A DNA stretch of 64,000 nt from Phycisphaerae bacterium (GTDB taxonomy: Bacteria; Planctomycetota; Phycisphaerae; Phycisphaerales; UBA1924). Below the pieces are notes generated by a model, which was not told the origin of the DNA, searched no databases, and saw only the letters and a program-made list of their open reading frames with translations. The first letter of the stretch is position 1. The number at the start of each line of letters is the position of its first letter. Of this stretch, positions 1 to 64,000 are shown piece by piece. The stretch lies in contig JAUIES010000001.1 in NCBI GenBank assembly GCA_030429705.1, positions 992,001 through 1,056,000 of the forward strand. Reading direction: 5' to 3'. A program made the position numbers and the translations under genes.

Positions 1-790
1 ATTCGTGGTCTGTTGCACCGAGCGATCGGCACCGTTCCAGGCGATCGGCGCTGAAAGCCTCCCAAGCAGGGTCATCGCAGTTCACGATGCCGAGCCCATC
101 CGGCTTGAGCAACGAAAACAACCGTCGTTTAGCCTGCAGGTAGGCCTCGCGGGTCGGGTGATAGTCGCCATGATCAGGGGTCAGGTTCGTGAACACGCCC
201 GCGTCAAACCGAACACCATCGGTTCGGCGTTGGTCGAGCGCGTGACTCGAAACTTCCATGACCACCGCCCGGCACCCGGTCTCAACCATCGTTGCCAGCG
301 TTCGACTCAACTCGATCGCAGGCGGTGTCGTCATCGAAGCCAACGCTTCTTCACGCCCATCGTCAATCACGACCGTACCGATGAGCCCGCAGCGGACCCC
401 GGCTCGATTCAACATTTGATGCACGAGGTGCGCGATCGTCGTTTTTCCGTTTGTGCCCGTAATGCCCACAGAAGCAAGCTGTGTGCCCGGCGAGCTGTAA
501 AAACGCTCAGCGATCGCTGCGGTTGTGGCTGGAATGTCATCACAAACACACAGAGGAACATCGGACTTCAGCGTCACTTGTTCATCATCAGTCAAAACTG
601 CGCATGCACCAGATCGAACCGCGTCATCAATGAACTGCCGACCGTCAAGTTGCACGCCGCGTTTGGCTATGAAGAGTGAACCAGGGAACACCGATCGGCT
701 GTCTTCGGTGAGGTCGCAAATGCGGGTTCGGCCGCCCTCGCCGCCTGACACGCGCACACCCAATCCCTCAACCAGTTCACCAAGATTCAC
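1..790 (-). CDS. murE: UDP-N-acetylmuramyl-tripeptide synthetase MurE (N-terminal part, cut by window start)
   Basis: MurE is a cytoplasmic Mur ligase that adds the third amino acid of the peptidoglycan stem peptide to UDP-MurNAc-L-Ala-D-Glu, using ATP. Translating the minus strand gives the Mur-ligase P-loop GITGTNGKTT near residue 100, then MEVSSHALDQRR and FTNLTPDHGDYH, all MurE-family hallmarks. The C-terminal part, including the amino-acid specificity motif, lies beyond base 1. I chose the GTG at 790, which opens VNLGELVEGLGV and has a GGAG-like site upstream; it is not certain. queA ends 82 bases upstream on the same strand, and with murA close by this is a cell-wall gene neighbourhood. 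Together murE and murA argue for real peptidoglycan synthesis. Confidence 0.9.
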   Translation of the reverse strand, partial: MNLGELVEGLGVRVSGGEGGRTRICDLTEDSRSVFPGSLFIAKRGVQLDGRQFIDDAVRSGACAVLTDDEQVTLKSDVPLCVCDDIPATTAAIAERFYSSPGTQLASVGITGTNGKTTIAHLVHQMLNRAGVRCGLIGTVVIDDGREEALASMTTPPAIELSRTLATMVETGCRAVVMEVSSHALDQRRTDGVRFDAGVFTNLTPDHGDYHPTREAYLQAKRRLFSLLKPDGLGIVNCDDPAWEAFSADRLERCRSLGATDHE

Positions 791-872
791 AGCCAATGCT
801 CCACAACGACACCCACACAATCATCGGCACGCCGAGGCCAATTGCCACACCAACATCACACGATCAATCGCG

Positions 873-1976
873 TCAGGGCAGAATCAGCATCGCGTCACCA
901 TAACTGTAAAACCGATACGAGCGTTCAATCGCATCAGCGTACACATCTTTCAACTGCTCGATGCCACCGGGCAGAAACGCTGCAACCATCAGAAGCAGGG
1001 TCGATCGCGGCAAATGAAAGTTGGTCAAGAGAGCACCGACCCGCTGCCAGTGATAGCCGGGTGCGATCATGAGTTTCGTCTCAAGCCAAGCCGGCGTGGC
1101 ACCATCACGCGCTGCCTCGGCTGCGTAACTTTCGAGCGTCCGAGCCGTTGTTGATCCGACCGCGAGCACAAGTTTGGATGTGTCCATCACCCACCCGCTC
1201 TCACCAAGAGAGCACCATTCTGCATGCATTGGATGATCTGCGACTGATTCAGATTCGATGGGCTTGAATGTCCCAGCCCCGACATCGAGCATCACCTCCG
1301 CTCGTTCAACGCCCCGGCCATCAAGTGCGTGCAGCGCGTCGGGCGAAAAGTGCAGCCCCGCAGTCGGAGCCGCAACCGACCAGTGCCCCGGTGTCGCAGC
1401 ATCCGCAGCATAGACCGTTTGATAGTCACGCCGATCGTCCGCATCTCCGATCGACAGCCCGGCTTTTTTACGCGCGCCACGAATGTACGGCGGCAATGGT
1501 GTGAACCCAACCGCGTGCAAGATCTCTGGCGTCGTTCGCCCGTTCGCATCGTCAACAGCCAACGCCCATACGCCATCGTCACCAACTCGCTCGCGAAGCG
1601 TCAGCACAACGCCCGAGTCCGCGCCATGTTCATCCACCAGCGTGAGTGATCGACCGGCACGAAGTCGGCGCGCACGCACAAAGGCACGCCATGACAAAGG
1701 ATCGACCGACGCGTCCTTGAGCCAAAGCCCCTCGGTTCGGCCTCCGGTCTCACGATTGACACCAATGAATCGCGCGGGTAGCACACGCGTCTTATTAAAC
1801 ACAGCGACCGCGTCACTGGGCACAAGACATGGCAAATCAGCAACGGTGCAATGCTCGACCAATCCTGGATCTGACCGACGCAGGACCATCAGCCGCGCAC
1901 TTTCACGAGGTTCGGCCGGTCGCATGGCGATCAGACGGTCAGGCAACTCATATTCAAGAGCCGAGGTGAGCAGCAT
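873..1976 (-). CDS. queA: S-adenosylmethionine:tRNA ribosyltransferase-isomerase QueA
   Basis: QueA moves the ribosyl part of S-adenosylmethionine onto preQ1 in tRNA to give epoxyqueuosine at wobble position 34. The protein opens with the family pattern YELPDRLIAMRPAEPRESARL, shows VFNKTRVLPARF, PPYIRGA, YAADAATPGHWSVAAPTAGLHF-type text and DVGAGTFKPI, and ends with the NFHLPRSTLL and FYSYGDAMLI motifs. Length (about 367 residues) fits the family. The frame stays open up to a GTG at 2018 and an ATG at 2000; I prefer the ATG at 1976 because it sits just before the conserved YELP motif, but no start has a strong Shine-Dalgarno sequence. It lies between murA and murE on the same strand. Confidence 0.93.
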   Translation of the reverse strand: MLLTSALEYELPDRLIAMRPAEPRESARLMVLRRSDPGLVEHCTVADLPCLVPSDAVAVFNKTRVLPARFIGVNRETGGRTEGLWLKDASVDPLSWRAFVRARRLRAGRSLTLVDEHGADSGVVLTLRERVGDDGVWALAVDDANGRTTPEILHAVGFTPLPPYIRGARKKAGLSIGDADDRRDYQTVYAADAATPGHWSVAAPTAGLHFSPDALHALDGRGVERAEVMLDVGAGTFKPIESESVADHPMHAEWCSLGESGWVMDTSKLVLAVGSTTARTLESYAAEAARDGATPAWLETKLMIAPGYHWQRVGALLTNFHLPRSTLLLMVAAFLPGGIEQLKDVYADAIERSYRFYSYGDAMLILP

Positions 1977-2123
1977 CGTTGATCGTAGACGACATGCCAT
2001 GTTGACTGAATACAACACGCACGCGACCGACGACGACGCGTGATTGCAAATGATCAGCAGAAACCCGCTTTACCCTCACATGCAATCTTTTTATCGGGCG
2101 TCCGTCAAGATTCTGACTCCGGC

Positions 2124-2540
2124 ATGGGTCGTGCATCACGCCTTGTCGTGAGCATCGCGTCTATTCCAAACAGCGACAACCACCAAGGCTACGCCCAAGG
2201 TGCTGTCGCGCCGGCTCCGCGAGCGATGCCAGTCCCGCCACGACCAGAATCCTGCGATCGTGCTGGTCCACTCTCGTTTGGTGACTATCTCCAAGGACGC
2301 AATCGAGCAAACCGTGCATCGCAGGTCGATGCCTGGCACCCTCAGCAGCGCTCGAATCGTGGTCCGTCCGCAACCCTGTCATCGTCAAACTCGGCGACCG
2401 ATCACAACCGCCCTCGGTTGCTCCCAAAACTGGGTGAAATCACTGCCGTCAAACCAGAGCCCCGTGTGCAGCAAACCGTCAAGGTCGAGCAACTCGAGCG
2501 TCGATTTGCGACGGGCCGACTGATTGATGTCATTGCTTGA
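2124..2540 (+). CDS. Unrecognised protein, about 138 residues
   Basis: I do not recognise this protein. An open frame on the plus strand fills the gap between queA and murA and stops 12 bases before the convergent murA stop. From about base 2124 its codons look coding (G-rich first position, C/G-rich third), whereas the in-frame stretch back to the GTG at 2040 is AT-rich in third positions and looks like promoter. I therefore place the start at the ATG at 2124. The predicted product is rich in P, S, N and R in the middle, probably disordered, with a more ordered charged end containing VEQLERRFATGRLIDVIA. No membrane segment or signal peptide is seen. Minus-strand frames overlap it and cannot be excluded. 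Confidence 0.45.
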   Translation: MGRASRLVVSIASIPNSDNHQGYAQGAVAPAPRAMPVPPRPESCDRAGPLSFGDYLQGRNRANRASQVDAWHPQQRSNRGPSATLSSSNSATDHNRPRLLPKLGEITAVKPEPRVQQTVKVEQLERRFATGRLIDVIA

Positions 2541-2552
2541 ACCCAGTCTCGG

Positions 2553-3857
2553 CTAGACCGAATCACCTCGCCGCGTGATCGCTGCGCCGAGTTGCTCCAG
2601 TCTTGCTTCCAAATTCTCGTAACCACGATCGAGGTGGTACACACGATTGACAACAGTCTCACCTGCAGCCGCCAACCCTGCCAGAACGAGCGACGCCGAC
2701 GCACGCAAATCACTCGCCATGACCGGCGCGCCTCTGAGCCCGCGCACACCCGTCACAACAACGGTTGCACCCTGCCGATGCAATTCGGCGCCCATTCGGC
2801 TGAGTTCGGCGACATGCAGGAACCGCTCCGGGAAGACCTTTTCGGTCACGATGCTGTTGCCATCGGCAAGGCACAACAACGCCATCATCTGTGCCTGCAG
2901 GTCCGTCGGGAAACCGGGATGAGGCTGCGTTGTCACGCGAATCGGTTTAAGCACACGCTCGCAGGTCACTCGGCACGATACTCGCTGCGGATCGTCGCTC
3001 GGTTCGGGTTGCACAACCACGCCGAGTGCAGTGAGTCGATCCACCACCGCCAACATGCTGTCGAGCGGCACATCGTGAATCTGCACTGATCCATTCGTCA
3101 TCGCGGCTGCACACATCAGCGTGCCCGCCTCGATGCGATCCGGAATCACGCTGTGTTCGGCACCGTGCAGTTGGTCAACGCCCTCGATCGTTACGCGAGG
3201 TGTGCCGGCACCGCTGATCCGGGCACCCATCGCGTTCAGGAGTGCGGCGACATCGGCAATCTCGGGTTCGCACGCTGCCGATTCGATGACCGTTGTCCCT
3301 TGTGCGAGCGTCGCTGCGGACATGACATTCGCCGTGCCGAGTACCGTCGAACCGAACGGCCCGCCAAGGAACACCGTCGCGCCTCGCAGCCGACCTCCCG
3401 GTGCTGTCGCGATGACATCGCCTTCATCCAGTTCGATCTGGGCTCCAAGCGCTCGCAACCCGCGCAAATGCAGGTCGATCGGTCGCTCACCGATCGCGCA
3501 CCCGCCGGGCATGCTCACACGGGCGCGGCCGCGCCGAGCGAGCATCGGCCCGAGCACACACACGCTCGCACGCATCGTTCGCACAATGTCGTATCGGGCG
3601 TGGCTGATGCTCTCATCATTGACATGGAGCGTCACCGCCCGAGGCGATCCAGACTCACTCGACGAAACCTCGCACCCGAGTTCATCGAGCAGTTTCTGCA
3701 TATTCCGGATATCAGCCAGATCGGGCACGCTTCGCAATACGACCGGTTCATTGGTCAGAAGCGCAGCCGCCATGAGTGGCAACGCTGCATTCTTTGACCC
3801 GTTGACACTGATCTCGCCTTCGAGTCGGCGCCCGCCCTCGATATGGAATGCGTCCAT
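2553..3857 (-). CDS. murA: UDP-N-acetylglucosamine 1-carboxyvinyltransferase MurA
   Basis: MurA transfers enolpyruvate from PEP to UDP-GlcNAc, the first committed step of peptidoglycan synthesis, in the cytoplasm. The 434-residue product has the family's usual length and opens with the substrate-binding NGSKNAALPLMAAALL (Lys near residue 22). The catalytic cysteine, which is also the fosfomycin target, is present in SMPGGCAIGERPIDLHL near residue 118, so a fosfomycin-sensitive type is expected. The later GFPTDLQAQMMALLCLADG and DLRASASLVLAGLAA-type motifs are intact. The ATG at 3857 has an AGGAGAG-like site just upstream. It leads the minus-strand run towards queA and murE. Confidence 0.97.
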   Translation of the reverse strand: MDAFHIEGGRRLEGEISVNGSKNAALPLMAAALLTNEPVVLRSVPDLADIRNMQKLLDELGCEVSSSESGSPRAVTLHVNDESISHARYDIVRTMRASVCVLGPMLARRGRARVSMPGGCAIGERPIDLHLRGLRALGAQIELDEGDVIATAPGGRLRGATVFLGGPFGSTVLGTANVMSAATLAQGTTVIESAACEPEIADVAALLNAMGARISGAGTPRVTIEGVDQLHGAEHSVIPDRIEAGTLMCAAAMTNGSVQIHDVPLDSMLAVVDRLTALGVVVQPEPSDDPQRVSCRVTCERVLKPIRVTTQPHPGFPTDLQAQMMALLCLADGNSIVTEKVFPERFLHVAELSRMGAELHRQGATVVVTGVRGLRGAPVMASDLRASASLVLAGLAAAGETVVNRVYHLDRGYENLEARLEQLGAAITRRGDSV

Positions 3858-4060
3858 TCTGCTCTCCTGTGCCTGTTCTCAATGATATCGGACAGACGCG
3901 CTCAACCGGCACAGTCGGCATCAGTTTCCCAGCCCGCGTGACGCAGCGTAGATCACTTGGTTTGTCGACCTGTTCACTTGCGTCGAGCAAACCTGTTTCG
4001 CACAGTGATTGGTGAATGCACGCAAGGGTAACACAACACCCGTGAATGGGAGGCTCTGAA

Positions 4061-4987
4061 ATGAACACTGGTACACACAATCGTCTGATTCGAAGTATGG
4101 CATCGGCGGGACTGGCCCGATCGAGCATGCTGGCAGCGGGTGTCATGATTCTCGGTGGCTCAACGATGGCATCGGCCTCGGAAAGCCTGCCGACCACGAT
4201 CACACTCATCGGAACCGCACGCGATTTCATTCGCTATGACCATGACGGCGGCCACCCCGACTTCCAGCAATACAACACCGGGCATGTGGTCGGTCTCGTC
4301 GAAGCGGAACTCGGTGCCGATGGCAAACCGGTCCGATCAGCGTCGAGCGGGATGAAAGTCACCGGCCAAGCCAGGGACTCATCCGGTCGAAAGATCATGC
4401 CCTCTTCTGTTGATGAATCGCTGGGTGATACGCCCGCCACGCTCCAGGCTGTGAATGGTCCTGCCATCACCAGCGCCGAGAGTTTCAATCAGTGGTATCG
4501 CGATGTGCCCGGCGTCAATCTGGCAATGCAGGTCCCGATTACGCTCACACGCATGGAAGGGTCGAGCACCTACTTCTTCCATGCTCACGACGACCGAGAT
4601 ACGCCGGAACGCGAAGGGTTCTTCCCGATCGGTGAAAACCTCTTCGGCGACATCGATCCGACCTATGACCGCAACTTCTTCTTTACCTTTGAACTCAACA
4701 CGCAGTTCGTGGTGCAGAAGGGTGTCAACCAGGTCTTCACCTTCTTTGGCGACGACGATGTCTGGGTTTATATCGACGGGCGACTGGTCATCGACATCGG
4801 CGGTGTCCACGGTGCGGTGAAACAGAGCATCGAGATCGATCGCCTGGACTGGCTGGATGATGGTGATCGTGTTGATCTGAAACTGTTCTTTGCGGAACGG
4901 CACACCACGCGATCGAACTTCCGTGTCGAGACGAATCTGAAGTTGCAGACGATTCAGGCGCCGCCCGTCTCTGCGCTGTACGACTGA
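4061..4987 (+). CDS. Secreted fibro-slime domain protein
   Basis: Fibro-slime domains (the TIGR02148 type) occur in secreted or surface proteins of Fibrobacter, myxobacteria and planctomycetes; their exact role is not settled, but carbohydrate or matrix attachment is suspected. The 308-residue product starts with a signal peptide ending near MASASES. Its C-terminal half carries the domain signature FTFFGDDDVWVYIDGRL followed by DIGGVHG and LFFAERHTTRSNF. I chose the ATG at 4061 because a GGGAGG site lies nine bases upstream; an in-frame ATG at 4046 would overlap that site. The gene stands alone, transcribed away from murA, and ends at a strong hairpin terminator, so it is probably monocistronic. 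Confidence 0.85.
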   Translation: MNTGTHNRLIRSMASAGLARSSMLAAGVMILGGSTMASASESLPTTITLIGTARDFIRYDHDGGHPDFQQYNTGHVVGLVEAELGADGKPVRSASSGMKVTGQARDSSGRKIMPSSVDESLGDTPATLQAVNGPAITSAESFNQWYRDVPGVNLAMQVPITLTRMEGSSTYFFHAHDDRDTPEREGFFPIGENLFGDIDPTYDRNFFFTFELNTQFVVQKGVNQVFTFFGDDDVWVYIDGRLVIDIGGVHGAVKQSIEIDRLDWLDDGDRVDLKLFFAERHTTRSNFRVETNLKLQTIQAPPVSALYD

Positions 4988-5038
4988 CCCCTTGAGCACC
5001 GGCCGGGAGCGGCCGGACGACTCCCCTCTTCAACGCCG

Positions 5039-5068
5039 GGTGCCCGCGGTTTTCGGATCGCGGGCACC
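5039..5068 (+). terminator. Intrinsic terminator of the fibro-slime gene
   Basis: A perfect 10-bp GC-rich stem (GGTGCCCGCG with CGCGGGCACC) and a 10-base loop are followed by two T-rich runs (TTCTTTTT and CATTTTTT). It lies about 50 bases after the fibro-slime stop codon. The stem also sits just beyond the end of the convergent lipoprotein gene and may serve both. Confidence 0.85.
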
Positions 5069-5090
5069 TGTTCTTTTTGGTTTCATTTTT

Positions 5091-5513
5091 TCAGTATTGG
5101 CCGCCGCGCTGATAGCGATTGTACTGAGGGGCGCTCGTTCGCCCGGTCCACGAACGAATCGATCGTTCCTGTTCGAAGTACAATACAGATTGCGCGTCTC
5201 GGGGCAGATACAAGCGGCGCGAGCGGCTCAGATCTGGCTGGTGGCGCGTCGGCCAGGCATCGAGTGCCGTCACCGCTTCGATCGGCCTGTGAGACAGTGC
5301 CGCGTCACGCCGATCAAACTCGGCACCTGGCAAATGCGCGTTCGCATTGCTGACCAGCGGGCCGGGCATGACAACTTCCCATGAGTTTGTGGCAGATCCC
5401 ACCACCATACCGGATGGGCGTCGTTCCTCCGGCAATCGGAGGGCGGTCGAGCCACACCCGGTGACGAGCAAGGCCACGCCAACCACAAGTCCTGTCTGCA
5501 AGTGTCGTATCAC
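5091..5513 (-). CDS. Putative lipoprotein
   Basis: No known domain is recognised. A hydrophobic N-terminal segment ends in the lipobox-like LLVTGCGS, so the product is probably a lipoprotein anchored through that cysteine on the cell surface or in the periplasm. The mature part is about 115 residues, rich in Arg, Ser and Pro near the end, with no further membrane segment. I chose the GTG at 5513, which gives a normal-length signal peptide (VIRHLQTGLVVGV); the frame is open to a TTG at 5558. Function is unknown. It converges on the fibro-slime gene and is divergent from the zinc-ribbon membrane protein. Confidence 0.6.
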   Translation of the reverse strand: MIRHLQTGLVVGVALLVTGCGSTALRLPEERRPSGMVVGSATNSWEVVMPGPLVSNANAHLPGAEFDRRDAALSHRPIEAVTALDAWPTRHQPDLSRSRRLYLPRDAQSVLYFEQERSIRSWTGRTSAPQYNRYQRGGQY

Positions 5514-5674
5514 GCCAGAATAGGGTACAAAATCAATGCCGACACCGTTTGTGGTCAATCAAAGCGGTTTCCTGGCGAAGCGGTGTTGATTGCAAACCAC
5601 GATGTTGTTTCCTGCCAACATGTGGGACGATGCCCTTCGCCCGAATAACCTTCCGGGTCACGAGGGTTGCTGCC

Positions 5675-6724
5675 ATGGGCATGGTCGAACAGACTGAACT
5701 CAGTTTCCGAAAGCGTCTGTTCAGTCGCCGCCGGAGGATGATCATTGGGTTTTGGATTGCGCAAAGTGTCCTTGCATATGCCGCTGTTCCGACGCTTGTC
5801 TGTACTTCCTTGTCAGAACTTGAAGACCTTGGAAGCACGCTGCTGTACCCGTCTTTTATCGCATATGGTGTCACGGCCATCGCCATCATTTCCATGCTGC
5901 AGTTTGTCTTCGTGTTGCCGGTCAGGCCTCCAGGCAGCCGCCGAAGCAATCGCGCATTGGTACCGGTGTGGACGCGGTTGCTTCTGGCAGCCTCGATTGC
6001 GACGCCCTTCGGCATCATCGGGGTTGGGCTGCACCTGCTGTTCGATACCTACGACAGCGGCTGGGTACCACTCGGCCTGGACATGGTCAGTCCGCCGGTT
6101 GCTTTCTGGATTGGTTGGGTGGTCGGTCTGGTCGTCGCAATCCCGATCGTGGCGGTGCTCGTTCGCAAGGAACTGCCCCCGATCATCAGTGCGTGCGTCG
6201 CTGGGTGCATGACTGGTCTCCTGGTCTTCGCTGCAATCATGGCGGGCGCATCGCTCCTTGATCACACAGTCGGACTCTCCGCCCCGGCCTGGGCGCAGGC
6301 CCTCATGTTGCTCGGCCCATTCCTCGTCGGATGGGGCGTTTCGACACCACTCCTGTACGCATTCATTCGTCGTCGCGACACCGAGACAGCGCTCAAGCGA
6401 CTCGCGAGTCTGCTGTTCATCGGGACCGCGGTCGAAACACTCGCCATCATCCCGCTGGATGTGTTTGTCCGCAGGCGATCAACTTGTTACTGCGGCGAGG
6501 GGACCTACCTCGCCCTTGTGACGCTTGTGCCGTTGGGATTTGCCGCACTCGGACCCATGATCTTCCTTGTCGCTGCATCGAAGCGACGCAAACGCTATAT
6601 CAACGGGCAGTGTGAGTTGTGTGGCTATGACATGACCGGCAATGTCCGTGCTGAACGATGCCCCGAGTGTGGAGCCGGTTGGAAACCGCCCGCTCAAGAC
6701 GCTTTGCGAGCCGATTCGGTGTAG
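5675..6724 (+). CDS. Polytopic membrane protein with C-terminal zinc ribbon
   Basis: The product has about eight predicted membrane helices, starting with IGFWIAQSVLAYAAVPTLV and ending with a helix around LVTLVPLGFAALGPMIF. A short cytosolic tail carries two CxxC pairs, CELCGYDMTGN and CPECG, a zinc ribbon repeatedly found at the ends of planctomycete membrane proteins. Its function is not known. I chose the ATG at 5675 (MGMVEQTELS), which has a GAGG site nine bases upstream; the frame is open further upstream to 5549. The last 31 bases overlap the 3' end of the convergent sulfotransferase gene. Confidence 0.75.
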   Translation: MGMVEQTELSFRKRLFSRRRRMIIGFWIAQSVLAYAAVPTLVCTSLSELEDLGSTLLYPSFIAYGVTAIAIISMLQFVFVLPVRPPGSRRSNRALVPVWTRLLLAASIATPFGIIGVGLHLLFDTYDSGWVPLGLDMVSPPVAFWIGWVVGLVVAIPIVAVLVRKELPPIISACVAGCMTGLLVFAAIMAGASLLDHTVGLSAPAWAQALMLLGPFLVGWGVSTPLLYAFIRRRDTETALKRLASLLFIGTAVETLAIIPLDVFVRRRSTCYCGEGTYLALVTLVPLGFAALGPMIFLVAASKRRKRYINGQCELCGYDMTGNVRAERCPECGAGWKPPAQDALRADSV

Positions 6725-7443
6725 CCGAAGCGACGAAGGTGGTCTTGCATCGCCCGTGACGGTGTCCAGGTTGTCGCAGCGGCTTGTCCAAATCGGCCGA
6801 CATTGACGGGTTTCATATGTGCCCATGTCTCCGGCATTGGTTCGAGGCCACAGTACGAATAGATCTGCGTCATGACTTTCGTCGGGTTTCGCGTGAGATC
6901 TTCGTACCGAACGATCGGGATGCCTGATGTCGCTCGTAGCGTTTCGAGACGATCGTACCGTTCGAGCCACACCCGCTCCCGAAATGCGGGTGAATCGCCG
7001 GCGACGAGTCCCTGGAATCGATCAAGTTGGCTGGAGATCGCATCGCGCGCATCACGGATGAGCCCAAAGATGCGCACATCATGGCACTGGGCATAGCGCA
7101 TGAGAAGCCCGAGCCCTGCAGCCGACATCAGGTAGGAGGGCGATTTATCGAAGACGATCGGGCCGAGGTGGTCCAGGATCTGGTCCCACAACGCGAACAC
7201 CTCGTGATCCGTCTTGGGCGCGCAGCCACCAAGGAATGGGTGCGAATCTCGAAATCGCTTCTGAAACGGTTCGGGCTCGCCCGCGACCGCTCGAGCTGCA
7301 AGACACCAGAAGTTGGGCTCCCAGTTGGCGATCGACTGATCAATGTGGCAAACACCGACCGCGGGGTGATTCTGAAATACCCTAAACAGGGCAGTTGAGC
7401 CTGTGCGTTTGGCTGACAGTAGTACGATCGTGCGAGGGGTCAT
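6694..7443 (-). CDS. Sulfotransferase family protein
   Basis: This looks like a PAPS-dependent sulfotransferase of the prokaryotic Sulfotransfer_1/3 type. The N-terminal TIVLLSAKRTGSTALFRVF matches the 5'-phosphosulfate loop, and RIFGLIRDARDAISSQ matches the 3'-phosphate-binding motif. About 249 residues from the ATG at 7443 (MTPRTIVLL) is a normal domain length; the frame is open to 7599 but the extra N-terminus has no family similarity. The acceptor cannot be told from sequence; carbohydrates and lipids are usual. The gene stands alone between a convergent membrane-protein gene and divergent rsmD. Confidence 0.8.
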   Translation of the reverse strand: MTPRTIVLLSAKRTGSTALFRVFQNHPAVGVCHIDQSIANWEPNFWCLAARAVAGEPEPFQKRFRDSHPFLGGCAPKTDHEVFALWDQILDHLGPIVFDKSPSYLMSAAGLGLLMRYAQCHDVRIFGLIRDARDAISSQLDRFQGLVAGDSPAFRERVWLERYDRLETLRATSGIPIVRYEDLTRNPTKVMTQIYSYCGLEPMPETWAHMKPVNVGRFGQAAATTWTPSRAMQDHLRRFGYTESARKAS

Positions 7444-7534
7444 CTGACACTGGTATCGTGCAACTGGCCTGAATGCTTGAAGACTGCGACCCTTGGCGCT
7501 TGACGGCCACCATCGGGCATGCTTTGCTGACTCC

Positions 7535-8200
7535 ATGCGCATCATTGCAGGCAAACACCGTTCCCGTAAGTTATCCAGCCCGCCTGATGACTCGACCACG
7601 CGTCCGCTGCCGGACCGGGTGCGCGAGTCGTTGTTTTCGCTGTTGCGCGGTCATTTTGATGATGCGGTCGTCCTCGACGGCTTTGCCGGCGTGGGCTCGT
7701 TCGGGCTCGAAGCCCTCAGCCGCGGAGCAAGTCGCGTGATCATGGTCGAACGCGATCGACGCGTGGCCGATGTGCTTCGCGAAAACATCGCCACACTTAA
7801 AGGCGAAGACGAAACCGAAGTGGTGGTCGGTGATGCGCTTGGGCTCGCGTGTCTGTCACGCTGTCCAAAGCCGATCAACATTGCTCTGCTTGACCCCCCC
7901 TATGCCATGGTTCAGCAGACCGCCGGTTGGAATCGCGTTCGAGAGCAGATGGCCCGGATTATCGCGATGCTGGCCGACGACGGATATGCGATGGTCCGTA
8001 CCCCCTGGCCGTTCATTCACAAACCCGATCAAGACGCGGGCGACTTTGATCCATGGTCTGACGACGAGCCCCGGACGCAACACAAGCCTCAGCCGATTGA
8101 TGCCGACTTGACCATCCCCGGCGCGCTCGGACCGGAAACGCATGCATATAAGACCACCGCTGTGCATCTCTACATGAGAGACCCCGAGGCCGCGGCGTGA
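7535..8200 (+). CDS. rsmD: 16S rRNA (guanine(966)-N2)-methyltransferase RsmD
   Basis: RsmD uses S-adenosylmethionine to methylate G966 of 16S rRNA in assembled small subunits. The family start MRIIAGKHRSRKL is present at 7535, followed by TRPLPDRVRESLFSLL, the SAM-binding VVLDGFAGVGSFGLEALSRG and the catalytic DPPY. The product is about 221 residues, slightly longer than the usual 180-200, because of a loop rich in D, P and H (about residues 160-200). Its stop overlaps the GTG of the helicase-nuclease gene by four bases, so the two are probably translated together. Confidence 0.9.
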   Translation: MRIIAGKHRSRKLSSPPDDSTTRPLPDRVRESLFSLLRGHFDDAVVLDGFAGVGSFGLEALSRGASRVIMVERDRRVADVLRENIATLKGEDETEVVVGDALGLACLSRCPKPINIALLDPPYAMVQQTAGWNRVREQMARIIAMLADDGYAMVRTPWPFIHKPDQDAGDFDPWSDDEPRTQHKPQPIDADLTIPGALGPETHAYKTTAVHLYMRDPEAAA

Positions 8201-11200
8201 CGGCTGTCAAACTCACACCCAGTCAACAGCAGGCTGTCGAATATGACGGCGGACCGCTGATCGTCCTTGCCGGACCTGGCACAGGAAAAACGCGTGTGAT
8301 TGTCCATCGTGTCGCACACATGATGTCTCATCGCGGCATTGATCCCGAGCGTGTTGCTGCGCTCACTTTCACCAACAAGGCTGCTGGTGAACTGCGTGAA
8401 CGCCTCGGCGAGATCGTCGGCGGCGCGCGTGCAGACGCCATGTCCGCTGGGACATTCCATAGTTTTGGATTCAACCTGTTGCGACGATTTGCAGACCTCG
8501 CCGGGCTGTCACCAAACCCGCAACTCCTTGACTCCGCTCAGCAACGACGACTATGGCGTGCTCTCATTGCCGAGCATGGGCTTTTTCAGAACACCATGTC
8601 GATCGGTCTGGAAGCCATCCTTGCCGATGCGCGGACCACGATCGACGCATGCCGAAGCGCAGGGCTAGTGCCGCGCGTTGCACTCACACGCCTTGATGCA
8701 GCTCTGCAACAACCATCACTCGAAGACGGTCCGCGCGCCGAGTTCATTCGATTGCGAGAGCATCTCCAGTTGTTCAAACACTTTGACGAACAATGCATCA
8801 AGCGTGGCTTGCTTGCTGTCGACGATTTGATCACACGCCCGACGCATCTGCTGCGCACGCATGACATGGTGCGGTCGATCTGTCAGCACGACTACGCACA
8901 TCTCGTCGTGGACGAGTTTCAAGATCTCAACAGAAGCCAGATCGAACTTTTAGCCGCTTTGTGTGGCACGGGCGAACCTGATATCTGCGTCGTGGGCGAT
9001 GATGATCAGGCGATCTATGGCTTTCGCGGAGCCGATCAGTTCGCGTTCGAACACTTCCGTGCGCACTGGCCGAACGCGGAGCAGGTGGTCCTTAGCGAGA
9101 ACTGGCGGAGCGGGCAAGCCGTCGTCTCTGTCGCGAATGCGATCATCGGCGAGAGTGAGACGCGTTACGCGCCCGACAAGATCGTGGTCGTCGCTCCGGA
9201 TCGCGAAGCGGCACCGGGCAGCGTGGAAGCAGTTGAACTGGATCGTGCCGTAGACGACGGCGATGTCATCGCCGCCATGATTCTGCTCGATCGTGAACGG
9301 ACGCCCGATCGACCCTGGTCGGACTACGCCGTCATTGTGCGCACCCATAAGGACAGCACCCGCGTCGAAGCCGCCCTGCAACTGGAGGGGATTCCCACGA
9401 TCACCACACGGGCGCAGCCCGTCGCAGAAAACCCGGGCGTGCTCGACCTGATCGCCTGGATTAACACAGCCCTCGAGCCCGATCAGGCGTGGAGCGTGCG
9501 CCGGATACTCACACGCCCCCCCTTTTCTGTTGACCCGTATGTTGTGAGCCGAATTGACCGGGCGTATCGAGCCGCGGTCAGCCGCCTGGCAGAGCACGAC
9601 ACGCCCAAGCCATTTGTTGACTGGCTCGTCGATCACTATGCTGAAGACGCTGACCTCGGGCCACATGTTTCGCGTCTGGCCGACCTGGCCCGTCTGTTCC
9701 GCGAGTCGGCGCACACCGAGTCAGCCGACGCAACCATCCAGCGAATCATCACCAGCGCCGGACTCACCAACGCCGATCTGCCTGATGCCAAAGCCCGAAC
9801 AGAGCGAATCGAGGCGCTCGTCACCGTTTTGCGGTTCGCTCGTGAACGACTCGATCGGCTTGAGCAACCTCGTGATCTCGCTGCCTTCATGAGGTACCAC
9901 AGCGATCTCGACGACAAAGAGCAGGGTTTTACGACCCGCATCGAGGAGGTGGTCGACGGTCCGGAGAACGATTCAACGATCGACGGCGACGGGGTTCGCC
10001 TCCTCACGGCACACGCTGCAAAGGGGCTTGAGTTTGACACCGTGTTTTTACCGCGCGTCGAATCGCCACATGGGTATCCCAGACTCTCAGGTTCAAAGCC
10101 ATTCACCCTGCCTGCAGAACTGACAGGCGACAAGGATCAGCCCGAACCCATCGAGGAAGAAAGACGCATTTTCTATGTCGCATGCACACGAGCCCAGCGC
10201 CGGCTGGTCACACTCGGCAAACGCGTGAACAAGCCAGGACCGACAAGTTTCCAAGGCTTCCTGTTGCGCTCCGGACTTGTGACGCAAACTGATGGACAAC
10301 AGCAAATGGAGCAGGCTGCCGACGCCGGACTCGGTCGGTTTGAGAAGGGCACCTCGCCGACGCGTCTCACCGATATGCGCAGCACGACACGGCGCGATGT
10401 TTTGGCGCGGGCGCGCCAGCGCGTGCGCAGTGAAGCGGCGCTGGCTCTCGATGCTGCAGACCGCTCGACACTCGACGAGGCAAACCTCAACATACTCGGC
10501 GAGCGCCTGCACACCACAGCACGCCGCATGATGACGATCGCTACGCTCGCTGCAGGACGAGGCGTCCCCAGTGGTCTCGATGCTGAAACGGTCGCATTCG
10601 CGCGCACATTGGAAGCAGACCTTGCGGCATCGGAAGCGGTGTCCAGCGGGTTTGGCTTCAGACCACCCACCCCCCCCTTATCACTCAGTTACACAACCCT
10701 GAACACATATCTGAGGTGTCCGCGATGTTACTATGTCAAGTATGTCATGGGTCTGCCTGAGGCGGAGAGGCAAAGATCGAAGGTCGGATCCGTCACGCAT
10801 GAGGCTCTGCAAAAGTTCGTCGAAGCATGGCGAAAGGCTGAGTCGGAAGGACGCAGCCCACCCGAAATCGATGCACTCATCGCACTCGGCCGAAGCACGC
10901 TCAAAATGAGTATCGAGCCCGATGAACCGATTGATGCGGATGTCCTGACACAGCTTGAGGCGCAGCTCCGGGTGTACGCTGAGCGATTGCACAACCCGGC
11001 CGATGAACCGATCGAGGTCGAAAAATCGGTGCTCCTCCATTATCCGCACGCCGGTTATACGCACCAGATCACCGCCAAGATCGACCGAATCGACCGCACG
11101 GCCAACGGCATTCGCATTATCGACTACAAAACAGGAGCTGCGTCCAAGCGACTGCTCGAACCCAAGAAGAGCGATCTCCAACTCGGTCTTTATGCAATGG

Positions 11201-11424
11201 CTGCGCAGAAACTCTACGACGATCCCGATGTCGCGGGCACCGCCGAATATTGGGTGCTCTCTACCGGAGAACGCGGCATTCTGGACTTCGCACAGATCAA
11301 TACAGACAAGATTCACGCCGCTATTTGCACCGCGATCGACGGTATTCTCAACGGCCTCTTCCCCCGCGGCCGAGAGTGTTATCGAGACTGCGAAATTCTC
11401 GACGCAGCGATACCAAACGCTTGA
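8197..11424 (+). CDS. UvrD/Rep-type superfamily 1 helicase fused to PD-(D/E)XK nuclease
   Basis: A 1075-residue helicase-nuclease in one chain, in the manner of AdnAB/AddAB-type recombination enzymes. Helicase motifs appear in order: Walker A AGPGTGKT (25-32), LTFTNKAAGELRERL, Walker B VDEFQD, VVGDDDQAIYGFRGAD, LSENWRSG, LLTAHAAKGLEFDTVF and IFYVACTRAQRRL. After about residue 815 a Cas4/RecB-like nuclease follows: SYTTLNTYLRCPRCYY, VGSVTHEAL, AKIDRIDR, IIDYKTG and LQLGLYAMAAQ. Expected role is ATP-dependent unwinding and trimming of DNA ends in repair. Cysteines in RCPRC and ECYRDC could recall the iron-sulfur staple of such nucleases, but spacing is not canonical. The GTG start overlaps rsmD by four bases. 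Confidence 0.88.
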   Translation: MTAVKLTPSQQQAVEYDGGPLIVLAGPGTGKTRVIVHRVAHMMSHRGIDPERVAALTFTNKAAGELRERLGEIVGGARADAMSAGTFHSFGFNLLRRFADLAGLSPNPQLLDSAQQRRLWRALIAEHGLFQNTMSIGLEAILADARTTIDACRSAGLVPRVALTRLDAALQQPSLEDGPRAEFIRLREHLQLFKHFDEQCIKRGLLAVDDLITRPTHLLRTHDMVRSICQHDYAHLVVDEFQDLNRSQIELLAALCGTGEPDICVVGDDDQAIYGFRGADQFAFEHFRAHWPNAEQVVLSENWRSGQAVVSVANAIIGESETRYAPDKIVVVAPDREAAPGSVEAVELDRAVDDGDVIAAMILLDRERTPDRPWSDYAVIVRTHKDSTRVEAALQLEGIPTITTRAQPVAENPGVLDLIAWINTALEPDQAWSVRRILTRPPFSVDPYVVSRIDRAYRAAVSRLAEHDTPKPFVDWLVDHYAEDADLGPHVSRLADLARLFRESAHTESADATIQRIITSAGLTNADLPDAKARTERIEALVTVLRFARERLDRLEQPRDLAAFMRYHSDLDDKEQGFTTRIEEVVDGPENDSTIDGDGVRLLTAHAAKGLEFDTVFLPRVESPHGYPRLSGSKPFTLPAELTGDKDQPEPIEEERRIFYVACTRAQRRLVTLGKRVNKPGPTSFQGFLLRSGLVTQTDGQQQMEQAADAGLGRFEKGTSPTRLTDMRSTTRRDVLARARQRVRSEAALALDAADRSTLDEANLNILGERLHTTARRMMTIATLAAGRGVPSGLDAETVAFARTLEADLAASEAVSSGFGFRPPTPPLSLSYTTLNTYLRCPRCYYVKYVMGLPEAERQRSKVGSVTHEALQKFVEAWRKAESEGRSPPEIDALIALGRSTLKMSIEPDEPIDADVLTQLEAQLRVYAERLHNPADEPIEVEKSVLLHYPHAGYTHQITAKIDRIDRTANGIRIIDYKTGAASKRLLEPKKSDLQLGLYAMAAQKLYDDPDVAGTAEYWVLSTGERGILDFAQINTDKIHAAICTAIDGILNGLFPRGRECYRDCEILDAAIPNA

Positions 11425-11489
11425 TCAGTTCGTGACGATGTCAGTATGCGAAAGACATCCGGTCTCGTATTCGGCTTACTGACGATTCT

Positions 11490-12374
11490 CTATTCGAGAG
11501 CTGCAGCACCCGAGATAATCTCGGTGAGTTCGGTCGTGATCTGTGACTGACGAGCACGGTTGAACTTGCGCTGGAGCGCCTTGCGCATCTTGCCAGCGTT
11601 GTCCGTCGCAGACTTCATCGCCACCATTCGAGCGACATGCTCGGAAACGATCGCATCATTGAAGCACTGGAACAACACCGCCTTGACCGCAGCCGGAAGC
11701 AGGTCACCCAGCAAGACTTCGGCCTCAGGACTGAACTCGTACAACGCATCCCGCTTTGCAGCATTCTTCTGTTCACTCGATTCGACCGCTGAAGCGTCAA
11801 ACGGCACGAGTTGCAAGATCTCCGGCTTTTGACGGCCGGCGGAGATGTATCGCATGTAGACGACGCGCACCGCGTCGATCTCGCCTCGGGCGAACATTTC
11901 GATATACCGCTGACCGAGTCGCTCGACTTCTTCGTAGGTTGGTTTGTCGCCGAACTGCGTGTGGTTGGCTGCGACATCAAAATCATTGAAACGAAGGGCC
12001 GTCGCGCCCTTCTTGCCGACAACTTCAATCACACCTTTGCCTGCCGCATCGGAAGATCGTAGATGCTTCATACCCATGCGAATGAGGTTGCCGTTGTACG
12101 GGCCGCACAAACCGCGATCACTCGTGATAATGAGCGTGGCTTCGCGTCCTGAACGCGCTGTCCCCCCGCCGAGCAATGGGTGCGCACCCTCGTCAACCTT
12201 GGATGCCAGTTCAGAGACAAGATCGAGCAAAGCGCCTGTGTAAGGCTTCGAGGCAGTCGCTGCCTGTTGGGCCCGGGCGAACTTGCTCGTCGCGATCATC
12301 TGCATCGTGCGCGTAATGCGCCGAATGTTTCCGACCGCCTTCATGCGTTTCAGGATTTCGCGGCTCTTTCCCAT
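11490..12374 (-). CDS. atpG: F-type ATP synthase gamma subunit
   Basis: The gamma subunit forms the central rotor stalk of F1-ATPase. The 294-residue product starts with the conserved N-terminal helix (GKSREILKRMKAVGNIRRIT, then TMQMIATSKF) and has the nucleotide-free Rossmann-like middle with ITSDRGLCGPYN. It ends with the long C-terminal helix containing MVAMKSATDNAGKM and FNRARQSQITTELTEII. Length and motifs are normal. The oddity is its place: no alpha, beta, delta or epsilon gene adjoins it. Upstream on the same strand are a small ORF and a metallo-hydrolase; downstream it converges on the helicase gene. The other atp genes must lie outside the window. Confidence 0.96.
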   Translation of the reverse strand: MGKSREILKRMKAVGNIRRITRTMQMIATSKFARAQQAATASKPYTGALLDLVSELASKVDEGAHPLLGGGTARSGREATLIITSDRGLCGPYNGNLIRMGMKHLRSSDAAGKGVIEVVGKKGATALRFNDFDVAANHTQFGDKPTYEEVERLGQRYIEMFARGEIDAVRVVYMRYISAGRQKPEILQLVPFDASAVESSEQKNAAKRDALYEFSPEAEVLLGDLLPAAVKAVLFQCFNDAIVSEHVARMVAMKSATDNAGKMRKALQRKFNRARQSQITTELTEIISGAAALE

Positions 12375-12418
12375 GGGTCGTCAGTGTAGGTCGCAATTGA
12401 CCCATCGGAAAGTGCAAA

Positions 12419-12610
12419 CTACCGGGTTCGTTCGGTTTCGTCAGGCTTTGTTGGAACCCGATCATCTTCCGATCGACCAATGATCTGGTTCCGTTCATGT
12501 TCCACGAACGAGGTGGCTGATCCCAGATGAAACTCGTCACCAAGTTGCAACGGAAAGGGCACGCTGAGGGGCGGGCGCGGAGGCATTTCATCGTGATTAT
12601 TCTTGTTCAT
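12419..12610 (-). CDS. Small hypothetical protein, 63 residues
   Basis: The product is hydrophilic, with a proline-rich start (MPPRPPLSVPFPLQLGDEF) and a charged tail, no signal peptide and no known domain. The case for a real gene is a full GGAGG Shine-Dalgarno sequence nine bases before the ATG at 12610 and its place in line between the metallo-hydrolase and atpG on the same strand. It ends 44 bases before the atpG start. The function is unknown. Confidence 0.6.
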   Translation of the reverse strand: MNKNNHDEMPPRPPLSVPFPLQLGDEFHLGSATSFVEHERNQIIGRSEDDRVPTKPDETERTR

Positions 12611-12700
12611 CTGCTGATCCCTCCAAGACATATGGGACAGGACTGGTCCGAGCCAATCGACTGAATGTTCTCGACTCGGCCAGGTGGATTCTTGGGCAGT

Positions 12701-13531
12701 TCAACCCGAATCGCGCGAACCAGTGAGGACCAAGCCGTCATAAGCCAAAAAAACACCCGAAGGCAACTGATCCTGCGTCTCGGCATGTCCGACTTCATGA
12801 CTCATGTGAACCAGGTAGGTCTGGGAGGCTTCGACACGCTGCGCAACACTGACAGCCTGCGCAATCGACATATGTGTCGGATGTTTGCGGTGGCGTAACC
12901 CATCAATCACGAGTGTGCTGAGCCCCTCAAGCGCAGGCCAGGATTCTGGTGGTATTCGTGAAACATCTGTGCAATACGCCAGAGGCAATGGTCCAGGATC
13001 TGATCCATCGACACGGTCGAGCCTGAACCCCAGAATGGGAAGACGACCGTGCAGGAGTTGTATCGGCGAAACCCGAACGCCATGCAGTTCGAATGGAACA
13101 CCCGGCTCGATTGTGTGGGCGTTGAGCGTCGCGACAAACGAAGGCTGCATGTTCGATTTGGAATCAAAGATGTGTTTGTACACGCGGCATAGCGCCTCAT
13201 GCGTGCGCGCATCGGCGTACACGCCGATGGATTCCTGCATGAGCACATTGAATCGTCGAACCTCATCGAGGCCGAACACATGGTCGACATGGTTGTGGGT
13301 GATCAGAATTGCGTCAGTTCGGCATAGCGATGATCGCAACGACTGTTGCCGCAGGTCTGGTCCCGCGTCGATGAGGAACACCCGATCCTGGCCGGTGGCA
13401 TCGATAAACCGCACACAAGCGGAAGTTCGAAGCCGTTGGTCGCGTGGGTCAGACGAGTTGCAGACCGGGCAGTCACACCCGATCGCCGGCACGCCCGCAC
13501 TCGTCCCCGTTCCTAGAAACTCGAACTTCAT
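12701..13531 (-). CDS. MBL-fold metal-dependent hydrolase (PhnP-like)
   Basis: A metallo-beta-lactamase-fold hydrolase of the PhnP/phosphoribosyl cyclic phosphodiesterase group. MKFEFLGTGTSAGVPAIGC is the family start, with CDCPVC directly after it, as in PhnP proteins where cysteines bind a structural zinc. The core metal site is ITHNHVDHVFGLDE, with further ligands in LLHG and LVHMSHEVGH. The 276-residue length is normal. PhnP cleaves 5-phosphoribosyl 1,2-cyclic phosphate, but there are no other phn genes here, so the substrate is open; LipB-linked and other cyclic phosphates are alternatives. It heads the run towards the small ORF and atpG. Confidence 0.85.
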   Translation of the reverse strand: MKFEFLGTGTSAGVPAIGCDCPVCNSSDPRDQRLRTSACVRFIDATGQDRVFLIDAGPDLRQQSLRSSLCRTDAILITHNHVDHVFGLDEVRRFNVLMQESIGVYADARTHEALCRVYKHIFDSKSNMQPSFVATLNAHTIEPGVPFELHGVRVSPIQLLHGRLPILGFRLDRVDGSDPGPLPLAYCTDVSRIPPESWPALEGLSTLVIDGLRHRKHPTHMSIAQAVSVAQRVEASQTYLVHMSHEVGHAETQDQLPSGVFLAYDGLVLTGSRDSG

Positions 13532-13593
13532 AACGAAAGGCTAGGCGGACCGACGCGAAGACTGACGCCCTGGCGAACATGATGAAACCCGAT

Positions 13594-15663
13594 TCAAGGG
13601 CTCGGGTCGCACGGCAGGTTGGAGATCAGGATCTGGTCGATCGCGGCCTCGACAATACCACCATCGGGCGTGTTGCCGCCGGTGGCATCGTCTGACACCA
13701 CAAACCGCACCAACAGACCCTCAGTCAATGTGACATAATCCTCGGTCGGATACACTCGCATCTCCCAGCCATCAGTTGATCTGATATGGTCGAGTTGAAC
13801 CCAATTACCCCCCCCGTCAACCGAGATATCAATGTGCAGCCCGTCATCCTGTTCAGTTGAGGACGAGTACCAGACTGCCATACTCAAGATCCCGTTGGTC
13901 CCCGGATTCGTTCGCAAAACCGGCGTGACGGCGAAGGTGAGGCCGCCATCAAGATCTTCACCTTCATCAGCGCCGGTCAACAGGCAAACACCACTCAGGT
14001 CAAAATCTTTGGTTGGGCCCATGCGTCCAACCATTGGAGGCGGGGCGAGTTCCCACGCGCCTGCAGTCGTCGAGAAATCACTGCCGATGGACCACAGGTG
14101 AGACTGCTCTGGCGCTTCGGTCCCGATCGGTGGACCCGAGTTGACGACGAGCGCTTGATACGGCTGCTCTGCACCAACGAACGGAGCCATGTTCGTTTCA
14201 CCAAGTGAATTCTCTACGGAAACAAAATATGCGACACTCGCCACGCATTCATCCATCGCGGGGAAATACACGCGATACACCTCGCCGGTGATGTGCTCCA
14301 TGGGCTCGGCTGTCCAGCCATTGCCATCATTCACATGCAACATCACAGTGTTCGCGACAGGTTCACGCGTGTCAGATGCACGCACACGAACGCGTAGCAG
14401 CGTGCCTCCGTTTCGCTTGACCGCTGAAGGCCTGCCTTGATGGAAGACAATCTGTACACCGTCGGCTTGCGCTGCCATCCCTAATGGGGATGCAATCGCA
14501 GATCGAAGGTGGGGGTGCGTTGTTCGCGTCCCCCTGTTCCAGCCATCAGAGTTACACCCGCCATTGGTGTGCACAGCAATCGCTTCGCCTGTCGTTGCGT
14601 CGATCACCGGAGCACCCGAGTCGCCGCCGGTCGTGTCCACAATGTATCGTGCGTGGTTGCCGCCACCACCTGCGTATACACCGGTATGTGTCAGTTGTGT
14701 GTAGTTGTACTCAAGTGCCATGGGCTGCGAAGTCTGACCAAAACCCGTCACCGTGATGGGTCGTCCGTCATCGATCGGATCATCTGCAACAAGCATCAGC
14801 GTTGAGCCTTGCGCCGCATATGGTGACAGCCCGGTCGAGATATTGTCGTAAGTTCCGAAGAACAACCAGTCATTGCCGTTCGAGATTGATCCGTTTTGGT
14901 GTTGAATCGAATCTTCATCAACCGGATACTGGTCCGCAGGATCTGGGTGGACCATCGACCCCCCCACGGTTGACTCAGGCACATTGAATTGCACCACAGA
15001 CTTGTCGTTGACAGCACAATGACCGGCAGTCAGAAATCCGTTCGGCTTGTTGTTCATGAGCCACGCTGTACACTGGGTTGGGAGCAGCCGGCCGATCGCA
15101 GGATTGGTGGACGGCAAACGGTCATCTGCATCGCCACAGAGGGACCGATCAAGAAAGCCGGGTTCACCATACTCGACGGTCGTCACGCGCACACGAGATC
15201 GACCGTTTGCAATCGGCGAGGCATAGACATCGACCAGCACGGTGTCGCCGTTGAAGTATGCACCCGTGTCTGCCCAGGCTGCCAGGTCTTCTGCCCAGAG
15301 CGACTGCGTCGCGCCATCGAGCGCGCTTGTCAACACGATGTAAGACGCGTTGAGGTCCCCCACCTCACCACTCAGGACAGCCAACTGAAAATGCAAACGA
15401 ACCCACATCGCGTCTTCGATCGACACCGCCCCCGAGTACACGAGAACAGGTTCAGCGTCCGCGCCAGCCGCTTCGACCCACCCGGAATCAAGCAGGATCG
15501 GCTGCGGATTTGACCCGTCAGACTGTGTTGATCGATTGGGCCACTCGATGTCATCCTGCGACGACACCTGAGCGCTGGCAGGCGCACTGGTCAGCGATAG
15601 CGCAGCGAGGAGACACATACACCGCTTGAGGCTGAACCAGCCCGCAGTCAAAGGAATAGCCAT
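13594..15663 (-). CDS. Secreted trypsin-like serine protease with C-terminal beta-rich region
   Basis: A 689-residue exported protein. The N-terminus carries a signal peptide (LLAALSLTSAPASA). A chymotrypsin-fold domain lies around residues 190-400: histidine in FLTAGHC, a likely aspartate in NGNDWLFFG and the serine in TTGGDSGAPVID. This is close to glutamyl-endopeptidase/trypsin-like bacterial enzymes, and the TNGGC after the serine fits. The last 260 residues are beta-rich with no named domain; stretches around residues 540-680 resemble carbohydrate-binding or jelly-roll modules. The substrate is unknown. The start is the first ATG of the frame; an internal ATG would still leave a signal peptide. 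Confidence 0.8.
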   Translation of the reverse strand: MAIPLTAGWFSLKRCMCLLAALSLTSAPASAQVSSQDDIEWPNRSTQSDGSNPQPILLDSGWVEAAGADAEPVLVYSGAVSIEDAMWVRLHFQLAVLSGEVGDLNASYIVLTSALDGATQSLWAEDLAAWADTGAYFNGDTVLVDVYASPIANGRSRVRVTTVEYGEPGFLDRSLCGDADDRLPSTNPAIGRLLPTQCTAWLMNNKPNGFLTAGHCAVNDKSVVQFNVPESTVGGSMVHPDPADQYPVDEDSIQHQNGSISNGNDWLFFGTYDNISTGLSPYAAQGSTLMLVADDPIDDGRPITVTGFGQTSQPMALEYNYTQLTHTGVYAGGGGNHARYIVDTTGGDSGAPVIDATTGEAIAVHTNGGCNSDGWNRGTRTTHPHLRSAIASPLGMAAQADGVQIVFHQGRPSAVKRNGGTLLRVRVRASDTREPVANTVMLHVNDGNGWTAEPMEHITGEVYRVYFPAMDECVASVAYFVSVENSLGETNMAPFVGAEQPYQALVVNSGPPIGTEAPEQSHLWSIGSDFSTTAGAWELAPPPMVGRMGPTKDFDLSGVCLLTGADEGEDLDGGLTFAVTPVLRTNPGTNGILSMAVWYSSSTEQDDGLHIDISVDGGGNWVQLDHIRSTDGWEMRVYPTEDYVTLTEGLLVRFVVSDDATGGNTPDGGIVEAAIDQILISNLPCDPSP

Positions 15664-15823
15664 ATTGTCAAGAACCTCTCAACTCTTCTCTTCAGCCAGA
15701 TACACAATAGTCTGGCGGGTAAAAGGTTACCGGATCGGTCCCATTGTGGCAACATCAATGATGAAAAGAATTGTCGTGCGCAGCAAATGGCCAAAATTTC
15801 CAGATGCCTGGCTCCGCGTACCC

Positions 15824-15859
15824 ATAAAAAAACCGGCCAACCCTTTCGAGTTGGCCGGT
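15824..15859 (-). terminator. Intrinsic terminator of the porin gene
   Basis: On the minus strand a perfect 10-bp stem (ACCGGCCAAC with GTTGGCCGGT) and an eight-base loop are followed directly by a run of seven Ts. It lies 28 bases after the porin stop codon and is one of the strongest terminators in the window, matching a highly expressed outer-membrane protein. Confidence 0.9.
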
Positions 15860-15887
15860 AAGAGATCGAAATCAGTTCGCTACGCGA

Positions 15888-17228
15888 TCAGAAGGCAATG
15901 CCGATCTGAGCACGGAGGACGAACTCGCCGTCATCGCCGTCACCCAGGAGCTGGGTCAGGCGAGCATCAGGCAGGACGCTGCCAGCGCCAGCAACGGTCG
16001 AGCGAGCGCCCGTCGGACCGGCGGTATTGTTCAGTGACCACACGGTGTCAAGCGTGAACTTGGCAGCGTGGCTCATCGGAACGAAGTAGTAGTTGACACC
16101 AAAGGTCAGGAAGTGGAGGTCGCTGTCCGCGCCCGCCGCGATTGTGCTGTCGTCAATGAAGAGGGCATCCCAGCGACCAAACAGTTCCCACTGCTCAGCA
16201 AGGAACACGCCACCTTGAACGATTGCACCATAGTCGTCAGCTTCGAATGCGCCACTCTCGGAGTGAGCACCAACGAATGCGGCATACAGGTTCCAACCGT
16301 TGCCTTCGACTGAGCCGTCAACGGTGTACATGTACATCTCGTAGTCGCCACCAGCGGCGATCGAGGGGTTGGTGTCGCCGGCTGATTCCCAGTGGAATGC
16401 ACCACCGACGCGGGCAGCGAGATCATCGCCACGCCACGAGGTGAAGTCGTCGAAACGATCCCAGTCGCCTTCGAGCTTGACATCAGCGCGGATGGTCAAG
16501 GCATAGTCGGCTTCCGCACCGCGTGAACCGGCACCGGCGGTGCCGGCAAGCAAGTTACCGTTGAAAGCGGTGTTGCCGCTACCAACGCCGTCCGAGAACG
16601 CGGCATGCACCGCGAATGAGTCGGACATGTACCCGAACATGATGCCTTGTGAGTACTGCTGGCTGAAGAACTCGTTGACGACCGAACGCTCGGCAGCCAA
16701 CTGGAACTCAGGAGCAACCAGTTCTTCTGACAGGATGGGGAGCTTGAACTGACCCCAACGGATGAAGCCGCCTTCCATGTTTTCGAAGTCGTACTGGCCG
16801 TAGGCATACTGAAGCGTCAGGCCACCTGATTCAGCAAACTCGCCCTGGATACGGAACTTCCAGTTGGGGTTGACGATGTTGCCGTGCCAGCGGAGTTGAC
16901 CACGGGGGATGCTGAAACCGATGGTGGTGTCATCATCGGTGCCGCCACCCGCGTTGGCTGGCTGATCGTCACGAAGGTTGATCGTGTAACGGTACTGGAG
17001 CAAACCGCTCATGTTGAGGCGGTAGTTGCCGGTGCCGTCACCGATGTAGAAGAAACCGTCGTTGCCTGCGGTGCCGCCCTGGAGCTGGCTTGTGCGGGCA
17101 GCGGCGTCAGCGCTGAGCTCGGCCGAATATGCACGGTCGAAGTCGAGGCTGCTGTTCTGTGCCATGGCGCCAGTCGCGAGACCGAACGCGGCACCTGCTG
17201 CGAAAGCAAAATTCTTGATGTGACTCAT
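15888..17228 (-). CDS. Outer-membrane porin of the phosphate-selective OprP/OprO type
   Basis: A 446-residue beta-barrel protein with a clear signal peptide (HIKNFAFAAGAAFGLATGA, cut after AMA). The body has alternating aromatic strands typical of porins, for example FFYIGDGTGNYRLNMSGLLQYRY, and the OprP family text WKFRIQGEFAESG and GQFKLPILSEELV; it ends in a phenylalanine (QIGIAF), as outer-membrane proteins do for BAM recognition. The start is the ATG at 17228, with GGAG nine bases upstream; the longer frame is 5' leader. A PhoB/PhoR-like pair is divergent from it, which fits control by phosphate, but selectivity cannot be read from the sequence. Confidence 0.82.
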   Translation of the reverse strand: MSHIKNFAFAAGAAFGLATGAMAQNSSLDFDRAYSAELSADAAARTSQLQGGTAGNDGFFYIGDGTGNYRLNMSGLLQYRYTINLRDDQPANAGGGTDDDTTIGFSIPRGQLRWHGNIVNPNWKFRIQGEFAESGGLTLQYAYGQYDFENMEGGFIRWGQFKLPILSEELVAPEFQLAAERSVVNEFFSQQYSQGIMFGYMSDSFAVHAAFSDGVGSGNTAFNGNLLAGTAGAGSRGAEADYALTIRADVKLEGDWDRFDDFTSWRGDDLAARVGGAFHWESAGDTNPSIAAGGDYEMYMYTVDGSVEGNGWNLYAAFVGAHSESGAFEADDYGAIVQGGVFLAEQWELFGRWDALFIDDSTIAAGADSDLHFLTFGVNYYFVPMSHAAKFTLDTVWSLNNTAGPTGARSTVAGAGSVLPDARLTQLLGDGDDGEFVLRAQIGIAF

Positions 17229-17743
17229 TCTGAGACTCCTTGCAAAATGGTTGGAGAAGGTCTTGGAGAACTCCCGTCCTCTCCCAATACCAAAGTCTTC
17301 CCACATCGCCATCACCCACGCAGGTGATGGGATGCTTGTCTACTCAAATCAAACTTGATTGTCGCGGGCCGCACACGCTGCGGCCGCGTCACACTTTTTC
17401 GCCGAAGCAGAAAAGTGAATGAAACGCACTCGACTTGTCAAACACTCGAAAGACGAAGCCTTCGAGTGGGTTCTCTCCTCGGGTGACCAAACCGGTCAGA
17501 TCCGGGGCTGAGATTTTAGCCCGCCATATTAGCGAGTGCAAACTCAGCAATCCACTCATCGGATGCACTTGGCATCGACCGGTAACTTTTTCTTTGTAAT
17601 TTCGAGTTTGAGTCCCCAATTCAGGGTTTCATCGAGTCTTCACATCGCTGGAGATCTCGTTCTTCTATCATGACGACAATGCCTCTCCTCAAGGGTGCTT
17701 GTCGCTGACATTGCCCGGTGTGAATCGACATAAGTATTTATCT
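17229..17743. promoter_or_regulatory. Divergent intergenic region between porin and response regulator
   Basis: This 515-base stretch has no convincing gene. It holds three inverted repeats: CCATCACC with GGTGATGG (17309-17330, six-base loop), GGCCGCA with TGCGGCC (17367-17385) and CACTCGAA with TTCGAGTG (17443-17468). The first lies about 80 bases before the porin start and may be an mRNA leader hairpin or an operator. I looked for Pho-box-like direct repeats and saw no convincing match. Promoters for both divergent genes must lie here. Confidence 0.55.
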
Positions 17744-18490
17744 ATGAATGACTTAGAAAAGAAAACCCGAATTCTTGTCGTTGATGACGAACCCGCCTTG
17801 GTCGAATTGGTGGCGTACAACCTGCGGGCGCACGGATATGCCGTCACAATTGCAACAAATGGGCAAGAAGCCCTTGCGCATGCTCGAATTGATCCACCGA
17901 ATCTCATCGTGCTTGATCTGATGTTGCCAAAACTGCCCGGTCTCGTGGTCGCCCAACGACTCAAAGACAGCGAACTCACGCGTCAAATTCCAATCATCAT
18001 GCTGACCGCTCGAAGCGAAAACACGGATCAGTTGGCTGGATTCGAAGCCGGAGCAGACGACTACATCGCCAAGCCATTCTCGATGGATCTGCTTCTCGCG
18101 CGCGTCGAGGCGGTTCTTCGCAGGAGTTCGCGCAGTTTGTCCGGTATGAACGATGGGCCGCTCACACTCGGTCCGATCCGTGTCGATCTTGCTTCATTTG
18201 AAGCGTGGAATGACGGCACGAAGCTGCAACTGACAGCGACCGAGATGCGGATTCTCGCTGGATTGATCGCTTCTGGAGGTCGTGTCATGAGCCGACGCGA
18301 TCTGATCGGGGCGGCGATGGGACCGGGTGTCACCATTACGGAACGAACGATCGATGTGCATGTGACATCGATTCGGCGCAAGCTCAAACACAACGCCGAT
18401 ATCATCCAGACCGTGCGCGGCGTTGGGTATCGGGCTGTGGAACGCTCTGCTGCGACCACCGATGCCGATTCCGATCGATCTCCGTCATGA
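17744..18490 (+). CDS. OmpR/PhoB-family response regulator
   Basis: A 248-residue two-component response regulator. The N-terminal receiver has the acidic pair in ILVVDDEPALVELV, the phosphoacceptor aspartate in IVLDLMLPKLPG and the conserved lysine in YIAKPFS. The C-terminal winged-helix DNA-binding domain ends with ERTIDVHVTSIRRKL and TVRGVGYR, as in PhoB. I chose the ATG at 17744 (MNDLEKKTRILVVDD); the frame is open to 17699. The stop overlaps the kinase start by four bases. PhoB-like architecture plus the divergent OprP-like porin suggests a phosphate-starvation system, but no pst or phoU gene is in view. Confidence 0.9.
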   Translation: MNDLEKKTRILVVDDEPALVELVAYNLRAHGYAVTIATNGQEALAHARIDPPNLIVLDLMLPKLPGLVVAQRLKDSELTRQIPIIMLTARSENTDQLAGFEAGADDYIAKPFSMDLLLARVEAVLRRSSRSLSGMNDGPLTLGPIRVDLASFEAWNDGTKLQLTATEMRILAGLIASGGRVMSRRDLIGAAMGPGVTITERTIDVHVTSIRRKLKHNADIIQTVRGVGYRAVERSAATTDADSDRSPS

Positions 18491-19818
18491 CACCCCGACC
18501 AATCAACCTTGTACTCATCGGGACCAGTATTGGTATTGCAGTCGGTTCCACAGCGGGCGTTCTCACGCCATTTGGTTGGTTGGCCTCAGCAATTGGTGCT
18601 GCTGCAATTGCGGGTGTCGGCATCTGGTGTCTGGTGTGGTGGCTGTCGTCTTGCTCGATTGCTGAGCGCGAAGCGTTCCAGGGGCAGTTGAACATTCTGG
18701 TTCGGCCTGACAAGCAAGAGGACCACTTGTCGCCAGCCGACATCGTTCAAGATGTCCAGACGATCACCAACAAACTCGCACTCATGAACCAGCTGTTCGA
18801 CGCGCTCGATTCGGCTGCACTTGTCATGCGAGAAGATGGTGCAGTGATCCATGCGAACCCCGCAGCGTGTGAGTATCTCGACATCCCAGAGATTCGTATC
18901 GTGGGGCGTGCCATCAACACGCTGTTTACTGAGGCGGATGTGAATGACCTGTGCTCGCGTGCGCTGCAGGGTGATTCGGCGTCAAAAAACATCCGATTTA
19001 ATCGTCCGCATATCGCCGGGATTTTTTCATGCTCTGCGTGCCCCATCGATCTCGGAGAGAGCATCGGTGCGTTTCTTTTGATTCGTGATGTCACAGCACT
19101 TGCTCAGGCATCAGAGATGAAAACTGATTTCGTCGGCAACGCTTCGCATGAGCTCCGCACGCCGATCGCAGCCATTCGCGCTGCCGTCGATACGCTAATG
19201 GGCCCGGCGAAAGACGACGCGATGATGCGCGAGCGACTGATTGAAATGATCCGGGACCATGTCGTTCGGCTTGAAGAACTCGTCCGGGATTTGCTCGACT
19301 TGTCACGATTTGAATCGCCGGAGTATCGCGGCGACTTTGCAGTCGTCAACTGCTTCGAACTCTGCGCCGAGATAGAAGCTCTCGTTGCAACACAGCGCGA
19401 GGCAAGGCAGGTGACGGTTGACTTCGAACTTGACGAACAACTGCGGTCGATTCGAACCAATCCAAAGACGCTGCTTTTGATATTGCGCAACCTTGTCGAC
19501 AATGCAATCAAGTTTTCACATGAGCACGGCACCGTGCAACTCGTCGGCACACTGGCATCAGACGATACCGATATCGCACAGTTTCGAGTCGTCGATCGAG
19601 GTATCGGAATCCCGCTCGCTGAGCAAGCGCGGATTTTCGATCGGTTCTTTCAGGTGGACGAAGCCCGTTCGGGGGGGCAACCGCGCCGAGGCACCGGCCT
19701 GGGTCTCGCGATTGTCAAACACGCCGTCAATCGATTAAATGGGTCAATCGAGGTTGAATCGGTCTGGAACGAAGGTACGACCATGACGGTGCGGCTACCT
19801 ATCGAACGAGCCAACTGA
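18487..19818 (+). CDS. PhoR-like sensor histidine kinase
   Basis: A 443-residue membrane sensor kinase paired with the upstream regulator. Two membrane helices lie within residues 1-55, followed by a PAS-like domain (about 85-200; LVMREDGAVIHANPAACEYL). The dimerisation domain has the phosphorylated histidine in FVGNASHELRTPIAAIR, and the ATPase domain has the N box LRNLVDNAIKFS, the G1 box VVDRGIGIP and the G2 box GTGLGLAIVKHAVNRL. This order is that of PhoR. There is no sizeable periplasmic loop, so sensing is probably through the membrane or a partner, as for PhoR with PhoU and Pst. Confidence 0.9.
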   Translation: MTPRPINLVLIGTSIGIAVGSTAGVLTPFGWLASAIGAAAIAGVGIWCLVWWLSSCSIAEREAFQGQLNILVRPDKQEDHLSPADIVQDVQTITNKLALMNQLFDALDSAALVMREDGAVIHANPAACEYLDIPEIRIVGRAINTLFTEADVNDLCSRALQGDSASKNIRFNRPHIAGIFSCSACPIDLGESIGAFLLIRDVTALAQASEMKTDFVGNASHELRTPIAAIRAAVDTLMGPAKDDAMMRERLIEMIRDHVVRLEELVRDLLDLSRFESPEYRGDFAVVNCFELCAEIEALVATQREARQVTVDFELDEQLRSIRTNPKTLLLILRNLVDNAIKFSHEHGTVQLVGTLASDDTDIAQFRVVDRGIGIPLAEQARIFDRFFQVDEARSGGQPRRGTGLGLAIVKHAVNRLNGSIEVESVWNEGTTMTVRLPIERAN

Positions 19819-20223
19819 CTACGGTTTGATCGGTGCTGCGACATCGCCGAGGATCTGTAAAAACCGATCCGCGAGCGCTTGTTTTAATCGCGATTCGAGT
19901 TCCAGATTGCCAAACCGACCGATCATGCATTCGATCTCAATGCGACCCGGCGAGTGCAGTTGGAAGGTCAAGACCCCGGGCTGATCGTCGATCGTGCGCA
20001 GCACAAAATGGCGCTTCGCAGGATCATCTGTGCCTTTCGGAAGATCGATCATGTGAAAACGCGGCAGGATTCCAGCGACGACCGCGTCGATATCGTCAAA
20101 ATCTCCTTCGACTACAACAGGCCCCGGCTGCAGATCAACAGCATCACCCAATGATCGTTGCGGTTGCCGACACCCCGCAGGGATCAGAATCAGGGCCGCT
20201 ATAGAAAGGAAGAGCATTCGCAT
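19819..20223 (-). CDS. Putative lipoprotein
   Basis: About 134 residues with a lipoprotein signal peptide: MRMLFLSIAALILIPAGC, the cysteine being the likely lipidation site. The mature part mixes beta and alpha (FHMIDLPKGTDD, LQLHSPG-like text, LKQALADRFLQIL) and carries no domain I can name. I chose the ATG at 20223, with a GGA site eight bases upstream; ATGs at 20229 and 20217 are alternatives. It converges on the kinase gene, its stop directly abutting the kinase stop, and its start is close to the divergent phoH promoter region. Confidence 0.6.
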   Translation of the reverse strand: MRMLFLSIAALILIPAGCRQPQRSLGDAVDLQPGPVVVEGDFDDIDAVVAGILPRFHMIDLPKGTDDPAKRHFVLRTIDDQPGVLTFQLHSPGRIEIECMIGRFGNLELESRLKQALADRFLQILGDVAAPIKP

Positions 20224-20360
20224 GGACATCGTCCGAGAATACGCTCTAAATCGAGGCAATGGACGACCTGACCGGGATCGGCGGGGCAAACGGCCCTAAA
20301 CTTCCCGTTCAGCCTCTTCCTGTGCCGATTGCATTCGTATTCGGCCCGGAGTCTCCGTTG

Positions 20361-21389
20361 ATGATGATTACCGTCGCGATTCCAAGCCAGACGGACCGTG
20401 TGAGCATGATCGGCGCCTCTGAACGCAATCTCAAGATGCTGCGTGAAGCGCTTGGCGTGCGAATCGCAGCCCGCGATCAGGTCATCAGTGTTGAAGGCGA
20501 CCCTCGAGGCGTGGGTATCGCGCGAATCGTGCTCGACCGTTTGCGTGAAGCCTCTGCCGAGCAACGCAAGCTCTCGCGTGACCAGGTTCTTGACATGATC
20601 ACCGAGCAGATCCGCCGAGTGGACAATCCAAAAACAACGACCTCGCCACGCAGTGGACCGGCATGGACCGATGAACTCGATGTCTACGCCGGCGGACATC
20701 GTGTCCGGGCCAAGACCGATAACCAACAGTATTACCTCGATGCCATCCGTGATCTGGATCTTGTTTTTGGGATAGGACCGGCCGGGACGGGGAAAACCTA
20801 CCTCGCCGTCGCTGCAGCCGCCCACATGCTCAAGCACGATCGCGTCCAGCGTCTGGTGCTTGTCCGACCGGCGGTCGAAGCGGGTGAAAAACTCGGATTT
20901 CTGCCGGGCGATCTGGAAGCAAAGGTCAATCCGTACCTTCGGCCATTGCTCGATGCGCTGCACGACATGATGGACTACACCACGATACGACGGTTCATCG
21001 ACAACGATGTCATCGAGATCGTGCCCCTTGCCTACATGCGCGGCCGCACACTCAACAATGCTGTGATCATCCTTGATGAAGCGCAGAACACCACCCGCGG
21101 GCAGATGAAGATGTTTCTCACGCGGATGGGGCATGGCTCCAAAATGATCGTGACCGGAGATAGCACACAGGTTGACCTGCCCGATCCGGCGCAAAGCGGG
21201 CTGGTGGATGCTGCTCGTCGACTGAGGCGGGTCAAAGGCATCGGGTTCGTCGCTCTATCCGGTGAAGATGTCGTTCGGCATCAACTTGTGCAACGCATCG
21301 TGAGCGCGTATGGCGAAGAGGAACGCGACACCGCTCACGCTCGGCATATTCGTGAAGCATTGCACGGTGAATCGGAGGCGACCGAATGA
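20361..21389 (+). CDS. phoH: PhoH-family ATPase
   Basis: PhoH-like proteins are cytoplasmic P-loop ATPases linked to RNA metabolism, often next to ybeY and pgpH. The product has the N-terminal ERNLKMLREALGVRI segment, Walker A GIGPAGTGKTYLAVAAA, the family signature VRPAVEAGEKLGFLPGD, Walker B NNAVIILDEAQNTT and the TGDSTQVDLP motif. I chose the ATG at 20361 because GGAG lies nine bases upstream; the frame is open back to 20259. The length of 342 residues is normal. The stop overlaps pgpH by four bases. The usual ybeY neighbour is missing here and found at 60.5-61 kb. Confidence 0.92.
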   Translation: MMITVAIPSQTDRVSMIGASERNLKMLREALGVRIAARDQVISVEGDPRGVGIARIVLDRLREASAEQRKLSRDQVLDMITEQIRRVDNPKTTTSPRSGPAWTDELDVYAGGHRVRAKTDNQQYYLDAIRDLDLVFGIGPAGTGKTYLAVAAAAHMLKHDRVQRLVLVRPAVEAGEKLGFLPGDLEAKVNPYLRPLLDALHDMMDYTTIRRFIDNDVIEIVPLAYMRGRTLNNAVIILDEAQNTTRGQMKMFLTRMGHGSKMIVTGDSTQVDLPDPAQSGLVDAARRLRRVKGIGFVALSGEDVVRHQLVQRIVSAYGEEERDTAHARHIREALHGESEATE

Positions 21390-23779
21390 TGCACCGCGAT
21401 GGAGGACGAAGCGGGCGAACAACCGGCCCACGCAAAGCGCGAGGACGAACTTCGTCCATTCGCAAACCCGAGCGTTCACGGGCGCGCGACCTGCGCGATG
21501 CGGTGACTTCGCCGCGCGTGGGGTGGGCGCTCACGGTCGGGCTGATTCTCACGCTGTTCACATCGATCGTCGCAGTGTGGGCATCGGAGCAGCCTCTGAT
21601 CGCGGTCGGGCGCGTGATGGACAAGACCTGGACCGCCCGTCTCGCGTTTCACTCACTTGATGAACAACGAACCGAGCAGGAGCGAGAATCGGCTCGACAG
21701 CGCCAATCGCGGGTCTATCTTGCCGACGAAGCGGTGCTTGAATCGATTCGCCAATCACTCCTCGAATTGCCAACTTCGCTCGCGGGTGCGACAGATGTTG
21801 ATCGGATCGATGCCGACCTTCGGCGACAGTTTCGTCTCAACAACGACCGGATGAGGGCGATCACAGCGTTTGCGCAGCCGGATCGGTTGTCGACATGGAC
21901 AACGCAGGTGAATCAACTGGTCGCGATGCTCGAACGACGCCCGATACTGGATGAACAAACCTGGCAAGCGCGCCTGGAAGGACGCAACACCCAGATCAAA
22001 CTTGTCACCAGCACGGGCGAGTCGCTTATCAATCGTGATACCGAGCCCATCAATCTCAACGACACCGAGCAGTACCAACGCGAAATCGACACGCTGATTC
22101 GTATCGCCGGGTTTGGACCGATGAACGGAGAACTCGGCCCGGTGGGGGAATCAGTAAAACAACGCCTCTCTGTTGATGCAAGGCCGACTTTCCACTTCGA
22201 CGCAGCCACCACCACAAGCGAACAACAGCAAGCGGTCGCGCAGGTGTTACCAGTCCGCGAGAACATTGCCCAGGGTCAACGGATCTTCAATCGCGGCGAG
22301 GTTCTCGACCAGACGCAACTGCGACTCTATAGCGAGGAGATTGCCGAGTTTCGCGCGAACACCGATGCCTGGCGCATCTGGCTCGATCGGTTCGGACTCG
22401 TGGGCACCATCGGTATTCTGGTCGCTTTGTTGATGGGATACATCGGTACATTTGTGCCGCGCATCAGTAACAACCCGTCTCGGTTGATATGGGTGGGGGT
22501 CGTGCTCCTGCTTGCTCAGGTCACCGCGTGTGTCTTGTCGGTCTTTGACCCGCGTTACATCACGCTGACCGCGACGGTGCCCACCGTTCTGGTCGCGGTC
22601 TTGCTTTCGATCGCCTACGACCGGCGAACGGCGATGGCGATCGGCGCAATTACAGCAGTCCTGGTCTGCGTATCGCTTGAGCAGCCGATTTCCATGTATG
22701 TCCTGATGCTGGTGGGCATGGGAGCGGCGGTCTGGCGCCTGCCTGAGATTCGAGACCGACAAAGCCTCGTCACCATGTCGCTCTGGGTGGCTGCTTCGTT
22801 GTTCCTTGGCACGCTCGCGATCGGACTCCTCTCGATGCCTCTTGAAAGCACGGTCCTCACGCAGACGCTGCGCGATGCCCTGTTCGCCGGATTCGGAGGC
22901 CTGCTCATCGGGGGCATCACGCTCTTCATGTTACCCGTGATTGAACGAGCATTTGACATCACAACGAGCCTCACGCTCATCGAACTGCGCGACCCGAAAC
23001 AGGCGCTCTTGCGTGAACTGCAACAACGGGCACCGGGGTCGTACAACCACTCATTGAATGTTGCCAGTATCGCTGAGACCGCGGCCGACGCAATCGGCGC
23101 AAACGGGCTCTTGACTTATGTGGGCGCGCTGTATCACGACATTGGCAAGATGAACAAGCCCGAATATTTCGTCGAAAATCAATCGGGTGGCCCGAGCAAG
23201 CATGACAAGTTGAGTCCGGCGATGTCGCTGCTGGTTATCGTCGGGCATGTCAAGGACGGCATGGAGATCGCGCGCGAGTATGGTTTGCCCAAGGTGCTAC
23301 GCCACTTTATCGAAGCCCACCACGGCACCACACTCGTTGAGTACTTTTACAACCAAGCACGCAAGCAGGCGAAACAGGTCTCTGCGGATAGCGAGAACAC
23401 GCCCGACAAGTCGGTCGAGCATGACCACGAAGACGAGCGCTTGCCCGAAGAGGTCGATTACCGTTATCCCGGGCCGAAGCCACGAACAAAAGAAGTTGCG
23501 ATTCTCATGTTGTCTGACGCGGTCGAGAGCGCCACGCGTTCATTGCCCGAGCCAACGCCAAGTCGAATCGAAACGCTGGTTCACGCGCTCGCTGACAAGC
23601 GATTGATGGACGGGCAATTTGATGAATGTGACCTGACATTCCGCGATTTGCGAACCATCGTCGATTCATTGAGCAAGTCGGTGACCAGTATTTATCATGG
23701 GCGCATCGTGTATCCGGGGTCGGATCTGTCGAAGAAGCAAAAGACCGGACCCGCCGAACCCCGGGAAAAGACAGCGTAG
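21386..23779 (+). CDS. pgpH: PgpH-type 7TM-HD domain phosphohydrolase
   Basis: A 797-residue membrane protein of the 7TMR-HD family; characterised PgpH proteins degrade cyclic di-AMP. After a basic N-terminus and a first helix (WALTVGLILTLFTSIVAV) comes an extracytoplasmic domain (about 75-330), then a cluster of helices (about 335-530) and a cytosolic HD domain. HD residues are visible in GSYNHSLNVASIAE and LYHDIGKMNKPEYFVENQ, with DKLSPAMSLLVIVGHVKDG after. It is translationally coupled to phoH by a four-base overlap. If active, it implies cyclic di-AMP signalling, but no diadenylate cyclase is seen in the window. Confidence 0.88.
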   Translation: MMHRDGGRSGRTTGPRKARGRTSSIRKPERSRARDLRDAVTSPRVGWALTVGLILTLFTSIVAVWASEQPLIAVGRVMDKTWTARLAFHSLDEQRTEQERESARQRQSRVYLADEAVLESIRQSLLELPTSLAGATDVDRIDADLRRQFRLNNDRMRAITAFAQPDRLSTWTTQVNQLVAMLERRPILDEQTWQARLEGRNTQIKLVTSTGESLINRDTEPINLNDTEQYQREIDTLIRIAGFGPMNGELGPVGESVKQRLSVDARPTFHFDAATTTSEQQQAVAQVLPVRENIAQGQRIFNRGEVLDQTQLRLYSEEIAEFRANTDAWRIWLDRFGLVGTIGILVALLMGYIGTFVPRISNNPSRLIWVGVVLLLAQVTACVLSVFDPRYITLTATVPTVLVAVLLSIAYDRRTAMAIGAITAVLVCVSLEQPISMYVLMLVGMGAAVWRLPEIRDRQSLVTMSLWVAASLFLGTLAIGLLSMPLESTVLTQTLRDALFAGFGGLLIGGITLFMLPVIERAFDITTSLTLIELRDPKQALLRELQQRAPGSYNHSLNVASIAETAADAIGANGLLTYVGALYHDIGKMNKPEYFVENQSGGPSKHDKLSPAMSLLVIVGHVKDGMEIAREYGLPKVLRHFIEAHHGTTLVEYFYNQARKQAKQVSADSENTPDKSVEHDHEDERLPEEVDYRYPGPKPRTKEVAILMLSDAVESATRSLPEPTPSRIETLVHALADKRLMDGQFDECDLTFRDLRTIVDSLSKSVTSIYHGRIVYPGSDLSKKQKTGPAEPREKTA

Positions 23780-23794
23780 CAACGCATTCAATGC

Positions 23795-24196
23795 CTAAGT
23801 CTTTGGCTTCTCGGCGCGGCACGCGTCCAGAAAATCGACACCTCGGCGCAGGTGGGGGATGACAATCGACCCGCCGACAATGAGTGCGATATCAAACGCT
23901 TCAAAAAGGGCTTCGTCTGTCACACCCTCCGCCACACATCGGTCGATGTGATAGGCGATGCAATCGTCGCATCGCAAGACCAGGCTCGCGACCAGGCCGA
24001 GCAACTCTTTGGTCGCAACGGGCAGCGTCCCTTCTTCATACGCCTTGGTGTCGAGCGAGAAGAATCGCTTGGTGACGAGCGTCGCTCCGGCGCGGGCTGC
24101 CCCGTCGGGGTGCGTCCCGCGTGCATTGGCATCGCCAAGGATGCGGTCGTTGAGCCGCGACCGAAACGCTTGAAACTCTTCGTATCGCGAAGTCAT
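23795..24196 (-). CDS. Carboxymuconolactone decarboxylase/AhpD-like protein
   Basis: A 133-residue protein of the CMD/AhpD family. The redox motif CxxC with the nearby histidine is intact in LRCDDCIAYHIDRCV, followed by the typical GVTDEALFEAFDIALIVGG. Such proteins often work as alkylhydroperoxidase-like disulfide reductases. The start directly abuts the stop of the upstream thioredoxin-domain gene, so they are one transcription unit, which supports a thiol-redox role rather than aromatic breakdown. It converges on pgpH. Confidence 0.88.
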   Translation of the reverse strand: MTSRYEEFQAFRSRLNDRILGDANARGTHPDGAARAGATLVTKRFFSLDTKAYEEGTLPVATKELLGLVASLVLRCDDCIAYHIDRCVAEGVTDEALFEAFDIALIVGGSIVIPHLRRGVDFLDACRAEKPKT

Positions 24197-26530
24197 TTAG
24201 TTGTCCTTGATTGTGATCGGGACATCGAGTGACACCGTGCTTGGCTTGAGACACTCGGTGTCTGTACAAACCTGATAAGTGATCCCCAACACCGGTTCAC
24301 CCGGGCCGACGCCGATCCCGGGCGCATGTTCGAGCGCGATCGCGAAGCTGACGATGCCCGAGTGAATTCGGAGTTCGTCGTTGATGCCGTACACCTCACC
24401 TTCCGGGTAATCTGCGAACACCGCGACACCTTGCCCGGACACGAGACCAGCGCGGAGCGGTATGAGGTCTTCCCCGCCCGGACCCGGATCGGCAGCCATG
24501 ATGTGATAACCCGGCTCGATGCGTATCTCAACATGAATGACCCCGGGCGACTCAGGCGACACAGCGACCGCTTCTTCACTCGCGAAAATCTGCACCGGCG
24601 ATTTGGTCGGGTTCACGGGTTCAGCCACCTGTACAGCGCCAGCGCGATCAACCTGAGCGCGCAGGCCCGCATCTTCGGCAGCAATCATCCGCAGCAGCGC
24701 CTCAATGCTGTGCACTGCACTGACCGGCGAATTCGAGATATCGGCGCTGACACCCATCAAGAGTCCACCCGCTGTTTCGGCTAGGTCGGGCGACCGGACT
24801 GATGTTTGCAGATTGATCAAGCCGTTCAGCATGAGCGCCGACCCGCTGGGCATCGCACCGTCATAGGCTGCTCGGGCGCGAACGAACAAGTCCTGCTGGT
24901 CTTCACGCGTGTCATAAAACACACCTGACGCATCTGCAAAATCGGCGTGTGCCCGATCGGCCAGCGTGGTTGCTGCGGCAATCAACGCGTTCGCTTCCGC
25001 AGCGTCATCAGGCAGCGCTTGTACGACCGCCATCATCGCGCACAGGACCGCGCCGTAATCTTCGAGGAACGCCGGCGTGTGGGCTTTGCCTTCCCGATAG
25101 GCTCGCAGCAGCGTGCCCTCGTCGTCATGCATGGTGCTGCGAATGAACTGCACTGCTGCCGACGCCGCCTCGATGTATCGAGGCTCACCGAGCAAGACAC
25201 CGCCTTTGACCAACGCATCGATCATCAGCCCGTTCCACGCTGCAAGCACTTTGTCATCGGTGATCGGCTGCTTGCGTTGTGATCGGGCTGCGAGCAACTT
25301 CGCATTGATCGCATCGATTCTCGCCAGAAAAACCTCTGTCTCAGTTCGTTGTGAAGCCGCGACCTTGTCCGGTCTGTCTTTCAGTCTGAGCACGCTTCGA
25401 GCGGGTTCGTCGGGGTGATGCGGGTCTGTGAAGTTTGGTCCCTGCGCGACGCCATAGACCTCTGCTGCCCACGCAGCCTCATCGCCCAGCAACGCGTTGA
25501 ACTCGTCGAGTGTCCACAGATAGTTGAGCCCTTCTTTGTGATCGACCTCCGCATCTTGTGCGCTAAAGAACCCGGTCGCACCGGGTGCATCGGGGTTGGT
25601 CATCTCGCGCAAGACATAGTCGAGCGTTGTGCGCACCACGCGTCGGTAATAGTCGTCGTCATACACCTTCGCTGCTCGTGCATAGACAAGAGCGAGTTGA
25701 GCATTGTCATAGAGCATCTTTTCAAAGTGTGGCACGGTCCAAGTTGCGTCGACGCTGTAGCGATGGAACCCGCCACCAACCTGGTCGTGCATGCCACCGA
25801 TGGCGATGCGATCGAGCGTGAACCGAATGGCTTGGTCGATCCCGTCACGCGATGGGCCTTCATCGACATGTTCGCGGGCAGCGAGCAAGAACGACATGTA
25901 GACAGGCTGCGGAAACTTCGGCGCCCCGCCAAATCCGCCGTGGGTGCGATCGAACATCCGCATCAGTTGCTCAATCGCTTGCTGAATCTGAGGGTCGGCA
26001 ACCGGAACGGGCACTCTATTTTGACCCAGTTGTTCGCGGACAGCCTCGGCGACCTGCTCTGCCTGAGCGAGCACATCGGAGCGTTTCCCATCCCACGCGT
26101 TTTTCATTCCCCCGAGCACCTGGCCGAATCCCGGCATCCCGTCACGCGGTTTCTCTGGGAAGTAGGTCCCACACCAGAACGGCCTGAGTTCGTCTGGTTC
26201 GAGGAAACAGTTCATCGGCCACCCGCCCCGGCCGGTCATGATCTGCGTGGCGACCATGTAAATTTCGTCAATATCCGGCCTCTCTTCGCGGTCAACCTTG
26301 ATCGCGACGAACGATTCATTGATCTGATTCGCGATTTCTTCGTTCTCGAAGGTCTCACGCTCCATCACATGACACCAATAGCAGGTCGCATACCCCACAC
26401 TGAGCAAGATCGGGACTTGCCGTTCGCGGGCTGCTGCAAACGCCTCTTCACCCCATGGGTACCAATCAACGGGGTTGTTGGCGTGCTGAAGCAGATAGGG
26501 ACTGGTCTCGTGCTGAAGTCGGTTTGGCAT
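24197..26530 (-). CDS. DUF255 thioredoxin-domain protein (YyaL/SPATA20 type) with DsbD-N-like C-terminus
   Basis: A 777-residue protein. It starts with the family sequence [20 protein letters not shown], then the thioredoxin-like domain with a CYWC site ([16 protein letters not shown]) and an alpha/alpha six-barrel, as in N-acylglucosamine epimerase-like folds (about 190-640). The last about 110 residues look like the N-terminal disulfide domain of DsbD, with VCTDTECL providing two cysteines. YyaL proteins lack a settled function; the fused DsbD-like part suggests a thiol-exchange role. I chose the ATG at 26530; the frame is open to 26854 but the extension has no family similarity. No signal peptide is seen. 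It directly precedes the AhpD-like gene. Confidence 0.88.
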
Positions 26531-26626
26531 GCGATCGCTCTCTGGCTGGGGGCGGGCGATGATAATCGCGTCGCCTAACCTAAGTGTCTGGCGCACAAGG
26601 GTAGCCGTGTAAGAAGGAGTATCTCG

Positions 26627-27745
26627 ATGCGTACGCTCGTTCCATCGTCCATCTTCTGCGTCATGATCATGGCGTGTTGCACGGTCGCTGCGCAACCCGC
26701 CAATGTTCGTGTGGCGCCCGTCATAGAACAGCAAGTCGAACAGCGGCGACGGGTGACCGGCGAAACGCGGGCGCTTCGACGCTCCGCTTTGGCTGCTGAA
26801 GAGAGTGGCCTTGTCATTGAACTCGCTGTGGATGCAGGCTCCGAGGTTCAACAAGGCGAACTCATCGCCCGCCTCGATTCAGAGCGCGTGAAACTCGAGT
26901 TGGCCGAAGCCAGGTCAGGCGTACTCGCAGCGGATGCCCTCATTGCTGAGCGCGAAGCTCAGGCTGCCCAGGCCGATCTCGACCTGAAACGGGTTGAAGA
27001 GTTGTTGGCGCTCGAATCAGGATCACGACCCGAACTCGATCGAGCCAGACGAGACGCAGCGGTCGAAAAGGCCAGGTTGCTCCAAGCTCAGGCACAACGA
27101 GCGATCGTCGATGCACAAATCGCGATCATCGAACAACGACTGGAAGATCTGGAGATACGAGCACCCTTTCCAGGTATCGTTGTAAGCAAGATGACCGAGG
27201 TTGGCCAATGGGTGCGAGAAGGCGACCCACTGATTGATCTGATCGAAATCGCGACGATTGAGATACGGATTGATGTTCCGGAGACGCTGATCGAGCGGGC
27301 TTCGCGGGCCAAAACGGTGTGGGTGCATCTGCCGGCGCTTGGTCAAGACATCGAGGCTCAACTGGTCAGCATCATTCCGCAGGCCGATCCTCGCACGAGG
27401 CTCTTTCCGGTTCGTTTGACGGTTCGTAACACAGAAGGGCTGATCCGCCCGGGCATGAGCGCCATCGCACAGATACCGACGAGTCAAAAAGCGATGTTCA
27501 TGCTCGTCCCCAAAGATGCTGTTCTTCAAAATGAAACCGGCAGTTTTGTGTTCGTCGATCAAGGCGGCACCTCAGCAAGGGCACCCGTCGAACGCCTGTT
27601 TGCTGTCGGAGACACCATCGCTGTGCGCTCACCAATCGTCAAGCCGGGCATGCGTGTGGTCGTCGAAGGGAACGAACGGCTTCGTCCGGGTCAGCCCCTC
27701 ACCATCTTGAACGCTCCGGCAACACGCCCGCCAAGCGATGGCTGA
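26627..27745 (+). CDS. RND efflux periplasmic adaptor (membrane fusion protein)
   Basis: The 372-residue product has an N-terminal signal sequence ([18 protein letters not shown]) and the usual adaptor order: a beta-barrel strand, half of the lipoyl domain ([24 protein letters not shown]), a coiled-coil hairpin (about 80-165, with [20 protein letters not shown]), the second lipoyl half ([20 protein letters not shown]), and barrel and membrane-proximal domains. It links the inner-membrane pump to an outer-membrane channel. The ATG at 26627 has AAGGAG upstream. The pump gene starts 22 bases after its stop. No TolC-like gene is adjacent. Confidence 0.92.
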
Positions 27746-27767
27746 AGTCGCACAAAGGAACTGACCA

Positions 27768-30700
27768 GTGGACCTCATCAGGCTCGTCATCTCGAAACCG
27801 GTTGGTGTGACTGTCGGCGTGATTCTCGCTGTCATGTTCGGAATCATCGGCCTGCGCACGATTCCCATCCAACTCACGCCGACCGTCGATCGCCCAGAAA
27901 TCACCGTTTCTACGGTCTGGCCGGGACGAAGCCCGCAAGAGATGGTTGACGAAATCACTCGGCCACAAGAAGAAGAACTGAAAAATGTCGCCGGCTTGAA
28001 ACGGATGCGGTCAACCAGCCAGACCGGCATGAGCACAATTGTGCTCGAGTTCTCGGTGGGGGTCGATGTCGGTCGTGTGTTTCAAGAAGTCTCCGACTCG
28101 CTTCGACAGGTCTCCGATTACCCCGACGAGGTGATCGAGCCGACGATTGCTGTAGCCGACGGCGCTGCTGAGAACGCCATCGCCTGGATCATCATCGACC
28201 TCCCGAAGGATGCCATCGAGCGATACCCGGACTTTGACATCACCACTTTGTTTGATGCGCTCGATGACGAGGTCAAGCCGCTGATTGAGCGGGTGAACGG
28301 AGTCGCGGAGGTCAATGTCTATGGAGGCCGAGAACGCGAGGTGCGTGTCTACGCCGACCCCATCCGACTCGCGGAACGCCGACTGACCTATGGCGACCTG
28401 ATGTCGGCACTTCGTGGAGAGAACCAGAATGTATCCGCCGGCTCAATCGCTGAGGGCAAGCGCGAGTACCGCGTCCGCGTCGAAGGCGAGTTCACCGACA
28501 CGGAACACATCCTGGGCACCGTCATCAGTTATCGAGATGGCTTGCCTGTGTATGTGCGCGATGTTGCATCCGTTGAGATCGCACATCAGAAACAGCGTGG
28601 GTTTGTGCGTTCGCTCGGCCACCCGTCCATCGCGATCAATGTCATTCGGCAGTCTGATGCCAATGTGGTCGAGGTGATGAAAGATGTGCGTATCGCGCTT
28701 GATGATGTCCGTGAGACCGTCTTGCCAAACATCGGGGGGATCGTCAATGGCAGCCCGGTCGGCCAAGACCTGCGTATGCGGCAGGTCTATGACGAGACAA
28801 CCTACATCGATTCGGCGATGACACTTGTTCAGCAGAATCTGTTGCTCGGTGGAGCCATCGCAGCGTTTGTCCTGCTGCTGTTTCTTCGAGCGATTCGACC
28901 CACAATCATTGTGCTTGTTGCAATCCCGGTTTCTGTCATGTGCACATTCCTGGTCATGTGGGCATTGGATCGAACCCTCAATGTGGTTTCGCTTGCCGGG
29001 CTCGCGTTTGCTGTGGGAATGGTCGTCGATAACGCCATCGTTGTGCTCGAAAACATCTATCGTCGCCTGCAGCATGGCGATGACCCCGATGAAGCGGCGT
29101 ATCGCGGCACACGCGAAGTCTGGGGCGCGGTTCTCGCCTCCACCCTGACGACAGCAGCAGTGTTCATCCCGGTCTTGACGATTCAGGAAGAAGCCGGACA
29201 ATTGTTCCGAGACATAGCGATCGCCATCATTGCTTCCGTCACACTCAGTCTTGTTGTCTCTATCACTGTCATTCCTTCAGCGTGCGCTCGCAATTTGCGC
29301 ATCATCGAGCACCGATCGGCCATCGGTCGGGCATTCGCTGGATTGTTCGGCTTGTCATGGGTCTTTGGCAAAGTTGGCGACGGGCTTCAGACGGCGGTTC
29401 GATGGGGTATCACCGGGTGGCGCGGCGCGTCCATTCGACCCGTGCTCATCGTTGGCATGACCTGGGCGAGTCTCGCGCTCAGCGCACACCTCATGCCCCC
29501 GCTTGACTACCTTCCAGCGGGCAACCGCAACCTCGTGTTCGGAGGCTTGCTCATCCCGCCAGGACTGTCTCTTGGACAACAGGAACGGATCGCACAGACG
29601 ATCGAATCTTCGATAGGGCCTTACGCAGAAGCCACACTCGCCAAGCCGGAAACCGTGGCTGCACTTCCACCGATCTTCCGTTATCAAGATCCGGAAAATC
29701 CGTTCGACCCCGTCCCAATGGACAACTTCTTCATCGGTGCTTTTGACGGCGGCATGTTTGTCGGCGCGACGAGTGAAGACGAAGAAGTCGTTATCCCCGT
29801 CGGCACACTGCTGACCAATGCGATGTCGAGCATTCCCGACTCCTACGGCGGAGCGCGGCAAACCAGCCTGTTCGGGCGCGGCGTGGGCGGTGGCAACTCC
29901 ATTGATATCGAGATCGCCGGACCTGATCTCGATAAAGTCGTCGAGGTTGCAAACTACATGTTCATGGCTGCAGCCGGCGAATTCGGCTTCGGATCTGTCC
30001 AGGCTGACCCCGCCAACTTCAATCTGCAGGAACAAGAGTTTCAGATTCGCCTGCTCGAACGCGGGCGGGAACTCGGCATCTCGACCGAGGCGCTCGGCGT
30101 GGCGACACGAGCGCTCTTCGACGGTGCATATGTCGGTGAGTTCAAGTTGGATGGCGATGCTGTCGATCTGACCATCATGCCCCCGGGGGGTCGTCTGGCA
30201 TTCAAAGAACAACTCGCCGACATCCCCATCGCGACGGCCTTTGGTGATGTTGTGCCGATTGACACCGTGGTCGAGTTTGTCCCCACGCTGGCTGCCCAGA
30301 CGATCAAACGAATCGAAGAACTCGCGAGCGTCTCGATCAGCGTATCGCCACCAACTGGCGAAGCCATCGAGTCAGTAATGCAGCGTATTGACGAGAAGAT
30401 CATCGGCCCTGCCCGTCAGGCCGGGATGATCGATCGCTCCATGCGCATTCGACTGGAAGGTACCGCTGCCCAACTCGACGAAATTAAGCACGCCATGTTC
30501 GGCAAGGTGGACGACCAACGCGGGCCCATCGCGACCGGCGCTCGTTGGTCAGCGATTGGCGTGCTCGGGCTCGGGTTGATCGTCGGTGGTTTTTGCCTGA
30601 CTCGACTCCGCCGCGGGGTCAAGATCCTCTATGGAGCAGCGGGTTGCGTCTTGATGAGCGCTATTTTCGCTGGATTGATCTGGTTGGTCGCCAGCCAGCC

Positions 30701-31301
30701 TCAACTGCTCGAAGCCCGATTCGTCTGGGCGTTGGTTGTGACCTATCTGCTGATGGCTGCACTCTTCGAAAGTTTCCTGTACCCGATGGTCATCATGTTC
30801 ACCGTGCCGCTCGCAGTCGTCGGCGGCTTTGCCGGTCTCGACCAAGTCCATGAGTGGAGCATTCATGACTTGACCAAACCGACCCAGCAACTGGATGTAC
30901 TCACCATGCTCGGGTTCTTCATTCTGATCGGCGTGGTGGTCAACTCGGCGATTCTTCTGGTCCATCAGGCGCTGAACTTCATCCGCGACGAGAATCTCTC
31001 GCCAGCTGAAGCGATCAGCCGAAGCGTGCGAACTCGCATGAGACCGATCTTCATGAGTGTGCTTACTTCGGTGGGCGGCATGTTGCCGCTTGTGATTGCA
31101 CCCGGTGCCGGCAGCGAGATGTACCGCGGGCTCGGCAGCGTGGTCGTGGGCGGCTTGCTCGTTTCGACGGTCTTTACACTCGTGCTCGTCCCGCTCTTGT
31201 TCAGTTTAGTGCTTGAAATGCGCGAAGGTGCAGCCCTGGCTTTCCGCCCCCCCGACCGCGCTGTGAAACCATCAAGCACGCCACAGGTGCAGCCGTCATG
31301 A
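27768..31301 (+). CDS. RND-family efflux pump permease (AcrB-like)
   Basis: A 1177-residue inner-membrane proton antiporter of the AcrB/MdtB type. N-terminal LVISKPVGVTVGVILAVMFG is the first helix, followed by porter-domain text PGRSPQEMVDEITRPQEEEL. The helix-4 motif with paired acidic residues is present in LAFAVGMVVDNAIVVLENIYRR, and the second repeat has the LLVHQAL and SRSVRTRMRPIFMSVLTSVGGMLPL motifs. It starts at a GTG 22 bases after the adaptor gene. It is longer than the usual 1030-1050 residues; the extra length includes a segment before the ninth helix. The substrate cannot be told. Its stop codon abuts that of the convergent GH57 gene. Confidence 0.92.
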   Translation: MDLIRLVISKPVGVTVGVILAVMFGIIGLRTIPIQLTPTVDRPEITVSTVWPGRSPQEMVDEITRPQEEELKNVAGLKRMRSTSQTGMSTIVLEFSVGVDVGRVFQEVSDSLRQVSDYPDEVIEPTIAVADGAAENAIAWIIIDLPKDAIERYPDFDITTLFDALDDEVKPLIERVNGVAEVNVYGGREREVRVYADPIRLAERRLTYGDLMSALRGENQNVSAGSIAEGKREYRVRVEGEFTDTEHILGTVISYRDGLPVYVRDVASVEIAHQKQRGFVRSLGHPSIAINVIRQSDANVVEVMKDVRIALDDVRETVLPNIGGIVNGSPVGQDLRMRQVYDETTYIDSAMTLVQQNLLLGGAIAAFVLLLFLRAIRPTIIVLVAIPVSVMCTFLVMWALDRTLNVVSLAGLAFAVGMVVDNAIVVLENIYRRLQHGDDPDEAAYRGTREVWGAVLASTLTTAAVFIPVLTIQEEAGQLFRDIAIAIIASVTLSLVVSITVIPSACARNLRIIEHRSAIGRAFAGLFGLSWVFGKVGDGLQTAVRWGITGWRGASIRPVLIVGMTWASLALSAHLMPPLDYLPAGNRNLVFGGLLIPPGLSLGQQERIAQTIESSIGPYAEATLAKPETVAALPPIFRYQDPENPFDPVPMDNFFIGAFDGGMFVGATSEDEEVVIPVGTLLTNAMSSIPDSYGGARQTSLFGRGVGGGNSIDIEIAGPDLDKVVEVANYMFMAAAGEFGFGSVQADPANFNLQEQEFQIRLLERGRELGISTEALGVATRALFDGAYVGEFKLDGDAVDLTIMPPGGRLAFKEQLADIPIATAFGDVVPIDTVVEFVPTLAAQTIKRIEELASVSISVSPPTGEAIESVMQRIDEKIIGPARQAGMIDRSMRIRLEGTAAQLDEIKHAMFGKVDDQRGPIATGARWSAIGVLGLGLIVGGFCLTRLRRGVKILYGAAGCVLMSAIFAGLIWLVASQPQLLEARFVWALVVTYLLMAALFESFLYPMVIMFTVPLAVVGGFAGLDQVHEWSIHDLTKPTQQLDVLTMLGFFILIGVVVNSAILLVHQALNFIRDENLSPAEAISRSVRTRMRPIFMSVLTSVGGMLPLVIAPGAGSEMYRGLGSVVVGGLLVSTVFTLVLVPLLFSLVLEMREGAALAFRPPDRAVKPSSTPQVQPS

Positions 31302-32591
31302 GACAAGCGTCGGTTCGAGACTGGCGAGCCGCGTGCGTACATTGTCGAGCACATTCATGAAGTTGATATAACTGTCGTACGGCGAGTCGTATGGGCTGAA
31401 GTACTTGTGGACATCCCCATCCGCCCAGTACTTGGTACACATGTAATAAAAGTGATCGCTCGTCGTGAGTGCCCGCCAGTCGGAGAGCAGGTAGTTCGCG
31501 TGCTTGAGCGACTCCTCGTCCTTGGCAGCAGCCAACTCGGCAACGCGCTGTTTGATCGTCGCTTCGAGTTTGTAGGTTTCTTCCAGCGCATTCCACTGCA
31601 TCGCGTTGCCCCGCCACGCGGTCAGATCGCGCTCGGTGTCAGCCCACGAGATGAAGTTGTGGACATCGTATTCACCGACAGCATCGAAACGCTCGAACGC
31701 TTCACTCGGCGTATTGAAGTGGTTTTCACCGGGCGCGACATCGAAGATGGCTGAAGGCAGATGTTCGAGGAACTTGAAGATACCGGTGTCTTCCCACTGG
31801 TGTTCGCCGAAGGTCTCATAGTCCATGAACAGGTTGCACAAGTAGCCGTCACCATTGATGTGGTGGACCCACTTGGCAAATTTCTCAGCGGACAACGGCC
31901 ATTCGCTCCAGCCACGATTGCTGAACCGGAATGCGATGTCGTCGCTCAGACGATAGTTCTTGAGCAACAACCCAAACGGCTTGCCGGATCGACCAACAAG
32001 AGGTTGTCCATCGACATTGGGGGGGCGATAAATGTAATTCGGCGACCGGAATCCGAGCAGATTGTCGGTCCCCTCGCACACGGTCCCGTGGAACCGAGGC
32101 TTGCCGTCATCGTCGGTCATGGAAGCCAACGCCCGTGACAATTCATTGGAGTAGATCAACTCGGTGTTTCGGAACACGCGCGGGGTCTGGCCGAAGAGCG
32201 ATTGGATCTTGGCGGTGTGCATTTCGACCTGTGACCGGAACTCCGGGATCGAGTACAAAAATGACAACGAGTGGTAATAGGTCTCAGCGAGAAACTCGCA
32301 GCACCCTGTCTCGGCAAGTTCCTGAAACAACTCAATGACGTCGGGTGTGAATCGCTCGAGTTGCTCGATGACGGTTCCGGTCAGCGCGTAACTGACGCGG
32401 AAGTTGCCTTCGTGCCGCTTGACGAGATCGAGAATCAACTTCGTCGTTGGTCTGTAACACTTGTCAGCGACTTTCTCGCAGATCGCTCGGTTGTTCTTTT
32501 CGTCAAAGTAGAACGGGTCCTCATCAAAAACGGAGTACCGGCGCAGACGATGCGGCTGATGCACCTGAAAGTAAAATACAACTGAGGACAT
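31296..32591 (-). CDS. Glycoside hydrolase family 57 protein (alpha-amylase/glucanotransferase type)
   Basis: GH57 enzymes act on alpha-1,4 or alpha-1,6 glucans such as glycogen. The 431-residue protein starts with MSSVVFYFQVHQPHRL, the family's HQP motif. The region RNTELIYSNEL is a candidate for the nucleophile motif and FMDYETFGEHQW carries the acid-base aspartate motif of the family. The C-terminus is helical. I chose the ATG at 32591, with GGAG eight bases upstream; the longer frame is spurious. There is no signal peptide, so it is cytoplasmic. It is the last gene of the mqnA-to-GH57 run and converges on the RND gene. Confidence 0.88.
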   Translation of the reverse strand: MSSVVFYFQVHQPHRLRRYSVFDEDPFYFDEKNNRAICEKVADKCYRPTTKLILDLVKRHEGNFRVSYALTGTVIEQLERFTPDVIELFQELAETGCCEFLAETYYHSLSFLYSIPEFRSQVEMHTAKIQSLFGQTPRVFRNTELIYSNELSRALASMTDDDGKPRFHGTVCEGTDNLLGFRSPNYIYRPPNVDGQPLVGRSGKPFGLLLKNYRLSDDIAFRFSNRGWSEWPLSAEKFAKWVHHINGDGYLCNLFMDYETFGEHQWEDTGIFKFLEHLPSAIFDVAPGENHFNTPSEAFERFDAVGEYDVHNFISWADTERDLTAWRGNAMQWNALEETYKLEATIKQRVAELAAAKDEESLKHANYLLSDWRALTTSDHFYYMCTKYWADGDVHKYFSPYDSPYDSYINFMNVLDNVRTRLASLEPTLVS

Positions 32592-32652
32592 TGTGAAGGC
32601 TCCTTGACTGTCACCTGCATTGTGACAAAAGAACCGCGCCGAGCAAGCGCGA

Positions 32653-33771
32653 TCACGAACGAACTGTCGATTGCACCGCAATTGCCGCTGGCAGCAGCAC
32701 CATGACAGGAATGAAGACACCGATGATCGGTGGCAATCCGGGTATCGCAGCCGACGAGCCGAGGACACCACCCATCAGGGCGGTAATTGTAATCGGAGCA
32801 CACTTGAGCGATTGACCGATCATGCTGCCGGGCTCACGCGTCAGGAAGAACGGCATGGCAATCGCGAGTGTCAAAATATTGGAAATCCACATCGAAACCC
32901 GGCCCCAGCGGATCCGCACCAGGTCTTTTTGCGTGCGTTCGTCGAGTAACTCGGCCCGATCGAGCATCTGCCCCGCTTGCCGAAACCCGAGGCAGTTGCG
33001 GTACGCCTTGAACTGACTCAATCGGATCTGCGACGGGTCCAGAGCGGTATCGACTCGTTCAATGGTGCCACCCAAGCCAAGTTCGGTCCGCGGCTCGGCA
33101 ACGCCATTCGTCAACACCCAGCCCGAACCGTCCCAGTCGGCACGGGCGGCGCGAATGACCCGGCTTGGTCGACCGGCCTGGTCGTGTTCCATCACAAAAA
33201 GGTTGTTCAGGGCGCCCGTGTCTGCGTCAAAAGACTGCGCCCGAAACAGCCGCCCGCTGCCATCGGGGGTGAGTGGCAACGGCGTGGTGCCGAGTTCACG
33301 CCGACCCGCAGCCGCATGATCGCGACTCAGCAACGGTGCAATCCTCGGGATCAACAACTCTTGATTGATCGCCTGCACAAGCGTCAGTCCGATCGCGACC
33401 AGGAGCACTGGACGGGCGACACGGTACAGACTTTGCCCGGCGGCCAGCATGGCTACAAACTCGCGGTGTCGCACGAACTGGGTGCAGGTAAAGCCCATGG
33501 CACCGACCATGACGAGCCCGATCATGAAGTTGTACAACTGCAACAGGCGAGGCCACCACAAATCAAACACAACCCCCACTGCCACGACTGCGCGTCGACC
33601 CACATTCGGATCGACCTCGCCGCGTTCTTCGAGCAGGCGAGACGCGATCCCGGCAAAACGATCGACATTGATCGACGCATCCACAGCAACCACGAAACAA
33701 CACAGGATCAGCATGAGCGTCAACACATTGACGAGAAACTGTCGTGCGATGTATCTATCGAGCAGGCTCAT
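32653..33771 (-). CDS. LptF/LptG-family permease
   Basis: A YjgP/YjgQ-family inner-membrane protein. LptF and LptG form the membrane part of the ABC transporter that extracts lipopolysaccharide and passes it to LptC and LptA. The N-terminus MSLLDRYIARQFLVNVLTL is the family start, with helices near residues 10-35, 65-95 and 100-120 and three more at the C-terminus, and a beta-jellyroll domain between (about 140-270). One copy only is visible, so whether it is LptF or LptG is open. The start overlaps the gatB stop by four bases. It supports a lipopolysaccharide-type outer membrane. Confidence 0.82.
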   Translation of the reverse strand: MSLLDRYIARQFLVNVLTLMLILCCFVVAVDASINVDRFAGIASRLLEERGEVDPNVGRRAVVAVGVVFDLWWPRLLQLYNFMIGLVMVGAMGFTCTQFVRHREFVAMLAAGQSLYRVARPVLLVAIGLTLVQAINQELLIPRIAPLLSRDHAAAGRRELGTTPLPLTPDGSGRLFRAQSFDADTGALNNLFVMEHDQAGRPSRVIRAARADWDGSGWVLTNGVAEPRTELGLGGTIERVDTALDPSQIRLSQFKAYRNCLGFRQAGQMLDRAELLDERTQKDLVRIRWGRVSMWISNILTLAIAMPFFLTREPGSMIGQSLKCAPITITALMGGVLGSSAAIPGLPPIIGVFIPVMVLLPAAIAVQSTVRS

Positions 33772-35309
33772 GGTTGCATTCTCTCAAGCATACGGCGTTT
33801 GACCTCCGCAGCGTCCGCCGATCCGCCTGACAGTTTCATCACACCACCAACCAATCGACCGACCGCCTGCACTTTGCCGCCCATGATCTGTTCCACGATG
33901 GCAGGGTTTTCGTGCATGACCTGCTCGATCCATGCATCGATCGCAGCATCATCGCGCACCAACAGCAACCCTTCTCGTTGCGCAATACTGGCTGCATCAA
34001 CCTCGTGCTCCTCACACAACAACTCAAAAATGCGATCCGCGGACTGAGCAGACACGGCACCATCGGCTCGCAGTTTCACCAACTCCGCAACACGCTCTGG
34101 CGTCGCACCGAGTTCATCAAGCCGGACCGACCGCTCGTTTGCGAGTCGAGCACCCGATTGCAGAAGCAATCGTCCCGCCTGCGAGCCGGCATTGTGCGCA
34201 CCCATCGCTTGCGACGCTTCGACCACGGCGTCGAAGTATGCGCAGGCATCGGGTTCATCAAGGAGAGCAAGCGTACCGCGCGAGTCCAGGCCGTACTCGG
34301 TCACCCATCGACGCATCCGCACCATTGGCGATTCGACGAGCCGTTCTTCCACCCGTGCAACCCAGGCAGCATCGATGTGCACCGGCGGCAAATCAGGCTC
34401 GGGGAAGTAGCGGTAATCGTGTGCGTCTTCTTTGCTGCGTTGCACGGTGGTGCAGTTCTTGTCTGGGTCCCAGCCGCGCGTCGTCTTGGTGCCGCGCGCG
34501 TGCTCCTGCTGATCGCAGACCCATCGTTTCGGTTGCGTTGCTGCTTCGTAATCAATCGCACCACGCACCGAACGGAAAGAGTTGAGGTTCTTGACTTCAA
34601 CGATTGGTGTCTCAATCACTCGGCCGTCATCAAGCGTGAGTCTCATGTTGATGTTCGGCTCGAACCGAATCTGTCCCTCCTGCATGATGCACGCGCTCAC
34701 GCCGAGATGCCGAACAAGCAGGCGCAGTTGGCGAGCGAACCCAACAACCTCATCTGCAGTTCGAAAATCGGGCTCGGTCACGATTTCAAGTAGCGGTGTC
34801 CCCGCTCGGTTGTAATCAACGATCGAACCGTCCAGTGCGTGACCGCCGGGTGCCTCATGGAGCAACTTGCCCGCGTCTTCTTCCAAGTGAGCCCGCTGAA
34901 TGCGAATACCACGAGGCGACTCCAGATCGACAACGCCAAGGGCATCTTCGGGAAAGACCTCCATCGACCCTTTGCCGCAGACCGGACGATCGTACTGGCT
35001 GATCTGATAGCCCTTGGGTAGATCGGGATACATGTAACTCTTGCGATCCCAACTTGTTGTCCCCCCGACCTGACACCCCATCGCCCGGCCGACCAACATC
35101 GAAGACTCGATCGATTCGCGCGTCATCACGGGCAGCGAACCGGGCAACGCCAGAACCACAGCGTCGATCAAGGTGTTGGGTGCCGATTCTGTTGTTCCAA
35201 ACTGTGCCGGATTGCCGGCTGCACTAAACACCTTGGTCGCCGAGGCGAGTTCGATATGAACTTCCAGCCCGATGATGAGTTCAGATGCAATGATCGAAGC
35301 ACTGGTCAC
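33768..35309 (-). CDS. gatB: Asp-tRNA(Asn)/Glu-tRNA(Gln) amidotransferase subunit GatB
   Basis: GatB is the kinase subunit of the GatCAB complex that turns Glu-tRNA(Gln) and/or Asp-tRNA(Asn) into the amide form. Motifs are clear: IIGLEVHIEL at the start, MYPDLPKGYQISQYD, GIRIQRAHLEEDAGKLLHE, DYNRAGTPLLEIVTEPD, YRYFPEPDLPP and the tail-domain end GKVQAVGRLVGGVMK. I chose the GTG at 35309: it overlaps the preceding stop as GTGA, and the longer frame adds only unrelated residues. The product has 513 residues. Its partners gatC and gatA lie 17-20 kb away, so the complex is coded at two loci. Confidence 0.95.
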   Translation of the reverse strand: MTSASIIASELIIGLEVHIELASATKVFSAAGNPAQFGTTESAPNTLIDAVVLALPGSLPVMTRESIESSMLVGRAMGCQVGGTTSWDRKSYMYPDLPKGYQISQYDRPVCGKGSMEVFPEDALGVVDLESPRGIRIQRAHLEEDAGKLLHEAPGGHALDGSIVDYNRAGTPLLEIVTEPDFRTADEVVGFARQLRLLVRHLGVSACIMQEGQIRFEPNINMRLTLDDGRVIETPIVEVKNLNSFRSVRGAIDYEAATQPKRWVCDQQEHARGTKTTRGWDPDKNCTTVQRSKEDAHDYRYFPEPDLPPVHIDAAWVARVEERLVESPMVRMRRWVTEYGLDSRGTLALLDEPDACAYFDAVVEASQAMGAHNAGSQAGRLLLQSGARLANERSVRLDELGATPERVAELVKLRADGAVSAQSADRIFELLCEEHEVDAASIAQREGLLLVRDDAAIDAWIEQVMHENPAIVEQIMGGKVQAVGRLVGGVMKLSGGSADAAEVKRRMLERMQP

Positions 35310-36973
35310 GGTGTCATGGTACGCCGAGCAGCTGCCCGGGCAGCCCGCATCGCAGCCCGCTCTCGCATCGCTGCGTGCATGTGCGTCAGATTCAACTGTT
35401 CGGCGACTGCCGCCAAAGTCTGTGGCCAATCACTTGCCAATCCAAATCGAAGGCACAGAATCAGTTGGTGGTCTTTTTTGAGAGATTCAATCACGCTCGA
35501 TGTCCGCGGATCTGGCTCAAGCCAGCGTTGCCACGGATCGAACGCATGAGACAACTGCGCTGAACTTGTCTCGGGCGTGAGTGTGCGTCGCGCGCGATGC
35601 GATTGATGCTCTTCCTGGGCTTGACCACCGATGAATTGAACAGCGATGCGGTCAAACGCCAGCGAGGCCGGTGCGGCCAGTCGGCCGCCGTGGAGCGGAT
35701 CGAACCGATCCACTGCGAACGAAGCACCGCTGAGCATCTCTTGGCATAGCGCGTGTAAGGTGCGCGGGGGCAGTTCCTGCGGCGGCTGTTCCAGACGACG
35801 CTCCATCGTGGCGTACATCGAGCCCAAAGTCAGCACCATCAGCCGTTCCTTGACGCGCGACGCACGACGCAGATCAGTCTCGATCTGATCGAGTGCGTGA
35901 ACTTCCGGGGTCGGGCTCGCGAGATCAACCAACTGCTGCTTGGCCCGCCAACGAAGAAAGTGCAGCGACAGCGCCAACTCGCGTTCATAGGCAGCATCGG
36001 GCTTGGGTGCCTGTGCTGCTTGTTCGAGTAGGTCGTACACATGCACAGGCATGGACCCGCTTTTGGCTGATGCCGATCCCACACGCGCGAGCAGCACCTC
36101 GCTCGCTTCCGGCCGATTGAATGTGGGTGCCACCGGTCCGTCCAATGGGATCGCACGAAGCAGGCGGGCACGATGTGCGTTCGCGGCTCGCCACACAGCG
36201 GTTCGCGAACGACCAAGTCGAGACCCGATCGCTGCGGGCTCAATGCCACGGCGCAGCGCCCGATGGGCGAGTTCTTGCTCGCGCTGTGTCGGTGGACCAA
36301 GTTCTCGAAAGATCGCCTGATCGCCAACACGCTCATCATGTTTTTTCAGTGCAGAACGGACAGCTTCGGCACTATACCCGTAGCGTGGACCTAGTCGACG
36401 GGCAACTTGATTGATCGAGTATCCGAGCGTGTCGTGATACCGCGCCGCCCGCCGAACGATCGTGCGGCGCGTGACATCGGACATCCTTCGGCCTGATGAT
36501 TTCGGCGCGGGGGCTGCCCGTTCTTCGTACGCCTGGACGGCTTCGGGTGTGAACATAATCACACGGGCCGGCCCACCTGACTGCACACGCCGACCCACAA
36601 GCCCCTGCCGACGAGCACGATCCAGTGTCTTTCGACTGACACCCCATCGACTGCACAGATCGTCCGCACTCGCAGCTCCCGGGCTTAACTCGGTCGAGAC
36701 AAGATTGGCTGATTCGCACAGTGTTTCGACGAATGCTGAGAGATTTTCGAGGAGTGACACACCGGAAGAAGGAGGGCCGTCAGCATGGTCCGGACGAAAC
36801 GCGGTGACCCTGAAGATGATCCATGATGGCGGGTACGACTGATCTGGTTCGATCACCGACGCCAAAGTCTCTGCCCGTCCGATGTGGTTGAGGAGTGCCG
36901 GCCTGGGTGCGAACCGCAGTTCCGCTGCCAGCGCTCGCAGGTTGGCATCATGGATCGCAGGAAGTCGTGGCAT
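35306..36973 (-). CDS. Divergent sigma-70-like protein with extra helix-turn-helix domains
   Basis: The 555-residue protein has no close match I can name, but its C-terminal half follows a sigma-70 plan. Around residues 371-447, KERLMVLTLGSMYA and LCQEMLSGASFAVDRFDPLHGG match regions 2.1-2.2, and around 503-545 LILCLRFGLASDWPQTLAAV matches region 4. The aromatic residues of regions 2.3-2.4 that melt and read the -10 element are largely gone. Before this lie three likely HTH segments: DDLCSRWGVSRKTLDRA (104-120), YSINQVARRLG (185-195) and PAAIGSRLGRSRTAVWRA (246-263). It is probably a DNA-binding regulator derived from a sigma factor. It sits between mqnA and gatB and overlaps gatB by four bases. 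Confidence 0.6.
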   Translation of the reverse strand: MPRLPAIHDANLRALAAELRFAPRPALLNHIGRAETLASVIEPDQSYPPSWIIFRVTAFRPDHADGPPSSGVSLLENLSAFVETLCESANLVSTELSPGAASADDLCSRWGVSRKTLDRARRQGLVGRRVQSGGPARVIMFTPEAVQAYEERAAPAPKSSGRRMSDVTRRTIVRRAARYHDTLGYSINQVARRLGPRYGYSAEAVRSALKKHDERVGDQAIFRELGPPTQREQELAHRALRRGIEPAAIGSRLGRSRTAVWRAANAHRARLLRAIPLDGPVAPTFNRPEASEVLLARVGSASAKSGSMPVHVYDLLEQAAQAPKPDAAYERELALSLHFLRWRAKQQLVDLASPTPEVHALDQIETDLRRASRVKERLMVLTLGSMYATMERRLEQPPQELPPRTLHALCQEMLSGASFAVDRFDPLHGGRLAAPASLAFDRIAVQFIGGQAQEEHQSHRARRTLTPETSSAQLSHAFDPWQRWLEPDPRTSSVIESLKKDHQLILCLRFGLASDWPQTLAAVAEQLNLTHMHAAMRERAAMRAARAAARRTMTP

Positions 36974-36991
36974 GGTGATCGTTCTGCGTAC

Positions 36992-37843
36992 TCAGGTCGA
37001 GATATCTGCAGCGTGAGGCGCGGCTGAACATCCTTCGTGAATCTCCACCGGGCCTGCGATCCCAAGCGACTCGGTTTCGGTGAAGAAGCGTTTGATCGCC
37101 TGTCGCTCGCGCTCACCAAACGAATAGCGGAGCCGATGACCGAGATACTCGCGCGCCAGGTCATGAGGCCAATTGTGTGCATCCGCGCGCGCCGAGACAA
37201 GCCAGTCAATGCGGGCGAGGTTGCGCAGGCGTTGTCGTTCGAGCAAGGCTGCCACTTCGCACATCGCGGAACCATGTGCGTCTTCGAGTCGGCACATCCA
37301 GGTTGCATACACGAACGGCAGGCCTGTGAGATCGAACCACGCCTGTCCGAGGTCGATCTGATGGGGATACCGAATGGAGGGCGGGCTCGCGTTCACCACT
37401 TTGTCGCCAATGAGCAAGACTGCTTCCGGCCAAGGGTCTGATTGTCCGTTGGCGACACCTTCGCGAGCATCGAAGTCGACGATATCAGGATTGATCCCGT
37501 GAACTTTGGCGAGGATGATGCGCGCGAGTGCGACGGAGGTGTGGCTGTCCGTATCGACCGCAAGCGTCCGAATATCCGCAGGAGGAACTTTCGAAAAAAG
37601 CCGAACGGTCAGCGTCGGCCCTTCGCACCCGATCATCCCAACCGGCAGGATGGCAAAGGGGACTTTCGTCGCTGCGAGATCGATGAGCGACACCAGTCCG
37701 ATATCGATTTCATTTTGTTCGAGCATTGAGCCGATGTGAGACGGAACCGCTGATGTGAGATTCATCTGGCTGAACGCTTCCAACCCCTCTACTAGTGGTA
37801 GAGCGTTGAAATACCGAACGATACCCAATCGTAAATTGTGCAT
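36992..37843 (-). CDS. mqnA: Chorismate dehydratase MqnA (futalosine pathway)
   Basis: MqnA dehydrates chorismate to 3-enolpyruvyl-benzoate, the first step of the futalosine route to menaquinone. The 283-residue product shows the family start LRLGIVRYFNALPLVEGL, the VPSHIGSMLEQNEIDIGLVSLIDLA-type region, the VDTDSHTSVALARIIL motif and LLIGDKVV, as in periplasmic-binding-like folds. I chose the ATG at 37843; the frame is open to 37879. It ends 18 bases before the sigma-like gene, so the two are probably co-transcribed. Other mqn genes are not in the window. Confidence 0.9.
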   Translation of the reverse strand: MHNLRLGIVRYFNALPLVEGLEAFSQMNLTSAVPSHIGSMLEQNEIDIGLVSLIDLAATKVPFAILPVGMIGCEGPTLTVRLFSKVPPADIRTLAVDTDSHTSVALARIILAKVHGINPDIVDFDAREGVANGQSDPWPEAVLLIGDKVVNASPPSIRYPHQIDLGQAWFDLTGLPFVYATWMCRLEDAHGSAMCEVAALLERQRLRNLARIDWLVSARADAHNWPHDLAREYLGHRLRYSFGERERQAIKRFFTETESLGIAGPVEIHEGCSAAPHAADIST

Positions 37844-38416
37844 ATAGCGACTGTAGGTAAGAAAACCGAGGTGTGGCATCGCCCGAACCGGACAGTCGAG
37901 ACGATCGAAACATCCCCTCTAATTTGCCGTCAGGTCCACAAATCGGTGGTCAACGACTAAATAGGGTGTATTTTCCTAGTGCGCGGGTTCTGAATTGGCC
38001 ATCGCCGATTCCGGGCCGCGCACCGACAATTGGGTAGTTCACCACCGTTGAGCATCATCTGGTCGGCCCAAACCGGCCGGTTGGCTGACACAGCGGTTGA
38101 GCGCGTTGTTCGCTTGATCGTTCATTTGATGTATGCCAGACGCTGTGATGTGACCTACCCACCCGGCGTCGGGCTGCGCCACGGCCCGGCGTCGCTTCGT
38201 TTTGTAGCGAAATCGAATCGACCCGCTCACGCCATCGCCACGAATTGAACACAAGTGTGATGACAACTTACAACTGACCAACTCTCAACGACCGGATGAT
38301 CACTTCATTACGAGGCGTGCGATACGCTCCCTGCGTGGTACGCTGTCCGTTTGCTTGATGTGACCGGCACACGCGACCGGTCCGTTTTCGAAGGTTCGCA
38401 ATGTCAGGAGATCGTC
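37844..38416. other. Intergenic region between mqnA and acs
   Basis: About 570 bases between divergent genes. Short frames exist on both strands (for example 38030-38248 plus and 38039-38281 minus) but neither has a ribosome binding site or a recognisable product. I saw no clear hairpin terminator or tRNA. The stretch 37910-38000 is AT-richer and is the likely promoter area for one or both genes. Confidence 0.4.
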
Positions 38417-40482
<2,066 letters not shown>

Positions 40483-40486
<4 letters not shown>

Positions 40487-41211
40487 AGATGATCCAGTTT
40501 CGACCAAGTTTGCCGAATCGCGGGTTCACGCTCATCGAACTTCTCGTGGTGATAGCCATCATTGCGCTGTTGATTGGCATTTTGCTCCCGGCTCTCGCCA
40601 AAGCGCGTGAGAGCGCAAAGCAAACCAAGTGCACAACACATCTGCGCACATTTGTGACGACCTCGAACATGTACGCCAATGACAATGAAGATCGTCTACC
40701 CGAACCGAACTGGGACATCGATGACGAGCACGGCTGGCTTTACTTCAAGAATGTGACCAAGACCTACGCTGCGGATCGTCGATTCGGTCCGACTACTGGT
40801 GTGTTGTGGCCGTACATCGGCGAAGGAACCTATGTCAAAGACGGGCTCGACCTGCAACTGGCGGAGGGGTATCACTGCCCATCGCACCGCGAGCCTTATG
40901 ACGGGCCGAGTGAAAAGACCACCAGTTATCTGATGAATGGCGCGGTTTCAGGATTCAGTCGGTCGCTGCCCGCCTATCGCATTTATGAGTTCCGCCCCAC
41001 TTCCGTCATTTTCTGGGAGACAGAGTTCGAAACCTGGAACGACGGGTCAAGTTACCCGACCGAAGGCATCACACGCCGACACGGACGAGGGGCGACCGTC
41101 GGCCTGGTGGACGGCGGTTGCACCTGGTTCCCACGAGGCGACTGGGATTCTGAACTGCAGCGCAGACCCGGCATGTTGTGGTGTTCACCGGGTTCAGTGA
41201 ACGGCGGCTGA
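40483..41211 (+). CDS. Prepilin-type (type II secretion pseudopilin-like) protein
   Basis: A 242-residue protein with a type IV prepilin leader: a short basic start, then the peptidase site [23 protein letters not shown] with the glutamate at +5. It is of the planctomycete group with many such paralogues, with a globular domain (about 50-240) and an end that reads [16 protein letters not shown], close to the H-x9-DG type. No other secretion genes are adjacent, and the ATG overlaps the acs stop. The role may be in a type II-like secretion or surface structure. Confidence 0.85.
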
Positions 41212-41223
41212 GAGGCTGTCGAT

Positions 41224-42369
41224 TCAAGCAGCCAAGTCGCCGTGATCGTCACCCCAATCATCTTTGGGCAAGTGGCGATGATGTACATTGATGACCCGCG
41301 AGAGTTGCCGGCCGAACAATTCGCCGAGCACCTCGTTGGTGCGCTTGTCTTCCTGCGAGAATGGCGATTGACGATCGCGGAACGCTACGAGCACGGCAAG
41401 ACACTCGCCGGATTCATGACACGGCACCACCAGAGTCTCGCAGTCCTCAAGCCAATGCGATTCATCTTCAAGCCACGCCTGAGCATCGTCCGGGTCGCGC
41501 ATCCATACTGACTCGGTCTGATCCTCGAATCGAGGCGCGAGGACCGCCGCCAGATGATCGAGCATGACTTCGGCTTCATCTTTGGCCCGGTCGTAGTTCA
41601 CATACGCACCAAGTGAAAACTCGCCAGAACTGGACGGGAGGAAGATTGCGGCGTTGGTCGAGCCGATCTTGCTCAGGAGGTATTCGAGTGAAGTTCGGAG
41701 CAAGCATTCGAGATCGAGTTCCTGGCGCAGCAGGCTGTTGAGTTCGGTTGACATGCTGATGTCTTCAATCTGTCCTGACAGATCCTGGTACGCCTCGACG
41801 AGATCGGTGCAGAGTTCGCCAACATGTTGCGATACTTCCTGGCGAGCCGCGTTGAGTCGCAGACAAAGACCGCGCAGCCGAAGGGCGCGCCGCTCGCGCT
41901 TGCGAAGATGTTTGGCGCGGTCGAGTCCGTTGTTGACATGATCGAACAAAGCTGCCGAACTCATTCCGGTGGGCACCATGTCCACCGCGCCCGCGCGCAT
42001 CGCACACAACGCATCATCAAGCGTCGGGTGATCGGCAAGAATGATCGTCACCACGCCCGGCTCTGCAGATGAGCACACGCGGCAGAGATCGAACACCTCG
42101 GCATCGCCGATCGCCCGATCAATGATCAGCAGGTCGGCGACATTGCTATCGAGAAACCCGTGAGCCTCACTGATCGCTGAGACCAGGTGGACATCACAAT
42201 CTGTGTCAGCCAGAAATGCACTGAGGCGATCGCGAATCTGTCGGCGGCTTGAAACCACAACGATCTGCGCGTTGTTCTCGGTCGCGTTCTCCAGATCGGA
42301 AACCGACTCAGGTGTGAGTCCTACACACTCGGCTGAAGACTGCCCTGTTTGATCGCTGGACTTTCCCAT
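41224..42369 (-). CDS. Degenerate-receiver plus GAF domain protein
   Basis: A 381-residue signalling protein. The N-terminal part (about 34-150) has a receiver fold: QIVVVSSRRQIRDRL, DLLIIDRAIGDAEVF with the aspartate at the phosphoacceptor place, and TIILADHPTLDDAL. However, the acidic pair is replaced by two serines (VVVSSR), and the usual lysine is not seen (VDMVPTGMS), so it may not be phosphorylated normally. A coiled segment (150-200) leads to a GAF-like domain (about 205-365). No output domain is visible. It is the last gene of the cluster, 23 bases after the HDOD-kinase gene. Confidence 0.72.
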   Translation of the reverse strand: MGKSSDQTGQSSAECVGLTPESVSDLENATENNAQIVVVSSRRQIRDRLSAFLADTDCDVHLVSAISEAHGFLDSNVADLLIIDRAIGDAEVFDLCRVCSSAEPGVVTIILADHPTLDDALCAMRAGAVDMVPTGMSSAALFDHVNNGLDRAKHLRKRERRALRLRGLCLRLNAARQEVSQHVGELCTDLVEAYQDLSGQIEDISMSTELNSLLRQELDLECLLRTSLEYLLSKIGSTNAAIFLPSSSGEFSLGAYVNYDRAKDEAEVMLDHLAAVLAPRFEDQTESVWMRDPDDAQAWLEDESHWLEDCETLVVPCHESGECLAVLVAFRDRQSPFSQEDKRTNEVLGELFGRQLSRVINVHHRHLPKDDWGDDHGDLAA

Positions 42370-42392
42370 CGAGGCTCCCTCCTCAGAGACAC

Positions 42393-44642
42393 TTACGCTG
42401 CAGACGCAATGGATGGATCGAGGTTGAGTGCAATGCAGGCGGCCGTCCCACCGCCTTGTCTCGCTTCGACCCAGATTCTCCCGCCAAGCAACTCGATACC
42501 ACGCCTTGCCTTGGCGAGACCAAATCCGCGTTGGCGTCCCGCTGGCTTTTCGCTAAAGAACGGATCGAACGCGTGTCGCAAGGCTTTCTCGCTCAAACCA
42601 CACCCACGATCCTCGATACGAAAGTACAGTCGGCCAGCATCGGGGTCAGCATGAACACGCATCCGAACCTTCTCTGCGGAACACGCTTCATGCGCATTCA
42701 CAAACAGTTCTTCAAGCGCGTGCGCCAATAGTTTTCGGTCGGTCACCATCGATCCGGCTTCGGCATCAATCTCGACCTCGACTTCGATCGGATGACCAAT
42801 GCGATCCGTCGCGAGCGCCAGCGCATCGCGGACAACTTCCGTCGCGTCCGATAGTGCCAAAGTGGGCTCACTCATGCGAGCGAGCACATTGAGATCCGTT
42901 ATCAGATCACTGAGGTCCGCAGCAGAGGCAGCGATGGCTGCAGCGCAGCCACCCAGTTCGGTGCCTTCGAGTTTGGAGCACAACATCTGAGCGCGACCGT
43001 GTATCACCGCCAGCGGATTGTTCATTTCGTGCGCAGCCCCGGCGGTCATTTCTCCAAGCCGAGCCATTGAGGCTCGTTCGGCAAGTTCTGACTGCATCTC
43101 GCCGAGTGCCCTGTTCGCCGTTGCCAGATCATCTTCAAGACCTCGCGAACGATTGATGACGCTCGCTGCACGGACAGATGAAGCCCACACCGAACGCATC
43201 GGACCAAGATCGGTCCGCTCGTTCCACCCCGACAACTCGGCGTTGTGGATCAGAATAACCTCGATGTCGTCATCGATCGCGATCGGAAACACGCGCACGG
43301 ATTCAACTTCAGCAGCGCCATCAAAGAATGAATCGAGGCAAGGAAGCACAGAACTCGCAGCCACACCCATTCCACCGGATGGTCCGAGTATTTCACGCAA
43401 CCGCTGCTTCATAAGAGGCAGCGTGACCGCGTGTGGGTGCTCATCGTCGCAGGATGCCCCGGCGTGCATGAATCGACATGAACCGTCTGTGCTTGATCGC
43501 CATACGATGCCGCAGTATGTCGCTCCAAACAATGATGCTGCAGACCTGCGAATCGACGCGAGCGTCTTCTCCATGGGCTGCCCGCAATCGAGTTGATCAA
43601 GGAATGTCGCTGTGTATCGCGCGATCAACTCGCGTCGACGACCGGCCCGAGCTTGCTTTTCGAGTGACGCGTTGAGTGATCCAAGGCGTTGATTGGCTCG
43701 AGCGATCGCTTGAAGCAAGGCTTCAGGGGGTGTCTCAGAACCAAGCCCGATGATCGACTCTCGATCAACGATGTCTTCGAGCAAATGCTGGACGAGGTCG
43801 GGCAGTTTTGCAGCAGGGATGCTGGCAGCCTCGGCAAAACTGCCGATCGGTGCGTCCGCTGCAAAATCACCGCTCCAACCCAGATGGTGCTTTTGGCACC
43901 ACGCACTCGCGAGGGAGACTGTCGCAATCATGGATCGTGGAGCGGAACCTGGCACTGCTTCGAGTGGTTGGCCATTGAACCAGATGACATCGCGCAGCCA
44001 GTGGGGAAGCCCCCACCGATCCGCCAAGCGACGCCCGACGGTGTGGTGGTCAATCCCGAGAATCGCACGCTCGACAGAAGCACCCTTGGCATGTTTCTGC
44101 TCGGCGATCGCGAGTGCGCGGTCGTACGCCTGTGGCAGCACCATGTGTAACACCAGTTTGCCGAGACCGTGCAATAACCCGGCCAAGAAGGCCATGTCAG
44201 GCTCGACTTCTGGATCAGAACTTTCCTTCGCGAGCAGTTGAGAAGCGCACGCCACAGCGACTGCGTGTTTCCAGAATCCGTGATTGTCGAAACCCGTCTG
44301 CGTCGAAAGGTCCTGCGCACTCGACCGCACTTCAAACAAGTCGAGCACCTCGACACTGAGCACCGCAGAGCGAACGGTGTCGAGCCCGAGCAACATGATG
44401 GCTTGCTTGACCGATGTGATTCGATGACTCAGACCTAGATCGGCAGCACGCACGAGTTTTAACACGGTGGCTGACAGCGCAACATCGGTCTCGATCAGTT
44501 GCGCCACCTGCGCAAGGTCGACATCGTCAACATCAGTGACTTCAAGCAACCGCGCCGCAATCGGCGAAAGCGTGGGCAGGCGATCCACCTGCTGCAAGAT
44601 GGTTTCAATTTGTCGGGCGCGATCCGCCTGCCTGTCGGTCAT
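42393..44642 (-). CDS. HDOD domain-histidine kinase fusion
   Basis: A 749-residue protein with an unusual order. An HDOD domain (about 15-215) opens it (LPTLSPIAARLLEVTD, DVALSATVLKLVRAADLGL, AGLLHGLGKLVLHM), then a GAF-like region (about 330-480), a short coiled coil and a histidine kinase module. The H box is LGEMTAGAAHEMNNPLAVIHG near residue 537, the N box LEELFVNAHEAC, G1 IEDRGCGLS and G2 RGFGLAKARRGIELLGG. HDOD domains are usually found in regulators of the cell cycle, motility or c-di-GMP signalling. No membrane segments are seen, so it is soluble. It lies between two receiver-type proteins, likely partners. Confidence 0.85.
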   Translation of the reverse strand: MTDRQADRARQIETILQQVDRLPTLSPIAARLLEVTDVDDVDLAQVAQLIETDVALSATVLKLVRAADLGLSHRITSVKQAIMLLGLDTVRSAVLSVEVLDLFEVRSSAQDLSTQTGFDNHGFWKHAVAVACASQLLAKESSDPEVEPDMAFLAGLLHGLGKLVLHMVLPQAYDRALAIAEQKHAKGASVERAILGIDHHTVGRRLADRWGLPHWLRDVIWFNGQPLEAVPGSAPRSMIATVSLASAWCQKHHLGWSGDFAADAPIGSFAEAASIPAAKLPDLVQHLLEDIVDRESIIGLGSETPPEALLQAIARANQRLGSLNASLEKQARAGRRRELIARYTATFLDQLDCGQPMEKTLASIRRSAASLFGATYCGIVWRSSTDGSCRFMHAGASCDDEHPHAVTLPLMKQRLREILGPSGGMGVAASSVLPCLDSFFDGAAEVESVRVFPIAIDDDIEVILIHNAELSGWNERTDLGPMRSVWASSVRAASVINRSRGLEDDLATANRALGEMQSELAERASMARLGEMTAGAAHEMNNPLAVIHGRAQMLCSKLEGTELGGCAAAIAASAADLSDLITDLNVLARMSEPTLALSDATEVVRDALALATDRIGHPIEVEVEIDAEAGSMVTDRKLLAHALEELFVNAHEACSAEKVRMRVHADPDAGRLYFRIEDRGCGLSEKALRHAFDPFFSEKPAGRQRGFGLAKARRGIELLGGRIWVEARQGGGTAACIALNLDPSIASAA

Positions 44643-44654
44643 CGCACCCCCTCG

Positions 44655-45263
44655 TCAAACGGCTGGTGATTCAAGAAGGTCGTGGATTCGACTCGCGATG
44701 TCGTCAATGTCGAACGGCTTTTTGATGAAGTCATCCGCACCGGATTCGAGCAGCGCACGAATCTCCTGTTCGTCCACGACACCGCTGATAAACAGGATCT
44801 TGATATCGCGCGTCGACTCGCGGTTCTTGATGCGTTCGCACACAACATTGCCGTTGATATCAGGGAGCATGTAGTCGAGAATGATGACATGCGGCTTGAA
44901 TGACTCAGTCAACAGGCCGGCCTCGTAACCCGTAAGCGCTGTTTCCACCTCGAACTGACCGTCGCGCGTCAGGACATCAACGAGCAACCCGTTGATCGCT
45001 TCATCGTCATCGACAATCAAGACGCGCTTTCGACCCCCCTCGATCGAATCGAGCGGAATGCCATTGGTCTTCATGAACCGCATCAACTCGGCACGCGGTA
45101 TGCGGCGGAACTTCGACCCCGGAACGCGGAAACCGGTCAACCGTCCGCTGTCGAAGCACCGAATGATGGTCTGCTGACTCACCTTGCACACCTGGGCCGC
45201 TTCGCCGGTCGTAAAGACCTTTTTGTCGGCCCACTGGTTTTGCTTGGCTTCGCCGCTTGCCAT
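44655..45263 (-). CDS. Response regulator with N-terminal excisionase-like HTH domain
   Basis: About 202 residues. An N-terminal DNA-binding domain of the MerR/excisionase type lies within residues 16-65 (VFTTGEAAQVCKVSQQTIIR, then CFDSGRLTGFRVPGSKFRRI), and the receiver follows (about 78-195): RVLIVDDDEAINGLLV, VIILDYMLPDINGN and DDFIKKPFD. The order is the reverse of the usual receiver-then-output plan. I chose the ATG at 45263, just after GGAGG; the frame is open to 45353. It precedes the HDOD-kinase gene by 12 bases and is the likely phosphorylation target and DNA-binding output of the cluster. Confidence 0.85.
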   Translation of the reverse strand: MASGEAKQNQWADKKVFTTGEAAQVCKVSQQTIIRCFDSGRLTGFRVPGSKFRRIPRAELMRFMKTNGIPLDSIEGGRKRVLIVDDDEAINGLLVDVLTRDGQFEVETALTGYEAGLLTESFKPHVIILDYMLPDINGNVVCERIKNRESTRDIKILFISGVVDEQEIRALLESGADDFIKKPFDIDDIASRIHDLLESPAV

Positions 45264-45457
45264 CATGCCTCCATCTGCGTGTCGTCTCAAACGCCCGATC
45301 GATCCGCATCGACCGCCCAAAACCCCCAGATTCACGAGTGGATATCGGCGCAATGAGCAGGTGACTTCATTCGGTCAAGCTGTTGCCACACACATCGTGA
45401 CTTGTTGGCACCCGCGCGCACAAGACCCCCCTCACTTTGCGGAGAGACCTCTACAAT

Positions 45458-45474
45458 CCGTTTCACCGAAACGG
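45458..45474 (-). repeat. Hairpin 3' of tsaB
   Basis: A perfect 7-bp inverted repeat (CCGTTTC and GAAACGG) with a three-base loop lies three bases beyond the tsaB stop on the minus strand. There is no clear T run, so it may be an mRNA-stabilising hairpin or a weak terminator. Confidence 0.5.
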
Positions 45475-45477
45475 CTT

Positions 45478-46164
45478 CTATCGGACTGTTCGTTTTGCCC
45501 GCCAGCGTGTGACCGCTTCAGGTTCGCGTGCATACAGCGCCTGCGCCGGCCCACATGAATCGCGAGCGATTGATGCCTCCGCAACCGCAACAGCGTCATA
45601 AACAGGCCGTTCAACGACCACCCCCGCATCAAGTAATGCAGTGCGAATATCGTCTGGAAGAAACTGATCTGCGACCACGCCACGAACATTGGCGACTGCC
45701 AAGTTCTCAACCGCAACAACGCTTGCTTCGCCCTCAGGAAATGGATGCGACCACACACTTCGCCCTTTGACGGCCAGACACACAACGCAAGGCTGCGGGC
45801 AAGTCGCGCGTCGAATCAACGCTTCGGCGGTCGGCACGCCGATCACTTCCGCACTGCAGGTCGCCGCGATCACATTGGCAGTCGTCACAGCCACCCGTAG
45901 ACCCGTGTACCCGCCCGGTCCGATTGACACCGCAACGCGATCGATATCGGTTGGCTGCATGCCACAAGCCTTCAGAAGCCGATCAATCGCGGGCATCAGA
46001 TCATCATCGTGTCGCCCGGTCGGCCGTAACGACTCGACACCGATCGGTTGAACATCAACGCCGCCCGTGTGGCGAACCAGTGCAACGCCGGCGCTGGCGA
46101 CCGCGGAGTTACCCGCAGACGGGTTACTCGTTTCGATCGACAAAATGACATGTGCGGATGTCAC
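45478..46164 (-). CDS. tsaB: tRNA threonylcarbamoyladenosine biosynthesis protein TsaB
   Basis: TsaB is the non-catalytic partner of TsaD in making t6A at position 37 of ANN-reading tRNAs. The protein has the start ILSIETSNPSAGNSAVA (an ASKHA fold) and the family signature VAVSIGPGGYTGLRVAVTTA, and ends around QALYAREPEAV. I chose the GTG at 46164; a TTG at 46170 is also in frame. About 228 residues is normal. It sits alone on the minus strand, 127 bases downstream of the F/G/N-rich protein gene. TsaD and TsaE are not in the window. Confidence 0.9.
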   Translation of the reverse strand: MTSAHVILSIETSNPSAGNSAVASAGVALVRHTGGVDVQPIGVESLRPTGRHDDDLMPAIDRLLKACGMQPTDIDRVAVSIGPGGYTGLRVAVTTANVIAATCSAEVIGVPTAEALIRRATCPQPCVVCLAVKGRSVWSHPFPEGEASVVAVENLAVANVRGVVADQFLPDDIRTALLDAGVVVERPVYDAVAVAEASIARDSCGPAQALYAREPEAVTRWRAKRTVR

Positions 46165-46291
46165 AAGCAAGAATAGGTCTCAGCACACCCAGAACCACGG
46201 TCGATCACACTTCATCAATCGTCGCGCACAAAAAACGAGCGACCCTCACGATGGAGAATCGCCCGCGAAAAAATATGCAGTTGCAATCCGT

Positions 46292-46984
46292 TTACGCAGC
46301 CTGGGTGGTGCCGTTGCAGGTGGTGGCCCCCTGCGGATTGAAGCAGAAGAACGGGTTGAAAGCAGCGAACGGGTATGGGTACGCACCGTTGCCTTGCGGC
46401 GTAGTGGCCGACTGCTCGGTTGAGCCATTGGTTTCAGTCTGGGTCACCGGTGACTGGTTCCACCAGCCAAAGGGCACGCCTGCGAAAGGGACGCCGCCGA
46501 ACGGGAACGACTGATTCCATCCTGTAGCAGCACCAAAGGGACTAAAACCGCCCCAGTTGCTGGCGCCGAATGAAGGTGTCGTCCCGTTCCATGACTGACC
46601 TTGCCAGAAACCGGGGAAGCCGCCGAACGCACTGGGGGTGTTGAAGCCACCAAAGCCCGAGAAGCCGTTGGTGTTCCAGGGGGTGTTGCCGAAGAAACTG
46701 TTGTTCCAGTTGGTGCTGTTCCAGTCACCTGAGAACGGTGTTGCGTTTTGGTTGAATCCACCAAACGACGAGCCGGTGTTCCATGACGGTGATTGGTTCC
46801 AGTTGTTAAACCCGCTCCAGGGTGTGGTGGTGGTGTTCTGCCAATTCCAAGGCTGATTGTTCCAGTTGCCGGGGAACTGGCCGTATGTGTTGTTCTGTTG
46901 ATTCCATGGCTGGTTAAAGCCGTTAAACCCGTTGCTGGGCTGCGTGCCAAAACCATTGAAACCAGTTTGGGGGAAGAAGTTCAT
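46292..46984 (-). CDS. Low-complexity F/G/N/W-rich protein
   Basis: A 230-residue protein made almost wholly of Phe, Gly, Asn, Trp, Gln, Ser, Thr and Pro. Repeating FG, GF, NW and WN steps run from the start (FPQTGFNGFGTQPSNGFNGF) to about residue 190; the end is milder and has two cysteines near residues 215-223. There are almost no charged residues and no signal peptide or membrane helix. The ATG at 46984 has a GGAG site upstream. Such aromatic-Gly-Asn composition recalls FG-nucleoporin or prion-like phase-separating sequences, but this is similarity of composition only. No known family is recognised. Confidence 0.75.
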   Translation of the reverse strand: MNFFPQTGFNGFGTQPSNGFNGFNQPWNQQNNTYGQFPGNWNNQPWNWQNTTTTPWSGFNNWNQSPSWNTGSSFGGFNQNATPFSGDWNSTNWNNSFFGNTPWNTNGFSGFGGFNTPSAFGGFPGFWQGQSWNGTTPSFGASNWGGFSPFGAATGWNQSFPFGGVPFAGVPFGWWNQSPVTQTETNGSTEQSATTPQGNGAYPYPFAAFNPFFCFNPQGATTCNGTTQAA

Positions 46985-47209
46985 GGATCGATTCTCCGTT
47001 GCAAGACCGCTGACAGTCGGCCGGCATGCACCGTGCACCCCATGCGCCGATCGAGTCCGACCTCATGCTCGAAGCCGCTCTCTCGTGCGAACCCACTGTC
47101 CGTGGACTCAATGGATCGGCAGGCAAACACCCGACCTTCGCAAAAAGTCAGTATGCGTACAAATTCATTTGCACGGTCGGCAAGAAGTGCGCCCTTCGCA
47201 GCGAATGGC

Positions 47210-48175
47210 TTACGGGCATCCGGCGCTGAACTGTGACAGAAACGCCTGGACATCGAAGAAATCAAACACGCCGTCGTCGACAAAATTGGCTGCTTCGTTC
47301 TTGTTGGCGAAATGGTTCAAGAACAGCAGCACATCAAAGAAATCGAGTTTGCCGTCGAGATTGAGATCGGGTGCACATGGATCGACCATGGTCTCTTCAA
47401 TCCACGAAGCATACAGCGTGATCTTGGTCGCCCCATGCACATCGTCATAGTTCCCCAGCACCCCATCACCCGAGCCATCAAGACTTTCCTGAATGAATGA
47501 GGTCACCGCGACAACTTCCCAGCCGTTGCCTGTGTCGCGCATCACCGGCCCGCCGCTGTCATTGAACGCGCCCATACATTCGAGAGGCGTTTCAAAACCT
47601 GAGCCTGGCGCATCGAAATAGAACCCGATGTAGTGCAGGCCGATGCTGGTCAGATCCCATTCGACGGTGTTCGTCCCTGCGCGGAGTTGCTCCCCCCCAT
47701 GATCTGTCAGACCGACAAGCCCTGTACCGGTCCACCCGACCCCGGCGATATCGACGACATCGTCCAAACCCGCGTGCGATTGCGCAATCGGGATGGGTGC
47801 GATATCGTCTATCGGTGTCGTTAGTCGCATCAGAGCGATGTCATGGTTGTTATTCAGGTTGCCCGTCCAGAATGGATGAATGAAGACCTCCGCGACTTCG
47901 TGGTTCGATTCGCTGAGTACAAACACCCAGTCTTCGCTGTCGTCAGCAACATGGGCAGCCGTCAGTACCCACTGAGGGTCGACCAGCGTGCCCGTTCCCC
48001 GAAGGCTTCCCCCCGCCGTGCGCATCTGTCCAACCGCGTCTTATCGACTCTCTTGAGCACGCGCCAGATAGGCACTGTCCGCGACATCATGTCGGCGGAT
48101 GATGCCCAGTGACGAGCCGCACACCATCAACACACAAATGGAGCCGAGACCAACGCGCAGGCTTGCTTGTTTCAT
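47210..48175 (-). pseudogene. Trypsin-like protease with dockerin-like tail, interrupted by an in-frame TAA
   Basis: A full frame runs from an ATG at 48175 (with GAGGGG upstream) to the stop at 47210, broken only by TAA at 48041-48043, codon 45. The first 44 codons give a signal peptide (MKQASLRVGLGSICVLMVCG) and the pro-region start RRHDVADSAYLARAQESR. After the stop come DAVGQM and a trypsin domain: VLTAAHVADD, HDIALMRL and the serine motif FNDSGGPV. A two-repeat dockerin-like tail (DLNLDGKLDFFDVLLFLNHF and DDGVFDFFDVQAF) ends in AGCP. Re-initiation at the ATG at 48025 would yield a protease without a signal peptide. A single base change restores a sense codon, so decay is recent or it is a sequencing error. 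Confidence 0.75.
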
Positions 48176-48194
48176 GATTTCCCCTCTTCCATTG

Positions 48195-48227
48195 AAAAAC
48201 GCACCGTGGAACGAATCGCACGGTGCG
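48195..48227 (-). terminator. Intrinsic terminator of the PEP-CTERM gene
   Basis: On the minus strand a perfect 9-bp stem (CGCACCGTG with CACGGTGCG) and ten-base loop are followed at once by TTTTT. It lies about 50 bases after the stop of the PEP-CTERM gene and 20 bases before the start of the interrupted protease gene. Confidence 0.85.
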
Positions 48228-48278
48228 CGTTCAAGGATTCATACGAAGAGAAATCCGCCGTGGTTGCAGCCACCGCGT

Positions 48279-48959
48279 TTATCGCCGACGGCGAACAGCG
48301 GCGACACCAAACCCAAGAACACCCAAACCGAGGACACCGGGAGCGGGAATCACTTCAATTGTGGCTCCGCCGAATGTGGCGGGGATAGGTGCACCATCAT
48401 GAACGATCAGGCCGTCGCCGCTGCTGCCAAACACATCGACCAAGCCCTCACCGAGCGCGGTGAAATCGATACGAGCAAACAGGAAGGCGTCAGCTCCCGC
48501 ATCGTAACCTTCGTCAACAAACGCGCCCGTGTTGTTTTGCGACTCGAGAATGCCAGTGCCGCTGGTGACCCGGAAAGCGTTCAACTCGTCAACGAGATCT
48601 GCTGAAACGGTGCCACCGCCGAATGCTTGCCAGCGGTCATCAATGTCGACACCAAAGACCGTGATATCGAAGTTGTACGCTTCGGAGCCGGTGAACCCGA
48701 TCACGCCGCTCACCGAGGTGGCGATGTCGAGAAAAGCCCCGACATTGATGTCTGAATCGGCGGGGCCATTCGTTGTGTAGTACATGTACAACGAGCCGGT
48801 ATCGCCAACATTCATCGTGGTGCTGGCATGCCCGTTGACCGCTCCCGAGTTCAGATTTTGAAACGAAAAGAAGAAGTCGGCAAATCCACTGCCCAAAGCA
48901 GTTCCGGCTGACAATGCAACGACTGATGACGCTGCGACGATCTTTGTAAAACTGAACAT
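48279..48959 (-). CDS. PEP-CTERM-like secreted protein
   Basis: A 226-residue exported protein. It has a signal peptide (FSFTKIVAASSVVALSAGTALG) and a beta-rich body with no named domain, and ends with the sorting-type tail IPAPGVLGLGVLGFGVAAVRRRR: a PAP motif, a hydrophobic helix and a basic end. Such tails are processed by exosortase in other bacteria, though here the motif is PAP rather than PEP. The ATG at 48959 has AGAGG upstream; the longer frame has no family support. The function of the body is unknown. It is transcribed alone to its own terminator. Confidence 0.8.
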   Translation of the reverse strand: MFSFTKIVAASSVVALSAGTALGSGFADFFFSFQNLNSGAVNGHASTTMNVGDTGSLYMYYTTNGPADSDINVGAFLDIATSVSGVIGFTGSEAYNFDITVFGVDIDDRWQAFGGGTVSADLVDELNAFRVTSGTGILESQNNTGAFVDEGYDAGADAFLFARIDFTALGEGLVDVFGSSGDGLIVHDGAPIPATFGGATIEVIPAPGVLGLGVLGFGVAAVRRRR

Positions 48960-49209
48960 ATCTCTGTGTACCTCTCTGGTGATTCGTTGCTGTTCCGGCT
49001 TTATGACACACCCAACCACAGGTTTCTGATCAGAAACACGATGGAACGAAGTATCAGCATAGAGTGGTAGGCCAAAAAAACAATCATAAAAATGGTGATT
49101 TGGTTGCATGTTTGTGTGTTTACATACTGTTTGGTGCCTGATGTTTTCTTCACGTGGCCCCGATAACCACAGCCGACCTTCGTGGCGATGACGGCTCTGG
49201 TTCAGAATT

Positions 49210-49238
49210 GAAAACGCCACCCCTTGCGAGGGTGGCGT
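49210..49238 (-). terminator. Intrinsic terminator of ssrA
   Basis: On the minus strand, a perfect 9-bp stem (ACGCCACCC with GGGTGGCGT) and a seven-base loop are followed by TTTTC. It begins four bases after the end of tmRNA. Confidence 0.85.
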
Positions 49239-49242
49239 CAAA

Positions 49243-49592
49243 TGGAGCCGGGGGGAATCGAACCCCCGTCCCAGAGCAGTCAGCAGGATGCTTCTACGCG
49301 CGTAGTCGATGTATTGAGTCTCGGCATCGTGCCGGCCATCGACAGCCTGCACTTCCGCCCAGCGTCCAAAAACCTCCTCGCACGACTGTCTGGATGCACC
49401 CCAGTCGTACCAGCCTGATAATCATGATCCCCCGCCCCATCAGGCGTCAGGTGGGGGATCGGAAGCGTAATTACGCCGCCATTGCGAGCTGCGGTTTGGC
49501 AGTCATTAAATTTGCGTGCTTTTTACGAGGCCAACACGCCCCTCGGCACGCCACATCAAGCCTTCCCTGCCCGGTCGAAACCTGTCGGCCCC
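49243..49592 (-). ncRNA. ssrA: Transfer-messenger RNA (tmRNA)
   Basis: tmRNA rescues stalled ribosomes and tags the unfinished protein for breakdown. The minus strand starts with GGGGCCGACAGGTTTCGACC and ends with a T-arm GGTTCGATTCCCCCC and CGGCTCC plus a discriminator A; the ends pair over seven base pairs with one G-U. CCA is not encoded. The tag frame runs from the resume codon GCA at 49515 to TAA at 49471 and codes ANLMTAKPQLAMAA, ending in AA as tags for ClpXP-type proteases do. A one-piece (not permuted) form of about 350 bases. A terminator follows directly. Confidence 0.95.
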
Positions 49593-49689
49593 ATATGTCG
49601 AATCACCATCATTCTACGCGCCCCGATACATCTAAGTTCAACATCCCCTGAATGGGTTGTCTGGACTGGGTTGCACAATGCTGCAAAAC

Positions 49690-49726
49690 AAAAAGAAACG
49701 CGGCCCGTCGCAAGGACGGGCCGCGT
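49690..49726 (-). terminator. Intrinsic terminator of the DUF11/OmcB-like gene
   Basis: A perfect 12-bp stem (ACGCGGCCCGTC with GACGGGCCGCGT) and five-base loop are followed on the minus strand by TTCTTTTT. It lies 35 bases after the stop of the OmcB-like gene and is the longest stem of its kind in the window. Confidence 0.9.
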
Positions 49727-49760
49727 CAGATTCAACTGAATCGAATCGCTTCGGCGAGTC

Positions 49761-51434
49761 TTACTCGTAGAAGTTGGTCGATTCGGTTTCGTTCACCGGA
49801 CGGCTCAGTTCGGCGGTGTTCATGGTCACACCAAAGCGAACATCGCCACCTGAGACAGCCTTGACGGTGACTTCAAATGTCACGCGCTCCTTGGCGTTCA
49901 GGACGGGGACCGGAGCGAAAGTGATCGTCCGACCACTGACCTGGTGCTGACCCGAAGCGCTCACGAACTGGGCGTTCTCTTCGAGATTACAGACGATCTC
50001 GATCTGACGATCGGGAGCACTGCCCTGGTTGGTGACGGTGATCCGGTAGGTGACATTTTCACCAACGAGGATCGGGTCATCCATATCGACGACCTCGAGG
50101 AGGACGGCGGGCACACCGAGAACATCGACGGTGCAGCCGTCGGTGGCTGCGTTGGCACACTCGCCAACGACGCGGGCGCGGGCATCGATGTTGCCGCGCT
50201 GGGCGGGCTGAACAACGAAGCTCATGCTGCGGGTTGCACCAGCAGCGAGGCTGCCGAGGTTCCAGCGGACGGTGCCGCCAGCGTTCGCTCCGCCATCACT
50301 TGCGCGGGCGAAGGTGGTACCAGCGGGGACCGGTGCTTCAACAACGGTGTTGGCTGAAGCCGCATCGCCGGTGTTCTTGACAGTCACGGTGATCGGAACT
50401 TCCGGCACGCCACGACCTGCGAGGATGCGACCGGGGCACTCGACATTGATCGTCAACACGGGCTGACGGACGACGGTCTGCTTCGCACCGGCTGAAGCGG
50501 TCAGACCACCATCGGCGGTGGCGGCACCATCGACAGCGTAGGTTCCGGTTGCAGCAGCCTTGGCCATGACGGTGAAGTCGCGGCATTCGCCTGCGCCGAG
50601 GCTTGCGACAGTGAAGCGGACTTCACGGGCACCAGCAGCCGTGGTCAGGCCGTTCGGTAGGGTTTCATTCACGACGACATTTGAAGCGGCACCAGTACCG
50701 TTGTTGCACACGGTGTACTTCACTTCGATCGGGTTACAGAGCAGAACTTCAGGTGTCACAGCGACAGCAAGTTCGATCGCGGGCTTGACGACCAGGATCT
50801 CATTGCAGAGGCTGGTGTCATACGCGACCTTGGCACACGCCTGGATCTTGCCTTCGCTCGGAGCCGAGCCACGGACCTGGATGGTCTTGCTCGACTTGGG
50901 GCCCATGCTGCCGAGGTTCCACATCAGGTTGCCAGCGCTGGCGCTGTCAGGGTTTGGCGTGGCGGAGATGAGCTTGAAGTTATTCGGGACATTGTCCCAG
51001 ACCTGGACATTGTCAAGGTCGAGGGTCGTCAGGTTGGTCACACGCAGTTCGTAATCGAACGGGGTGCCCGCATTGACAACGGTCGGGAAGAACTTTTCAA
51101 CCAGGATGGCGCTCGTGCGAGCATCACCAGTCGGGTAGGCTGCGGAGACGCTGCCGCGACCATCATTCGCACGAACGGGTGCTGGTGTGGTGTCAACGGG
51201 TGCCGGATCGGCAACGCGCGTCGGTGCCGGTGTCGGATCACCACGACGCGGCGGACGAAGTTCCCACCACGGTTCTGGCTGACCCTCGTTCAACTCAACA
51301 GCAACAACATCAACGCGATCATTCACGCCGGTGGTGTCAGTTGCACGCTCTTGATGCGAGCTACAACCGATACCGACGAGCATCGCTGCACTCAACAGTG
51401 CTGCACTCGCAAGTTTCATTCTCTTGGCAATCAT
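49761..51434 (-). CDS. DUF11-repeat, OmcB-like lipoprotein with cysteine pairs
   Basis: A 557-residue exported protein with a lipoprotein signal (SAALLSAAMLVGIGCSS) and a proline-rich linker (about 60-110), followed by at least four DUF11-type beta-sandwich repeats. Repeat text includes PTVVNAGTPFDYELRVTN, EVKYTVCNNGTGAASN, VPITVTVKNTGDAASAN and GENVTYRITVTNQGSAPD. The cysteines come in spaced pairs (SLCNEI, LLCNPI, VCNN, GECRDF, VECPGR). The layout recalls chlamydial OmcB, the disulfide-linked outer-membrane protein, and is shared within the PVC group. A structural envelope role is inferred. The ATG at 51434 has GGAG nine bases upstream. Confidence 0.8.
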   Translation of the reverse strand: MIAKRMKLASAALLSAAMLVGIGCSSHQERATDTTGVNDRVDVVAVELNEGQPEPWWELRPPRRGDPTPAPTRVADPAPVDTTPAPVRANDGRGSVSAAYPTGDARTSAILVEKFFPTVVNAGTPFDYELRVTNLTTLDLDNVQVWDNVPNNFKLISATPNPDSASAGNLMWNLGSMGPKSSKTIQVRGSAPSEGKIQACAKVAYDTSLCNEILVVKPAIELAVAVTPEVLLCNPIEVKYTVCNNGTGAASNVVVNETLPNGLTTAAGAREVRFTVASLGAGECRDFTVMAKAAATGTYAVDGAATADGGLTASAGAKQTVVRQPVLTINVECPGRILAGRGVPEVPITVTVKNTGDAASANTVVEAPVPAGTTFARASDGGANAGGTVRWNLGSLAAGATRSMSFVVQPAQRGNIDARARVVGECANAATDGCTVDVLGVPAVLLEVVDMDDPILVGENVTYRITVTNQGSAPDRQIEIVCNLEENAQFVSASGQHQVSGRTITFAPVPVLNAKERVTFEVTVKAVSGGDVRFGVTMNTAELSRPVNETESTNFYE

Positions 51435-51661
51435 CACCTTACACTCCAAACGGTTTTTTCGAGAAATGCCTCGCCGACAACCGACGCGGCTTCTTGTGAA
51501 TCAGCATTCGTGATCCTCAAGTCGTACCCCCATCACAGAACGCATTGGGGCATCATCGTAGCCGCATCGCTCGACAATGTCTCAGAAAAACCTGACTCCC
51601 TTCGTCGGCTACCGGGTTTTTGAATCGGTTGCGTTGATGTTGCGTTTATATAGAATGGCTC

Positions 51662-52459
51662 ATGCGCATTGCTGTCATTCTGCCCGCCGCCGGTCAATCT
51701 CGCCGATTCCATAACTCCCCGATTGGGGGTGGTTCGTCAAAACTTGACGAAGACCTCGGCGGCAAACCGGTCCTTCAGCGAACGGTCGAACTCTTCCACA
51801 CCCGTGAAGAAGTCGCCGCTGTCATCGTGGCCGGGCCAGCAGAGCCGGACGCATATGAACAGTTTAAACTTCGGCATGGCGATCGGCTTGCACTGTTCGG
51901 TGCGACGCTGTGTCAGGGCGGCCTGCACCATCGAAGTGACTCGGTGCGAGCAGCACTGAAGTTGGTGCCCGATGACTGCACACATATCGCTGTGCACGAT
52001 GCAGCGAGGCCCTGCACACCTCCTGCCCTTATTGATCGTGTGTTTGATGCCGCAGCAAGACACCCCGCTGTGATTCCCGCAATCGCAATTGACGACACCG
52101 TCAAAAAAGTCGGAAGCCCGATCGAAGACGCCGGCGAAGCCGACCCGGTCGCTGCCATCCTCGGTGCTGGAGCGAAAGCCCCCGCGTTGTGCCCGGTTGA
52201 ATCGACCCTGGAACGAAGCGGGTTGATGCTGGTTCAGACGCCACAGGTTTTTGAGGCAGACCTGCTCAGGCGAGCGTACGCGACTGACTCGATCGGTACT
52301 GATGACGCCTCATTGGTTGAAGCACTCGGCGAAGTCGTCTTGACGATCGAAGGCGACCGCCGCAATATCAAAATCACCAGGCCTGGTGATGTGTCTGTTG
52401 CTCGCGCCTTTCTTGGTCTCTCAGGACCGAAGTCACGACCGACGCACAAGCGGTTCTGA
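51662..52459 (+). CDS. ispD: 2-C-methyl-D-erythritol 4-phosphate cytidylyltransferase IspD
   Basis: IspD joins CTP to MEP in the non-mevalonate isoprenoid route. The product has the nucleotide loop MRIAVILPAAGQSRRF, KLDEDLGGKPVLQRTV with the catalytic lysine, the HIAVHDAARPCTPPALID signature and LVQTPQVFEADLLRRA, then GDRRNIKITRPGD. At 265 residues it is a little longer than the usual 230, with an insert around 150-180 (KVGSPIEDAGEADPVAAIL). Its start, with an AATGGCTC leader, lacks a strong Shine-Dalgarno. It leads the gatC-DUF2314-gatA run, 26 bases before gatC. Confidence 0.9.
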   Translation: MRIAVILPAAGQSRRFHNSPIGGGSSKLDEDLGGKPVLQRTVELFHTREEVAAVIVAGPAEPDAYEQFKLRHGDRLALFGATLCQGGLHHRSDSVRAALKLVPDDCTHIAVHDAARPCTPPALIDRVFDAAARHPAVIPAIAIDDTVKKVGSPIEDAGEADPVAAILGAGAKAPALCPVESTLERSGLMLVQTPQVFEADLLRRAYATDSIGTDDASLVEALGEVVLTIEGDRRNIKITRPGDVSVARAFLGLSGPKSRPTHKRF

Positions 52460-52485
52460 TTCAGCCAAGCCGATACACTCCGCTC

Positions 52486-52797
52486 ATGTCAGTCACGCCG
52501 ATTAGCGCTGAAACAGTCCTTGAAGTGGCCCGGTTAGCTCGACTCGAAGTGTCAGCAGAGGAAGTCCCCGACCTTCAGGTTCGTTTGGGTGCCATTTTGA
52601 AGCATGCAGACGCGCTGGCAGACCTCGACCTGGACGAAGTCGAGCCGCTCATCTCTGTTGGTGAATCGATGAACTGCTTTCGTCCGGACACGCCAGACAA
52701 AGCGTTCGATCCAGAGACCGCCCTTTCCCTTGCACCCGATCAAGACGGGTCGTTTTACCGCGTTCCCAAAGTCCTTGGCGACGGAGGCGGCGCATGA
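52486..52797 (+). CDS. gatC: Asp-tRNA(Asn)/Glu-tRNA(Gln) amidotransferase subunit GatC
   Basis: GatC is the small subunit that clamps GatA to GatB. The 103-residue product shows the family pattern: SAETVLEVARLARLEVSAEEV, DLQVRLGAILKHADALADLD, and DEVEPLISV. Its end, SFYRVPKVLGDGG, is also typical. The stop overlaps the next gene by four bases (ATGA), so translation is coupled across a DUF2314 gene to gatA. Confidence 0.9.
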   Translation: MSVTPISAETVLEVARLARLEVSAEEVPDLQVRLGAILKHADALADLDLDEVEPLISVGESMNCFRPDTPDKAFDPETALSLAPDQDGSFYRVPKVLGDGGGA

Positions 52798-53726
52798 GCG
52801 GCTTTTTCCGATTGATCGGTCATGTGGCGCGTCGCTTGATGGGCCGAACCCACGCCGAATCAAACGAGAGCATGGACTCGATCGTCATACTCTTTGATAA
52901 AGACATTGTTTGGTCAGATACCGAAATCATGGATGCACTACGGCGAGCATTCCCACTCAATGCCCCCAGATCGCTCCCGACTGACGAAATGCCGCCTCCG
53001 TCATATGCACCTGATGCCCCCCCTGCTCGCCTGACACCGTTTGCTGTCAATAAACGCGTGGTCGGACTGATGTTCTGCAGGTTTCCTTACACCGACATCG
53101 CAGATGATTCCGCGACGGCGGCACTGAACAGCGCCTTCGTCGATCCGTTCAAATACCATCGAGGTTGGATGGCCTTTGACTTTGTCGCAGGAGAACGTCC
53201 TGATGACATCTACGGCTTTCTCGGGCAGATTGCAGTCGAATTCATGGACAGCGCTTCTCTGGTCTTTCTGCCCGCGTTGTCACTTGGTGCCCGGCCAACA
53301 GCATCCCTCGTCGACGCCATGCAGCATGGCCAATGGGTCGACCAACTCGAAGTCATGGGCCGACTCAAACTCCATTCACGCCCAGCGAGCGATCCGGCGC
53401 TCTTGGCTGCTGCTCAAGAGGCGCAAGATCGCCTGCCCGAGTTTCTTGAAGCATTCGAATCCCAAGCAGGGACCAATTTCAGCATGAAGTTCCCGTTTAC
53501 AGACAGCGACAATACTGAACACATGTGGATCGCCGTCGAAGCCATCACGGGCGACGAAGTGTTCGGCGCACTCGGCAATGAACCCGAGTTTGTGACTTCA
53601 ATCGCAGAAGGAGACCCGGTCACGCGTTCGCTTGCAGAGATGGAAGACTGGCTCTACATGGACGATCAGACCATGGTCGGCGGATTTTCCGTGCGTGTCC
53701 TCCTGGGCGATGGTGGTCGCTCATGA
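52794..53726 (+). CDS. DUF2314 domain protein between gatC and gatA
   Basis: A 310-residue protein of unknown role. The N-terminal two thirds have DSIVILFDKDIVWSDTEI and SLVFLPALSLGA and may match the DUF4261-type region. The C-terminal part (about 225-305) matches DUF2314: NFSMKFPFTD, EHMWIAVEAI, GDEVFGALGNEP and the end DWLYMDDQTMVGGFSVRVL. There is no signal peptide or membrane segment. It overlaps both gatC and gatA by four bases, so it is made together with the amidotransferase subunits. A direct role in the complex is possible but is not known for this family. Confidence 0.7.
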   Translation: MSGFFRLIGHVARRLMGRTHAESNESMDSIVILFDKDIVWSDTEIMDALRRAFPLNAPRSLPTDEMPPPSYAPDAPPARLTPFAVNKRVVGLMFCRFPYTDIADDSATAALNSAFVDPFKYHRGWMAFDFVAGERPDDIYGFLGQIAVEFMDSASLVFLPALSLGARPTASLVDAMQHGQWVDQLEVMGRLKLHSRPASDPALLAAAQEAQDRLPEFLEAFESQAGTNFSMKFPFTDSDNTEHMWIAVEAITGDEVFGALGNEPEFVTSIAEGDPVTRSLAEMEDWLYMDDQTMVGGFSVRVLLGDGGRS

Positions 53727-55081
53727 CTGTGCCCCCCACCGATACGATCAATGCCATCCTCGAACGGTTCGAGTCACAGGCGCCCGCAACTGATGGGCTG
53801 CTCGCTGGCGTCAACATCGCAGTCAAAGCCAATATCTGCACGACTCTTGGCATCACCTCAGCAGCCAGTCGAATGCTTGAGAACTACCGCTCGCCGTTTG
53901 AAGCCACCGTTGTCACTCGACTGCGAAGAGCCGGTGCGAATCTGATCGGTACAACCAACATGGATGAGTTCGGCATGGGCAGTTCAACCGAACACTCGGC
54001 GTTCGGTCCGACCCGGAACCCCTGGGATACCGATCGGGTACCTGGTGGGAGCAGCGGCGGATCGGCCGCAGCGGTTGCTGCAGGCATTGCAACGGTGGCG
54101 CTTGGTTCAGATACCGGCGGGTCGATACGACAACCGGCATCGCACTGCGGCGTGGTCGGGCTCAAACCAACCTATGGCCGCGTCAGTCGATATGGACTCG
54201 TTGCCTTTGCATCAAGCCTCGACTGTGTCGGACCGATCGGCCGCTGTGTCCGCGACTGCGCCCAGGCTCTCCAGATTATCGCGGGCGAAGATCCGCATGA
54301 CGCTACTTGTGCACGCGTCCCGGTGCCGAACATGATCAATCAACTCGATACGCCGATTGACGGACTGCGCGTTGGCGTCGTCCGCACGATGATCAACGAC
54401 CACAATCATCCGGCGGTCAATGCAGTCTGCGAGGCGGCGATCGAACGAGTCAGACGATCCGGGGGGGAAGTCGTCGATGTCGAACTACCGCATGCTGATC
54501 ACGCGGTCGCAGCGTACTACCTGATCGCGCCGGCAGAAGCCTCGTCCAACCTTGCTCGTTATGACGGCGTGCGATACGGCTATCGAGCACCTGCAGACAA
54601 AAACTCCACGCTCGACGAGATGTACACGCACACCCGCACCAATGGCTTCGGCCCGGAGGTGCGACGACGAATCCTGCTCGGCACACACGCACTCAGCAGC
54701 GGGTACTACGACGCGTACTACCAACGCGCACGCAAAGTACGCCGACTGATCAAGCAGGACTATGACCGAGCGTTCAACGAACACGGGCTCCACACCGTCG
54801 TCACCCCGGTTTCACCCGGCCCTGCTTTTCGGCTCGGTGAAAAACTCGCAGACCCCATGGCGCTCTATCTCGAAGACCAGTACACCGTGGGTGTCAGCCT
54901 CGCCGGTTTGCCAGCGATATCGGTGCCCGCGGGCATGACGGACGATCCAAAACCGCTCCCGATCGGTGTCCAACTCATCGGCAAGGCATTTGACGAACCG
55001 ACGCTGTTGCGCGTAGCCGCCACGCTCGAAGCCGCCTGGAGCCAGCGTGATTCATTCAAGCCGCAAGTCGGCATGTGTTAA
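53723..55081 (+). CDS. gatA: Asp-tRNA(Asn)/Glu-tRNA(Gln) amidotransferase subunit GatA (short N-terminus)
   Basis: GatA releases ammonia from glutamine for the amidation reaction. The Ser-cisSer-Lys triad of amidase-signature enzymes is present: lysine 35 in LAGVNIAVKANICT, the cis-serine in GGSSGGSAAAVAAG, and the nucleophile in DTGGSIRQPA. The GLKPTYGRVSRYGLVAFASSLD motif is also intact. At 452 residues it lacks about 40 residues found before the catalytic lysine in most GatA proteins. No in-frame start codon is seen upstream, so the short form appears real. It overlaps the DUF2314 gene by four bases, and its 3' end overlaps the convergent CPBP gene. Confidence 0.93.
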   Translation: MTVPPTDTINAILERFESQAPATDGLLAGVNIAVKANICTTLGITSAASRMLENYRSPFEATVVTRLRRAGANLIGTTNMDEFGMGSSTEHSAFGPTRNPWDTDRVPGGSSGGSAAAVAAGIATVALGSDTGGSIRQPASHCGVVGLKPTYGRVSRYGLVAFASSLDCVGPIGRCVRDCAQALQIIAGEDPHDATCARVPVPNMINQLDTPIDGLRVGVVRTMINDHNHPAVNAVCEAAIERVRRSGGEVVDVELPHADHAVAAYYLIAPAEASSNLARYDGVRYGYRAPADKNSTLDEMYTHTRTNGFGPEVRRRILLGTHALSSGYYDAYYQRARKVRRLIKQDYDRAFNEHGLHTVVTPVSPGPAFRLGEKLADPMALYLEDQYTVGVSLAGLPAISVPAGMTDDPKPLPIGVQLIGKAFDEPTLLRVAATLEAAWSQRDSFKPQVGMC

Positions 55082-56571
55082 CCGATCGACTGCAACAGCA
55101 GATACACCAATGTCAGCAGCGTGCCATTGTGCAATGCGTGTGCTGTCATCGGGGCGATCAACGACCCACGCCATGACCGCATCATTGCAAAATTGAATCC
55201 CAGCGCGATCAGGGGGGGTGTCAGCAGAGCGCCATAGTTGTGCATGAATGCAAACACAACACCGGCAGCGATCGCTGCGACCACCGTCGGCATGTAGCCG
55301 CGCATATGCCGGAACAGCGCGCCGCGGAAGACCAACTCCTCGCACAAGGGCGCCCAGATGGTCGCTGTCAGAAAGAACAACACCAGCATGAGAGTGCTCG
55401 AGCCACCAACGAGTTCGAACATCGGGTTCGACGGCGGCGGAGCGGGCTCACCGCCCTGCATCATCTGCTGAATCGTCATCAGAATCACCACCAGAATCGC
55501 AGCCCCAATAAAAATCGGCAACCCAGCGAGGTAACCCAAAACCCCTGCACCCATCTCTCGCAAAACACCTTTGCCTCGGTGAAGACCGATCGCATGGGCG
55601 AGTTCCGGCATCTTCATCCCGCGCAGCAACGGCCAGAACGGCACCGCCAGAAGACCCCACTGCATCGCAATCGAAACCAGACTCGGCCATTCAGCGTCGG
55701 CAGGTGCGTCGCGGGCAACCACACCGACCACCAACTTCAAAGCAAGGAACCCGGCAACAAAGAGCGTGAACACTTCAAGAAACACGCTGCCCCCACGGAC
55801 AGGCGGCACGAACGACCGTTTGATCCGCCCGGTCGAGATCATCACGATGGCGACGATGAACAACACAAATCCGGCAAGGAGCGCGAACGCGATGAGGAAC
55901 CCAAGCATCGCAACGATGACAAACTGGGCTCCGGGTGTGCGCAGACTCTTGTAATCTGGACTGTCTTCTGCCAAAGAGGCTGTCAGTGCAACTTCAGCAT
56001 AGAACCCATGTCGCTCGCGAAGGCCGTCCGCTTCAACTTCGGATACCACGCCCGCATCGATCGGCGAACCCGTTTCGCCTTGAGCAGCAAACTGATAGAG
56101 ACGCCGAAACGACTCGACATCATTCCAGAACTGCTGGTTCAACGAGCCCGATTCAGGATCGTCCACCCGCTCGTCAGATGGTTCGTCGAGCGAAGGCACC
56201 GGCAACAACTCCGTCGCGGCTTCGGGACCGTCCAGTTCGCCGACAGCCGTCGCCAGATACAACTGCTCACGCTCGTTGCTGGCGTAACTCGACAACATCG
56301 TGGCTGCGTTCGGATCCGACTCCATGAAATCGCCCAGACGGATGGTCATGCGAAACAACATGTCTGATTCGAGTGCGATCGGCTGTTCGCCGAGACTTGC
56401 TGTCGGACCTTCATCGAGTTCGGGTGGCGGGCTGTTCTGCGAGAATGCAACGATGCCGAAGCACAGCAACCCGAACACAATTGCCAGCAGGTGCATCAGT
56501 CGTGAGCCGGGATCGCGCCTTGAGGCATGTTCTGGCGAATCGCTGGTTATCGGGTGTTGAGAATGGGCCAT
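55078..56571 (-). CDS. CPBP-family intramembrane glutamic protease
   Basis: A 497-residue membrane protein with the CPBP (CAAX/Abi) fold at its C-terminal end: motif 1 EELVFRGALFRHMRGYMPT, motif 2 FAFMHNYG, then GFNFAMMRSWRG. Before it lie an N-terminal helix (RLMHLLAIVFGLLCFGIV), an extracytoplasmic domain (about 40-190) and six or so membrane helices. Such proteases process prenylated or peptide substrates; the substrate here is unknown. The large extracytoplasmic domain is unusual for the family. It converges on gatA, its stop overlapping the gatA end. Confidence 0.85.
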   Translation of the reverse strand: MAHSQHPITSDSPEHASRRDPGSRLMHLLAIVFGLLCFGIVAFSQNSPPPELDEGPTASLGEQPIALESDMLFRMTIRLGDFMESDPNAATMLSSYASNEREQLYLATAVGELDGPEAATELLPVPSLDEPSDERVDDPESGSLNQQFWNDVESFRRLYQFAAQGETGSPIDAGVVSEVEADGLRERHGFYAEVALTASLAEDSPDYKSLRTPGAQFVIVAMLGFLIAFALLAGFVLFIVAIVMISTGRIKRSFVPPVRGGSVFLEVFTLFVAGFLALKLVVGVVARDAPADAEWPSLVSIAMQWGLLAVPFWPLLRGMKMPELAHAIGLHRGKGVLREMGAGVLGYLAGLPIFIGAAILVVILMTIQQMMQGGEPAPPPSNPMFELVGGSSTLMLVLFFLTATIWAPLCEELVFRGALFRHMRGYMPTVVAAIAAGVVFAFMHNYGALLTPPLIALGFNFAMMRSWRGSLIAPMTAHALHNGTLLTLVYLLLQSIG

Positions 56572-56680
56572 GGTCCCTCTAGCATCGGCTCTGCGAGGTC
56601 AGATGTCCATTCGAGAGCCACGCGTTCACGAGTTCCGAGCAATTTGACTTCCGTTTGCACCTCGCTAGCCTTTCTCCCAG

Positions 56681-56813
56681 CGCTCGCGAACCATTGGGAG
56701 TTCGGGCTCGAGCGATGTCAGTTCAGTCTTGTCGGTTCGCGAACCGACCCGCCCCGCCCGGTAGGCGGCGTGCTCAAGGTCGTTCACCAGTGAACGGCAC
56801 GAGGAGGTCATTG
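56681..56813 (+). promoter_or_regulatory. Structured 5' leader of rplM-rpsI
   Basis: Between 56681 and the rplM start lie successive inverted repeats: CGCTCG/CGAAC pairing with GTTCG/CGAGCG (56681-56714), a perfect 18-bp palindrome GTCGGTTCGCGAACCGAC (56731-56748), CGCC with GGCG around 56755-56770, and CGTTCAC with GTGAACG (56781-56796) just before the GAGGAGG ribosome site. The order suggests a folded leader that could allow control by L13 or S9, as ribosomal-protein leaders do elsewhere. This is inferred only from the pairing. Confidence 0.5.
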
Positions 56814-57260
56814 ATGCCAACGCATCTCAGACGACAGACTTTCATGGCCAAAAAGGGCGATGTCGATCGCAATTGGCAAATCGTGGACGCAACCGATGTA
56901 TCCCTCGGACGCCTTGCTTCCGATATCGCGGTCGTTCTGATGGGCAAGCACCGCCCTGAGTACACCCCCCATGTCGACACCGGCGACTTCGTCGTCGTCG
57001 TCAACGCGGGCAAGGTCGGGCTCACCGGTCGCAAAGCCGAGCAGAAACTCAAAATGAAGTACACCGGGCATCCGGGCGGGCTCAAGGCCAAAACCTATGG
57101 GCATGTCCGCGAGCATAAACCCGAAGTGCTCATCGAAGACGCTGTTCGTCGCATGCTCCCCAAGAACCGTCTTGGTCGCGTCATGCTGAAGAAACTGAAG
57201 GTCTACCCGGGAAGTGAACATCCGCACGCGTCCCAACAACCCACTCCACTCGGATCTTGA
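56814..57260 (+). CDS. rplM: 50S ribosomal protein L13
   Basis: L13 is an early-assembly protein of the large ribosomal subunit. The product has [46 protein letters not shown]-type family text, [12 protein letters not shown] and [26 protein letters not shown] chose the ATG at 56814, with GAGGAGG six bases upstream; the frame is open to 56655. About 148 residues is normal, with a short N-terminal extension ([16 protein letters not shown]), and an internal ATG at 56844 is an alternative start. rpsI follows 56 bases later, the usual pair. Confidence 0.95.
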
Positions 57261-57316
57261 CACACGCCCAGCAGGACCAACATTCCGTCGGCCTGCGAAC
57301 AGAGAGGCTTTGAAAC

Positions 57317-57850
57317 ATGGCTGAACAAGGATTTCAGACAACGATTACCAACCCGGGTCTGACCGGCGAGAGTGTGAAGGCTGACGAAGCACCAGCACCA
57401 ATCGCTCGTGAGTTGCCCGATCCCAAACCCGCAGACAAACATGGCTGGTGGTGGGGAACCGGTCGGCGAAAGACCGCGGTCGCTCGCGTTCGCATTCGCC
57501 CGGCCAAAGAAGGCAACGGCTCGGTGCAGGTCCAACTGACCCGCAAAAAATTCAAGAGCATCGACGAATACTTCTCCGAGCCTCGCGATCGCAACGATGT
57601 CTACGCACCGCTCAAACTCACCGACACCGACGGCAAACTGGATGTGTTTATCAGAGCACACGGCGGCGGATACATGGGTCAGGCCCAGGCGATTCGCCTC
57701 GGGATCGCTCGTGCACTCGTGGGATACGACCCCAGTTTCGAGCCGGCACTTCGTGACGCAGCGTTCTTGACCCGCGACGACCGCGAAGTCGAACGCAAGA
57801 AGTACGGTCAACCTGGTGCGCGCAAGCGTTTCCAGTTCTCGAAGCGTTAA
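57317..57850 (+). CDS. rpsI: 30S ribosomal protein S9
   Basis: S9 is a small-subunit protein whose C-terminal tail reaches the P-site tRNA. The conserved body starts at [16 protein letters not shown] and contains [41 protein letters not shown] and the tail end KRFQFSKR, with the final KR in place. The product carries an extra N-terminal extension of about 45 residues ([20 protein letters not shown]...), acidic and proline-rich, not found in the E. coli protein. The start has AGAGAGG upstream. It is co-transcribed with rplM. Confidence 0.95.
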
Positions 57851-57868
57851 TCGCACTATCCTCCCTCC

Positions 57869-58813
57869 GTGGGAAAACACCAGCACAACCGAGGCGGTCC
57901 GGGACGATCCGGGCCGCCTCGTCGCGCGCGAAGGCGACGATCCGCCAAACGAAGGGCGTTGCAGTCAGCATCGCTCCACGCGCGCGAAGTGGCGCGAGCA
58001 ACCGAAGCCGAGCATCTGCCTGCACAAGCCAAGACCAGTCGACTTCAGAAAGTCCGCCGATGGTTGGTCGGTATCTCTCTCATCGCTATTGCAGCAATGA
58101 CCATCCTCGGCATCGGCGGATATCTGCTCACTCGAGCAGCCCCTGCGTGGTGGCGTACCGTCGAACAGGACAACCCGATCTCCATCAAATCGGCAGATGA
58201 CCTCCAGAATGCACTGGGGAGCCAGTTCACAGCCGTCCGACCCACCGCAAGTGACCTCAGACCCGACGAGCCGTGGCGCAGCGATGTCTGGCGATTCGGG
58301 CTCGAGGTCGACGATGCCAACGCGTGGCTCAACATTAACCTCCCACAGTGGATCGAAAGTGACCCCGATCTCCCGCCTTGGCCTGAAAATATTCAGGCGA
58401 TCCAGGTCGCGTTTCGGCGCGGGTTGTTGTTCGTCGGCGTCGAACTCAATCGAGGCGATGGTCAATCGCAACATCTCGTTGCATCGGTTCGGCCTGAAAT
58501 TCGCGCTGACGGATCGCTCTGGGTCCCTGCTGACAAGATCTACATCGGTCGGCTGCCTATACCGCCCGATGCGGTCCTCGCGCAAGCGCAGGCGCGGGTG
58601 GAACAGATCCTGCCCGAAGAACTCACCGCTAATGGCCAAGCACTGCTTGGAATTTTTCGAGGGCAGGCACCTCTGGCCGAACAACCCGTCATACGCCTCG
58701 GCGACGGCAGACAGGTGCGCATACTCGAAATTCAGCCCTGGAAGCGCCGGTTGATCGTCTCATGTCAGACGGAACAACGACCGAGCGATCAAGCCGACCG
58801 TTCCGGGCCATAA
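57869..58813 (+). CDS. Unknown single-pass membrane protein
   Basis: A 314-residue protein I do not recognise. A very basic Arg/Lys-rich N-terminus (about 1-65) is followed by one membrane helix (WLVGISLIAIAAMTILGIGGY, about 66-86) and a soluble domain (about 95-300), probably outside the membrane by the positive-inside rule. That domain contains DDANAWLNINLPQWI and FRRGLLFVGVELN and resembles small bacterial anchored domains of unknown role. It starts at a GTG 18 bases after rpsI, with no good Shine-Dalgarno, so it may be read through from the ribosomal-protein operon. It converges on the small ORF at 58841. Confidence 0.65.
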   Translation: MGKHQHNRGGPGRSGPPRRARRRRSAKRRALQSASLHAREVARATEAEHLPAQAKTSRLQKVRRWLVGISLIAIAAMTILGIGGYLLTRAAPAWWRTVEQDNPISIKSADDLQNALGSQFTAVRPTASDLRPDEPWRSDVWRFGLEVDDANAWLNINLPQWIESDPDLPPWPENIQAIQVAFRRGLLFVGVELNRGDGQSQHLVASVRPEIRADGSLWVPADKIYIGRLPIPPDAVLAQAQARVEQILPEELTANGQALLGIFRGQAPLAEQPVIRLGDGRQVRILEIQPWKRRLIVSCQTEQRPSDQADRSGP

Positions 58814-58840
58814 CTTTCACGGGTTGTTGAAGTCGTGGTT

Positions 58841-59113
58841 TCAGCCCGTCTGCGTCTGGTCGTCAAGCGATTCGACGAGCGTCATCCCATCAAGATTCAG
58901 GATTGCTATCTCACCGTCCGCCTTCTGCAGTTCAACCCGGTCGAGCCACAGTTTTTTGTCGGCACTGTGGGCAAACCACGACCCGGTCTTTTGCTGCCCG
59001 ACGCGCAGAACGGTGCCTTCGACGACGCTCCGTATGGCCGATTGGCCCATCGGAATCTCGTGCGTGACGCGGATGCGCATCCCCGGTTCGATTTGAAAGT
59101 GCTCGGCTTGCAT
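58841..59113 (-). CDS. Small beta-rich protein, unknown function
   Basis: About 90 residues, all-beta in look: FQIEPGMRIRVTHEIP, VVEGTVLRVGQQKTGSWF, KKLWLDRVELQKADGEIAIL and NLDGMTLVESL. It may be a small SH3-like barrel. There is no signal peptide. I chose the ATG at 59113 (MQAEHFQIEPG); in-frame ATGs at 59134 and 59143 are possible. It follows the CorC-like gene by 38 bases on the same strand and is probably in its operon with ybeY. Confidence 0.6.
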   Translation of the reverse strand: MQAEHFQIEPGMRIRVTHEIPMGQSAIRSVVEGTVLRVGQQKTGSWFAHSADKKLWLDRVELQKADGEIAILNLDGMTLVESLDDQTQTG

Positions 59114-59151
59114 GAGCGGGAGTATACCCGCCATCGTCCGCACAGCACGGG

Positions 59152-60510
59152 CTATTTGGCTGGTTGCTCTGAACTGGCATTCGAAGCGTTTTCCACCTCG
59201 GACGACTGATCATCGATGACCTCAAGCCGCACACGCGTCACACGCGTTGGCTCGGCTTCGAGCACCGTGAATACGAGTGGCCCGTAGTTGAATCGCTCGT
59301 CCGCTTCGGGAATGCGGCCCATCTGCACAACCACAAACCCGCCCACCGTGTCATAGTCGCTGTGCTCGGGTATCTCGACACCCAAGACCTCGAGTTCGTC
59401 GTTGGCATCGTCAATCTCGGTTCGCGCGTCGATCTCGGCTGTTCTCGAGGTCTGATCAACCACAACCGACGATTCGCCCTCTTCCTCTGGTTCGTATTCA
59501 TCCTGAATCTCGCCAACGATTTCTTCGACAATGTCTTCAATCGTGACAAGCCCGCTCGTGCCGCCATATTCGTCAGCCACGATGGCGATGTGAACCTTTG
59601 CAGCAAGCAACTCACCGAGGAGTTCACGCACCGTCTTCGTTTCAGGAACAAATGTTGCTGGTCGAAGCACCTCGCGCAAGACAAATCGTGCGTCGTTTTC
59701 CGAGCCATGCTCGACAATCCAGCGCAACAGATCCTTGAGATACAGGATGCCGACAATGTGATCGAGGTTTTCTTCGTACACGGGCACGCGGCTATGACCG
59801 AGATCTTTTGTGAACTCCTTGAGTTCAAAAAGGTCGTCCGTGTACGCAAGCGCTTTGGTCTCGGTACGCGGGGTCATGATCTGCTCAACCGTCGTCGATC
59901 GAAACTCGACAACCGCTTCGATCATGTCGCGCTCGACCTCATCAATACGCCCTTCGCGTTCGCCTTCTTCGACGACCGACATCAACTCCGCTTCGAGCGC
60001 CTGCGCGCCGGTCGGTCGTTCTTCGCCGGTCAATCGTCGCACGACTTCCATCACAAATCGCATTGACGGGTGGAGCGGTGCAAACACCACCCCCAACGCA
60101 CGAATCAACCAACTCCAGGTCACAACCGTGCGTTCGGCAGCGTGCTCCGCCACAGCAAGTGGTATCACCACACCGGTCACCCACACACCCGCTGCCCCGA
60201 TCACCACACCAATGACTGCGTCCACCGCATCGGGCGAAGTCGTCGCACGCAACGATGAAACCCAGGCGACAAATCCAACCACAGCCACCAGATCGAGCGT
60301 CAACCGAGGCAGCGCCAGTGCAGCCACATGGTGTTCTTCTTCAGCCAGTATTTTAGAGAGCCGCACACCCACACGCTCATTCATATTGCGATTGGTGATC
60401 TGCTCGACTCCCGCGCGCGTGGCGCGAACAAGTGCACGCGCTATCGTTGAGAGCAAACCCGCTACCAGGAGCGAGCCGATTGCGATCCAGATGCCGCTCG
60501 CGCCCGTCAT
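59152..60510 (-). CDS. Hemolysin/CorC-family CBS-domain membrane protein
   Basis: A 452-residue protein of the CNNM/HlyC-CorC family. An N-terminal membrane domain (about 1-185; IWIAIGSLLVAGLLSTIARA, LDLVAVVGFVAWVS, AGVWVTGVVIPLAVAEHAAERTV-type helices) is followed by two CBS domains (about 215-345; VEQIMTPRTETKALAY and VHIAIVADEYGGTSGLVTIEDI) and the CorC_HlyC domain, with YDTVGGFVVVQMGRIPEADE at its core. Members are linked to magnesium and cobalt efflux. It overlaps the upstream ybeY stop by four bases, a common pairing in bacteria. Confidence 0.88.
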   Translation of the reverse strand: MTGASGIWIAIGSLLVAGLLSTIARALVRATRAGVEQITNRNMNERVGVRLSKILAEEEHHVAALALPRLTLDLVAVVGFVAWVSSLRATTSPDAVDAVIGVVIGAAGVWVTGVVIPLAVAEHAAERTVVTWSWLIRALGVVFAPLHPSMRFVMEVVRRLTGEERPTGAQALEAELMSVVEEGEREGRIDEVERDMIEAVVEFRSTTVEQIMTPRTETKALAYTDDLFELKEFTKDLGHSRVPVYEENLDHIVGILYLKDLLRWIVEHGSENDARFVLREVLRPATFVPETKTVRELLGELLAAKVHIAIVADEYGGTSGLVTIEDIVEEIVGEIQDEYEPEEEGESSVVVDQTSRTAEIDARTEIDDANDELEVLGVEIPEHSDYDTVGGFVVVQMGRIPEADERFNYGPLVFTVLEAEPTRVTRVRLEVIDDQSSEVENASNASSEQPAK

Positions 60511-61007
60511 GATGCCATCCCCTTTCGCGGTGCATACACCGGGCCGACACCAATCTCACTCAAAATTGAATCCTCAGCCTCGTGCATGGCGACCGCATCG
60601 GCTTCTTCATGATCGTCATAACCGGTGCAATGCAAGATGCCATGGATGATGTATAAGAGAATCTCTGCCTCAAAACCGTGATCAAAGTCGGCTGCTCGTC
60701 GATGAGCTTCATCGGTGCAGACCAGCAGATCCACATCCAGATCGCCGTCCTCGTCCGAAAGATCAAAGGTCAAAACATCCGTCGGGCCCGCGATCCCTTT
60801 GTAGCGTTCGTGAGCGACAGACATCTCTGCATCGGCGAGCAATTTGACGCGCACATCGCCGCGCAATGAAAGCGCATCAACCAATCTGGTTGTACACCGC
60901 TCCAGCCAAGATCGGGCGGCTTCGTCGAGTGCATCGTCCGGGTCGATCAACATGATCGCACCAGCGTCACTCGGCTGTTGAGGGGGTTCGTCGGAAGGGT
61001 CTTCCAT
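60507..61007 (-). CDS. ybeY: Endoribonuclease YbeY
   Basis: YbeY is a zinc-dependent RNase for 16S rRNA maturation and ribosome quality control. The metal site is present in LLYIIHGILHCTGYDDHEEA; three histidines are placed as in the family, with one extra residue (DDH). The middle has the TDVLTFDLSDEDG motif that precedes the site. I kept the ATG at 61007; a second at 60953 (MLIDPDD) is an alternative, since the first 18 residues are low-complexity. It is the first gene of the ybeY-CorC-small ORF run and is not next to phoH. Confidence 0.9.
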   Translation of the reverse strand: MEDPSDEPPQQPSDAGAIMLIDPDDALDEAARSWLERCTTRLVDALSLRGDVRVKLLADAEMSVAHERYKGIAGPTDVLTFDLSDEDGDLDVDLLVCTDEAHRRAADFDHGFEAEILLYIIHGILHCTGYDDHEEADAVAMHEAEDSILSEIGVGPVYAPRKGMAS

Positions 61008-61263
61008 CGCGTTGCGTACAAACTCCTATCAATCCCGACCAATGCCGGGCGCGAGTACTGTATCGGCCCGCGGCGACGAATCCAACAGTTCTCTTGCAAC
61101 TCCTGTCCACACAGCCGGTGCAATCGGTCCAGATCCAACGCCCGACCACAATCTCCCGAAGTCTCACGACTTTTCTTGCAGAAGCAGCATCAAACCGACG
61201 AACCCCACTTTCGAGCGCTTCGCCCGCTCGTGTTCTCGGACCTCAATGTAGGGGGTAACCGTC

Positions 61264-61608
61264 ATGGCTCGTGCATCGTTTGAAAGCACCACCAATCCCG
61301 ATCTCTTCAAAGCCATCCTCTCCAAGAAGCAGAGCGACGAGATCGGTGAAGTGGTTGATGATTCCATTGCGCTGGCTGCAAAACTCCGTGAAGAACGGGC
61401 GGAACGAGAGCGACTTGAGCGCGAAGCCGAGGAACGAGCCGAGCGTTTGCGATATTTCAGGGAGATGGAAGCCGAGGATGCCAAACGCCTCAACGAGCGC
61501 GAAGCCATCGCCGAACGCGATCGGCAGGAAGACGAAGCCGAGTGCGATCAACAGGAACGCGCACAACTCATCGCCGAACTGCGCCGCGCCGACCAACTCT
61601 GGGCGTAG
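61264..61608 (+). CDS. Charged coiled-coil protein, 114 residues
   Basis: The first 35 residues (ASFESTTNPDLFKAILSKKQ) are mixed; residues about 38-110 are a long, highly charged, Glu/Arg-rich helix (EERAERERLEREAEERAERL) that should form a coiled coil. There is no signal peptide, membrane helix or known domain. The ATG at 61264 has GGGGG-like purines upstream. It stands alone, divergent from ybeY, with about 255 bases of intergenic DNA before it in which I saw no gene. The function is unknown. Confidence 0.65.
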   Translation: MARASFESTTNPDLFKAILSKKQSDEIGEVVDDSIALAAKLREERAERERLEREAEERAERLRYFREMEAEDAKRLNEREAIAERDRQEDEAECDQQERAQLIAELRRADQLWA

Positions 61609-61668
61609 AGACACTCATCTGCTCGGCGTCATTGTCGAAGCGATATGAACGCGTGACCCAGTCAGGTC

Positions 61669-62079
61669 TCAATGATCGCCGAGCGCTTCGTAGAACATGA
61701 ATGTGTTGCCATCGGGGTCAAAGAAGGTCGCCAGCCGCACCATGCCGGGGTATTCACGGGTCTCGCCGTCAAACTTGACACCCGCCTTTTCGAGAGCCGC
61801 CCGGGCTTCGTCCACGCTCTTGACGCCCCAGGTCAGGACCGGACCGCCCCCCACCTGAACCGATTCGACCTCTGACATGCCGATTTGCACCGACTCGACG
61901 GGCGTGCTCAACTCGCACCATCCCATCTCCTCGACATCGTACAGAAGTGTGCACCCGAGATGCTCGCTGAACCACGCGATCGAGCGTTTGCGGTCGGTCA
62001 CCTGCATCGAAACTGTCAACCCGCCAGTAAACTCAGCCTTCCCAGTTCCCGCATTTTGCGCTGATGGTGCATTGGTCAT
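61669..62079 (-). CDS. VOC-family (glyoxalase/bleomycin-resistance fold) protein
   Basis: A 136-residue single-module protein: GGLTVSMQVTDRKRSIAWF, LGCTLLYDVEEMGWCELSTP, and RLATFFDPDGNTFMFYEAL near the end, where the glutamate is the usual metal ligand. It could be an antibiotic-binding or metal-dependent enzyme; the substrate is unknown. It is divergent from the tandem-HxlR regulator with a 21-bp palindrome between, so it is likely the regulated gene. Confidence 0.88.
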   Translation of the reverse strand: MTNAPSAQNAGTGKAEFTGGLTVSMQVTDRKRSIAWFSEHLGCTLLYDVEEMGWCELSTPVESVQIGMSEVESVQVGGGPVLTWGVKSVDEARAALEKAGVKFDGETREYPGMVRLATFFDPDGNTFMFYEALGDH

Positions 62080-62133
62080 CGTGGTCTCCCTGTGTGAGGT
62101 GGTTTCGGATACGCTGTTATCACTTGTAACCGT

Positions 62134-62154
62134 AAAGTATAGTAACTATACTTT
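62134..62154. promoter_or_regulatory. Palindromic operator between VOC and HxlR genes
   Basis: A perfect 9-bp inverted repeat, AAAGTATAG and CTATACTTT, with a three-base spacer (TAA), lies between the two divergent genes, 36 bases before the regulator's ATG. HxlR-family proteins bind AT-rich palindromes of this size, so it is a likely operator controlling both genes. Confidence 0.75.
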
Positions 62155-62190
62155 GCGGTCAAGTCGATTCTCAAAACACAACACAAACTC

Positions 62191-62739
62191 ATGTCATCGT
62201 ACTTCAACCAACCGAGTCGGGCTGTCGCCCTGTTTCATCGACGATGGACCGTCCCAATCCTCGCCGAACTGCACCGTGACAACGGCGCCAAGTTTGTCAC
62301 GCTCGCCCACAGACTGGGTGTGTCGCGCAGTGTGCTCACGGACACACTCGATGGTGCGATCGAAGACGGCTGGGTCATCCGCAACCCCGGTTACGGCCAT
62401 CCATTGCGCCCAGAATACATCCTCACCAAACAGGGCCGAGCATTGGGACCGGGCTCACTCGGACTCTGGACACGCATGCAGCAACACGAACTCGAATCGG
62501 TCGGCCTGCGCAAATGGTCCGTCCCCATCCTCCTCACACTCCGCGACGGCCCGGCTCGGTTCGGACAGATCCGCTCACAACTGCGCGGCGCCACCGACCG
62601 AGCCCTGAGCCAGGGTTTGCAAACACTGGGGGGGAGTTCACTCATCGTACGCAATCCGAGCGACAAGACGACCACATCATGGACCTACGCTCCCACTTCA
62701 ACTGCGAAAGACCTGATCCGCCCGCTGTCTGCTGCGTAG
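62191..62739 (+). CDS. Tandem-HxlR winged-helix transcription regulator
   Basis: A 182-residue regulator with two HxlR-type winged-helix domains in one chain. The first (about 10-85) reads RAVALFHRRWTVPILAEL, FVTLAHRLGVSRSVLTDTL and LRPEYILTKQGRAL; the second (about 100-180) reads VGLRKWSVPILLTLRDGPARFGQ and ATDRALSQGLQTL. Most family members have one domain and work as dimers, so this may act as a built-in pseudo-dimer. The operator palindrome lies before its start, suggesting control of itself and the VOC gene. Confidence 0.85.
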   Translation: MSSYFNQPSRAVALFHRRWTVPILAELHRDNGAKFVTLAHRLGVSRSVLTDTLDGAIEDGWVIRNPGYGHPLRPEYILTKQGRALGPGSLGLWTRMQQHELESVGLRKWSVPILLTLRDGPARFGQIRSQLRGATDRALSQGLQTLGGSSLIVRNPSDKTTTSWTYAPTSTAKDLIRPLSAA

Positions 62740-62764
62740 ATATCTAGTGGTATCGGCGATCAAC

Positions 62765-62823
62765 GGTGGCATGGGCGAACATCGGTGGCATGGGCGAACG
62801 CCGGTGGCATGGGCCTCTGGCCC
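62765..62823 (+). repeat. Three tandem 19-bp units with hairpin (REP-like)
   Basis: Three direct repeats start with GGTGGCATGGGC at 62765, 62784 and 62803, spaced 19 bases. The third leads into a hairpin, GCATGGGCC-TCT-GGCCCGTGC, with one G-U pair. It lies just before the ribosome site of the next gene. The look is that of a small intergenic palindromic repeat family. Confidence 0.7.
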
Positions 62824-62844
62824 GTGCGAAATGAAGGAGCAGCC

Positions 62845-64000
62845 ATGGCTTCAAGGAACAGCATGCGAACTCGATCGCGAGCATTGATTGCACTCGCGTT
62901 TTTGACAGCGACCTGCAGCGTGGCGAGTGCGAACCCGGGCACGGCTATTGTGTTCCACACCGCGGCGTACCTCGTCTTCGGGAATGCACTGATCGCGCTT
63001 GTGGAGTTTCTCATCGCGCGAAAATTTGGCACGGCAAGGCCCAAAGCCATCGGCCTCTTCTTCGCCGCCAACTATCTCTCCGCCTGGGTCGGCGTTCTCG
63101 CCCTCGCTGTTATGGATCCTGGTGCTGCGTTGATGAGTTTGACGCCAGACCCCGTTCAAGCAGCGATCGTCGGAGCCATCTTTACGCTGGCGGTCATGGC
63201 AGTGCTGACCATCGCCATCGAGTGGCCATTCTTCTGGTGTGTGATCCCCCCCGAATTGCGCACCTTCAAGCGCGTGGCCAAAGTCTTTATTATGGCCCAT
63301 GTCGTGTCCTACACCGGCCTCGCGATCTACTACCTCCCGACCGCCAACCTGAGCCTGCTGACCGATTATCGCGTCGTCAACAGCCCGGCTGAGGTCATCA
63401 CTGCGGAGAACCCGCCGTGGGTGTACTACATCACGCTTGATAACTCGGAGGTACGACGCATTCGGGCCAATGGCGAAGATGACGAGTTCGTCCACACCGG
63501 ACGCGACAATGAACGGTGGCGAATCGCAGCGATTGAAACGAAGCTTGATCACTTTGAACTCGGTGTCATCGACGATGACACCTATCAAAGTGATCGAAGC
63601 AGGTCGCTCCGCGATTCACCGATCTGGCCACCCCGATACGAGGTCATATCCTCCAACATCGGTGAAGCTGCTTCGATCTTTGGCGATCTTGAAAGCGTGC
63701 CATTGATGGATCGCAACGCGCCTAGCGGTCTCAGTCGATACCGTGGATTGGAACTGAATTGGAGACTCTTCTACGCCGACGGTGCCGATCTGCGACCGTC
63801 GGCAGAGCGAACCACAACCTACAAATGGTTTGCCCAGCCGTACTACGGCATCACCTTAGTGACGGCCAATGGACGAAAGGAAATCGATCTCCTCTCCGGC
63901 ATAACCAGACGGGCGTGCACACACAGCAGTGTCTCCGCGCTCCCCGGCGACAATCTCGTTTGGGAGATGTCATTTTCTGGCGATATATCAAGTGCCATGA
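62845..64000 (+). CDS. Exported/membrane protein of unknown function (cut by window end)
   Basis: An open frame from the ATG at 62845 (AAGGAG upstream) runs off the window after 385 codons. A signal peptide or first helix (ALIALAFLTATCSVASA) is followed by about four more membrane helices (for example VFHTAAYLVFGNALIALVEF, AIVGAIFTLAVMAVLTIAIE and VFIMAHVVSYTGLAIYYLPT, to about residue 175). A large soluble domain follows with beta-rich text (WVYYITLDNSEVRRI, ERWRIAAIETKLDHF, YKWFAQPYYGITLV). I do not recognise the family. The C-terminus is missing. Confidence 0.7.
   Translation, partial: MASRNSMRTRSRALIALAFLTATCSVASANPGTAIVFHTAAYLVFGNALIALVEFLIARKFGTARPKAIGLFFAANYLSAWVGVLALAVMDPGAALMSLTPDPVQAAIVGAIFTLAVMAVLTIAIEWPFFWCVIPPELRTFKRVAKVFIMAHVVSYTGLAIYYLPTANLSLLTDYRVVNSPAEVITAENPPWVYYITLDNSEVRRIRANGEDDEFVHTGRDNERWRIAAIETKLDHFELGVIDDDTYQSDRSRSLRDSPIWPPRYEVISSNIGEAASIFGDLESVPLMDRNAPSGLSRYRGLELNWRLFYADGADLRPSAERTTTYKWFAQPYYGITLVTANGRKEIDLLSGITRRACTHSSVSALPGDNLVWEMSFSGDISSAM

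Follow-up and report, generated by a model that had tools for sequence, protein, structure and literature searches.

Prion-like low-complexity domains contain 15–20% aromatic residues at uniform spacing, and their patterning is kept despite drift of the sequence (PMC9748015). In prokaryotic low-complexity regions, aromatics and Asn are heavily under-represented (PMC6821194). PopZ, the polar condensate scaffold of Caulobacter, has an acidic and proline-rich disordered part and a helical C-terminus (PMC9512792). In E. coli, the terminal Ala-Ala of the ssrA tag is the main determinant for ClpXP, and related ends occur in other cellular proteins (PMC7652416). Titles and beginnings of abstracts in the openly accessible literature held nothing on point regarding FG, disordered or prion-like proteins of planctomycetes.

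Here we describe a gene for an F/G/N/W-rich protein from a Phycisphaerae bacterium. It lies in a stretch of 64,000 nt of contig JAUIES010000001.1, the whole of which is referred to as the window. The gene belongs to a real family of uncharged, aromatic-rich proteins, which is unnamed in the libraries searched here.

The Gene and the Composition of Its Product

The positions of the gene and its elements are listed in Table 1. The original prediction of about 190 residues built of FG, GF, NW and WN steps with almost no charge was confirmed: the low-complexity body comprises about 185 of the 230 residues, and the protein has 21 FG/GF and 16 NW/WN steps. It consists of 13.5% F, 7.0% W, 1.3% Y, 15.7% N, 15.7% G, 8.3% Q and 11.3% T; aromatics make up 21.7% and N+G+Q+S+T 59%. 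D+E account for 1.3% and K+R+H are absent. None of 108 control ORFs (≥150 aa, same neighbourhoods) came near these values (aromatics at most 12.5%, charged residues at least 12.6%); these controls stem from a rough ORF caller and some are perhaps on the wrong strand.

Table 1. Elements of the F/G/N/W-rich protein gene (positions in the window).
Feature	Position	Strand	Basis
Gene (230 aa) of the F/G/N/W-rich product, start codon ATG at 46984	46292..46984	-	ORF; homologues in frame
Low-complexity body, residues 1-185, uncharged, mean 4.1 residues per aromatic, largest gap 8	46430..46984	-	composition and spacing computation
Conserved C-terminal box: last 35 residues and stop, core YPYPFAAFNPFFCFNPQGATTCNGTTQAA, Ala-Ala end	46292..46399	-	alignments; leave-one-genus-out test of the last 45 residues
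Shine-Dalgarno site (ACGGAGA), with the end of its GGAG 9 nt from the ATG	46993..46999	-	sequence
Intrinsic terminator: hairpin (46266-46235) followed by T run	46230..46266	-	computed hairpin search

The ribosome site and the clean frame that had been taken as signs of expression also held up, and the homologues keep the frame. Coding status was further backed by the differences between homologues, the majority of which fell on third codon positions in five of six pairs compared. A Shine-Dalgarno-like site was seen by eye before the start in all nine members of the family with visible upstream DNA. An origin of the gene from satellite DNA was rejected, with only two short, weak tandem arrays (scores 46 and 35) present in 46200-47100.

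Neither the window protein nor its nine relatives matched Pfam, NCBIfam or PHROGs (one match of a single member to Ank_4, E 0.71, was regarded as noise). Among PDB sequences there was no match below E 0.48, and matches at or above this value were disregarded. AlphaFold2 modelled the window protein from the single sequence with a mean pLDDT of 39 and no secondary structure. The low pLDDT agrees with disorder, an agreement that is weak for a model made without an alignment.

Homologues Occur in a Minority of Genomes of One Taxonomic Family

A search with the single sequence at E 0.001 matched 1 of 61 genomes, the window's own, with this gene as the sole match. A more permissive search covered 163 genomes of the source's taxonomic family and found a copy in genome G113 (E 5.7e-6, 42% identity over residues 4-230). 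Its tail was close to that of the window protein and followed the pattern [GA]AYPxPFxxFxPFxCxNPQ...C...TQAA. A profile of the tail matched G079 (E 1.2e-11), G032 (E 2.7e-9) and, weakly, G107 (0.0075, confirmed by inspection); at a match in G075 with E 0.53, a similar ORF was seen on inspection. A tail profile built from five members added G106 (E 6.6e-11) and the weak matches G176 (0.0087), G064 (0.0089) and G065 (0.033), which were accepted on inspection of the ORFs. For these later finds, E values from subsequent searches are high by construction, since the members were then part of the profile. The C-terminal signature finds relatives that are overlooked by ordinary single-sequence searches.

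Together, the iterated profile searches detected the gene in 10 of the 163 genomes (nine firm members, one probable) and in 7 of 74 genera. The absence of homologues from relatives, which would have counted against a function according to the original prediction, was not what we found. A full-length profile missed the G176 copy despite including it in its build; detection is therefore imperfect and ten is a lower bound. The patchy distribution implies that the function is dispensable.

We also searched samples of the order, the class and the phylum, which overlap and contain members of the family. Beyond the family, six of 400 genomes of the order (E up to 0.1) and four of 397 genomes of the class (E up to 0.01) gave matches, none of which coincided with an uncharged, F/W-rich ORF. 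The same was true for one match at E up to 0.01 in 392 genomes of the phylum, which had stops inside. Beside, not at, one match (L193) there was a short V/C/F-rich ORF. Weak matches with a retrieved locus were screened by composition, and all except the members named above were put down to chance. Two scans of a genome-contig collection with exact peptide patterns gave no relative in a collection that may not include carrier genomes. In the samples searched, the gene family was convincingly found nowhere beyond the source's taxonomic family.

Composition Is Kept while the Sequence Drifts, and the C-Terminus Is Conserved

In all ten members the sequence drifts and the composition is kept, with 18.6–25.6% aromatics (above 20% in nine) and 1.3–4.4% charged residues. 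For a test of homology beyond composition, each member and its same-genus partner were held out, a profile was made from the rest, and the held-out member was scored against 300 shuffles of itself. The last 45 residues scored better than all 300 shuffles in nine of ten members (33.8–58.6 bits vs. shuffle maxima of 9.7–21.5). The middle region exceeded all shuffles in eight members, and in each of the remaining two it scored better than 298 of the 300. Conservation was weak in the first 40 residues, where 1 to 35 of the 300 shuffles reached the real score in the nine members tested.

The exception in the test of the last 45 residues was the G075 copy (L088), with 7.1 bits and 19 of 300 shuffles equally good. 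Its protein ends in VA and no T run follows its hairpin. We call this member probable because of its composition, its gene order and its middle region, whose score was equalled by 2 of 300 shuffles. In the other nine members, the box YPxPFGGFxPFxxxNP...TQAA/ACAA is conserved beyond composition. Each of the five pairs compared agreed more closely over the last 35 residues than over the body, with 97% vs. 70% identity in L085/L086, for instance.

Nei-Gojobori estimates within genera gave a dN of 0.15 and a dS of 0.39 (dN/dS about 0.39) for L085/L086, and a dN of 0.35 and a dS of 1.42 (about 0.25) for L087/L151. For L149/L150, dN (0.49) was higher than dS (0.41), values that are unreliable due to a gapped alignment and third positions that are nearly all G/C; we took this pair to speak against a strong constraint on the precise sequence. 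Three comparisons of the window gene with other genera gave dN of 0.40–0.53 and dS of 1.24–3.35, the latter partly saturated.

The Aromatic Residues Are Evenly Spaced

We compared the gaps between F, W and Y in the body, after trimming of the last 45 residues, with 2000 shuffles per member. The coefficient of variation of the gaps was 0.41–0.58, as opposed to shuffle means of 0.80–0.86. All ten members were more even than their shuffles, and at most 0.2% of the shuffles were as even as the real sequence. The z-values were -2.26 to -3.63 for the members, while none of 92 control ORFs, taken from the same neighbourhoods and called by the same rough procedure as above, fell below -2 (lowest -1.66). 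The mean gap was 3.3–4.7 residues across members. Among dipeptides, WN was enriched 4.2-fold, PF 3.1-fold, TP 3.0-fold, FG 2.0-fold and GF 1.9-fold, and FF was depleted to 0.2. Spacing, composition and C-terminal box were kept across genera. A genuine bacterial gene thus lies at this locus of the window and encodes a near-uncharged, apparently disordered protein with evenly spaced aromatics.

The family shares all three features of prion-like domains: a somewhat higher content of aromatics in a mostly polar sequence, uniform spacing, and composition and patterning that are kept. Of the suggestion that the protein is of a phase-separating or mesh-forming type, the unusual composition proved real and the even spacing in all ten members adds to it; the accompanying hint at FG-nucleoporins and internal membranes found no support.

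Transcription Unit and Gene Order

A hairpin with T run was present within 75 bases of the stop in nine of ten members vs. 5 of 103 control ORFs, by a criterion set after the hairpins had already been viewed. Since the hairpin and T run are so close to the stop, transcription seems to end directly after the gene in these nine members, and the gene seems to be a transcription unit with its own intrinsic terminator. Gibbs sampling of eight upstream regions (the near-duplicate L086 was excluded) yielded information contents barely above those of block-shuffled nulls (12.73 vs. a maximum of 12.15; 14.67 vs. 13.69) at scattered positions, and we therefore claim no upstream motif.

In G075, G176 and G065, which represent three genera, the gene apparently occupies one common slot. 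On one side of it are a beta-lactamase-fold hydrolase and what we take to be a second hydrolase in G075, the presumed second hydrolase in G176, and the beta-lactamase-fold hydrolase, with an ORF between, in G065. On the other side, G176 and G065 both have glycerol-3-phosphate dehydrogenase and a P-type ATPase. In G113 the family gene and this same beta-lactamase-fold gene are about 8.5 kb apart. Two further genomes of the genus of G075 have either no gene in the slot (G073, hydrolase and dehydrogenase separated by about 260 bases) or a different ORF (G076). The empty slot of G073 (L181:6320-6578) retains a terminator-like hairpin, which could be left over from a copy since lost or could belong to the dehydrogenase gene as its terminator. 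The gene has other surroundings in the window's genome, in G032/G079 and in G106/G107, and the G064 copy is at a contig end. This slot pattern favours an old locus that would have undergone losses and moves over a recent transfer.

There was no neighbour gene common to all loci. At the tsaB locus, no such ORF was present within 1.5 kb on either side in the 28 other genomes whose tsaB locus was retrieved, among them G032, which has its copy elsewhere. Linkage to a pair of Ser/Thr kinase and ECF sigma factor (three loci, domains confirmed at one) was set aside because no such pair was seen at the other loci. In both genomes of one genus, tRNA-Tyr is located just upstream of the family gene (L087:9066-9149 and L151:7273-7356), with a Ser/Thr kinase and an ECF sigma factor adjoining. 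In the window, the adjoining gene at 47210-48025 (-) encodes a trypsin-like protease (PF00089), whose C-terminus we take to resemble the dockerin-like repeats known from planctomycetes. An unusual two-component pair is encoded at 42393-45353 (-), where a protein with HDOD and histidine kinase parts adjoins a helix-turn-helix and receiver protein.

Ala-Ala Ends

Nine of the ten members end in Ala-Ala (TQAA, ACAA, NCAA, CKAA) compared to 2 of 108 control ORFs; the ends are inherited, so these are not nine independent observations. The tmRNA gene of the window (49243-49592, -) lies 2.3 kb upstream of the family gene and has the tag AKPQLAMAA. The Ala-Ala ends, the tmRNA tag and the precedent of ssrA in E. 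coli make it plausible, by analogy, that the terminus is a candidate ClpXP-type degron.

Possible Function

As the best reading of these data, to which we give roughly an even chance, the protein would be a cytosolic sticker-and-spacer scaffold whose conserved C-terminal box serves for docking and which may also carry a degron of the ClpXP type. From the sequence data we infer a cytosolic, intrinsically disordered and highly expressed protein, in which F, W and Y would act as stickers at even intervals and N, G, T, S, Q and P as spacers. Weak mutual binding of the stickers of many copies could then lead to a condensate or hydrogel, as for prion-like low-complexity domains. The box YPxPFGGFxPFxxxNP may be a short segment for docking or assembly, through which the protein is brought to a partner or site, and turnover through the final Ala-Ala by ClpXP-type proteases would hold the sticky protein in check. 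A more far-reaching proposal is doubtful and offered tentatively: the family could be a lineage-specific scaffold of a membraneless compartment, with uncharged, evenly spaced F/W stickers, targeting by YPxPFGGFxPF and ssrA-like Ala-Ala proteolysis, convergent with eukaryotic prion-like domains.

Other functions were weighed against the cytosolic scaffold. Some extracellular structural proteins are also rich in Asn, Gly and aromatics and uncharged, and a trypsin-like protease gene adjoins in the window; a matrix protein with a structural or adhesive role outside the cell (holdfast, biofilm or amyloid-like) would, however, have to be exported by an unrecognised route. By inspection, the window protein and the other eight complete members have no Sec signal (basic N-terminus, hydrophobic stretch), nor were signal peptides, lipoboxes or prepilin leaders seen in any of these nine. 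With no neighbour common to all loci either, we consider a matrix protein unlikely. The missing export signal, like the uncharged and aromatic-rich composition, would also suit a coat of cytosolic inclusions (storage granule, phasin-like) whose aromatics bind a hydrophobic surface, and the patchiness would resemble that of an accessory storage trait. Pfam gave no phasin match, however, and a polymer synthesis gene was absent among the ten annotated neighbour proteins, which are a minority of the neighbours; such a coat seems distinctly improbable to us.

Patchy presence could also reflect a mobile or selfish gene that has no cellular role and is kept by transfer alone. tmRNA and tRNA genes are common integration sites, and a tmRNA gene is nearby in the window, as is tRNA-Tyr in the two relatives of one genus. 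The shared location in different genera, the two within-genus pairs whose dN is lower than their dS and the lack of matches in plasmid and phage records (tblastn, low-complexity filter on) and in IMG/VR viral contigs (peptide patterns) argue against this, and we judge it quite improbable. A bacterial counterpart of FG-nucleoporins, acting as a selective meshwork within a pore that crosses internal membranes, would take up the compositional likeness noted in the original prediction; we regard it as highly improbable. FG and GF steps are about twofold above expectation, but WN (4.2-fold), PF (3.1-fold) and TP (3.0-fold) all exceed FG (2.0-fold), there was no nucleoporin match in Pfam or PDB, and the gene was detected in just 10 of 163 genomes. 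The aromatics, one every 3.3–4.7 residues, are also denser than the FG repeats of nucleoporins, which are more sparsely spaced. For the planctomycete Gemmata obscuriglobus, pore-like structures have been reported (PMC5287468), in a text that does not contain the terms "FG repeat" or "FG-nup", and another study prefers a Gram-negative cell plan (PMC5394234).

Comparison with Known Systems

The family resembles the ssrA tag and ClpXP C-degrons in having a tail that ends in Ala-Ala and has no predicted structure, in a genome whose tmRNA tag ends in MAA; it differs from them in the residue before Ala-Ala, which is Q, C or K and not L or M. With PopZ it has in common that a bacterial protein combines a putatively disordered part with a conserved C-terminal element. 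Unlike PopZ, it is almost chargeless (D+E 1.3% in the window protein), and the low-confidence model has no helix. FG-nucleoporins share the FG/GF steps and the low charge, whereas in the family FG is not the dominant motif, as WN, PF and TP are enriched above it, and no database match links the two. Prion-like domains of the FUS and hnRNPA1 type are the closer likeness: they, too, have polar spacers, many evenly spaced aromatics and a drifting sequence with fixed composition. In contrast to these domains, to which it has no sequence match, the family consists of small stand-alone bacterial proteins, uses mainly F and W, is almost chargeless and has its own conserved C-terminal box. A bacterial family that is rich in aromatics and Asn and follows the spacing rule of eukaryotic condensates offers a natural test of whether condensation by stickers and spacers arose independently in bacteria.
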